From Thermococcus sp. (GTDB lineage Archaea; Methanobacteriota_B; Thermococci; Thermococcales; Thermococcaceae), in assembly GCA_021160985.1 (NCBI GenBank), contig JAGHBN010000151.1, positions 1 through 36,840 of the forward strand: a stretch of DNA of 36,840 nt. The letters run 5' to 3'. This document shows, in pieces, positions 1-36,840 of this stretch. Each line of letters opens with the position of its first letter. The stretch's first letter is position 1. The notes under the pieces were generated by a model. The model was not told the DNA's origin. It did no database searches and saw only the letters and a program-made list of their open reading frames with translations. The position numbers and the translations under genes are program-made.

Positions 1-844
1 CTCGGGGAACCGTGTGAACTACTCAATGGTGACCATAGGCGGCGTCAGGAGGGACATAGACGAGAAGGGCAAGAGGCTCATCCTCGACCTGATAAAGTAC
101 TACAGGAGCATAATGCCTCAGATAGAGGAGGTATTCCTCCACGACCCGACCATAGAGGCGCGTCTGAGAGACACGGCGGTGGTAAGCAGGCGCATCGCCA
201 GAGAGTACGGTGCAGTCGGCCCGACCGCCAGGGGTTCTGGGCTAAAGGTGGACGCCAGGTGGAGCGAGGGGCTCGGCGTTTACCCGGACCTTGGAGTTAA
301 GCCGGTGCTCCCGCAGGACGTCACCGGCGAGAAGCCGCACGGCGACGTTTACGACAGGACGGCCGTGAGAATTGGAGAGATTCACCAGAGCCTTGAGCTT
401 CTTGAACATGCACTCGACCAGATGCCAGACGGAAAAATCAAGGCCTTCCCGAAGGACAACGTCCTCGTCGCCAAGCTCAAGATTATGGTCGACGGGGAGG
501 GAGTCGGAAGATACGAGGCCCCGCGTGGCGAGCTGGTGCACTACGTCCGCGGAAAGAGGGGCTCCGACAAGCCGCTCCGCTGGAAGGCAAGGGAGCCGAC
601 CTTCCCGAACATCTTCACCATCGCCAAGGGACTGGTGGGCAACCAGGTCGCGGACGTCGTGGTTGCCATCGCCTCAATAGACCCGTGCCTCAGCTGTACG
701 GACAGGGTTGCCGTGATTCAGGACGGAAAGAAGAGAGTCCTCACCGAAAAAGATCTCATCAAGGCCTCGATAGAGAAGACGCGCGAGCTCAATCCGGAGG
801 TTAAGGGAGACCCAAGCCCGCTCGGAGTGGGCTGTGTGAGGTGA
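1..844 (+). CDS. mbhL: Membrane-bound [NiFe] hydrogenase large subunit, C-terminal part (5' truncated by window)
   Basis: This is the catalytic large subunit of a group 4 respiratory [NiFe] hydrogenase, related to complex I NuoD. In Thermococcales, Mbh reduces protons with electrons from ferredoxin and pumps ions. The frame is open to the left edge, and the first visible residues (GNRVNYSMVTIGGVRRD) are the conserved NuoD-like core, so the gene starts outside the window and the GTG at 14 is not the start. Near the C-terminus DPCLSC carries the second CxxC pair that binds the Ni-Fe site; the first pair lies outside. The intact CxxC favours a hydrogenase over the related Mbx/MBS sulfane reductase. 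It ends in a TGA that overlaps the start region of the membrane-subunit gene. The Mbh assignment also rests on remembered gene order in T. kodakarensis. Confidence 0.88.
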   Translation, partial: SGNRVNYSMVTIGGVRRDIDEKGKRLILDLIKYYRSIMPQIEEVFLHDPTIEARLRDTAVVSRRIAREYGAVGPTARGSGLKVDARWSEGLGVYPDLGVKPVLPQDVTGEKPHGDVYDRTAVRIGEIHQSLELLEHALDQMPDGKIKAFPKDNVLVAKLKIMVDGEGVGRYEAPRGELVHYVRGKRGSDKPLRWKAREPTFPNIFTIAKGLVGNQVADVVVAIASIDPCLSCTDRVAVIQDGKKRVLTEKDLIKASIEKTRELNPEVKGDPSPLGVGCVR

Positions 845-849
845 TGGAG

Positions 850-1842
850 ATGGACGTCATGACAAACATCGTCTATCCTGTAGCAGGTCTGATAGGCCTC
901 TATGCCTTCGTCTCACTCGCCTCACTCCTCTGGGAAGGAATAGACAGGAAGCTGGTCGCGAGGATGCAGAGGAGGGTCGGCCCGCCGCTCCTCCAGCCGG
1001 TCTACGACTTCCTCAAGCTGGCAAGCAAGGAGACGATAATCCCAAACACCGCCAACTACATGTTCAGAGCGGCACCCGTGCTCGCCCTAGCGACAGTCAT
1101 AGCGCTCCTCCCCTACACCCCGATGGGCTTCGAACCGATCCTCTCGAGCAGGGGGGACGTCATCGTCTTCATCTACCTCCTCACGCTGATATGCTTCTTC
1201 AAGATACTCGGTGCAATAAGCTCCGGAAGCCCCTACGCGAAGATAGGTGCGGCGAGGGAAGCCGCGATACTGGTGTCCAGGGAGCCGGCCATGATGCTGG
1301 CAATCTTCGCAATAATGTGGCGCCTCGGAAAGCTCGGCGTTGAGAAGCCGTTCAGCATGGGGGTCTTCTACCAGCACAACATCTGGGAGATAGGGACACC
1401 GCTCAGCTTCGTTGGTGCAGTAATCCTCCTTTACGTCTTCGTCATCTGGCTGGTGAGTGAGATAGAGGCCGGATACTTCAACATCCCCGACGCTGAGGAA
1501 GAGATAGCCGAAGGTGCCCTCGCCGAGTACAGCGGGCGCTACCTGGCCCTGCTGAAGCTCACGAAGGCACTCAAGACCTACATAGCGGCGTCGCTCGTCG
1601 TGTCAATATTCTTCCCATGGGGAATAGCGAGTTACTTTAACCTCAGCGGGCTTTCAGCCGACATCGTGAACCTGCTCTTCCACACGCTCAAGGTGTTCAT
1701 CCTGCTCTTCGCAGTCCAGAGCGTCTTCAGGGCCACCACCGGCAGACTCAGAATAACACAGGCCGTTGAACTCCTCTGGAAGAACGTCCTCCCAGCCTCA
1801 ATCATCGGCACCCTCCTCATAGCCATGGAGGTGATAATGTGA
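850..1842 (+). CDS. mbhM: Hydrogenase membrane anchor subunit, NuoH-like
   Basis: This subunit is homologous to complex I NuoH/ND1 and couples the hydrophilic hydrogenase arm to the ion-pumping membrane arm. About 330 residues are dominated by membrane segments. Visible family signatures are the N-terminal ERKLVARMQRRVGPP-like stretch (here DRKLVARMQRRVGPPLLQP) that lines the cofactor-facing cavity and the acidic loop EIEAGYFNIPDAEEEIAEG. In-frame starts exist at 841, 844 and 850. I prefer ATG 850 because the GAGGTGAT Shine-Dalgarno site at about 838-845 is then properly spaced. It is translationally coupled to the large subunit upstream, and its stop overlaps the GTG start of the ferredoxin subunit. 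Paralogues exist in formate-, CO- and Mbx-type complexes, so the exact complex is inferred. Confidence 0.87.
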   Translation: MDVMTNIVYPVAGLIGLYAFVSLASLLWEGIDRKLVARMQRRVGPPLLQPVYDFLKLASKETIIPNTANYMFRAAPVLALATVIALLPYTPMGFEPILSSRGDVIVFIYLLTLICFFKILGAISSGSPYAKIGAAREAAILVSREPAMMLAIFAIMWRLGKLGVEKPFSMGVFYQHNIWEIGTPLSFVGAVILLYVFVIWLVSEIEAGYFNIPDAEEEIAEGALAEYSGRYLALLKLTKALKTYIAASLVVSIFFPWGIASYFNLSGLSADIVNLLFHTLKVFILLFAVQSVFRATTGRLRITQAVELLWKNVLPASIIGTLLIAMEVIM

Positions 1843-2276
1843 GCCTCTCACCCCTCGTCCCCACAGTACTTAGAAACCTGTTCAAGAAACCAGCAACCAA
1901 CCTCTTCCCCAAAACCGAGCCAGTACCCGTCCCGGAGAACTTCAGGGGTCAGATAAAGTACAACGTGGACAAGTGCGTCGGCTGCAGGATGTGCGTCACC
2001 GTCTGTCCGGCAGGAGTCTTCGTCTTCTTACCCGAGATAAGGAAGGTCGCCCTGTGGACGGCTCGCTGTGTCTACTGCAAGCAGTGTGTCGACGTCTGCC
2101 CGACCGGGGCGCTCCAGATGAGCGACGAGTTTCTGCTGGCGAGCTACGACAACTACGACGACAAGTTCATCCCGCTCAAGCCAGAAAAGGTCGAGGAGAT
2201 CAAGAAGAGGCTTGAGGAGCAGAAGAAGGCAAAGGAAAAGGCCCAGGCTGAAAAGAAGGAGCAGTCCAAAGCGTGA
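1839..2276 (+). CDS. mbhN: Hydrogenase ferredoxin-like subunit, NuoI-like, 2x[4Fe-4S]
   Basis: This NuoI-like subunit relays electrons from reduced ferredoxin toward the small-subunit cluster of the hydrogenase. Two classical [4Fe-4S] motifs are visible: CVGCRMCVTVCP (residues about 46-57) and CVYCKQCVDVCP (about 77-88). The C-terminal 25 residues are a Lys/Glu-rich, probably helical, tail. Translation begins at a GTG overlapping the stop of the NuoH-like gene (ATGTGA arrangement), typical of tight coupling. It is the last gene of the operon: a T-rich stretch follows at 2285-2298 and the next genes are on the opposite strand. Length (145 aa) and last position in the operon fit MbhN. Confidence 0.87.
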   Translation: MSLSPLVPTVLRNLFKKPATNLFPKTEPVPVPENFRGQIKYNVDKCVGCRMCVTVCPAGVFVFLPEIRKVALWTARCVYCKQCVDVCPTGALQMSDEFLLASYDNYDDKFIPLKPEKVEEIKKRLEEQKKAKEKAQAEKKEQSKA

Positions 2277-2319
2277 GTGACTTGCCTTTTCTTTTTAGCC
2301 CCCTCTACTCACTTTTCCA

Positions 2320-2850
2320 CTAATACTGCGCTACCTCTGCTCCCGGGATTTCTACCCTTATCCCCATGAGCTCTGCCTCGCCCTTCAGTCTTAGATAGTG
2401 CGTCCACTCGACATCGGCGAGGTATTTGTAGACTTTTCGAGCGTTCTCATCCTGCGTGATCTCGGCGAGCCTCTCGTAGAGCCTCTTAGCTATCAGCTCG
2501 GTTTCCATAGCTATTTTCAGGACGTAGGGTATGTTCTCCGGGTCTTCGAGGGCCCTCGCAAGGACTTCAGCCTCAATGTAAGGCAGGTCAATCTTTTTGG
2601 GCTCTTCACCGTAGGTGCGTACATAGATCCGCTTAAGCGTGTTTCCGTGTTCTTCTGACTCCCTGGCAAGGTCCATGAAAGTTCCGATAAGGCTCGCCGG
2701 AAGACGGAGCTCCTCGGCCTTTTCGGCCAGCTTCCAGTAAATCTTTGCCTCTTCGTACTCACCAAATATCCAGTAGGCAAGGACTTCTTTTTCGCTCAGC
2801 TTCGAGAGCATTCTCTCAAAATCGGCCAGAACTTTTTCAAGGTCTTCCAT
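2320..2850 (-). CDS. Ferritin-like (rubrerythrin-type four-helix) protein, paralogue 1
   Basis: This 176-residue, all-helical protein of the ferritin/rubrerythrin superfamily is one of three tandem paralogues here. It has a first half with EYEEAKIYWKLAE and ESEEHG, and a second half with AMETELIAKRLYE and DVEWTHY. The latter is a normal ExxH di-iron motif, while the equivalent first-half motif has Ser at the expected Glu position (E-S-x-x-H), as in both sister genes. Such proteins usually bind a di-iron centre and act in peroxide detoxification or iron handling; the substrate is not predictable here. Its own promoter is likely: GTATAAAA on the minus strand at about 2869-2878 lies only some 20-28 bases before the ATG, and no Shine-Dalgarno site is visible, suggesting a leaderless or very short-leader mRNA. 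Confidence 0.8.
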   Translation of the reverse strand: MEDLEKVLADFERMLSKLSEKEVLAYWIFGEYEEAKIYWKLAEKAEELRLPASLIGTFMDLARESEEHGNTLKRIYVRTYGEEPKKIDLPYIEAEVLARALEDPENIPYVLKIAMETELIAKRLYERLAEITQDENARKVYKYLADVEWTHYLRLKGEAELMGIRVEIPGAEVAQY

Positions 2851-2948
2851 TTTGATTCGCCGAAGTTTTTATACATCATAATAGACTTAAAAGTTTCTGC
2901 TAAAGAAGTCAATTCCCGAAAATTCGAAAAACGAAAAAAGACTCTGTT

Positions 2949-3431
2949 TCAGGTATCAACATTTTTGCCCTCCAAAAGGCGCAGAAGAGCCTCGTAGTGG
3001 CCCCTCTCAATATCGGCCAGGCTAAGGTATATTCTCCTTAATTCCTCGTCCCCGCACTCCTCCGCCAGCTTCCTGTAAATCGTCTCCGCAAGTTTCTCGC
3101 TCTCGAGGGCCACTTTGATGACATCCTCCAGGTCTTCGACCTTCCAGAACTTGCCGAAAACGTTGAGGGACTCGACGTTTGGGACGTTCACTTCGACGAG
3201 CTCGTCGCCGTACCGCTCGCGATATATCCTGTAAAGCTCGTCTCCATGCCCCTTGGACTCGTCGCCGAGCCTCTTAAAAGTCAGAACTACTTCTTCCGGG
3301 AGGCCAAGCTCCCCGGCCCTCTCTGCAAGCTTCCAGTAGATTTCAGCTTCCTCGTATTCGCCTCTAATCCAGTAGCTCAGGAGTTCGCGCTCATTGAGCT
3401 TTCTAATCTCGTTCAAGATTTCGACAACCAT
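2949..3431 (-). CDS. Ferritin-like protein, paralogue 2
   Basis: This 160-residue ferritin/rubrerythrin-superfamily protein is closely related to its two neighbours. The shared motifs are EYEEAEIYWKLAERA, DESKGHGDELYRIY, ALESEKLAETIYRKLAEE and DIERGHYEALLRLLE. The final motif carries a standard ExxH iron ligand pair (ERGH); the first-half motif reads ESKGH, again with Ser where ExxH would have Glu. The ATG at 3431 follows the stop of paralogue 3 by two bases, with a GGTGATT ribosome site overlapping that stop, so these two genes form one transcript. The likely role is di-iron redox or oxidative-stress chemistry near the hydrogenase; this is inference from family and context. Confidence 0.78.
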   Translation of the reverse strand: MVVEILNEIRKLNERELLSYWIRGEYEEAEIYWKLAERAGELGLPEEVVLTFKRLGDESKGHGDELYRIYRERYGDELVEVNVPNVESLNVFGKFWKVEDLEDVIKVALESEKLAETIYRKLAEECGDEELRRIYLSLADIERGHYEALLRLLEGKNVDT

Positions 3432-3433
3432 GT

Positions 3434-3913
3434 TTAATCACCCAGCAGTTCGTATTCCTTCTTCAGGGCCTCATAATGCCCCCTCTCAACCTCGGCGAGC
3501 TTGAGGTAGAGCTCCCTCAGGCGTTCGTCATCAACTTTCTCGGCCAGCGCTTTGTAGGCCCCCGTTGCCATCAGCTCGCTCTCCATTGCAGTTTCAAGCA
3601 CTTCTTTAACTTGATCGGCGCGCTCAAACTTCTCGAGGACGGGAAGGACCTCCAGCGGCGGAATTTCGGTCGAAGGCTCCCCTCCAAAGGACCTCCTTAA
3701 ATGCCTTGTTAGCTCTTCGGCGTGCCTTTCGGAGTCCCTGCTGAGCTTAAGAAAGGTCTCAACGAGGTTCTCCGGAAGCCCAAGATTTTTAGCCCTTTCA
3801 GCAAGCTCCCTGTAGAACTCCGCCTCCTCCCTTTCGCTTGCTATCCAGTAGGCCAGCGCTTCTTCATAGCTTATCTTCTGAAGCCTCTCGATGACCTCTT
3901 CAACGTCCAGCAT
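3434..3913 (-). CDS. Ferritin-like protein, paralogue 3
   Basis: This 159-residue ferritin/rubrerythrin-superfamily protein is the first gene of a two-gene transcript with paralogue 2. Its helices carry EREEAEFYRELAERA, RDSERHAEELTRHL, AMESELMATGAYKALAEK and EVERGHYEALKKEYE. The second-half ERGH is a canonical ExxH motif, and the first-half motif is D-S-E-R-H. Compared with its neighbours it has a short extra loop rich in Pro and Glu near the middle (EPSTEIPPLEV). The ATG at 3913 is preceded by GGGGAT, and a TATA-like AAGCTTATTAGG lies on the minus strand around 3944-3955. No rubredoxin domain is present, so this is not a classical rubrerythrin. Confidence 0.78.
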   Translation of the reverse strand: MLDVEEVIERLQKISYEEALAYWIASEREEAEFYRELAERAKNLGLPENLVETFLKLSRDSERHAEELTRHLRRSFGGEPSTEIPPLEVLPVLEKFERADQVKEVLETAMESELMATGAYKALAEKVDDERLRELYLKLAEVERGHYEALKKEYELLGD

Positions 3914-4011
3914 CTTTATCCCCTGAACAGTTTGTAGGCCAGCCTAATAAGCTTTTGTCATGAACGAAAATCCAGAAGACAACCATTGAGCGTTTCCAAA
4001 ATCAAAACTGC

Positions 4012-4497
4012 TCAGTCCTCCACCTTAAACTTAAGGAGTTCACCCCTCCGAACGAGGCCGATTCCCGCCCTTTTTCCGAGAACCTCCACAATAACTGTGA
4101 AGTCGGGTTCACTCAGGTTCACTCTGAGGCCGTAGCCCTCGACAAGAAGGGAGCCCAGTTTGACCTCAAGTTCCCTCTGGGACAGTTCCCGGTTCCCCCT
4201 AGCCTTTGCCCGGACCGCAAATGTCCCATCTATCTTTTTCCCAAGTTCAACGACTGCATTTTCGATATCTTCCCATCTTGCGGGAACGATAACATCGAGC
4301 GGCACGACACGCTGTATTGCCTGTGTCTCAAACCCCCTCAGCCTTTCAAGGACTTCCTCTTTGGGAAGCGGCGTCTCGGCAAGGAGAACGCCTTTCCAGT
4401 CCGTCCCCTTGACCCTGACGTTCCCCAGGGCCCACTCGAGTTCAAGGATAGCATCCCCCTCCCTCCCGGGGGGAGCCGTCACCAGAATGACCGTCAT
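4012..4497 (-). CDS. THUMP-domain protein
   Basis: This 161-residue protein looks like a stand-alone THUMP domain, the RNA-binding module of tRNA-modifying enzymes (Tan1, ThiI, Trm-G10). The pattern PPGREGDAILELEWALGN at the N-terminus, FAVRAKARGNRELSQRELEVKLGSLL in the middle and VNLSEPDFTVIVEVLGKRAGIGLVRR near the C-terminus is characteristic. Without a fused catalytic domain it resembles Tan1-type proteins that assist N4-acetylcytidine formation in tRNA; that role is inferred. The ATG at 4497 is preceded by GGTGAG. It is divergently transcribed from the AAA ATPase gene, and the two share a compact promoter. Confidence 0.75.
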   Translation of the reverse strand: MTVILVTAPPGREGDAILELEWALGNVRVKGTDWKGVLLAETPLPKEEVLERLRGFETQAIQRVVPLDVIVPARWEDIENAVVELGKKIDGTFAVRAKARGNRELSQRELEVKLGSLLVEGYGLRVNLSEPDFTVIVEVLGKRAGIGLVRRGELLKFKVED

Positions 4498-4558
4498 TTT
4501 CGCTCACCAATGGACAAGTTTTTATATCCTGAAAGCCAAGATAGTGCGGTGAGGTTAA
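4498..4558. promoter_or_regulatory. Bidirectional promoter between THUMP and AAA ATPase genes
   Basis: The 61-bp divergent spacer contains one AT-rich core at 4518-4528. It reads TTTTTATATCC on the plus strand and GGATATAAAAA on the minus strand, so it can serve as a TATA element in either direction. GGTGAGGT at 4548-4555 precedes the plus-strand ATG at 4559, and GGTGAG at 4503-4508 (minus) precedes the minus-strand ATG at 4497. Confidence 0.6.
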
Positions 4559-5761
4559 ATGGAATCTGGTGGCCTTAAGCTTTATCCCTATCAGTCATAC
4601 GAAATATACGGCCTTTCTCGAAACCCCTTTGAGCAGCTTGCGAGTGAGGGAATAAGGGACGTTGAGAGCATTCACGTTTATCAGGAGGTGGACATGCGCC
4701 TCCAGATGATAATCTCAGAGGTAATAGGAAACAAGAGCTCGATAGCGCTCAGCATAGTCGGGCCCCTTGGAATGGGCAAGACCCAGAGGCTCAAGACAAT
4801 AGCCAAGGCAATAGAAGAGCACAAAGGAAAGGCCCTCTACGTCAAGGTTGATACCCACGACATCCTGAAGCTGACAAGGGACATATTCTACGCCATCAAA
4901 CCGCCAAAGAGCAGGACGAACATCTTTCTAGAAAACCTCTCGAGAAAGCTCGGCTTCATAGATAGGCTCGAGAAGATGCTGAGCGACACGCAGGAGTACA
5001 AGAGCAGGGACATAGCAGAGCTCCTTGCAGAACAGCTGGGCAAATACCCCTACTCCGCCCTTCTCCTCGACGAGCTGGAGAACATGCAGGGGGCGAGCGA
5101 AAAGGAGAAGATACAGTTCTTTGAGATGCTGAGGCACTTCATCAGCAACATGCCCGAGGGCTGCATCGTTGCCTTCGCCTGCGTACCCGAGGCCTACGAG
5201 GAGTACTCAAAGATATTCCCCGCTTTCTTCATGCGCCTCCACTACGAGTTCAAGCTGCGCCCGATGAGCCTCGATGAGGTCTACGAACTCGTAAAGAAGA
5301 GGCTGAACAAGGTCAGGGTAAAGGACACGGACGACCCCCTGTACCCCTTTACCGAGGATGCAATAAAGCTCATCCACAGGCTGGGAAGGGGCAATCCGAG
5401 ACAGACGCTGAGACTGCTCCACTACGTCCTCACTGAGGCGGCGAAACACCGCTTCGACCCGATAGACGACTTCGTTGTGACCACCATTCTCGAGGAGCCA
5501 AAGAGCCTCGACGAGTACCTCACCAGGATTCCAAAAGAGTACAAGGAGCTCGTTAAGACGATAGTCTTTGAGTTCAACGGAGGGCCTGCGAGCTACATCC
5601 AGATAGCCAAGGTCGTGAAGAAGCCGGGCGTCCAGGTCTACGAGAACCTCAACGAGCTCGTGAGGCTCGGATTCCTCGTTGGGGATCCAGGAGGAAACTA
5701 CAAGGTTCCGGATTACGTGAGGAAGTTCCTCGAGGAAGGACAGGCCCAGGAAGAGGAGTAG
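4559..5761 (+). CDS. AAA ATPase with C-terminal winged helix, ORC1/Cdc6-like
   Basis: This 400-residue AAA-type P-loop ATPase has Walker A GPLGMGKT at residues 68-75 and Walker B LLLDELEN near 167-174. It has a sensor-like stretch IVAFACVPEAYEEY and the arginine-rich segment GRGNPRQTLRLLHYVL typical of the lid of ORC1/Cdc6 and ExeA-like ATPases. The last roughly 80 residues form a winged-helix-like domain (ASYIQIAKVVKKPGVQVYENLNELVRLGFLV), suggesting DNA binding. It could be a replication-initiator relative or an unassigned archaeal STAND/MNS-type ATPase; no origin-type repeat cluster was seen beside it, so an initiator role is not supported. It is followed after 22 bp by a membrane protein on the same strand. 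Confidence 0.75.
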   Translation: MESGGLKLYPYQSYEIYGLSRNPFEQLASEGIRDVESIHVYQEVDMRLQMIISEVIGNKSSIALSIVGPLGMGKTQRLKTIAKAIEEHKGKALYVKVDTHDILKLTRDIFYAIKPPKSRTNIFLENLSRKLGFIDRLEKMLSDTQEYKSRDIAELLAEQLGKYPYSALLLDELENMQGASEKEKIQFFEMLRHFISNMPEGCIVAFACVPEAYEEYSKIFPAFFMRLHYEFKLRPMSLDEVYELVKKRLNKVRVKDTDDPLYPFTEDAIKLIHRLGRGNPRQTLRLLHYVLTEAAKHRFDPIDDFVVTTILEEPKSLDEYLTRIPKEYKELVKTIVFEFNGGPASYIQIAKVVKKPGVQVYENLNELVRLGFLVGDPGGNYKVPDYVRKFLEEGQAQEEE

Positions 5762-5783
5762 CAAAATTCCTCGAGGTGAAATC

Positions 5784-6314
5784 ATGAACTACGAGGAGCA
5801 CGTGGTAGCAGGGATAGTTAGTTATCCCCTTCTAATTTTCCTCGCCGGCCTTTTGAAGCACTTTCTTCAAGTCCCCTTTAGAATGAGCACCGCTGCCATG
5901 ATGCTCGGATATGCCCTCTACGTCTTCGGAAGCGACCTCCCGGACATAGACCACCCGGACGCCCTTATACACCGCGGTGCAAAAGCCGTAGTCGCGGTTC
6001 TGATCGGAAGCGCAGTATACACCCACACAATAAGCTCAATTGATTTCGGGGAGCCCTGGAAGACCCTCACCGCTGCCTGGGGGGTAGGAACCGCGGGAGC
6101 ACTGGCGGCGTGGTATGGGTTCTCGGAGCTCATGCCCCGGCATAGGGGGATCATCCATTCCCTAGCCTTCGCATTGGTTTACGGGCTCCTGTCCCTCCTA
6201 TTCGCCGATTACGGGCTTAAAATGAGCTGGGAGGAAGCCCTGTTCGTCGGGTTCGCGGCTTTCTCCGGCTACACACTCCACCTGCTCCTCGACCGCTCAG
6301 TCAAACTGGTCTGA
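5784..6314 (+). CDS. YdjM-type (LexA-binding, membrane-bound hydrolase-like) protein
   Basis: This 176-residue integral membrane protein has about five hydrophobic segments. It carries the signature of the YdjM/DUF457 family of predicted membrane metal-dependent hydrolases: SDLPDIDHPDALIHR near residues 50-64, RHRGIIHS near 120-127 and a late Asp in HLLLDRSVK. The Asp/His motifs, at predicted membrane boundaries, would bind a metal ion; the substrate is unknown for the family. The gene follows the AAA ATPase at 22 bp with a GAGGTGAAATC ribosome site, so the two are probably cotranscribed. Confidence 0.7.
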   Translation: MNYEEHVVAGIVSYPLLIFLAGLLKHFLQVPFRMSTAAMMLGYALYVFGSDLPDIDHPDALIHRGAKAVVAVLIGSAVYTHTISSIDFGEPWKTLTAAWGVGTAGALAAWYGFSELMPRHRGIIHSLAFALVYGLLSLLFADYGLKMSWEEALFVGFAAFSGYTLHLLLDRSVKLV

Positions 6315-6360
6315 GGGGAAAGCTTATTCGTCCCAAAGTTCAAGTCCCGTTGGTGGTGAC

Positions 6361-7203
6361 ATGAACCCCGGAGCCATGTTCATCCTCCTGGTTCTTTTTA
6401 TTATCCTGGGAATAGCCCTCATGGCCCACAGGACGCAGGAAGAAGCAAGACGGAAGGCCGAAAAGTTCCGGGAAGGGATAAAAATCGATGGTAGCATGGT
6501 AATCCTCCCGAGGAGGATGGGGCTCGTCAAAGGGAGGCTTATCCTCAAGGGACACTGGTCGAGCACCGGGAAGAGCCGGCACTATTCCGTTGACAGAGAA
6601 TTCACCCGGGAAACCGAGCTGAAGACTGACAGAATAGAACTGAAGCCCGAAAGGTTTTCTCTCGTCATGAACCGAAATGAGGACGTTTTAATAGACGTCC
6701 CCGCGTATCTCGTCACGGAACCTGAGTTTGAAAATACCGTTGTGATACCCATAAACCCCTCCTACAGGTTCGAGCTCGACAGGCAGTCGCTTGAGGCCTC
6801 AAAGGACATGGAGTTCGCCCACGCGAGGATTGAACTGACCGAGTGGGGCTTTTCCGGGAAGCTCTACGCCACCGTCCAGAAGTGCAGGGGTGCGAGGCTG
6901 GAGCTGAAATGGAAGGACCCCGATACCACGGAGAAGCTCGCCGAGACCAGTGAGAGCGCGGAGTTCAGAAGGGAGTTTATGAGGGAGAAGTTCGTGATAA
7001 TTTCCAACAAGAACGTCGCTGACCCGAGGAGCTTCAAAAGGCTCCTTGGAAATGCCGCTTTCATGGAGGGCCACGGCGAGTACGCGGTAGAGCTCACTCT
7101 CGACGTCCCGCTTGGAAGCGACGTCCACGACAGAGCAACCTTGAGGGCCGAGCCCGGAGCGGAGGTACCGGAGGGCGAAACAAGGGTCGAGGTCGTGGTT
7201 TAA
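6361..7203 (+). CDS. Membrane-anchored protein of unknown function
   Basis: I do not recognise this 280-residue protein. It has one N-terminal membrane helix (residues about 4-22, AMFILLVLFIILGIALMAH) followed by a short charged segment and a soluble, beta-rich, strongly polar domain of about 240 residues with few cysteines. The N-in/C-out or reverse topology is not determined. The ATG follows a GGTGGTGAC ribosome site directly. It lies 46 bp after the YdjM-like gene and before the trxB promoter, so it may be the last gene of the AAA-ATPase transcript. The soluble domain has strong Glu/Lys bias typical of hyperthermophile proteins. Confidence 0.65.
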   Translation: MNPGAMFILLVLFIILGIALMAHRTQEEARRKAEKFREGIKIDGSMVILPRRMGLVKGRLILKGHWSSTGKSRHYSVDREFTRETELKTDRIELKPERFSLVMNRNEDVLIDVPAYLVTEPEFENTVVIPINPSYRFELDRQSLEASKDMEFAHARIELTEWGFSGKLYATVQKCRGARLELKWKDPDTTEKLAETSESAEFRREFMREKFVIISNKNVADPRSFKRLLGNAAFMEGHGEYAVELTLDVPLGSDVHDRATLRAEPGAEVPEGETRVEVVV

Positions 7204-7270
7204 ATACACACCGGTGGGCAATAATGCTTTTAAATATTCAACCAAAAGTTGAGAACTGGAGGTGAGAAAG

Positions 7271-8263
7271 ATGTTCAGCCTTGGAGGATTTTCACGTGGT
7301 GGAGAATATGAGAACAAGACCTGGGACGTGCTTATCATCGGAGCAGGGCCGGCCGGCTTCACGGCAGCGATATACGCGGCGCGCTTTGGACTGGATACCC
7401 TGATAGTCAGCAAGGACCTCGGCGGAAACATGGCACTGACAGACCTCATAGAGAACTACCCCGGCTTCCCGGACGGAATCAGCGGCTCAGAGCTGACAAA
7501 CAAGATGCACGAGCACGTCAAGAAGCTCGGCGTTGATATTGTCTTCGACGAGGTCGAGAGGATTGATCCGACCGAGTGTGCCTACTACGAGGGTCCATGC
7601 AAGTTCGCGGTCAGGACAAAGAACGGCAAGGAGTATAAGGCGAAGACCATTATAATAGCCGTAGGCGCCGCCCCGAGGAAGCTCCACGTCCCCGGAGAAG
7701 AGGAGTTTATGGGAAGGGGCGTTTCCTACTGTGCCACCTGTGACGGCCCGCTTTTCAAGGGCAAGAAGGTCATAGTTGTCGGCGGGGGGAACACGGCACT
7801 TCAGGAGGCCCTCTATCTCAAGAGCATCGGTGTTGACGTCACCCTCGTCCACAGGCGCGACGAGTTCAGGGCAGACAAGATACTCCAGGACCGCTTTAGG
7901 GAGAGCGGAATTCCTGCGATACTCAACACGGTCGTGACTGAGATTAAGGGCACCAACAAGGTCGAGGCCGTGAAGCTGAAGAACCGCGTCACCGGCGAGG
8001 AGATCGAGATGAAGGTCGATGGAGTGTTCATCTTTATCGGCTACGAGCCGAAGACCGACTTCGTCAAGCACCTCAGCATAACCGACGAGTACGGCTACAT
8101 TGAGGTCGACATGCACATGCGCACAAAGGTCAAGGGCATCTTCGCCGCAGGAGACATAACCAACGTCTTCAAGCAAATAGCGGTAGCGGTCGGCCAGGGA
8201 GCGATAGCGGCAAACTCCGCCAAGGAGCTTCTCGAGGAGTGGAAGGTGAAGAACGGAGACTGA
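7271..8263 (+). CDS. trxB: Thioredoxin reductase (NADPH-dependent flavoprotein)
   Basis: This gene transfers electrons from NAD(P)H via FAD to thioredoxin/protein-disulfide oxidoreductase partners in the cytoplasm. Visible are the FAD-binding GAGPAGFTAAIYAARFG, the redox-active CATC in SYCATCDGPLF, the nucleotide-binding GGGNTALQEALYL, and the C-terminal FAD motif GIFAAGDIT. The start is ATG 7271, because GGAGGTGA at about 7259-7265 is correctly spaced for it; the upstream in-frame GTG at 7262 falls inside that ribosome site. A TATA-like CTTTTAAATATT occurs near 7224-7236. From memory the T. kodakarensis orthologue is TK2100. The 330-residue length is normal for the low-molecular-weight TrxR family. 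Confidence 0.93.
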   Translation: MFSLGGFSRGGEYENKTWDVLIIGAGPAGFTAAIYAARFGLDTLIVSKDLGGNMALTDLIENYPGFPDGISGSELTNKMHEHVKKLGVDIVFDEVERIDPTECAYYEGPCKFAVRTKNGKEYKAKTIIIAVGAAPRKLHVPGEEEFMGRGVSYCATCDGPLFKGKKVIVVGGGNTALQEALYLKSIGVDVTLVHRRDEFRADKILQDRFRESGIPAILNTVVTEIKGTNKVEAVKLKNRVTGEEIEMKVDGVFIFIGYEPKTDFVKHLSITDEYGYIEVDMHMRTKVKGIFAAGDITNVFKQIAVAVGQGAIAANSAKELLEEWKVKNGD

Positions 8264-8544
8264 AATTTTCCCCTATTTTACCCTTCCTAGCCCTCTTTTG
8301 GTTAAGACCTCTTTCAAAGAAGCGGTTAAATGAAGAGGGGGTCCCATAAACTACGCACAATTTAACCACACGACCAGAGAGCTACGATACTAATCAAAGT
8401 TTTTCCCCGTTACGGTCCCTCGACCACTCCAGGTTTATAAACTCCTATCCCCATAGGATTTTTCGAAAATTTTTCGGTCAAAGATGTTCATCAATGAACA
8501 CAGGCTTATATAGGAGGACTTCCATTCCCCTACGGTGATGCACG
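8264..8544 (+). promoter_or_regulatory. Aminotransferase promoter region with palindromic operator-like site
   Basis: The 281-bp leader carries two TATA candidates: TTTATAAAC at 8434-8442 and CTTATATAGG at 8505-8514. The latter, at the usual distance, would start transcription close to the GGTGATG ribosome site at 8534-8540. Directly upstream of the second TATA is a perfect inverted repeat TGTTCAT-CA-ATGAACA at 8485-8500, positioned over the TFB-recognition element, and a further palindrome TTTTCGAAAA sits near 8460-8469. A transcriptional repressor or Lrp-type factor could bind there. The 5' part (8264-8400) holds no recognisable gene. Confidence 0.55.
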
Positions 8545-9882
8545 ATGGTGGTTAGACCGAATGTTAAAGAACTCCCCGGACCCAAGGCCAAGGAGATAAT
8601 TAAGAGGAATTTTGAGGCCCTTGCTTACACGACACAGGATCCAGAGACCCTCCCCATAGTTATAGAGCGTGGAGAGGGCATCCTCGTCCACGACGTTGAC
8701 GGAAACGTCTTCTACGACTTCGGAAGCGGTGTCGGCGTGCTTAACGTCGGCCACACCCACCCGCGCGTCGTTGAGGCCATAAAGAGGCAGGCCGAGAAGT
8801 TCACCCACTTCGCCCTCAACGACTTCTTCTACGAGAACGCCGTGATACTGGCCAACAAGCTTGCTGAGCTGGCCCCAGGTGACTTCCCGAAGAAGGTCGT
8901 CTACCAGAACAGCGGTGCAGAAGCAAACGAGGCCATGATGAAGCTCGTCAAGTACGGCACCGGCAGGAAGAGGTTCATAGCCTTTTACCACGCCTTCCAC
9001 GGCAGGACTCAGGCCGTTCTTTCGCTTACCGCCAGCAAGTGGGTCCAGCAGGACGGGTTCTTCCCGACCATGCCGGGCGTCGAGCACATACCCTACCCGA
9101 ACCCCTACAGGAACCCCTGGCACATTGACGGTTACGCTGATCCCAAGGAGCTCATAAACCGCGTCCTTGAGTTCATTGAGGACTACGTTTTCAAGCACGT
9201 CCCGCCCCACGAGGTCGGAGCCATAGTCTTCGAGCCGATACAGGGTGAGGGCGGCTACGTCATCCCGCCGAAGGACTTCTTCAAGGAGCTTAAGAAGCTC
9301 GCCGACAACTACGGAATCCTCCTTGCCGACGACGAGGTTCAGATGGGCGTCGGTAGGACCGGAAAGTTCTGGGCCATCGAGCACTTCGGCGTCGCCCCTG
9401 ACACCATCCAGTTCGGTAAAGCCATAGGCGGTGGAATCCCGCTCGCCGGCGTCATCCACAGGGCAGACATAGCCTTTGACAAGCCGGGCAGGCACGCCTC
9501 GACCTTCGGAGGCAACCCGGTTGCCATTGAGGCCGCCCTGGAGGTCGTCGAGATCGTCAAAGAGCTCCTGCCGCACGTCCAGGAGGTCGGAGACTACCTC
9601 CACAAGCGCCTCAAGGAGTTCGAGGAGAAGTACGAGGTCATAGGCGACGCGAGGGGTCTCGGCCTTGCCCAAGCCGTTGAGTTCGTGAAGAACAAGGACA
9701 CCAAGGAGAAGAACCCGGAGGTCAGGAACAAGGTCGTTGCGGAGGCCGCCAAGAGGGGTCTCATACTCCTCGGCTGCGGTGACAACTCCCTCCGCTTCAT
9801 CCCGCCGCTCATCGTCCAGAAGGAGGAAATCGATGTCGCGATGGAGATATTCGAGGAGGCCCTCAAGGCCGCCCTCAAGTGA
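8545..9882 (+). CDS. Class III PLP-dependent aminotransferase, probable ornithine aminotransferase
   Basis: This 445-residue fold-type I PLP enzyme belongs to the class III (4-aminobutyrate/ornithine) aminotransferase family. Signatures are [43 protein letters not shown], the EPIQGEGGY motif, [12 protein letters not shown], and the PLP-binding Lys in [13 protein letters not shown]. The T. kodakarensis gene at this position (TK2101, from memory) is an ornithine omega-aminotransferase needed to make proline and glutamate from ornithine. Related Thermococcales proteins are amino-acid racemases, so substrate assignment is not certain from sequence. The ATG follows GGTGATG, and the promoter with palindrome lies just upstream. 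It is transcribed alone; a T-rich stretch follows the stop. Confidence 0.82.
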
Positions 9883-9947
9883 CTCCTTTTCACCCTTTTT
9901 GAGAAGTTTTTTAAAGTAAAAACTTGAATTTCTTCCCGGTGGTGAGT

Positions 9948-10544
9948 ATGGGAGACGTTCTTGATCCTCTCAAACCATACGTTCCTTACATACTAGGCGG
10001 CGCAGTTGCAGTTTTCGTCGCTTACATCTGGTTCAACAGGAAGAAGTTCAGAAGCGCCAACATGGTCGCAATAACCGGCCTAATGACGGCCCTTGTATTC
10101 GTCGCCACGAGGGTCATCCAGATAAACCTGCCCACCGGCGGCTACCTCAACTTCGGCGACACAATGATCATGTTCACATCAATGCTCTTCGGCCCCGTCG
10201 TAGGAGCGTTTGCCGGCGGCGTGGGCTCCGCCATGGCGGACGCCTTCAGCCCCTACGCAGGATGGGCACCGATCACCCTCGTGGTTAAGGGACTCGAGGG
10301 ACTTGCAGTCGGCTACCTCGCCCAGAGGAACTCCCACACAGGCAACCTGGTACTCGCCGGAGTCATCGGCGGAATAATAATGGTCACCGGCTACTTCCTG
10401 TTCGAGATACCCCTCCTCGGCCTCTCGGTGGCCCTGACGGAGATACCGCCCAATACACTTCAGGCAGTAACCGGAGTTCTCGTGGGAACTGGGCTGGCAA
10501 CCGCGGTAAAAAGAAGGTACCCGGAGGTCGAAGACCTCATCTAA
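9948..10544 (+). CDS. ECF transporter substrate-binding (S) component
   Basis: This integral membrane protein of about 198 residues has roughly six hydrophobic helices. The segment from NMVAITGLMTALVFVATRV through GYLNFGDTMIMFTSMLFGP and VGAFAGGVGSAMADAF is the typical core of energy-coupling-factor S-components, which bind vitamins or precursors and are powered by a shared EcfT/EcfA module. No ATPase or EcfT gene is nearby, as expected for the group II type that shares a module. The vitamin is not predictable. I choose ATG 9948, which follows GGTGGTGAGT, over the upstream TTG at 9924. Its stop overlaps the stop of the convergent A-domain encapsulin-like gene by three bases. Confidence 0.75.
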   Translation: MGDVLDPLKPYVPYILGGAVAVFVAYIWFNRKKFRSANMVAITGLMTALVFVATRVIQINLPTGGYLNFGDTMIMFTSMLFGPVVGAFAGGVGSAMADAFSPYAGWAPITLVVKGLEGLAVGYLAQRNSHTGNLVLAGVIGGIIMVTGYFLFEIPLLGLSVALTEIPPNTLQAVTGVLVGTGLATAVKRRYPEVEDLI

Positions 10545-10831
10545 ACATCGAGCTTCTGGAGCTCCTCCCACATTTCCTTTTCCTTAAAGATCGGCTCCAC
10601 CGATATTCTACGGGACGCCCTGCGTATCTGTCCCAGGAAAGATGAGTCGGCCACGACGGCATCGAAGCCCAGCTCGTCGATCTTGTATATCTTGAGCGTG
10701 GAAGCATGCTCCCTGAGGACCGGTGCAGAGTACTCGAGGAACTTAGGGCCCACCAACAGAAGATCAGGATTGAGACCTTCCTCCTTCAGCTCCTTTATGG
10801 CCTTCTCGAGAAGTTCAGCCACTTCACCCAT
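10541..10831 (-). CDS. DUF1884 / A-domain (family 4) encapsulin-like protein
   Basis: This small protein of 96 residues starts at ATG 10831. That ATG is preceded by GAGGGTGGAAGGA inside the 3' end of deoC and overlaps the deoC stop by 8 bases, so the two are translationally coupled. The upstream in-frame ATG at 10873 would make 110 residues but lacks a ribosome site. The pattern [17 protein letters not shown] followed by [16 protein letters not shown] resembles P. furiosus PF0899 (DUF1884; 95 aa, from memory). That fold corresponds to the A-domain of HK97 capsids and is classed as a truncated family 4 encapsulin. Family 4 genes are known next to enzymes including deoC, consistent with this location. 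Compartment formation and enzyme encapsulation are inference. Confidence 0.65.
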
Positions 10832-11501
10832 TCCTTCCACCCTCCACAATTCTAACTCCGCTAGAAGTTCCAATCCTCGTCGCGCCTGCCTCTATCATGG
10901 CCAGAGCCTGCTCATAGGTTCGTATCCCACCGGAGGCCTTGACACCCATCTCCGGGCCGACCACCTTTCTCATGAGCCTGACGTCCTCAACGGTGGCCCC
11001 TCCAGTGCCGAAACCGGTAGAAGTCTTCACGAAGTCTGCACCGGCCTCTTTGGCAAGTTCACAGGCCTTGACCTTCTCCTCGTCGGTTAGGTAGCAGGTC
11101 TCGAGGATGACCTTAACGAGCGCGCCTTTCTCATGGGCGACCTTAACGACCTCGGCTATGTCGTTTTTCACGTACTCGTAGTCCCCGTCCTTGAGCGCAC
11201 CTATGTTGATGACCATGTCGAGCTCATCGGCGCCGTCCTCAAGGGCCCTCTTTGCCTCGAAGACCTTGACTTCCGTCGGCGTTGCTCCGAGCGGGAAGCC
11301 GATGACGCTGGCAACCCTGACGTCCGCTCCCTTCTCGCGCAGGTAGTCCTTGGCGAGCTTGACGCGGTAGGGGTTAACGCAGACGGCATAAAAGTTGTAC
11401 TGGATTGCCTCGTCGCAGAGCCTTATTATATCTTCCTTCGAAGCATAAGGCTTCAGGTTTGTGTGGTCAATATAACGGGAAATATCGATGCTATCCGGCA
11501 T
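10824..11501 (-). CDS. deoC: Deoxyribose-phosphate aldolase
   Basis: DeoC cleaves 2-deoxyribose 5-phosphate to glyceraldehyde 3-phosphate and acetaldehyde in nucleoside catabolism. The 225-residue TIM barrel shows [12 protein letters not shown] at the N-terminus and [13 protein letters not shown] (catalytic Asp). The Schiff-base strand is [14 protein letters not shown], followed by [22 protein letters not shown] and the second lysine in [15 protein letters not shown]. Start ATG 11501 follows AGGTGAT; an in-frame GTG at 11510 lies within that site. A TATA-like CTAAATATG occurs on the minus strand near 11537-11545. It heads a two-gene transcript with the downstream A-domain encapsulin-like gene. 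The T. kodakarensis orthologue (TK2104, from memory) is a characterised enzyme. Confidence 0.92.
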
Positions 11502-11685
11502 AGTTATCACCTGAATATCAGGAGGTTGTTGACATATTTAGGACTTTTTCCACAAAACTGCAGAGAATTCCTCTAAATTTGAGGGAAGTTTGGAAAATAT
11601 CCAACAAAGTTCAGCGAGACAGGGAACCGATGGTGACACGAAGCAGTTCTCTCCGACCCAAAAAGGTAGAGTGAAGTCTAAAAGC

Positions 11686-12891
11686 TCACCTCCTCCGCAG
11701 GAGGAGGGCCAGAGACAACCCAACTATTAGGGCAGGGCCGCAGATTTCCCCGTTCGGCGAGTCCTCAGTCGAAGTCGCAGTATCTGTCGACGGCGGCTGA
11801 GTTGCAGTTGGCCCAACATAAGCCGTTCCGTTCGGGAGGTCGTAGGCGGGCACAACGGGCGAGGTGCACCTGACCAGGGAGGGGTCTTTGCTCTCGTCAT
11901 AGGGTATCCACGCATAGTCACCGGCTTTCGTTTCATACCAGCCGATGTGGGAGTTCCAGCCGGCCTTCCCAGGCCCAGCGACTCTGGCTATCGCCTCGAT
12001 GTCGTCATCGCTTATCTGGAGGACTCCCACTTCCCTCAGCCACTCAAGCTCTGTCTTTACCGCTACGGATAAGTTTACCTCGGAGGGGTCTATTACAGGG
12101 GCAATCTCCACCTGGGGCGAAATTGCAGGGTCCGATAGTGGCAGGCAGTCAACTCCAAAGGCGGAGAGAAACTCCCCGACCGCGGCCTTAAGCTCATCGG
12201 GCCCCACGCCGCGAGCTTCGGCTTCCACCTCCACGAGACCCGCCCGGATAACCTGTGATGGGTCAACCCCGTGCTTTCTAAGGCATGATTTAAAGTCCCC
12301 GTTCGGCTTCCAGGTGCAGAACCCGTTTACACAGCCACAGCTCGTCAGCGAGAAACACTCATACCACGGCTTATAAACACAGGGAGTTACTATCTTCGCG
12401 GCCTCGTTTCTGGGGGCGCAGACCTCCCCGGAGCAACCGCCAGTGGCGCAGTCCCTGTCAGAATTACACTCGCTCCCGGCTACAGGCTTCAGGGCTATCG
12501 TGATGTTGTCCCAGGTAAAGGTCATGTTGGCTATCTCCTTCCAGCCCCCAGCCTTCAGCTTTTCAATAGCGGAGGCAGTCACAAGTAGGGAGGCGTTGAA
12601 AGTAACGCTGGCCACTGCCTCCGCAGGAATCTGCACCCTCAAGTGCGGGCCGTCGCTGGCGTTCCAGAGTATAACGACGAGCCTCCTGTCGTAGTGGGAG
12701 CGGAAGATGAAGGTGCCGTTCTCAACTATCGCGTTGTGGAGGGCGTTGAAAGCCGGATAGGGCCTGTAAACTATCCCCGGCTTGTTCAGGACTACCTCAA
12801 CGGCGTAGAAATCCGCAGGACTCACGCAAGCCTTCACGAGGGGAGCAGAGAACAACACCAGGAGCACGATAAATGCGACAGCTTTCCGCAT
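11686..12891 (-). CDS. Secreted CGP-CTERM surface protein
   Basis: This exported protein of about 401 residues has an N-terminal signal peptide ([22 protein letters not shown]). The C-terminus [24 protein letters not shown] is the CGP-CTERM sorting signal: a Cys-Gly-Pro triplet, a membrane helix and an Arg tail, used in Thermococcales for cell-surface anchoring. A Ser/Thr-rich linker precedes the CGP. The ectodomain has many cysteines (for example [17 protein letters not shown] and CGCVNGFC), suggesting disulfide knots, plus several N-glycosylation sequons. Its function is unknown. ATG 12891 is chosen because GGTGAG is correctly spaced; a TATA box TATATATC lies at 12922-12930 on the minus strand, divergent from enolase. 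Confidence 0.8.
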
Positions 12892-13009
12892 TATCACTCA
12901 CCGAAATGAGAATATGCAAACGGATATATACGCCTATCCATTGCTTCAGCCCGGATTGAAGCTAAAACCTTTATATGCCCACCCGCGAATATCACCCGAG
13001 GTGATTGAT
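12892..13009. promoter_or_regulatory. Divergent promoters of the CGP-CTERM gene and enolase
   Basis: On the minus strand, TATATATC at 12922-12930 lies about 35 bases before the ATG at 12891. On the plus strand, the BRE/TATA pair AAAACC-TTTATATG at 12964-12977 and the ribosome site GAGGTGAT at about 12999-13006 drive the enolase start at 13010. The two TATA boxes are about 45 bp apart, with no obvious operator between them. Confidence 0.65.
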
Positions 13010-14302
13010 ATGGAGAACCCGTTTGAGATAACCGGAGTCGTTGCCAGAGAGATACTCGACAGCAGGGGGAACCCAACCGTCGAGGTCGAGGTCTACACGC
13101 CGGTCAGCATGGGAAGGGCCGCAGTGCCGAGCGGTGCCTCAACCGGAACCCATGAGGCCCTTGAGCTCCGCGACGGCGGAAGCCGCTACCACGGAAAGGG
13201 AGTTAAGAGGGCCGTTGAGAACGTCAACAAGATTATAGCCCCGGAGATCATCGGTATGGACGTCACCTGGCAGAGAGACATAGATATGCTCATGCTTGAG
13301 CTCGACGGCACCGAGAACAAGAGCAACCTCGGTGCCAACGCCATACTCGGCGTTTCTCTGGCCGTTGCCAAAGCGGCCGCCAACGCCCTCGGACTTCCAC
13401 TCTACCAGTACATCGGCGGAACAAACGCCTACGTCATGCCAGTCCCGATGAGCAACGTCATCAACGGCGGTGTCCACGCGGGCAACGAGCTCGACTTTCA
13501 GGAGTTCATGATAATGCCCGTTGGAGCGAGCTCCTTTAGAGAGGCCATAAGGTGGGTCAGCGAGACCTACCACGTCCTCAAGAAGGTCATCGCCGAGCGC
13601 TATGGTAAAAACGCCGTCAACGTCGGCGACGAGGGTGGCTTTGCCCCGCCGATGAAGGAGGTCACCGAGCCTCTCGACGTCCTCATCAAGGCCATTGAGG
13701 AGGCCGGCTACAAGCCCGGCGACGAGATTGCCTTCGCCCTTGACGCCGCTTCCAGCGAGTTCTACGACGAGGCCAAGGGCAAGTACGTGGTCAGTGGAAA
13801 GGAGTACGACAGGGGAGAGCTCCTCGAGCTCTACAGGGAGCTCGTCACCACCTACCCGATAGTCTCCATCGAGGACCCGTTCCAGGAGGAGGACTGGGAA
13901 GGCTTCGTCATGATAACCAAGGAGCTCGGCAGGAAGGTTCAGATAGTCGGCGACGACCTCTTCGTCACCAACCCGAAGAGGATAAGAAAGGGCATCGAGA
14001 TGGGCGCCGCCAACGCGCTCCTCCTCAAGGTCAACCAGATTGGAACCCTCAGCGAGGCCATCGATGCCGCCTACACCTCATTCCGCGCCGGCTACGGCGT
14101 CGTCGTCTCCCACCGCTCCGGAGAGACAGAAGATGCCACCATAGCCGACCTGGCGGTTGCCCTCAACGCCGGCCAGATCAAGACCGGTGCTCCGGCCAGG
14201 AGCGACAGGAACGCCAAGTACAACCAGCTCATACGCATAGAGGAGGAGCTCGAGGGCATAGCCGTCTATCCGGGCAAGAAGTTCAGGAACCCGTTCCTCT
14301 GA
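13010..14302 (+). CDS. eno: Enolase (phosphopyruvate hydratase)
   Basis: Enolase interconverts 2-phosphoglycerate and phosphoenolpyruvate in glycolysis/gluconeogenesis. The 430-residue protein shows [38 protein letters not shown], the metal-binding acids in [25 protein letters not shown] and [13 protein letters not shown], the catalytic Lys in [14 protein letters not shown], and the [18 protein letters not shown] signature. The true start is ATG 13010 following GAGGTGAT, not the in-frame upstream codon at 12914, which precedes the TATA box. It is convergent with the PadR gene, with a 6-bp gap. Confidence 0.97.
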
Positions 14303-14308
14303 TGGGGC

Positions 14309-14803
14309 TTAGGCTTCCTCTTCCCCTTTCTTCTTTGCCTCAAGCATCTCTCTGAGGGCCTTTCTCTTGGCGTTGAGTATCTCACAGACCCTGTCAAGGA
14401 TTTTAAGGTATTCCTCTATGGCCTCCTTGGCAAGCTTCCGCCCGTAGCCCAGCTCCTCCAGCTTCTTCCTCAGCGCTTCGTGGTACTGGACGGCTATGTA
14501 AAGGGACTGGAGCGTTAGTTCGTTCGCCTCCCTGAGGTACTCCCATCCCTTTTCAGTGAGGGTGTACTTGATGAGCTTTCGCTTTCCATGGTACTCCTCC
14601 TTCGGCTCTAAAAGGCCCTCATCCACCATCTTGCTCAGCATGTTGTAGAGGTTGCCGTGGCTCGGCTTCCACGTCCCCTGGCTTATCTTCTCAATCTCCT
14701 TAAGGATTTCATAGCCGTGCGCCTCTCCCTTAAACCCCACTATAATGAGTATGAGATGCCGAATTGGAGCAAGGAACATATTCTTCATGGAAGGAGCGCC
14801 CAT
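14309..14803 (-). CDS. PadR-family transcriptional regulator
   Basis: This 164-residue PadR-type winged-helix regulator has the N-terminal HTH HLILIIVGFKGEAHGYEILKEIEKI and the recognition region KPSHGNLYNMLSKMVDEGLLE. The wing is KRKLIKYTLTEKGWEYL, and a C-terminal coiled-coil dimerisation helix ends in a run of Lys/Glu. PadR proteins commonly repress a neighbouring transporter gene and release DNA on ligand binding. Here the gene is divergent from an RND/MMPL exporter, and three alternating ATATGTT/AACATAT half-sites lie between them, so local autoregulation and exporter control is the natural reading (inference). ATG 14803 follows GAGGTGGTG. Confidence 0.85.
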   Translation of the reverse strand: MGAPSMKNMFLAPIRHLILIIVGFKGEAHGYEILKEIEKISQGTWKPSHGNLYNMLSKMVDEGLLEPKEEYHGKRKLIKYTLTEKGWEYLREANELTLQSLYIAVQYHEALRKKLEELGYGRKLAKEAIEEYLKILDRVCEILNAKRKALREMLEAKKKGEEEA

Positions 14804-14912
14804 GACACCACCTCGAAAGGTTTATAAGATATGTTCGTTCCAAACATATTTGGCAATATGTTTCCTAAAGAGATATTCAGGATTACCCCTTAAAAGATTT
14901 GAGGTGGTAGTA
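14804..14912. promoter_or_regulatory. PadR/RND divergent promoter with three operator half-sites
   Basis: Three 7-base half-sites alternate in orientation: ATATGTT at 14829-14835, AACATAT at 14843-14849 and ATATGTT at 14856-14862, separated by 7 and 6 bases. They form two overlapping inverted repeats. The first overlaps the downstream edge of a plus-strand TATA (TTTATAAG, 14821-14828), which would place the exporter transcription start among the half-sites, an ideal repressor position. The exporter ribosome site GAGGTGG is at 14901-14907. Confidence 0.65.
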
Positions 14913-17900
14913 ATGGCGTGGAACGAGTGGATAGCAAAGCACCCAAAGACTGTGCTGGCAGTCTGGGTGGTGCTAATCGTTATCCTGGCGCCGCTCGCAG
15001 GAAGAATCAGCGAGCTGACCGATTACAGCACAGAGCAGATGGTGTCCCACAACATAGAGTCCATCAAAGTCCAGGACATCATGAGCGAGGAGTTCACCGG
15101 AGCTCAGAACGAAGACATGACATACCTGCTGATAACGAACATCAGCGTCAACGACGAAAACGCGAGGAAAGCCTACTACGCCTTCAAAGACCGCGTTGAG
15201 GGCAGGTACGCCACTAACGTAAGCTCCTACTACGACGCCCTCGACATGCTCTGGGACATGGACTACGAGCTGACCCTCAACATCACAAGGATGGCCGCTA
15301 ACATCACGGGAGTCCTCTATGCTACTGTTAAGGGCGTCAACGACGGCTACGGAATGGTTCTGAGCCAGACGCTCCTTCTGAAGAACACAACCGAAATGGT
15401 AAGAGGAAGCCTCGTTGAAACCGCGGGGGCGTACCTGACCCTCAAGGCCAACATGACGGCCCTCTACACCCAGCTCAATTCAACTGCCACTCTTCTCAGG
15501 GCCGCCGACGGGGCATACCTCCAGATATGCGCTCAGAACCCGAACATGAGCGCTCAGGAGAAAGTCCAGGCCCTTCAGAACGCCCTTGAGGGCCAGGTTC
15601 CTGAGAACCAGAAAGCAATCGTCCCCGTCATAGCCCAGACCGTTGTGTCCGCAGACCCCTACTGCAAAGGTACGCTCCTCTCGAATGATGAGCTCCTCAG
15701 GAACACCACGGTCGAACTCGTGTACGGCATGGTCGCGAATACTGGCCTTGAACTCCCCAAGGAGGTTCTCTTCCAGCTGTACGACAGTAAGGGTAATGAG
15801 GCCGTTATAGACGCCCTCACCAAGAGCATTCTCAAGGGCCAGATAGCCCAGATGATGAAGAACCTCGCCCCGAACCCCGAGGCCGTTGCGGAGGCAATCG
15901 TTGAGGAGGTTGCGAAGGACCCGCAGGGAATAATAAGCGGGGAGAGGCTTGAGGACGCCACGGTCTCAGTCGTCCTTGCCATGGTGCCGCAGAAAACCGA
16001 CGAAACTGAGAGCCTCGTCAGGGCCCTCTATGAGGGAGCCGATCCAAAGGAGCTCGCAAAGGAGTTCTTCCTCAAGGGAATGGGAGAGCAGTCCGGAGAG
16101 CAGGAGATGCCCAAGGAGTTCAAAGAAACAATGGAGGCCCTCATCGAGCAGGTCATAGAGAACTACCCGCTGAGCGAGGAGGAAATCGAGAGCCTTGTGA
16201 AGAAGACAGTCCTCTCGACTATATCGAGCTACGCGAAGGACAACCCCTACGGAGTCGAGCTGAAGTTCAACGAGACCCTGCTGGCTGAGATAGCCTTCCG
16301 CTTCAAAGACAACCCCAGTGCGATAACGAGGGAGGATGTCAAGCCCCTCGCGGAGGAGCTCTGGCCGGTTGTCAAGGAGAAGGCAGGAACTTACCTCAGT
16401 ATGCTCAAGAGCGAGGACAACACCACGGTTCTCATAACGTTCATACCGCTGGGAGAGCCCGGCCCCGATACAGACCCGTACCTCTACTACGCCCAGAACG
16501 CCACGGAGGTCAAGGATATTGCCCTTGAGGAGTTCGGAAAGTACTTCCCTGACGCCTTCGGGGCCCTTGGAGGAACCCCCGTCCAGACGCACGAGATGAC
16601 CGCGTACGGCCGGAGTGATAACCAGAAGACCAGCCAGGCGAGCATCATAGGTGCCCTCGTCGTGCTGTTCATCCTCATGGGAGGGGCCCTCCTGGCGACA
16701 TTACTGCCCTTCACGGGCGTCGCAACCTCAGCGCTTACAGCCCTGGGAATAGCGTACCTGCTCACGAAGGGCGGAATCCTCAACATCGGAAGCTGGGCCC
16801 AGATGCTCACCATAACGACCGCCCTCGGTCTTGGAATTGATTACTCGACCTACTACGTCCACCGCTTCAAGGAGTACATAGCCGAGGGCTACGACCACGA
16901 GAAGGCCGTCGCGGAGGCCCTCAAGAGGGCTAAGGACGCCGTCCTGGCGAGCGCATTCACTGACATCATAGCCTTCGCGAGCTTCGTCCTCGCCTGGGAG
17001 TTCCCGATATTCCAGCAGATGGGAATGGTAATCCCGCTGGCGGTCATAGCGGTGCTCCTCGCCAGCCTGACGCTCATCCCAGCAATAACGGCCCTCATAG
17101 GAGACAAGCAGATATTCTGGTGGCCGAGGCACATAAAGCACGTTGAGGCGCTCGACGTCCACGAGAGGAGCAGAATAGCCGAGTGGGTCGTCAACCACGC
17201 CAAGGTCGTCCTGCTCATAGGCCTCCTGATAGCGGTTCCGGCGACGTACACGTTCTTCACGTTCGAGGGAACCCACGACATGAGTCTCTTCCTGCCAGAG
17301 AAAAGCGAGACCCTCACCTTCATGCAGCTGAGCCAGGAGAAGCTCGGAGCGGCCATAACATCGCCAAACTACGTCATAATAGACCTTGGCCACAGTATAA
17401 CGGACGATGACCTCAAGGTGATAGATGAGATAACCGCCCACATAACGACGATGGAAGGCGTTAAGGCCGTCTACTCACCGACCAGGCCCTACGGCGAGCC
17501 AGTGAGCAACCTGACGCTTTCGGCGGTCACGGAGCTCGGAGGGGAGAGGTTCATCTCAAGCAGTGGAAACAAGGTGATGATTCAGATAGACCCGGTCTAC
17601 AAACCGACAGACGACAGGGCCAAGGAGCTCGTCAAGGCGCTGAGAAGCTACATGGCGGGGCTTGAGAAGGAGGGCAAGATAAAGGAAGGACTCGTCGGCG
17701 GGGGAGCGGCGCTCTCGATGGACCTCACCGACAGGATCAACGACATCTTCTGGCACAGGATAATCCCAGTGGCCCTCGTGCTGATGTTCCTCTCGCTGAT
17801 ACCGACGCTCAAGGGACTGCCGGCGGTCGTCTCGACGATGATGACAATATTCCTCGGCGTCATGACGAGCATCTGGGTCTCAACGTGGCTCTTCGGCAGG

Positions 17901-18284
17901 GTCTTTGACCAGGAAATCATGTGGTTCCTGCCGCTCATGGTCTTCGTAGTGCTCATGGGGGTCGGCATTGACTACAACAGCTTCTACCTCGTCAAGGCCA
18001 GGGACGAGTTCGAGCGCCGTTCACCGAAGGACGCCCTCGTCGTGGCGGCGGGAACCATGGACATGCTGGTAATCGGCCTCGCGGTGGTCCTTGCGAGCAC
18101 CTACGGCGCGCTGATGCTCAGCAGCACGTGGGGAACGAGGGAGATAGGCTTTGCATTGGCCGCTGGAGTCCTGCTGACGGCGACGATGGCGGTGTACTTC
18201 ATAGGCCCGGCCTTCATGAGCCTCTTCGGCGAAAAGGCCTGGTGGCCGCTGTTCAAGAACCACGAGAAGGCCAAGAGGGAGTGA
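14913..18284 (+). CDS. RND-superfamily (MMPL-type) exporter
   Basis: This large membrane transporter of 1123 residues has the RND/MMPL architecture. It has one N-terminal helix (about residues 14-34), a very large extracytoplasmic domain (to about 570) rich in NxS/T sequons, then a cluster of membrane helices (about 576-735). A second extracytoplasmic domain is followed by a second helix cluster (about 946-1110). Both halves carry the GxGIDY proton-relay motif: GLGIDYSTYYVHRF near 640 and GVGIDYNSFYLVKA near 1017. Substrates of archaeal members are unknown; lipids or amphiphilic toxicants are plausible. ATG 14913 with GAGGTGG is chosen over an upstream in-frame ATG at 14745 that lies inside the PadR gene. 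Likely repressed by the divergent PadR. Confidence 0.85.
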   Translation: MAWNEWIAKHPKTVLAVWVVLIVILAPLAGRISELTDYSTEQMVSHNIESIKVQDIMSEEFTGAQNEDMTYLLITNISVNDENARKAYYAFKDRVEGRYATNVSSYYDALDMLWDMDYELTLNITRMAANITGVLYATVKGVNDGYGMVLSQTLLLKNTTEMVRGSLVETAGAYLTLKANMTALYTQLNSTATLLRAADGAYLQICAQNPNMSAQEKVQALQNALEGQVPENQKAIVPVIAQTVVSADPYCKGTLLSNDELLRNTTVELVYGMVANTGLELPKEVLFQLYDSKGNEAVIDALTKSILKGQIAQMMKNLAPNPEAVAEAIVEEVAKDPQGIISGERLEDATVSVVLAMVPQKTDETESLVRALYEGADPKELAKEFFLKGMGEQSGEQEMPKEFKETMEALIEQVIENYPLSEEEIESLVKKTVLSTISSYAKDNPYGVELKFNETLLAEIAFRFKDNPSAITREDVKPLAEELWPVVKEKAGTYLSMLKSEDNTTVLITFIPLGEPGPDTDPYLYYAQNATEVKDIALEEFGKYFPDAFGALGGTPVQTHEMTAYGRSDNQKTSQASIIGALVVLFILMGGALLATLLPFTGVATSALTALGIAYLLTKGGILNIGSWAQMLTITTALGLGIDYSTYYVHRFKEYIAEGYDHEKAVAEALKRAKDAVLASAFTDIIAFASFVLAWEFPIFQQMGMVIPLAVIAVLLASLTLIPAITALIGDKQIFWWPRHIKHVEALDVHERSRIAEWVVNHAKVVLLIGLLIAVPATYTFFTFEGTHDMSLFLPEKSETLTFMQLSQEKLGAAITSPNYVIIDLGHSITDDDLKVIDEITAHITTMEGVKAVYSPTRPYGEPVSNLTLSAVTELGGERFISSSGNKVMIQIDPVYKPTDDRAKELVKALRSYMAGLEKEGKIKEGLVGGGAALSMDLTDRINDIFWHRIIPVALVLMFLSLIPTLKGLPAVVSTMMTIFLGVMTSIWVSTWLFGRVFDQEIMWFLPLMVFVVLMGVGIDYNSFYLVKARDEFERRSPKDALVVAAGTMDMLVIGLAVVLASTYGALMLSSTWGTREIGFALAAGVLLTATMAVYFIGPAFMSLFGEKAWWPLFKNHEKAKRE

Positions 18285-18421
18285 CTTCCCTTTCCCATTT
18301 TTGTTCCGGAAGGGTTTTAGCCTCTTTTCACTTTTCTCCACTGGAGTCCCACTCAGAGAGGTGACCAATGAAGGGGCAAAGCTTCGCCCCCTGCAACCCC
18401 CGGCTCTGAAAGGTGATTGAA
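18285..18421 (+). other. Spacer with T-rich stop region and a hairpin before the truncated radical SAM copy
   Basis: After the exporter stop, TTTCCCATTTTTGTT at about 18290-18305 and TTTTCACTTTTC further on are typical archaeal T-rich termination signals. A hairpin GGGGC...GCCCC (18373-18377 with 18386-18390, loop containing AAGCTT) precedes an AGGTGATT ribosome site for the ATG at 18422. This leader resembles the one before the intact gene at 18601-18645. Confidence 0.45.
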
Positions 18422-18640
18422 ATGGAAGTAGAAAAAAAGAAACTGAAGATATACATCCCCGGCGTTAAATTCCCCCCGCAGGACCGGGGGGTTTCACCCC
18501 CCACGTCCTTGCTAACCTCCTCCCCCCGAAGGTGGGACTCCACCCCACATAAAGGGGGAAACTACGTTTCCCAGACCCTTCCTTATCCCCTAAACACCGG
18601 AGGGGGCAAAGCCCCCTACAGCCCCCATTCTAAGAGGTGA
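18422..18640 (+). pseudogene. Truncated 5' copy of a radical SAM gene fused to hairpin-rich DNA
   Basis: The first 18 codons, MEVEKKKLKIYIPGVKFP, match the start of the intact radical SAM gene downstream (MTERKKLKIYIPGVKFP). They diverge mainly at synonymous positions, so both copies were once coding. Homology then stops abruptly at about 18475. The frame continues as low-complexity Pro/Ser-rich sequence to a stop at 18640, without the CxxxCxxC motif. The simplest reading is that a tandem paralogue lost everything after its first 54 bases and its remainder was replaced by a GC-rich, hairpin-forming segment. It retains a good ribosome site, so a short peptide could still be made. Confidence 0.55.
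18486..18617 (+). repeat. Run of four short-loop perfect hairpins
   Basis: Four perfect inverted repeats with tiny loops lie in 132 bases: GGGGGG/CCCCCC (18486-18502, 5-base loop), GGTGG/CCACC (18531-18544, 4-base loop), GGGAAAC/GTTTCCC (18556-18572, 3-base loop) and AGGGGGC/GCCCCCT (18601-18617, 3-base loop). The stems are unrelated to each other. They separate the truncated and intact copies of the radical SAM 5' end. They may be a dispersed Thermococcus intergenic element or an RNA structure in the leader of the downstream gene. Confidence 0.6.
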
Positions 18641-18645
18641 GCTAG

Positions 18646-19482
18646 ATGACAGAACGAAAAAAGCTCAAAATCTACATCCCCGGCGTTAAATTCCCCTCAA
18701 TCTCGCTCACCGGGAGCTACTGCTTCCTCAACTGCGCCCACTGCGGGAGGCACTACCTTGAGGGCATGAAGAAGCCCAAGAAGAGGGAACTCGTTGACTT
18801 CTGCCTCAACCTTGAGCGCTCCGGAGGTTTGGGCTGTCTGCTGAGCGGAGGTATGGACTCCCGCCTGAAGGTGCCAATCGACAAGTACGCAGACGAGCTG
18901 AGGGAGATTAAGGAGAAGACCGGTCTCAAGCTCAACGCCCACGTCGGCTTTATCGGGGAGGAAGACCTGGAGTGGCTGAAGTACGTTGATGTCGTTTCTC
19001 TCGACTTCGTTGGAGACGAAGATGTCATACGGCGCGTTTACAGGATAGGCAAGACAGTTGAAGACTACCTGAGGATAGTCGAGCTCCTGACAGAAAACGG
19101 AATCCGCGTGGCGCCCCACATAACCATTGGCTTGGACTTTGGGAAGATTCACTGGGAGTACAGGGCAATAGACCTGCTCACCCAGTATCCGATAGACGTC
19201 CTCGTGCTGGACGTACTCATACCGACGAAGGGAACGGAGATGGAGAGCGTTCCAAAGCCTAGCGTTAAGGAAAGCCTTGATGTCGTGAAGTACGCGCGCA
19301 AGCATTTCGATGGAGAGATAAGCATAGGCTGTATGCGTCCCACCGGACAGTGGAGGCTTGAGTTCGATAGAGGGGCAGTCCTGGCAGGAGTTGACAGGCT
19401 GACGAACCCGCCGAGGAAGGTCATCGAGTGGGCAAAAAGTGTGAGGGACGTCGAGATAATCTACGAGTGCTGTGTTATGTGA
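18646..19482 (+). CDS. Radical SAM protein
   Basis: This 278-residue radical S-adenosylmethionine enzyme of unknown substrate has the cluster-binding motif CFLNCAHC (Cx3Cx2C) near residues 26-33, soon after a conserved N-terminal strand (KLKIYIPGVKFPS). Later features are a GGMDS segment in place of the usual GGE motif, barrel strands such as LKLNAHVGFIG, and a Cys-rich end (IIYECCVM). No SPASM extension is present. ATG 18646 follows GAGGTGAGC. The gene is convergent with an unknown minus-strand gene, overlapping by 8 bases. A truncated duplicate of its 5' end lies just upstream. Confidence 0.75.
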   Translation: MTERKKLKIYIPGVKFPSISLTGSYCFLNCAHCGRHYLEGMKKPKKRELVDFCLNLERSGGLGCLLSGGMDSRLKVPIDKYADELREIKEKTGLKLNAHVGFIGEEDLEWLKYVDVVSLDFVGDEDVIRRVYRIGKTVEDYLRIVELLTENGIRVAPHITIGLDFGKIHWEYRAIDLLTQYPIDVLVLDVLIPTKGTEMESVPKPSVKESLDVVKYARKHFDGEISIGCMRPTGQWRLEFDRGAVLAGVDRLTNPPRKVIEWAKSVRDVEIIYECCVM

Positions 19483-20194
19483 GAGCATCAACGAATCGCT
19501 CGACGTGCCTTACCGTCGCCCGGGCCAGTGCCGAGCGGTCATTAACGCGCTCAATCAGGGCGTTTATTGAGTTTTTGCCTTCAACAAGAATCCCCAGGGC
19601 GAGTTCAATGAATTCTCGCGCGCCCATTTTGTAGACCCTGCCATTGTCGAAAATCCAAACCAAGAACTTGCCTTCCCTGATGAGTGCCGCATGAACGTTC
19701 GGGTCAAAGGCACCAAAGTCCATCTTTACATAGAGATTAGTCTTTGGTTGTATTTTCCTTGCCCAGTCTGGGAGCTCTCCAGCGGGCTTCAGAATATTTT
19801 CGGGGACCATCCTGCCGTCTCCCGCAGGCGTTTTAACTCCCGGTCCTCCAATGAACTTCCTGAAATCATCCTCCCTTTTGAGCGCGTATAAAATTCCGGC
19901 CATGAAGTTCCCAAGGAAGCGGGGGAAGCTTACGGTGGTGGAGAGAACGTTGATGTTCTTAGGAACCCCGGTTAGGAGTGAGGGGTTCTCAATCCAGTAG
20001 CCTTTAACGGACAGGTGGTGCCTGAGAACATTGTCGAAGTCAAAGAGCACCTCTGTCCACTCCAAAAGCTCGTTCACGCTTTTAGCGGTTGAATACGGGC
20101 TCGTTCCTGGAAGATACCAGTACCAGTAAATCCCCGGAGCACTGTGCAGGGTCATGTTCCCCACCCGATACCGGGCATTCTCCTGGATTGGCAT
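19475..20194 (-). CDS. Unrecognised protein, last gene of the toxin/immunity-like locus
   Basis: I do not recognise this 239-residue soluble protein. It has no signal peptide, no obvious membrane helix and no catalytic motif; the N-terminal part is rich in aromatic residues (GIYWYWYLPG). It starts 7 bases after the restored stop of the upstream frameshifted gene, with a GGAGGTG site overlapping that stop, so it is cotranscribed. Position at the distal end of a row of minus-strand genes downstream of a putative secreted toxin makes an immunity or accessory role possible, but nothing in the protein itself shows it. GC content is ordinary for the chromosome, unlike 22146-24530. Confidence 0.55.
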   Translation of the reverse strand: MPIQENARYRVGNMTLHSAPGIYWYWYLPGTSPYSTAKSVNELLEWTEVLFDFDNVLRHHLSVKGYWIENPSLLTGVPKNINVLSTTVSFPRFLGNFMAGILYALKREDDFRKFIGGPGVKTPAGDGRMVPENILKPAGELPDWARKIQPKTNLYVKMDFGAFDPNVHAALIREGKFLVWIFDNGRVYKMGAREFIELALGILVEGKNSINALIERVNDRSALARATVRHVERFVDALT

Positions 20195-20200
20195 CAGCCA

Positions 20201-21057
20201 TTAAACACCTCCCCTGCCTGTGAGCCTTTCGAACTCCCTTTCCGCGTCCCTAATGGCATCATCGACGGCTTTTAAAAGAACTTTCTTCGGGACTCTGAGG
20301 GCTGTGCAGGAATACAGGACGAACGCCAGCAAAAATTCACCCTTTCCGGAGTCTGCCGCGTAGATGACCTCAAAGGGGTCGTAGGTTGAGAGGATAAAAC
20401 GGACGAACGGGGGAACCGCTCCTGCCGAGAGCCGTTTAAGCCCCCCAGTTCGCGTAGGAGCCCCCTGTCCTCCGGCCTTTTAAGCCCGCTGGAGGAGAGC
20501 CCCTTGATTTCCCCGTCCAAGTCCCCCTTTACCCGCCACCTTTCACCGGGCAGTTTGCCGTCCGCCACGAAGTCCCTGAGTTCTTTCAGCTCCTCAACGT
20601 ACCCCTCGAGGTTAACGAAAGCCTCCAGCACGTACGTGCTCCCGTAAACCTGAACCTCGTACTCGTCCATGACGTCCTCGGGTTCACCGAGCATCTCAAG
20701 CACTTTGGGTGAAGGCGGCTTTAGCCTGAACCTGAGCCACTCCATCCGCACGGGTTTTCCCTTGAGGACGGCTTCCAGGTTCTTGAGGGAATCCCGGATT
20801 GTCTCGACGAGTTTTTTGCGGGCGACCCGCACTCCCCTCCCGTCCGGCAGGGTCAGGCAGACCGTTCCACCCTCTGCCCTTACCTTCAGGCCCCAGGGCC
20901 TTTCTGACGGATTCTCCATTGATTGGAGTGCCTTTAGGGAGCTCATGAATCCATCCAGCGGCACGGGGTCTTCACTGATGAAAACAGGCCCGTCTTCGAG
21001 CACCAGCACGGGGAAGCCCCTGTCTCCATCCCTGAGGAAGAAGGAAAAGGACAACAC
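20201..21057 (-). pseudogene. Unrecognised gene with a single frameshift in a G-run
   Basis: The frame from GTG 21057 reads normally to LLRELGGL, then becomes Ser/Arg-rich nonsense to a stop at 20272. Adding one G to the six-G run near 20440-20445 (CCCCCC on the plus strand) restores a protein-like C-terminus. That end runs LKRLSAGAVPPFVRF, then a hydrophobic stretch (GEFLLAFVLYS), and terminates at a TAA at 20201-20203, giving about 285 residues. That stop sits right before the next gene, as expected for an operon. No known family is recognised; the central part has regular amphipathic helices. It may be a genuine broken gene, a sequencing error, or much less likely a programmed frameshift. 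Confidence 0.55.
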
Positions 21058-21060
21058 CGC

Positions 21061-21593
21061 TCACACCCCCGGTATCCGGAGTGAACCCATCCACCTGAGG
21101 TACTCGTCCCTTAAGCCCGCGGGGGACTTCGGTGTCGAGCCGCCCGAGCGCGTCAAACACGGCCCTGGCCATGCGCTTCCCGAGCTCCTTCGCGGGAAGC
21201 CCGGCTTTTCTGGTGGAGTACGCGGGGAGCGGGACGTTAAAGTCATCTGGATAGCAGAGGACGACTTTACCGTTTTCCGCTTCATAATCACGCCGAAGTC
21301 CTCGGGCAGTCCAAGGGTGAGCAGGAAAAGCCCTCGAAGGCCCTGCATGAGCTTATCAGCGTTGTATAGTCCGCCTCGTCCTCAAGCCCCATCCCTTCAA
21401 AGTCATTGGATAGAAGATAAGTAGCACCCTTGGCGAGGCTCTCGATGGCAAGTATTAACCTCAGGGGATGCACTCTGGAGTAAACTTCCACGGGGCCGAG
21501 CTTTATCCTGTAGTGTCCAGGGGAGACAATAATCGCTTTCCAGAGGGGCCCGTCTCTAACGACAAACCCGCCCCACGTTAGGGAGCATTCCAT
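21061..21593 (-). pseudogene. Degraded unrecognised gene with three frame changes
   Basis: A protein of about 178 residues can be pieced together across three frames. It starts at ATG 21593 (MECSLTWGGFVVRDGPLWK), changes frame near 21362 (into KLMQGLRGLFLLTLGLPEDF), again near 21290 (into DYEAENGKVVLCYPDDFN). It changes a last time at a five-C run at 21121-21125 (ending DEYLRWMGSLRIPGV, stop 21061-21063). Two changes are missing bases and one an extra base; only the last is in a clear homopolymer, which points to real decay. The ATG overlaps the ribosome region of the preceding gene, and the stop is 3 bases before the next gene, so it was part of the same operon. Confidence 0.55.
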
Positions 21594-21597
21594 GGCA

Positions 21598-22110
21598 TCA
21601 ACCCCCGAGCACGTCCTTATACCTGCTCCTCCGCACGAGCTCTTTAACCCTCTCAAGCCCCGTCAGGTAGGCTTCGTCCCCAGTTCCCCTCAGGTACTCC
21701 TCAAGGAATTCCAGGGCGGCTTTCACGTACTCCCTGACTTCAACCCTCTCCCTGCCAACCAACCGGTCGTTCTCGAAAGCCTCAATGAGCAGGTAATCGT
21801 CCTCCTTCCTGAACACCACGGGAGAAATCGGCTCGTAAGTGCCGAAACCCACCTCGAGCTTCCCGCCCCTGCAGTTCCTTCTTATCGCCCTCCTCTCGTC
21901 CTCCTCGAACTTTTCAAGCACGTAGGGAATTTCGTCACACGATGCAACCGCGAAGGCTACTGTGGAGAGGATTGCCGCCAGCGCCTGCACAATGTAGCAG
22001 GCGGCCCACACGAGCCTTTTCCTGTTTATCTCTATAATAATCCAGGCCCCAAACCCCCCGGATTCCTCTAACTCTTCAAGCGGGACATCAACCGAAAATT
22101 CAACCTGCAT
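21598..22110 (-). CDS. Unrecognised small protein, possible immunity-type
   Basis: This protein of about 170 residues has no recognised family. The start ATG 22110 is preceded by GGGAGGT at a good distance; a GTG at 22149, overlapping the upstream stop, would add 13 residues. It has a hydrophobic segment around WAACYIVQALAAILSTVAFAVAS, which may be a buried or membrane helix, and ends with a charged region EVREYVKAALEFLEEYLR. It lies between a putative immunity gene (22146-22868) and a degraded gene. The position in a chain of orphan-like genes after toxin modules suggests it could be an immunity gene; this is inference only. Confidence 0.55.
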   Translation of the reverse strand: MQVEFSVDVPLEELEESGGFGAWIIIEINRKRLVWAACYIVQALAAILSTVAFAVASCDEIPYVLEKFEEDERRAIRRNCRGGKLEVGFGTYEPISPVVFRKEDDYLLIEAFENDRLVGRERVEVREYVKAALEFLEEYLRGTGDEAYLTGLERVKELVRRSRYKDVLGG

Positions 22111-22145
22111 CGAGACGACCTCCCTTGAGTTTCCCACCAGACGGC

Positions 22146-22868
22146 TCACAGGTTCTGAAGGAAGATTTTGAGGTCGTATAAGACTTTAAAATACGCCTCA
22201 AGGGGCTCCCTCCAGGGCCCCTTCGGGAGCAGCCGACCCAGTTCTTCCAGGGAATTCAACGTTTCCATCCCCATCTCGAAGAAAGCCTCTAACAAAGAGT
22301 TAGCATCGCATTCTATCAAAACGCTCTTCGGATTAAGCGTTCCATCACTCTCGGCGAAATAAGTCTCAGAGCATACAATCGCCCTTTCCCCGACGCGTTT
22401 AAATATTACCTGGCTCAGATATTTCCCAAATGATGCGTTAAAAACAACTCCTCCAATTTCAGAACATTTCAATATATACTCACGCTTTAGCTCTTCAATA
22501 GGGACCTCCTTTAACCGCGGGTCGGGTATTCTCTTGATTTCTGGGGGATAAACCCATTTCCACAGAAATTCAACAAAGTCCTCGCTTGTGAGGATTTCAC
22601 TATTAAAGCGTTCAAGTGCCCCTTTGAGGTAAATGCTCACAAGGAACGAATCTTGGGGGACATATAAGAACCTTAGCGGCTCTTTGGAATCGTCTGCTAA
22701 CACCTCACGGCCGGCGATTTTTAGTGAGTATCCACCGGGGGGTAAAAGAAAGAGCCCCGAAAGTGCATGAAGGCGTATTGACTTTTTGTTCCTAATTAAA
22801 AAATCCCTAAAAGCTTCTCTGCTTTTCAGCTGTCTTTCCAAGTATTCAACATCAAAGTGCCACCTCAT
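22146..22868 (-). CDS. Putative immunity protein for the orphan toxin module
   Basis: This 240-residue soluble protein has no signal peptide and no recognised family. It lies directly downstream of the orphan toxin-like C-terminal module (ends 22942), the place normally held by the cognate immunity gene in polymorphic toxin loci. ATG 22868 is preceded by GGAGGGG; the in-frame TTG at 22871 is not needed. The DNA is visibly more AT-rich than the genes downstream, like the toxin module, suggesting that module and gene moved together. The protein is acidic and aromatic-rich, as many immunity proteins are. Function is inferred from context alone. Confidence 0.55.
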   Translation of the reverse strand: MRWHFDVEYLERQLKSREAFRDFLIRNKKSIRLHALSGLFLLPPGGYSLKIAGREVLADDSKEPLRFLYVPQDSFLVSIYLKGALERFNSEILTSEDFVEFLWKWVYPPEIKRIPDPRLKEVPIEELKREYILKCSEIGGVVFNASFGKYLSQVIFKRVGERAIVCSETYFAESDGTLNPKSVLIECDANSLLEAFFEMGMETLNSLEELGRLLPKGPWREPLEAYFKVLYDLKIFLQNL

Positions 22869-22941
22869 CAAGGTTACCCCTCCTACAGGGAATTAAAGGA
22901 AGTAGTGAAAATATAAATGGGAGGATACAAAGAGCAAGTAG

Positions 22942-23390
22942 TTATGTTTCTGGAAATGCTGTCCATACTTTCCACGTACCTTTTATCTTTTTTATCACAA
23001 CCTTATACCACACTCCCCCTTTGTTCCTTCTAAGTACTGCTGTTCTCCCATAATCATAACATCCCGATGCACTTTTATCAAAAGATTCTATAACTTCTTT
23101 TTTATTGTATCTGCTATATCCCCTCCAGAGTCAACATCCCACTGGCTGTTTTGAACCTTATCCCAGTCAGCTGCTTCCATAGTTACATGGCTCTCAATGA
23201 TATGCTCTCTTTGCTCAGGCTCTAAAGTAACATCTCCCGGTTCACACCTACCAAGTCCATTAAAAGACGCATGGAAATTTTGAGTGGCTTCTCTAAATTC
23301 CCGTGCTATAATATACGCGTCTTTAGCGTCCCATCCGTTGGGGTATGCATCTACCGAGGAGTTATCGATCTTTCTGAGATAAAGAGTTCT
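22942..23390 (-). pseudogene. Orphan toxin-like C-terminal module (BECR/EndoU-like), frameshifted
   Basis: No start codon opens this frame; it begins after a TAG at 23391-23393 and soon reads DAYPNGWDAKDAYIIAREF, matching AYLNGWDANKAKKFEIEL of the full toxin gene at 24131-25114. The nuclease-like part follows: EQREHIIESH, then DIADTIKK. Adding one A to the A6 run at 23098-23103 restores EVIESFDKSASGCYDYGRTAVLRRN and the end KVWTAFPET, stop at 22942-22944. The two-His helix, the amphipathic DIADTIKK helix, paired strands and a terminal T-A-[FY] strand parallel the C-terminus of the full toxin. This is how orphan C-terminal cassettes appear in polymorphic toxin loci. The RNase fold assignment is inference. 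Confidence 0.6.
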
Positions 23391-23423
23391 CTAATCTTGT
23401 TTAATGAATTACGGAAGCGGTTA

Positions 23424-24080
23424 TTACCAGTTCTTCAACTGTGAGTACTTTAATAGGGTCTTAATCCATTGCAACTTAGTTCTTAATCCTTCCAAGATAC
23501 TAAATCCACTGATTATTTTTTCTATCTCCCTAACTCCCAAGAGGGTGTACTTTTCAACTTCACGTGCATACTCCATCGAATCCACAGAGATGACGTTCTT
23601 AGAGCCAGACAGCATTATTTCAAGCTTTTCTCCTTTCTTAGTCAGGAACAACGCTTTTCTTGGCTCAGACGTTCCAAAGAATAACTTAATACCGCCATTA
23701 TAGGAGATTAGCCTCACCACCTCTCCGCCTCTGTAAGGATTTATCTCGATGGGAAGGCCCGCAAGACTTTCAACTGCTACCATCCCCCCACGGGAGTACA
23801 AAACAGAAAATGCTGCGTCCTCAAGGAAGTCAACAAAAAATCCCCTGGGCTGGTCTATCAGCACCTTGTTTCCAACCGAAAGACCAAAGGAAACTGTATC
23901 AAACAGTAACTGGTCAAGAGAGTTCCTAAAGAGTTCAAATGGATCCATTACATTTTGTTCGCCAGTATTTAATTCGTCTTCTGTAACCTCAATTGCCTCT
24001 TTTAACAAGTACACTGCCGCGCTCATTAATATGTTTTTTTCGATTTTTGGTATATTCCACCAAATCCTCACAATGCTCAT
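23424..24080 (-). CDS. Putative immunity protein for the secreted toxin
   Basis: This protein of about 218 residues has no recognised family. It sits 50 bp downstream of the toxin-like gene, in the usual position of the cognate immunity gene. ATG 24080 is preceded by AGGTGATT; the upstream GTG at 24089 falls inside that site. No signal peptide is evident, so a cytoplasmic location is likely. The middle has beta-rich sequence (GGEVVRLISYNGGIKLFFGTS), and the C-terminus is helical and basic. The base composition is AT-rich like the toxin's C-terminal domain and unlike the toxin's N-terminal part. Immunity function is inferred from position, not from sequence similarity. Confidence 0.6.
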   Translation of the reverse strand: MSIVRIWWNIPKIEKNILMSAAVYLLKEAIEVTEDELNTGEQNVMDPFELFRNSLDQLLFDTVSFGLSVGNKVLIDQPRGFFVDFLEDAAFSVLYSRGGMVAVESLAGLPIEINPYRGGEVVRLISYNGGIKLFFGTSEPRKALFLTKKGEKLEIMLSGSKNVISVDSMEYAREVEKYTLLGVREIEKIISGFSILEGLRTKLQWIKTLLKYSQLKNW

Positions 24081-24130
24081 AGCAATCACCTTGCTTAGCT
24101 AAAGAGAAGTAAAAAATAAACTTTAAGAAC

Positions 24131-25114
24131 TTACTTAACCAAATACGCAGTTATAATGTCATACAGGCTACGCCTACGATCGTACTTTGCTATCCTAAGT
24201 ATCACTCTTACCCTTCCAAGCTCAGTATTAACCTCAAGTGCTACCTCTCTGAGATTTGACTGCCTACAGTTAACTTCTCCTTTGAGTATTGCCTTTTTGA
24301 TAACATCTGCAAGCCACTCACCACTTATACTTTCAGGAAATGGTGTTGCATCAAATTCTCCGTAGAAAACCTCATGTTCAACGTGTCTCCTACTTAAGTG
24401 TCTAATATAATTCTCCCGAAATCTAACTCTCCCAGGAGGCCAGTACCCACAGGGTGCATCCCTTCCTTTGAATTTTGGTAACTTTCTCGTTTCCTGATAC
24501 AATTCTATCTCAAACTTCTTCGCCTTGTTGGCGTCCCATCCGTTGAGGTATGCTTGGCCTAACAGCTGTCCGAATTCTTTTGGGGTGAAGAGGTCGTTGA
24601 TCTGATCGAGCTCGCTCTTCTTGATCTCCACCACGGTTGTGGAGCCGTCCTTGATAACGACTTTCTCGGCTATCGGCAATGGAATGAACCACAGTTTCTT
24701 CAGGTGAACCTCCACTTTCGGCTGGCTCATCGAATAACCCGCAACCCCAATAAAGCCATCAACAAACTCGGAGAGCTGTTTAAATCCTGCAGCCTTTAAC
24801 ACAGTGTCGGCAACTTCGCCTCCATACTTCTCAATCACCTTGCGAAGGCCACTTGCAGCAAGGACAAAGAGGCTAACTGTTAGTGCTGCCAGTTCAGTAT
24901 CGCCCACCATTATCCCTATCAATACTGGGATTGTCTGTGCGATCATTGGTCGAACATCGTCTCCGATTTTCCTTTTCAGATTGGATTCTTCCTGCAACGT
25001 TGCGGTGGTATTCCCTGTCGCGTTAACAAGGCTCGCCGCGGCGCTCGCTCCACTGACGGTCATCCCAAGGAAGAGCAACACAAGAGCCAAAGCCAGAAAC
25101 CGCTTCCAGCCCAT
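24131..25114 (-). CDS. Secreted polymorphic-toxin-like protein with C-terminal BECR/EndoU-like nuclease domain
   Basis: This 327-residue protein has a signal peptide (residues 1-25, ending SGASA), a short Thr/Asn-rich stretch, two adjoining hydrophobic segments (about 57-70 and 75-90) and a middle domain. Next is a junction motif AYLNGWDA (188-195), then a C-terminal domain with His239, His244 and His247 in YIRHLSRRHVEH, TPFPESISGEWLADVIKKAI, a beta region and a final IITAYLVK. This order (His pair, FP..s...i helix, strands, terminal T-A-Y) resembles bacterial EndoU and related BECR-fold RNase toxins; the exact family is inference. The DNA becomes AT-rich just after the junction. ATG 25114 follows GGAGGTGA. 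A putative immunity gene follows. Confidence 0.6.
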   Translation of the reverse strand: MGWKRFLALALVLLFLGMTVSGASAAASLVNATGNTTATLQEESNLKRKIGDDVRPMIAQTIPVLIGIMVGDTELAALTVSLFVLAASGLRKVIEKYGGEVADTVLKAAGFKQLSEFVDGFIGVAGYSMSQPKVEVHLKKLWFIPLPIAEKVVIKDGSTTVVEIKKSELDQINDLFTPKEFGQLLGQAYLNGWDANKAKKFEIELYQETRKLPKFKGRDAPCGYWPPGRVRFRENYIRHLSRRHVEHEVFYGEFDATPFPESISGEWLADVIKKAILKGEVNCRQSNLREVALEVNTELGRVRVILRIAKYDRRRSLYDIITAYLVK

Positions 25115-25425
25115 GCAGTCACCTCCAGTATCGTTCAGTTGGATAACAAATCCACACCTTAAAAAATTTACTATTTATTTTTAATGCTAACAGGACAATG
25201 GCAATTGAAATTAAACTACTTCATCATGAGAACCTTAAATTACAACCTTCAAGAGAGGACAACCCAAGAAACCGTAAATCCCAAGAAAACTCACAACGTA
25301 CAAGGGGAACAACTAAGTAGAGTCTAGCTTATTATGTTGGCATCCCACGATCTCAAGAGGAAAATGCAGGGCTCACCCTTCCTCGCATCATCATAAATCA
25401 GAAAGGAGAACGCCGATCATCGCCC
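25115..25425. other. AT-rich spacer upstream of the toxin-like gene
   Basis: On the minus strand GGAGGTGA at about 25118-25125 is the ribosome site for the toxin-like gene, and an A/T-rich stretch near 25165-25185 (AAAAATAAATAG) is a possible TATA region. The rest (25190-25425) has no open frame I can defend, no repeats and no RNA gene signature; the composition is AT-rich like the toxin module. Confidence 0.4.
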
Positions 25426-25878
25426 TCAGACTTCTTCTTTTACCGTGACAAACGAGACCATTGTTACTGTCTGATCTATGCCCTTTATCTCCCTGAGCCT
25501 GTCCACGACTATCTTTCCTATCTCCTCAGCGTTCGGTGCGCGAACTTTTATTAGCAAGTCCCACTCACCGGCAACGATGTGGACCTCATAGACGCCCTCA
25601 AGGGCAGCGACCCTCTCGGCTACTTCCCTCTGAGTGAGCCCCGAATCAGGGTCGTAGCGCGCCAGTATGAAGGCTGTCGTTCCCAGGTCAAGTTTCTTGT
25701 AGTTGGGCTTAACCGTGAACTTCTCGATTATCCCTTCATCAACCAGCTTCTTTATCCTGTAGTGCACTGTCGTCCTCGGGATGCCAAGTTTCTTGCTCAG
25801 AGATGCTATGTTCTCCCTGGCGTTTTCCTTAAGTTCCCTCAACAACCTTATGTCTGTAGCATCAAGCGAACTCGCCAT
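25426..25878 (-). CDS. Lrp/AsnC-family transcriptional regulator
   Basis: This 150-residue feast/famine regulator has an N-terminal winged HTH (DATDIRLLRELKENARENIASLSKKLGIPRTTVHYRIKKLVDEGIIEKFTV) and a C-terminal RAM/ACT-type ligand-binding domain. The latter includes TTAFILARYDPD, VYEVHIVAGEWDLLIKVRA and the C-terminal VTMVSFVTVKEE strand. Such proteins form octamers and respond to amino acids. The ATG at 25878 follows GGGGATCGCG. It does not closely match remembered P. furiosus LrpA or P. horikoshii FL11 sequences, so no symbol is given. Targets are unknown; the palindromic site before the aminotransferase gene is one candidate. Confidence 0.88.
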   Translation of the reverse strand: MASSLDATDIRLLRELKENARENIASLSKKLGIPRTTVHYRIKKLVDEGIIEKFTVKPNYKKLDLGTTAFILARYDPDSGLTQREVAERVAALEGVYEVHIVAGEWDLLIKVRAPNAEEIGKIVVDRLREIKGIDQTVTMVSFVTVKEEV

Positions 25879-25934
25879 CGCGATCCCCTTTTGTCATTAT
25901 TACAATTCACACCGTGATAATTGGAATGATTTCA

Positions 25935-26489
25935 TTATTTAAGGTTTTCCTTTAACCAAGTTGCAAAAGCGTGCAACGCCCTGCCCCTGTGAGATATCCT
26001 GTTCTTTTCGTCCGTTGTCATTTCGGCAAAAGTTCGGTCGAAACCTGAAGGTCTGAATATGGGATCGAACCCGAATCCACCGGTTCCCCTCGGCTCCTCG
26101 GTTATAACACCATCCACCCTGCCCTCAAAAATGTGAAGCTCACCGTCCCAGTACGCCACGATGCTCTTGAAATAGGCCCTCCTGTCCTCAATGCCCCCCA
26201 TAAGCTTCAGGATACCGTTTATTCCAAGAGTTTTGTAGACGTAGGCAGAATAAACCCCCGGAAAACCGTTAAGGGCCGAAATAAACAGGCCCGAATCATC
26301 TATGAAGAAAGGACCCTCAACTCTCTCCGCCAGCCATTTTACCCCGTAGTCCGCCACCTCCTCGAGGGAATCCGCCTGTATCTCTGGATACTCAACCTTC
26401 AGCTGGTAGACTTCCAACCCAACGCTGGCAAGGTACCTCCTGGCCTCCTCCACCTTACCAGGATTTGAAGTTATAAAAGCAACCCTCAT
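25935..26489 (-). CDS. XTP/dITP pyrophosphatase (Ham1/RdgB family)
   Basis: This 184-residue house-cleaning enzyme hydrolyses non-canonical purine nucleoside triphosphates (XTP, dITP, ITP) to monophosphates, preventing mutagenic incorporation. The family motifs are visible: [11 protein letters not shown] at the N-terminus, [37 protein letters not shown], and [20 protein letters not shown]. Length is normal. ATG 26489 follows a GGTGGTTCG site. It lies downstream of the adenosine-specific-kinase-like gene on the same strand with a short gap, so the two could be cotranscribed. Confidence 0.93.
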
Positions 26490-26536
26490 CGAACCACCGT
26501 AGAAAGGTATAAGGAAAGTCCTAAAAAAGTATGGCT

Positions 26537-27025
26537 TCAGTCGATCTTGTAGCCTATCTTCTCAACGAGCTCTCTGCGCTCCTCCTTCTGCTCGTCGGTC
26601 TCTACCCTGTTGGCGGCCTTGCCGTCCACCCCACCGAGAACGCTCCTCCCGAGGTCAGTCTCCGCGACGATGACCTGGAACGGATTCTCGCTGGCACCGT
26701 ATACCATTGCCACGGCGGGGTGGTTCTTGACCGCATTGAGAACGTTTATCGGAAACGCGTTCCTCATCAGAATCACGAAGACGTGACCGGCGCCTATTCT
26801 AACGGCATTCTTCGCTGCAAGCTCTTCCAGCTCGGGGTCGTTGCCCGTGTAGCGCGTGAGCTGGGGCTTTGCCTCGTTCATGGCTATTCCAAACTTGATT
26901 CCCGGAACCGTTGTCAGGAGCGTCTTCGCAAGGTCATCGACGGTGAATATCGAAAAATTCCCCTGGCCGATTATCACCTCAACGCCCTCGGGTTTTTCTA
27001 TCTCTACAACTTCCATCCTGACCAT
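26537..27025 (-). CDS. Adenosine-specific kinase family protein
   Basis: This 162-residue protein matches the archaeal adenosine-specific kinase family (PF04008): [49 protein letters not shown] near the start, [23 protein letters not shown] in the middle and [20 protein letters not shown] toward the end. Members were reported to bind adenosine or AMP; the in vivo reaction is not well established. ATG 27025 follows GGTGGTG with a 4-base spacer, so the later ATG at 27016 is not needed. It is divergent from a two-HTH regulator and has a minus-strand TATA (TTATATC) at about 27059-27066. Confidence 0.8.
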
Positions 27026-27096
27026 TACGCACCACCGGAAAGGTTTAATAGGGCCCGGGATATAACCTTTTCGCGAGAACCAAGCGGTGAGTGCCG
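27026..27096. promoter_or_regulatory. Overlapping divergent promoters
   Basis: The 71-bp spacer holds a plus-strand TATA (GGTTTAATA, about 27041-27049) for the regulator and a minus-strand TATA (TTATATCC, about 27058-27066) for the adenosine-kinase-like gene. They lie back to back, so occupancy of one probably hinders the other. The plus-strand ribosome site GCGGTGAG ends just before 27091. Confidence 0.55.
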
Positions 27097-28014
27097 ATGC
27101 CGGAGCCCCTTATGGAGGAGCTGAATTTTCTGGTTACACTCCTGGAAAAGTACCCCCTCGAGAGCCTAAAGAAGATAGCGGAGAGCGAGGGGATGGATTA
27201 TTACAAACTCAAGAGGCTCTACGATAAGTATTACGGGAAGTACGTAACCGTCAGCGCCATGTACAACATAAGGAAGATAGGCCTCAGGAGTTTTGTCGCC
27301 TTTATGAGCGTACCCTCCTCCTCACTGAAGGAGACTGCGATGAAAATCTCCCAAAATCCCTTTGTGCCATACATAAACCCCGCCTTCGGCTTTAAGAACG
27401 GCCTTTCAATTCTCCTGCACGTGCCCGCTGACCAGGTCGGCCTCATAGACGAATTCATGAGCCGGTACTCCGATGACTACGAGTACTATGAGATTAGAGG
27501 TTATCCCCCCTCCCACGACGACAACTTTGGGGAGTGGAACCTCAGCTACGAATATGCTATCCTCATGGACATCCTCAAGTGGAACGCCAGGACGCCGATA
27601 ACACAGATAGCCCAAGAAATAGGAAAGACGAGACCGACTGTCAGATACATGATAAACAGACTGAAAGAAGAGGGCATCCTCATCTCGTTCACCCCCCTTA
27701 TAGACATGAACGTGCACGACAGGGGGGTCATAGGGATCACAAAAGAGCTGGATGATACCGTTCTGGAAAGATTTAAGGACTATGAAATAACCGTAGGCCT
27801 CCTCCCGGGGCACGGCTACTTCCTCGAGTGGTTCTTTTCGTCACAGGAAGACCTGGGGACGAAGATTATGGAGTTCAGCCAGTACGTTGATAAAATCCTT
27901 GTCGAGTACTTCGACAAAACTTTCAAGGAGATGAACGACAGGCAGCTCGTAAAGAGATATCAGAGGATGGTAAAAAAGGATGGGAGCGGCTACTACCCAA
28001 TTACGAGCTTTTAG
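27097..28014 (+). CDS. Two-HTH transcriptional regulator, AsnC-like
   Basis: This 305-residue DNA-binding protein has an N-terminal HTH-like region (SLKKIAESEGMDYYKLKRLYDKYYG) and a central domain (about 45-150) of unknown ligand specificity. A second, clearer winged HTH is TPITQIAQEIGKTRPTVRYMINRLKEEGIL, followed by a C-terminal RAM-like region. This layout occurs in archaeal Lrp/AsnC-like regulators. ATG 27097 is chosen because the GCGGTGAG ribosome site is then well spaced; GTG 27091 would lie too close. It converges with the SPASM-domain gene, overlapping by 4 bases. Targets are unknown; the inverted repeat at 28999-29029 is one candidate site nearby. Confidence 0.75.
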   Translation: MPEPLMEELNFLVTLLEKYPLESLKKIAESEGMDYYKLKRLYDKYYGKYVTVSAMYNIRKIGLRSFVAFMSVPSSSLKETAMKISQNPFVPYINPAFGFKNGLSILLHVPADQVGLIDEFMSRYSDDYEYYEIRGYPPSHDDNFGEWNLSYEYAILMDILKWNARTPITQIAQEIGKTRPTVRYMINRLKEEGILISFTPLIDMNVHDRGVIGITKELDDTVLERFKDYEITVGLLPGHGYFLEWFFSSQEDLGTKIMEFSQYVDKILVEYFDKTFKEMNDRQLVKRYQRMVKKDGSGYYPITSF

Positions 28015-28943
28015 AGCAGCATTGGGCAGTATTCCATGCCGTCTATATCCCCAGTGGCCTGGTACTCCAGGGCCCGGCAGTCGTGACAGATGTATTTGAA
28101 CGGACAGGTGGCACAGGTTGGTATATTGTCCTTCGTCATCCTCCAGAAACTCTTCAGCATCTTTTTCTTCAATACGTCCTTGATACTATCCCTTTTCATA
28201 TCTGCAACTACGTAGTTCCTGAGCAGGGGGCACGGAAGAGCGTAGCCGTCAGCCGTTACGGCAAGGGTTCCTGCCAGGCAGACGTGGTAATCCTCCACGC
28301 TTGGGTTCAGCACCCTCCTGACCTCTATGACGTTGAAGTCGAGCCGCTTCGCAGAGCCTGGAAAGAGCACGTCGAGGTAAACCTCCCCCTGAAAGTTCAC
28401 ACAGCTTTCCTTGAGGTTCTTGAACTCGTATCCTGGAACTGTGATCAGCGCACCGTGAACCCCTTCAAGTTCCTCAAGCTTCCTGATGTTCTCCTCGGAG
28501 TACTCAAGCTCCACCACAGTTCTGACGCCCTCCACGGGCTTAACTTTATCAATGTCCTCGAGGAGGACAACGGCATAGACCTCTGGAACACCTATCTCAA
28601 CGGCATAAGCGGCCATGGAAAGAAGGTAATCAACGTTATCGTAGTTTGTGAGCCAGAGTTCCCCACCGTTTAAGTCCCTGAACTCCCTTATCAGCTCCTT
28701 TACGCGTTCAACACTCAGGGGGTCCCTTCTCAGTATGAACCTGTTGTTTCCAATGCAGCCTATTGACCTGGGTATGCCCGTGACCTCCGAGAACTTTCCC
28801 TTTCCAGCCCCAAGCTGAAGTATAAGCCTCTCCAGTTTTCCTGAGTGAGGCCTGTTGGCCCAGGGTGGTTTTGCCACGGCCACTATGTTTGGTGAGATTC
28901 CAGCAGGAACAAAGGTAGATGACTCATAACTCACCTTCTCCAC
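28011..28943 (-). CDS. SPASM-domain protein lacking the radical SAM cluster motif
   Basis: This protein of about 311 residues has a barrel-like N-terminal two-thirds and a clear SPASM domain at the end: HVCLAGTLAVTADGYALPC, CATCPFKYICHDC and EYC, eight cysteines suited to auxiliary [4Fe-4S] clusters. In the N-terminal part I find no CxxxCxxC, only an isolated Cys (SIGCIGNN). So it should not cleave SAM by the usual mechanism, or the family has diverged. A TATA box at 28975-28984 (minus) predicts transcription starting near 28950, so the long frame from 29042 is not the gene start. GTG 28943 after GGTGGTG is my choice; GTG 28949 or 28952 are possible. It neighbours moaE, but a role in pterin-cofactor chemistry is only suggested by context. 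Confidence 0.65.
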   Translation of the reverse strand: MEKVSYESSTFVPAGISPNIVAVAKPPWANRPHSGKLERLILQLGAGKGKFSEVTGIPRSIGCIGNNRFILRRDPLSVERVKELIREFRDLNGGELWLTNYDNVDYLLSMAAYAVEIGVPEVYAVVLLEDIDKVKPVEGVRTVVELEYSEENIRKLEELEGVHGALITVPGYEFKNLKESCVNFQGEVYLDVLFPGSAKRLDFNVIEVRRVLNPSVEDYHVCLAGTLAVTADGYALPCPLLRNYVVADMKRDSIKDVLKKKMLKSFWRMTKDNIPTCATCPFKYICHDCRALEYQATGDIDGMEYCPMLL

Positions 28944-28974
28944 ATGCACCACCGTACTGAAAAAGGAGAAATCC

Positions 28975-29029
28975 GTATATATACTTTTTCTATTCGGATT
29001 TTGCATACCTCTTTGTATAGTATGCAAAA
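28975..29029 (-). promoter_or_regulatory. SPASM gene promoter with upstream inverted repeat
   Basis: The TATA element GTATATATAC spans 28975-28984. About 14 bases further upstream is a perfect 10-base inverted repeat, TTTTGCATAC (28999-29008) and GTATGCAAAA (29020-29029), with an 11-base spacer. A site upstream of TATA would suit an archaeal activator; it also lies just after the moaE stop. Confidence 0.6.
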
Positions 29030-29038
29030 AATGAAAAA

Positions 29039-29467
29039 TCACCTATCGGGGATAGCCCTTTCCCCCTCAATCCAGAAGACACCTTCATCCGTGACTTCCC
29101 TCTTCCATACGGGAACCCTGTGTTTAACCTCGTCCACCGCCCACATACAGGCCTCGAATGCCTTCTCCCTGTGGGGAGAGACAGCTATAACGAGAATCGT
29201 GTCCTCTCCGACGGGGAGCTCCCCAACGCGGTGCCAGATAAGCATGTCAATAATCCCGAACTTCTCCAGGGCCTCTTTCCTTATCTTCTCCATCTCGTTC
29301 AGGGCCATTTCCTCATAAACCTCATATACCAGTTTCTTCACCGTTTTACCCCTGCTGTGTTCCCTTACTCTGCCGAGAAACACCACATACGCTCCAGCTT
29401 CCCTGCAGGAAACATAAGAAAGGGCTTCATCAACGCTGAACCTATCCTCAGTAACCCTGACCTTCAT
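29039..29467 (-). CDS. moaE: Molybdopterin synthase catalytic subunit
   Basis: MoaE, with MoaD, converts precursor Z (cyclic pyranopterin monophosphate) to molybdopterin, which in Thermococcales mainly carries tungsten for aldehyde oxidoreductases. Signatures are AYVVFLGRVREHSRGKTVKKLVYEVYEEMALNEM, IDMLIWHRVGELPVGEDTILVIAVSPHREKAFEACMWAVDEVKHRVPVWKRE with the catalytic Lys region, and the WIEGE end. The start ATG 29467 has a GGGGTGGTT site; the in-frame GTG at 29485 is upstream of it. A moaD-like gene and a MoeB/ThiF-like gene lie within 2 kb on the same strand but in a separate unit. Confidence 0.92.
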   Translation of the reverse strand: MKVRVTEDRFSVDEALSYVSCREAGAYVVFLGRVREHSRGKTVKKLVYEVYEEMALNEMEKIRKEALEKFGIIDMLIWHRVGELPVGEDTILVIAVSPHREKAFEACMWAVDEVKHRVPVWKREVTDEGVFWIEGERAIPDR

Positions 29468-29558
29468 CCAACCACCCCTAAACACATACCGCAGAGCCCT
29501 ATTAACATTATCCCAAAAGGTTTAAGTCCTGGGGGAGATATCCTCACCGGGTGAAAGA

Positions 29559-30401
29559 ATGAGAAAAAGGCTCCTCGCATTCTTCCTCATACTCCTAATT
29601 GGGGTCGCAGGCGGCTGCCTTGGAGATTCTAACTCAACGACATCCACCACGCCGCCAACCGAATCCAGCAGCAGCTCCATCCCAACACCCACCAAAACCA
29701 CCACTACCACGAGCCAGAACCCAATTGAAGTTCTCAAAACCTCCCTCGAAGAAATAGAAGAGTTCACCTACCTGGGCAGAACCAGCATACACATGAACGT
29801 AACCGTTCTCATGGGCAACCTCAGTCAGAACAACACCATAGCCCTCTCGATGCTGGAGAGCGGGTACATAGATTTTACGTCCACTGAGGCTGTAATAAAC
29901 ACCACCACCATAACCGAGCCCGACAACACCACCCTGAGGACGGTAAGAATCATAAAGGACGGGAAGACTTACCTCAAAACAACGATAGGGGCCGGAATTA
30001 GCTCCCTGAACGTTACTGAGAACACCTCACCCTTCATCTGGAATTACAACCCGGCCTCCCTTGCCAGGAAGTACATAACCGAAAATCCCGACGAGGTCAT
30101 CAGAAACGGTGAAACCACCGAACTAACATACACTCTAAGCTGGCAGGACGTTAAGGCGCTCGCGATACTTTACCTTGCCGTCACAGAGGATACCGGAATA
30201 GAGATAAAGGGCGGAAGACTCACCCTGACCTTCGAAGGAGGAGAACTCAAAGGCGTGGAACTGGAGTACACCGTTGTCACTACCAGCGTCGTCCAAGATC
30301 CCATCCTCGGCCAGATGACAATAAAAATCAGCGCCAAGGGCCTCAGCAGCTACGAGATAACCTCTATAAACAAAAAGATGAATGTGGAGACCCCTACCTG
30401 A
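29559..30401 (+). CDS. Secreted lipoprotein of unknown function
   Basis: This 280-residue exported protein has a signal peptide ending in a lipobox-like LIGVAGGC (Cys20). It continues with a Ser/Thr/Pro-rich linker (about residues 23-52) typical of surface proteins tethered away from the membrane. A beta-rich domain with many NxT/S sequons follows (for example NVTVLMGNLSQNNT). The domain contains repeated short strands like those of LolA/LppX-type lipid-binding folds, but I cannot assign a family. ATG 29559 follows GGTGAAAGA. It converges with the MoeB/ThiF-like gene with an 8-base overlap. Confidence 0.72.
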   Translation: MRKRLLAFFLILLIGVAGGCLGDSNSTTSTTPPTESSSSSIPTPTKTTTTTSQNPIEVLKTSLEEIEEFTYLGRTSIHMNVTVLMGNLSQNNTIALSMLESGYIDFTSTEAVINTTTITEPDNTTLRTVRIIKDGKTYLKTTIGAGISSLNVTENTSPFIWNYNPASLARKYITENPDEVIRNGETTELTYTLSWQDVKALAILYLAVTEDTGIEIKGGRLTLTFEGGELKGVELEYTVVTTSVVQDPILGQMTIKISAKGLSSYEITSINKKMNVETPT

Positions 30402-31092
30402 GATCAACCACATCGAAGGTGTTGAATGCCAGATCCACTATCAGAAACCTGTTCAGAAGGGGCTCCCCGAGCCCCGTCAGCAGTTTTATCGCCTCTAAGA
30501 CCTGTATCGATGCAACAGCTCCGGCCGTTGCCCCGAGTATTGGAAACTTCCCCTCTTTTTTCCCAGCGTTCGGGAATATCTCCCGGAGACTCTTAGTTAC
30601 CCCCGGAACTATTGTCGTTACCTGACCAAAGGTGCCCTCCACGGCACCGTGAACTAGGGGAACCCCTTTTCTGTGGGCGTAATCGTCGAGGAGAAATCGG
30701 GTCTCAAAGTTGTCGAGGCAATCGACTATCACGTCAACGCCGTCGAGAACCTCATCAACGTTTTCCTCCGTTAGCCTGCCCACGAACGTCTCTATCTTGA
30801 TGTCAGAGTTGAAGCGCTCGAGCTTCCATTTGGCGGACAGAGGCTTTGGATTCTTTCCAATATCCTCCTCCCAGTGGAGTATCTGCCTGTTCAGGTTGCT
30901 GAGCTCCGGCGTTTGTTCGTCTATAAGGAGTATTGTTCCCACCCCTGCAGCCGCCAGGTAGTACGCAACAGGGCTTCCAAGACCGCCGACTCCAACCACA
31001 GCCACTTTGGAGCCCTTGAGCTTCTCCTGACCCTCCGTTCCAAATATCATTATCTGCCGGTCGTACCTTTCGAGTTCCCTCTCGCTCAGCAT
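30394..31092 (-). CDS. MoeB/ThiF-family adenylyltransferase (E1-like)
   Basis: This 232-residue E1-like enzyme adenylates the C-terminal Gly-Gly of a ubiquitin-like sulfur carrier, here most likely the MoaD-like protein encoded directly upstream. Motifs: YDRQIMIFGTEGQEKLKGSKVAVVGVGGLGSPVAYYLAAAG (nucleotide-binding GxGGxGSP), ELSNLNRQ (Arg finger region), VIVDCLDNFETRFLLDDYAHRKGVPLVHGAVEG, and GVLG-like ILGATAGAVASIQVLEAIKLL. The two CxxC zinc motifs of E. coli MoeB and ThiF are missing; the only cysteine is in DCLDNF. ATG 31092 is one base after the MoaD stop region; an in-frame GTG at 31104 would overlap moaD. Confidence 0.88.
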   Translation of the reverse strand: MLSERELERYDRQIMIFGTEGQEKLKGSKVAVVGVGGLGSPVAYYLAAAGVGTILLIDEQTPELSNLNRQILHWEEDIGKNPKPLSAKWKLERFNSDIKIETFVGRLTEENVDEVLDGVDVIVDCLDNFETRFLLDDYAHRKGVPLVHGAVEGTFGQVTTIVPGVTKSLREIFPNAGKKEGKFPILGATAGAVASIQVLEAIKLLTGLGEPLLNRFLIVDLAFNTFDVVDLR

Positions 31093-31093
31093 T

Positions 31094-31360
31094 TTAACCA
31101 CCACTCACCGGCGGGAAGAGGGCAACTACGTCCCCGTCCTCGAGCATCTCATCAAAGCGAACGTAGCGGCCGTTGCGCGAGACGTTGACGTCAGCCAAAT
31201 CGTCATCCTCAGCGAATACTTCGTTTTTCAAAACAGGGTGCCTCTCTCTCAGAATATCGATGAGTTCTCTAACCGTTATCCCATCAGGAACCTCAAGCTC
31301 CTCCTCGCCCTTTCCGACAAGGGAGCGGTAGCGGGCAAAATACCTTAACTTGATCCTCAT
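31094..31360 (-). CDS. moaD: MoaD/ThiS-family ubiquitin-like sulfur carrier
   Basis: This 88-residue beta-grasp protein ends in PPVSGG, the diglycine that is thiocarboxylated by the E1-like enzyme. The fold signature is IKLRYFARYRSLVGKGEEELEVPDGITVRELIDILRE and LEDGDVVALFPPVSGG. With moaE it can form molybdopterin synthase; in archaea such proteins (SAMPs) can also modify proteins or serve tRNA thiolation. ATG 31360 follows GGTGGTG. It is coupled to the adenylyltransferase gene, whose start is one base after this stop. Confidence 0.88.
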   Translation of the reverse strand: MRIKLRYFARYRSLVGKGEEELEVPDGITVRELIDILRERHPVLKNEVFAEDDDLADVNVSRNGRYVRFDEMLEDGDVVALFPPVSGG

Positions 31361-31416
31361 TCACACCACCGGAGAAAGTTGGAGGGATGGTTAAAAAGGG
31401 TTGCTGGACGGTTTTG

Positions 31417-31929
31417 CTACCAGGGCACGCTCTTCCAGCCCATCTTGTAGGCGAAGTAGTTGGCCCCCCAGTGGACGAAGGGCGAGACTATCAGGAGGAA
31501 GATTATCTGACCGGAATCAAGGGTTTTAACCGGATAAGCGAGGGCAAGCGCACTTATGAGAAAGCCCAGCTGGTCGAGACCGATGGCAGGGGCACCGCGG
31601 GGCAGGTTTGCGCGCCTTTTGATGAAGCTCCCTATGATGTCACCGAGAAGGGCACCAAAGGCTAGCAGAAAAGCGAGCATGAGAGCTGTTTTAAGGGAGC
31701 CGTAAAAGTCCGGGGTGATGGCATACTGGACAGCGCCTGTTAGGGTTCCCAGGAGGACACCACCAATAAAACCCCTCCACGTCTTTCCGTCTCCAAAGAG
31801 CCGTCTCCCGTCACGCCAGAGTCGCCCGCCGTCTATCGGTCTGCCCCCACCGACGATGACGGGTGAAGCGTTAGCAACGTAAGCGGGAAGTATGTACCAC
31901 ATTGCCCACAGCAGCGACGAGAGCTCCAT
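31417..31929 (-). CDS. carS: CDP-archaeol synthase (CDP-2,3-bis-(O-geranylgeranyl)-sn-glycerol synthase)
   Basis: CarS transfers CMP from CTP to unsaturated archaetidic acid, the step that activates archaeal ether lipids for head-group attachment. The 170-residue integral membrane protein has about five helices and the DUF46/CarS motifs: YILPAYVANASPVIVGGGRPID near the N-terminus, LFGDGKTWRGFIGGVLLGTL in the first cytoplasmic loop, and GALLGDIIGSFIKRRANLPRGAPAIGLDQLGFL, with the Asp/Arg/Lys residues that bind CDP. ATG 31929 follows GGGTGGAGG. The short 56-bp gap to the moaD start suggests independent transcription. Confidence 0.93.
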   Translation of the reverse strand: MELSSLLWAMWYILPAYVANASPVIVGGGRPIDGGRLWRDGRRLFGDGKTWRGFIGGVLLGTLTGAVQYAITPDFYGSLKTALMLAFLLAFGALLGDIIGSFIKRRANLPRGAPAIGLDQLGFLISALALAYPVKTLDSGQIIFLLIVSPFVHWGANYFAYKMGWKSVPW

Positions 31930-32043
31930 TCCTCCACCCCAAAACCACTCGAATGGGGAAGTTTTAAATTTAGCGATTCTTTTCCCGGCCCCGGGAGTTC
32001 TAAACCTTTAAAGAAATGAAGAACAAGAATAGATGGGAGAAAA

Positions 32044-32603
32044 ATGAACCTGAAGCCGATACTACTCGGAGCTCTCCTGGTAGTGCTCATCTGGATTGGA
32101 TATGTGACATACGCCCTCATTACCGTCCAACCCAGGGCGGAAGCGAGATGGGGCAACGCGAACGAGAAAACAACCGAAATCATCATTAGCGTCGACCTGG
32201 GGCATCCCCTGCTCGTCCCAATCAGCCTGAAAGAGCTGTCCCTGAACTTTACAGGTGCCAGAGTTGAGTCCCTCAAGGAATTCAAATACTGGAACACGAA
32301 GGGCGATATGGAGCTCTCCCTACTGATAGACAACAACAATCTCACAAGATCCCTGATAAACTACATGAACAGGGGTACGCCACCATAGATGCGGAGGTTT
32401 ACATTTACGAGGACAAACTTCCGAAGGTGTGGGCCCTGCATGTCCAGAACGGCGAGAGGAGCAGGGTGAGAGCCGATATTTTCCTGAACCTCAGCCTTCT
32501 GAGGGTCAAGTACAACGTCAGGATAGCAACCTACGAGGAGACGATTCAGACGAACATCATGGGGGAGCTCAACCGGATGCTTGAGGACATGATGAAGGGA
32601 TGA
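32044..32603 (+). pseudogene. Membrane-anchored unknown protein with a single frameshift
   Basis: From ATG 32044 the frame encodes an N-terminal membrane helix (ILLGALLVVLIWIGYVTYALI), then a beta-rich domain, to a stop at 32388. Inserting one G in the G4 run at 32372-32375 joins it to a continuous frame (YATIDAEVYIYEDKLPKVW, then RADIFLNLSLLRVKYNVRIATYEE) ending at the TGA at 32601-32603, a protein of about 186 residues. The two parts join without overlap or gap, so this looks like a normal gene with one missing base, either a sequencing error or a recent mutation. The fold pattern resembles LEA14-like beta domains, but this is weak. Confidence 0.6.
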
Positions 32604-32643
32604 ACTTTTTAAGGTTCCCTCCTTTCCTCCTCAGGTGAGAGAA

Positions 32644-33162
32644 ATGAACGTGAGAGAGATCCACGAGTTCCTGAACAGAATGTGGGAGAGCATCTTCACC
32701 CTCAACGAGGAGCTTAAGGCCGAGCTTCCCGAGAAGGGCTTCAAAGTGGAGGACGTCGAGGAGGCCTTTGGAGCCTACATCTTCCTCGACGGCGAGTGGG
32801 TTAGAATGGACTACCCCCACCCGGCGTTTGAGATAAAGCCGCAGATTGAGGTGGGGGTGACGCCGGAGAGCTACTACTTCGTCGTTGCAATCCCGAAGGA
32901 CAGGATAAGTGAGGAGTTTCTGGCCCTCTTCCTCGAGCTCTTCCCGAGGAGCTTCATATACGGCGCCCAGGACTTCCTGAGCGACGTCTACAACTGGAGG
33001 GAAGACGAGAAAACCTCTCCGAGAGAAATCCTTCAGAGGATCAAGGACAGCGATGAAAAGATATTCCAGTTCGAGGCGGACTTTGAGAGTGTTGAGGAGC
33101 TGAAGAAAGGGCTTTTGGAACTCATAGAGACCGGAAAGCGCTTTGAAATCTTCGAACTCTGA
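32644..33162 (+). CDS. Conserved archaeal protein, possibly DUF3201
   Basis: This soluble acidic protein of 172 residues is probably of the Thermococcales family DUF3201 (from memory, low certainty). It has helices at both ends and a central beta region (AYIFLDGEWVRMDYPHPAFEIKPQIEVGV). No catalytic motif is seen. ATG 32644 is chosen because AGGTGA at 32633-32638 is then well spaced; the GTG at 32635 lies inside that site. It is followed after 9 bases by the m5C methyltransferase gene, so the two are cotranscribed, which may hint at RNA metabolism. Confidence 0.65.
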   Translation: MNVREIHEFLNRMWESIFTLNEELKAELPEKGFKVEDVEEAFGAYIFLDGEWVRMDYPHPAFEIKPQIEVGVTPESYYFVVAIPKDRISEEFLALFLELFPRSFIYGAQDFLSDVYNWREDEKTSPREILQRIKDSDEKIFQFEADFESVEELKKGLLELIETGKRFEIFEL

Positions 33163-33171
33163 GGTGTCGTA

Positions 33172-34323
33172 ATGAGTCCAGAGGAAGCGTTTCCAGCGGA
33201 GCTCAGGGAGTACTACCGTAAGCTCTTCGGGGACGAGGCAGAGGAGATAATGGCGTCCCTCAGAACTCCCGTCGAGAAATATTATATCCGCGTCAACACC
33301 CTGAAGACGAGCAGGCAGAAGCTCATGAGCATATTAAGGAAAGAGGGCCTCAAGCCGAAGAGGAGCCCCTACCTCAAGGAGGGCATCTACTTCGAGCGCA
33401 AGGGCCCGAACTTTCCCGACGACTACGAGCCGGGCCTGCCGGTGGTAAGGGCCAACAAGTTCGCGAGCGAGAGCGTCTACCAGGGGGCGCACCTCTACGC
33501 CCCCGGAGTACTCCAAGCTGACAAGAACATAAAGCCCGGCGACGAGGTCGAGATACGCGACCCAAGGGGCCTGCTCGTCGGGATTGGAATAGCCAGAATG
33601 AGCGCAAAGGAGATGGTAGTCTCGACAAGGGGCCTGGCAGTCGAGGTCACCCTGCCCAAGTTCAAGCTCCCGAGCCTGAGCGAGCTGGAGAGCTTCAAGG
33701 GGGGCCTCTTCTACGCCCAGAGCCTTCCCTCGATGGTAACCGCGAGAGTCCTTGAGCCGAGTGAGGAGGAGCTGATAATAGACATGGCCGCTGCTCCGGG
33801 CGGAAAGACGAGCCACATAGCCCAGCTCCTCCAGAACAGGGGCGAGATAATAGCAATAGACAAATCAAGGAACAGGCTGAAGAAGATGGAGGAGGAGCTC
33901 AACAGGCTCGGAGTGAAGAACGTCAAGCTTATCCGAATGGACGCGAGGAAGTTACCGGAGCTCGGGCTCCAGGCAGATAAGATACTCCTGGATGCACCGT
34001 GCACCGCCCTCGGCATAAGGCCAAAGCTCTGGGAGAGCAGGACGCCGAAGGACATCGAGGCGACGGCCCGTTACCAGAGGGCCTTTATCTGGGCTGCAAT
34101 AAAATCCCTGAGAAGGGGCGGCGTTTTGGTTTACTCAACCTGCACGCTGAGCTACGATGAGAACGAGGCCAACGTCAAATACATGCTGGAAAAAGGCTTA
34201 AAGCTTGAAGAACAAAGTCTCTTTGTGGGCTCCCATGGAATCGACCTCGATGAGGTTCAGAGGTTTTACCCCAACAGACACCTGACCCAGGGCTTCTTCA
34301 TAGCCAAGCTCAGGAAGGTGTAG
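33172..34323 (+). CDS. tRNA/rRNA m5C methyltransferase with PUA domain, NSUN6-like
   Basis: This 383-residue SAM-dependent RNA cytosine-5 methyltransferase has a PUA domain in its N-terminal half (NIKPGDEVEIRDPRGLLVGIGIARM, about residues 120-145). The catalytic domain shows the SAM motif DMAAAPGGKTSHIA, ILLDAPCTALG (motif IV, PC) and VYSTCTLS (motif VI, catalytic Cys). PUA plus this order is characteristic of archaeal NSUN6, which makes m5C72 in tRNA acceptor stems (P. horikoshii PH1991, from memory). ATG 33172 follows GAGGTGTCGTA. It overlaps closely with the preceding and following genes in a three-gene run. Confidence 0.88.
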   Translation: MSPEEAFPAELREYYRKLFGDEAEEIMASLRTPVEKYYIRVNTLKTSRQKLMSILRKEGLKPKRSPYLKEGIYFERKGPNFPDDYEPGLPVVRANKFASESVYQGAHLYAPGVLQADKNIKPGDEVEIRDPRGLLVGIGIARMSAKEMVVSTRGLAVEVTLPKFKLPSLSELESFKGGLFYAQSLPSMVTARVLEPSEEELIIDMAAAPGGKTSHIAQLLQNRGEIIAIDKSRNRLKKMEEELNRLGVKNVKLIRMDARKLPELGLQADKILLDAPCTALGIRPKLWESRTPKDIEATARYQRAFIWAAIKSLRRGGVLVYSTCTLSYDENEANVKYMLEKGLKLEEQSLFVGSHGIDLDEVQRFYPNRHLTQGFFIAKLRKV

Positions 34324-34325
34324 GT

Positions 34326-35408
34326 ATGGACAAGAAAAAGGCACCCTTCCTAGCCTTTGGCGTGATCATGATAATCCTGCTCATAAAGTGGGCGGGCCTA
34401 GAGAGGGTTATTGAAGTTCTAAAAGGGGCAAGGCTCGACTATTTCCTGCTGGCCGTAGCCGCTTACATAGCCGGAATCCTCCTGTGGGCCCTCAGATGGC
34501 GCGTTCTCCTGAAGAGCCTCAACATCCACGCTTCTTTCAGGACAATACTGGGGGCCCTCTTCGCGGGAATCTTCGTCAACAACATCACGCCGGGGGCCAA
34601 GGGCGGCGGAGAGCCCGTGAGGATGTACTACATATCAAAACGCTCCGACGGGGAATACGGACCGGTTCTCGCAACGGTGATGGCCGACAGGGTTCTGGAC
34701 ATGATACCCATTGTCGTTATGATCCTGATGTCAACTGTCTACGTCTACACCCTCGGCTCCTGGAGCCTGACCCTGATGCTCCTTCTCCTCGACGTCCTCC
34801 TCGCGGCCCTCATAGTAACCTCCCTCGCGATCTTTCTCAACGAGGGGAGGACGAAGAGAGTCTCCTACTGGGCCTTCGACCTCCTCTCCAAAATCATGCC
34901 CAACAGAATGAATAAGTACGAGAAGAAGTTCATACACCTGATCGAAGTCAACGTGCCCAAGTTCCAGACAGGCTTTAAGCTCCTGATGAGGGACAAGAGG
35001 AGCTTTTTCATTGCACTCCTCTACTCGCTTCTCTCGTGGTTCTTCGTCCTTCTGAGGTCGTACTTCGTCTTTCACAGTCTGAACTACGGGATAAGGCTTC
35101 TCGACGTTATGGTCGTCCAGATGGCGGGCGTTGTTATAGGGCTCGTGAGCATAATACCCGGAGGCGCCGGCCTCATAGAAACCGTCAATTCAGCAGTCTA
35201 CGTTCTCCTCGGCATAGACAAGGAGGTGGCCGTGACGGCAACGATACTGGAGAGGCTTATATCCTACTGGATCCCCACCTTCTCCGGCGGTGTAATAACG
35301 GCCCACTTCGGGATAAAGGTAACAGAAGAAAAGAAAGGTTTAACTGGAGAAGATGAAAAAGATGTGGAGATGGGAGAGGCCCAGCCGGGTGGAGAGAGGG
35401 AAACGTAA
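34326..35408 (+). CDS. Lysylphosphatidylglycerol synthase/UPF0104-like membrane protein
   Basis: This 360-residue integral membrane protein has about eight helices and the UPF0104/LPG_synthase_TM pattern: YFLLAVAAYIAGILLWALRWRVLL, NNITPGAKGGGEPVRMYYISK, ATVMADRVLDMIPIVVM, and SIIPGGAGLIETVNSAVYVLLG. Archaeal members are proposed to act in surface glycosylation or lipid flipping (AglD-related proteins share the pattern). The C-terminal tail is highly charged and cytoplasmic (EEKKGLTGEDEKDVEMGE). It starts 3 bp after the methyltransferase stop, so it belongs to the same transcript, though with no obvious functional link. Confidence 0.78.
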   Translation: MDKKKAPFLAFGVIMIILLIKWAGLERVIEVLKGARLDYFLLAVAAYIAGILLWALRWRVLLKSLNIHASFRTILGALFAGIFVNNITPGAKGGGEPVRMYYISKRSDGEYGPVLATVMADRVLDMIPIVVMILMSTVYVYTLGSWSLTLMLLLLDVLLAALIVTSLAIFLNEGRTKRVSYWAFDLLSKIMPNRMNKYEKKFIHLIEVNVPKFQTGFKLLMRDKRSFFIALLYSLLSWFFVLLRSYFVFHSLNYGIRLLDVMVVQMAGVVIGLVSIIPGGAGLIETVNSAVYVLLGIDKEVAVTATILERLISYWIPTFSGGVITAHFGIKVTEEKKGLTGEDEKDVEMGEAQPGGERET

Positions 35409-35498
35409 TGAACCGGAAAACAGCAGCATTCTCCACAAGCACTCTCCCGGAAGTAGCCACCAGCAGAGAGGTTCTCAATGGGTAGGAAGGTGGGAGGA

Positions 35499-36335
35499 AT
35501 GAAGTTTGGAATAGTTGCGAGAAGAGACAGGGTAGATGCCCTCAAACTCGCCTACAGAGTATACGACTTTCTGAAGGTGAGCGGCTACGAGGTTCTCGTC
35601 GATGAAGAGACCTACTCCCACCTGCGGGAGTTCGACGAGGGTGATGTTTCTCCGCTCGAGGAGTTTGACGTGGACTTCATCATCGTCATCGGCGGCGATG
35701 GAACGATACTGAGGGTAGAGCACAGAACCAAGAGGGACATACCCATCCTTGGAATCAACATGGGCACCCTGGGGTTCCTCACCGAAGTTGAACCCCACGA
35801 AACGTTCTTCGCCATCAGCAAGCTCCTGGAGGGTGATTACCACATAGACGAAAGAATGAAGCTGAGGCCCGTGCTCAAATCTGGAGAAAAGGTTCCCGAT
35901 GCCCTCAACGAGGTTGCCGTCCTCACCGGAATCCCCGGAAAGATAATCCACTTAAAATACTACGTGGATGGAGGGCTTGCCGACGAGGTGAGGGCCGACG
36001 GCGTCCTGTTCTCCACCCCCACCGGATCCACAGGCTACGCCATGAGTGCGGGGGGACCCTTCGTTGATCCTCGTCTCGATGTCGTCATCATAGTGCCCGT
36101 TGCGCCGGTGGCCCTCAGCTCCAGGCCCATGATAGTGCCCTCAAAGAGCAGGATAGATGTCGTAAACGTCTCAGAGACCAGGGAGATAATCCTCTCGATA
36201 GACGGCCAGTTCTACCGCTATTTGGACCCCGAGGAGGAGATAACCATAAAAGAGTCACCGAGGAGAATGAAGTTCGTCAGGTTCACGGACGAAATATACC
36301 CCAAGTATACGATGAAGATTAAGAGGAAGTTCTGA
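35499..36335 (+). CDS. NAD(+) kinase (NADK family)
   Basis: NAD kinase phosphorylates NAD to NADP with ATP or polyphosphate. Visible are the IGGDGTILR motif with the catalytic Asp (residues about 58-66), [13 protein letters not shown], the NAD-binding [28 protein letters not shown] and [17 protein letters not shown], all diagnostic. I choose ATG 35499, which follows GGTGGGAGGA; the frame extends up to an ATG at 35478 that has no ribosome site. Length 279 residues is normal for Thermococcales. Convergent with the kae1 fragment. Confidence 0.92.
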
Positions 36336-36457
36336 AGGGCGACCTGAGGCGAGCGTTAACTCATTGAAATCCCTCCCGGATAAAGAGGCTCGCTTCCCGG
36401 CCCCACCACTGCGAAGAAATGGAATGCAAACCCGCGGGAAACTACGGCGAGCAACCC

Positions 36458-36840
<383 letters not shown>

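Follow-up and report, generated by a model that had tools for sequence, protein, structure and literature searches.

A conserved pseudo-radical-SAM/SPASM protein encoded beside molybdopterin synthase genes in Thermococcaceae

Does a protein that carries a complete SPASM domain, but not the CxxxCxxC motif of radical SAM enzymes, owe this combination to a sequence error, to decay or to a replacement of the missing part? The question is raised by a gene in a 36,840-nucleotide stretch of Thermococcus sp. DNA (the window), which is contig 31 of a 192-contig, 81% complete assembly of a Thermococcaceae-type genome.

An intact gene with a SPASM domain and without the SAM-cluster motif

The reading frame and coordinates given in the original prediction were right, and the gene and its C-terminal domain are placed as follows:

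28011–28943, minus strand: pseudo-radical-SAM/SPASM protein, 310 aa, GTG start, intact
28026–28280, minus strand: SPASM domain, residues 222–306, with seven invariant cysteines (Pfam/NCBIfam profiles)

The mechanical open reading frame reaches further upstream, to 29042. The stretch 28943–29042 holds a palindrome, BRE/TATA elements at ∼28990–28976 and GGTGGTG directly before the GTG at 28943. The extension is thus promoter sequence, so 28943 is the likely start, the N-terminus is likely complete, and a hidden upstream coding part was ruled out. No frameshift was found near 28700–28943, and orthologues that are 45–75% identical align end to end. All 70 orthologue loci inspected lack CxxxCxxC and near variants of it, also in the in-frame sequence upstream. 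Orthologues with an intact motif, which would point to a local error, were looked for in these loci and none was found; together with the end-to-end alignment, this rules out a sequencing error or frameshift as the cause of the missing motif.

The set of SPASM cysteines is complete, as had been claimed (C222, C238, C277, C280, C286, C289 and C306, invariant in 26 diverse orthologues). An N-terminal loop adds one more invariant cysteine, C63, which makes eight in all. The protein matches both Pfam PF13186 (SPASM, E = 1.8e-7) and NCBIfam TIGR04085 above their cut-offs. The SPASM motif is CX9-15GX4C-gap-CX2CX5CX3C-gap-C. The cysteines of the 310-aa protein are spaced CX10GX4C-X38-CX2CX5CX2C-X16-C, so that motif and profile both identify a SPASM domain, save for CX2C in place of the textbook CX3C. 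The same CX2CX5CX2C...C spacing is found in the heme b synthase AhbD and in NirJ2 (PMC10452713), which give a weak SPASM match but, unlike the 310-aa protein, keep CX3CX2C and perform radical chemistry. Across 26 members, Pfam detected SPASM in all and Radical_SAM in none, and the first 215 residues of the protein gave no Pfam match even at E = 10. Without CxxxCxxC, the protein falls outside the catalytic radical SAM superfamily: the auxiliary-cluster domain has been kept and the classical motif lost (profile matches above cut-off; 70 loci).

Predicted fold and the N-terminal loop

The AlphaFold2 model of the window protein, calculated with 26 relatives, reached a pLDDT of 80 and a pTM of 0.83. 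It shows a strand, a long conserved loop, alternating β/α units up to six and then the SPASM domain, that is, a (β/α)6 barrel followed by SPASM. In a library of viral predicted structures, radical-SAM proteins ranked first (E = 3.7e-5, probability 1.00, TMq 0.54). Fold searches of the PDB with the whole protein and with the barrel only returned nothing at E ≤ 0.001, with generic TIM barrels preferred, and the sole match in a PDB sequence search was the SPASM part of anSME (E = 0.003). Comparison of the barrel profile with radical-SAM profiles was weak (P = 0.0033 versus 0.45 for the reversed control), and a global profile alignment with radical-SAM/SPASM proteins was discarded, as it was driven by SPASM and its N-terminal register was unreliable. 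Considering the model and the viral-library matches on one side, and the lack of a significant PDB match and the weak barrel profile on the other, radical-SAM ancestry appears likely, short of proven.

Two conserved elements stand out in the N-terminal part:

28743–28871, minus strand: loop, residues 25–67, with invariant C63 (orthologue alignment; location after β1 from the predicted model)
28638–28652, minus strand: LTNYD (N100, Y101, D102) at the end of predicted β2 (alignment, profile, model)

The loop has the consensus KPPW...H.GKLERLILQLG.GKG.FSE..GIPRSIGC.GNN in the orthologue alignment. Mean majority identity is 82% for residues 25–67, 70% for SPASM and 54% for the remaining barrel. 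The N-terminal part, which the original prediction overlooked, is therefore no decayed barrel and contains the strongest conservation in the protein. Since conservation peaks where the SAM-cluster loop would be, the motif was replaced, not merely lost. In this family, a different, strictly conserved motif has taken the place of the radical centre on a radical-SAM-like scaffold, a case in which loss of CxxxCxxC need not equal decay.

In radical-SAM proteins, the SAM-binding GGE is expected at the position of LTNYD, at the end of β2. Conservation of LTNYD at this position and universal retention of the protein would fit a true enzyme whose active site is new, built from the replacement loop, C63 and the SPASM cluster, and which may still use SAM or another nucleotide. 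If GxxxSxxC of the alignment is read in register, C63 would correspond to the third cysteine of CxxxCxxC. However, this register comes from the weak profile match described above, and no substrate or reaction is known, so we consider such an enzyme unlikely.

Putative ligands of the auxiliary clusters

The Aux I ligands of anSME are C255, C261, C276 and C330 (PMC6231123), and for AhbD the proposed ligands are C223, C256, C274 and C324 for Aux I and C312, C315, C321 and C342 for Aux II (PMC10452713). By analogy, C277, C280, C286 and C306 of the 310-aa protein would supply all four ligands of a [4Fe-4S] Aux II, and C222, C238 and C289 would bind Aux I with three cysteines only. The orthologue alignment contains no further conserved cysteine in the linker upstream, so Aux I would have either an open iron or a non-SPASM ligand, for which C63 and the invariant H287/D288 are candidates.

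The original suggestion was an iron-sulfur protein for electron transfer or a scaffold. On this reading the protein would have no role in sulfur transfer and might, for example, carry electrons from ferredoxin to a pterin or tungsten enzyme or back. The retention of the auxiliary-cluster domain agrees with this, and intermolecular electron transfer via the clusters of radical-SAM proteins has been proposed (PMC10470005). However, it is the N-terminal loop and not the cluster domain that is most conserved, which suggests binding of a substrate or partner; Aux I seems to be one ligand short, which would be odd for a pure wire, and there is no known partner. An electron-transfer or scaffold protein is thus a doubtful reading.

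Distribution and relation to known SPASM families

Orthologues are present in 92 of 94 Thermococcaceae genomes, including all 74 good ones; the two genomes without an orthologue are 75–80% complete. A search of 21 further genomes from the same phylum gave no match at a threshold of 1e-8, a profile search in a wider set of 298 archaeal genomes returned no full-length relative, and a scan of GTDB contigs with two peptide patterns gave no loci outside Thermococcales. These searches found no distant full-length relatives beyond Thermococcaceae, the matches being only SPASM parts of larger proteins; among those fetched, the better-scoring ones retain CxxxCxxC. Within the genome itself, the closest relative by SPASM domain is a radical-SAM/SPASM paralogue of ∼560 aa (L101-type), but it keeps the motif as CNFRCKHC, and no similarity was found across the first 215 residues of the 310-aa protein. 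Literature searches with the guessed T. kodakarensis locus tags TK2113–TK2116, pseudo-rSAM and grasp-with-spasm found nothing. A real, unstudied and conserved Thermococcaceae family of pseudo-radical-SAM/SPASM proteins, and no sequencing artefact, is therefore well supported.

The expectation that such a protein would be of a new type was not supported. NCBIfam already lists curated families whose members have SPASM but no radical SAM, so this family is new, yet not the first of its kind. TIGR04150 (pseudo_rSAM_GG), TIGR04347 (pseudo_SAM_Halo) and TIGR04304 (GeoRSP_SPASM) are named precedents without the motif; TIGR04150 and TIGR04304 score 20.1 and 13.8 bits with the window protein, over the SPASM part only, and TIGR04347 does not match. 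TIGR04193 (SPASM_w_grasp), whose name points to a SPASM protein from a system that has no radical SAM, shares the domain but matches residues 216–297 only and scores 55.6 bits where the cut-off is 175; its N-terminal half is unlike that of the 310-aa protein, and neither an ATP-grasp partner nor a precursor peptide was noticed among the conserved neighbours of the latter.

Pterin-cofactor neighbourhood and a possible role in tungstopterin synthesis

The neighbours had been described as pterin-cofactor genes, and this was borne out by three genes upstream:

29039–29485, minus strand: MoaE, molybdopterin synthase large subunit (Pfam)
30394–31104, minus strand: ThiF/MoeB-type E1, counterpart of T. 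kodakarensis TK2117 (Pfam/NCBIfam; PMC11323500)
31094–31360, minus strand: MoaD/ThiS-type ubiquitin-like sulfur carrier (Ubl) ending in ...VSGG, counterpart of UblB/TK2118 (PMC11323500)

Between moeB and moaE, on the plus strand (29559–30401), lies a lipoprotein-like gene that is conserved in many Thermococcus loci and has no clear Pfam family.

The gene is linked to molybdopterin synthase genes across the family: moaE stands directly upstream on the same strand in 71 of 80 loci (some of these represent the same genome twice), including the putative Pyrococcus, where the other neighbours differ. It is not adjacent in genera g2 and g6, nor beside one of two gene copies found in genus g4 (copy B, see below). 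Loci without a private promoter have the tight order moeB-moaE-target; co-transcription with moaE as a general rule was ruled out by the private promoter that separates the two genes. MoaA was found in all 31 sampled genomes, which excludes its replacement by the 310-aa protein and indicates that the latter replaces no known step. In T. kodakarensis, TK2118 and TK2117 form an operon, the tungsten cofactor of GOR requires TK2118, and about half of the molybdopterin derivative is made independently of Ubl, from a sulfur source that is unknown (PMC11323500). The gene is a hitherto undescribed part of the core genome in a family of model archaea, and it adjoins genes for the tungsten cofactor, whose sulfur source is partly unknown (PMC11323500).

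The gene neighbourhood is what points to the reading that we favour, tentatively and at somewhat less than even confidence: the protein may assist tungstopterin synthesis as an Fe-S helper that acts at the step of molybdopterin synthase, probably under the control of an HTH regulator. It would perform no 5′-deoxyadenosyl chemistry; an open-site Aux I cluster would bind sulfide or a thiol, and sulfur or electrons would pass to MoaE or the MoaD-type Ubl, or else the cluster would hold an intermediate. A more specific form, which we consider rather unlikely, is that a former radical-SAM barrel has turned into a cluster-based enzyme for sulfur insertion, or another step, in tungsten-cofactor synthesis, with the loop, C63 and the under-ligated Aux I as its active site and a regulator that serves mainly this gene.

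A private promoter and a convergent HTH regulator

The regulatory elements of the locus are:

28999–29029, no strand: palindromic operator TTTTGCATAC-N11-GTATGCAAAA, the only exact match in the genome
28976–28990, minus strand: BRE/TATA GAAAAAGTATATATA of the gene's own promoter
27091–28014, plus strand: convergent HTH regulator, 307 aa (HTH_24, weak Lrp-type matches)

The upstream sequence of the pseudo-radical-SAM/SPASM gene is conserved across genera (TCCATTTTTTgcanACTactnttAgTaGTntGcAAAATCgGaATAGAAAAAGTATATATA). When 14 genomes were searched for the operator element, 12 had it, invariably upstream of this gene and in 11 of the 12 as a single copy, and the reversed control gave no match. 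In one genome (G014), a second operator-like site lies before a 276-aa lipoprotein-like gene (L141:2587, plus strand).

The convergent HTH gene is present in 70 of the 74 good genomes. In genus g4, five genomes have both the operator and an intact regulator and eight have neither; seven of those eight lack the regulator gene and in the remaining one, G078, it is broken (Fisher P = 0.0008, phylogeny ignored). In the putative Pyrococcus, the operator is kept and the regulator is located elsewhere. The operator and the convergent regulator are paired in evolution, and the HTH protein is probably a dedicated regulator of the pseudo-radical-SAM/SPASM gene, which would be the single gene under its control. 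This predicted pair of one operator and one regulator is directly testable, and both T. kodakarensis and Pyrococcus are genetically tractable. Next to the regulator, an adenosine-specific kinase gene (PF04008; 26537–27025, minus strand) is conserved, in the putative Pyrococcus (L136) as well.

Two gene copies in genus g4 and a peptide operon

In g4, copy A follows moeB-moaE and has no operator, and copy B lies beside the regulator and has a diverged operator; in a quick tree, the two form separate clades. Each of the g4 genomes inspected retains at least one intact copy: G077 has an intact copy B and a broken copy A (split frames, L045:4968–5764), and G078 an intact copy A and a remnant of copy B. 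Two genes, by eye methylthioadenosine phosphorylase-like and amidohydrolase/deaminase-like, are divergent from the regulator that adjoins copy B in G074 and G077 (L149:5504–7610 and L040:2874–4979).

A RiPP-like operon, composed of a 37-aa peptide (MEQTKPVYDMSLKVGGGIVEPYDKWCAQCLINIPLPF), a PqqD-radical SAM/SPASM protein and an ABC ATPase with permease, was found in G076 (L043:7974–12119), G078 (L138, minus strand) and G047 (L148, minus strand). The operons of G076 and G078 each lie behind an operator-like promoter and are divergent from the regulator, which hints at a role other than tungstopterin synthesis. Together with TIGR04193 being the best NCBIfam match in all 26 members, this would suit a partner in peptide maturation, comparable to the SPASM proteins that belong to grasp-with-spasm or GeoRSP systems. 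However, that match covers the SPASM part only and stays below its cut-off, and only 3 of 94 genomes have the maturase of the peptide operon whereas the 310-aa protein is universal; in G047, the operon stands elsewhere, behind another promoter and without the operator. The operon therefore looks like an accessory insertion, and a role as RiPP partner is improbable. Least probable is a redox or Fe-S sensor acting as co-regulator with the HTH protein at its own operator, for which the single operator place per genome and the co-evolving regulator could speak, because g4 lineages without operator and regulator keep the protein intact and the regulator is thus dispensable for its role.

A remnant of the 37-aa peptide is present in G080 (L131). 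Elsewhere in the window, three tandem genes at 2320–3913 (minus strand) look by eye like ferritin/rubrerythrin-type genes, and a gene at 18646–19482 (plus strand) encodes a lipoyl synthase of the LipS1 family, above the NCBIfam cut-off.
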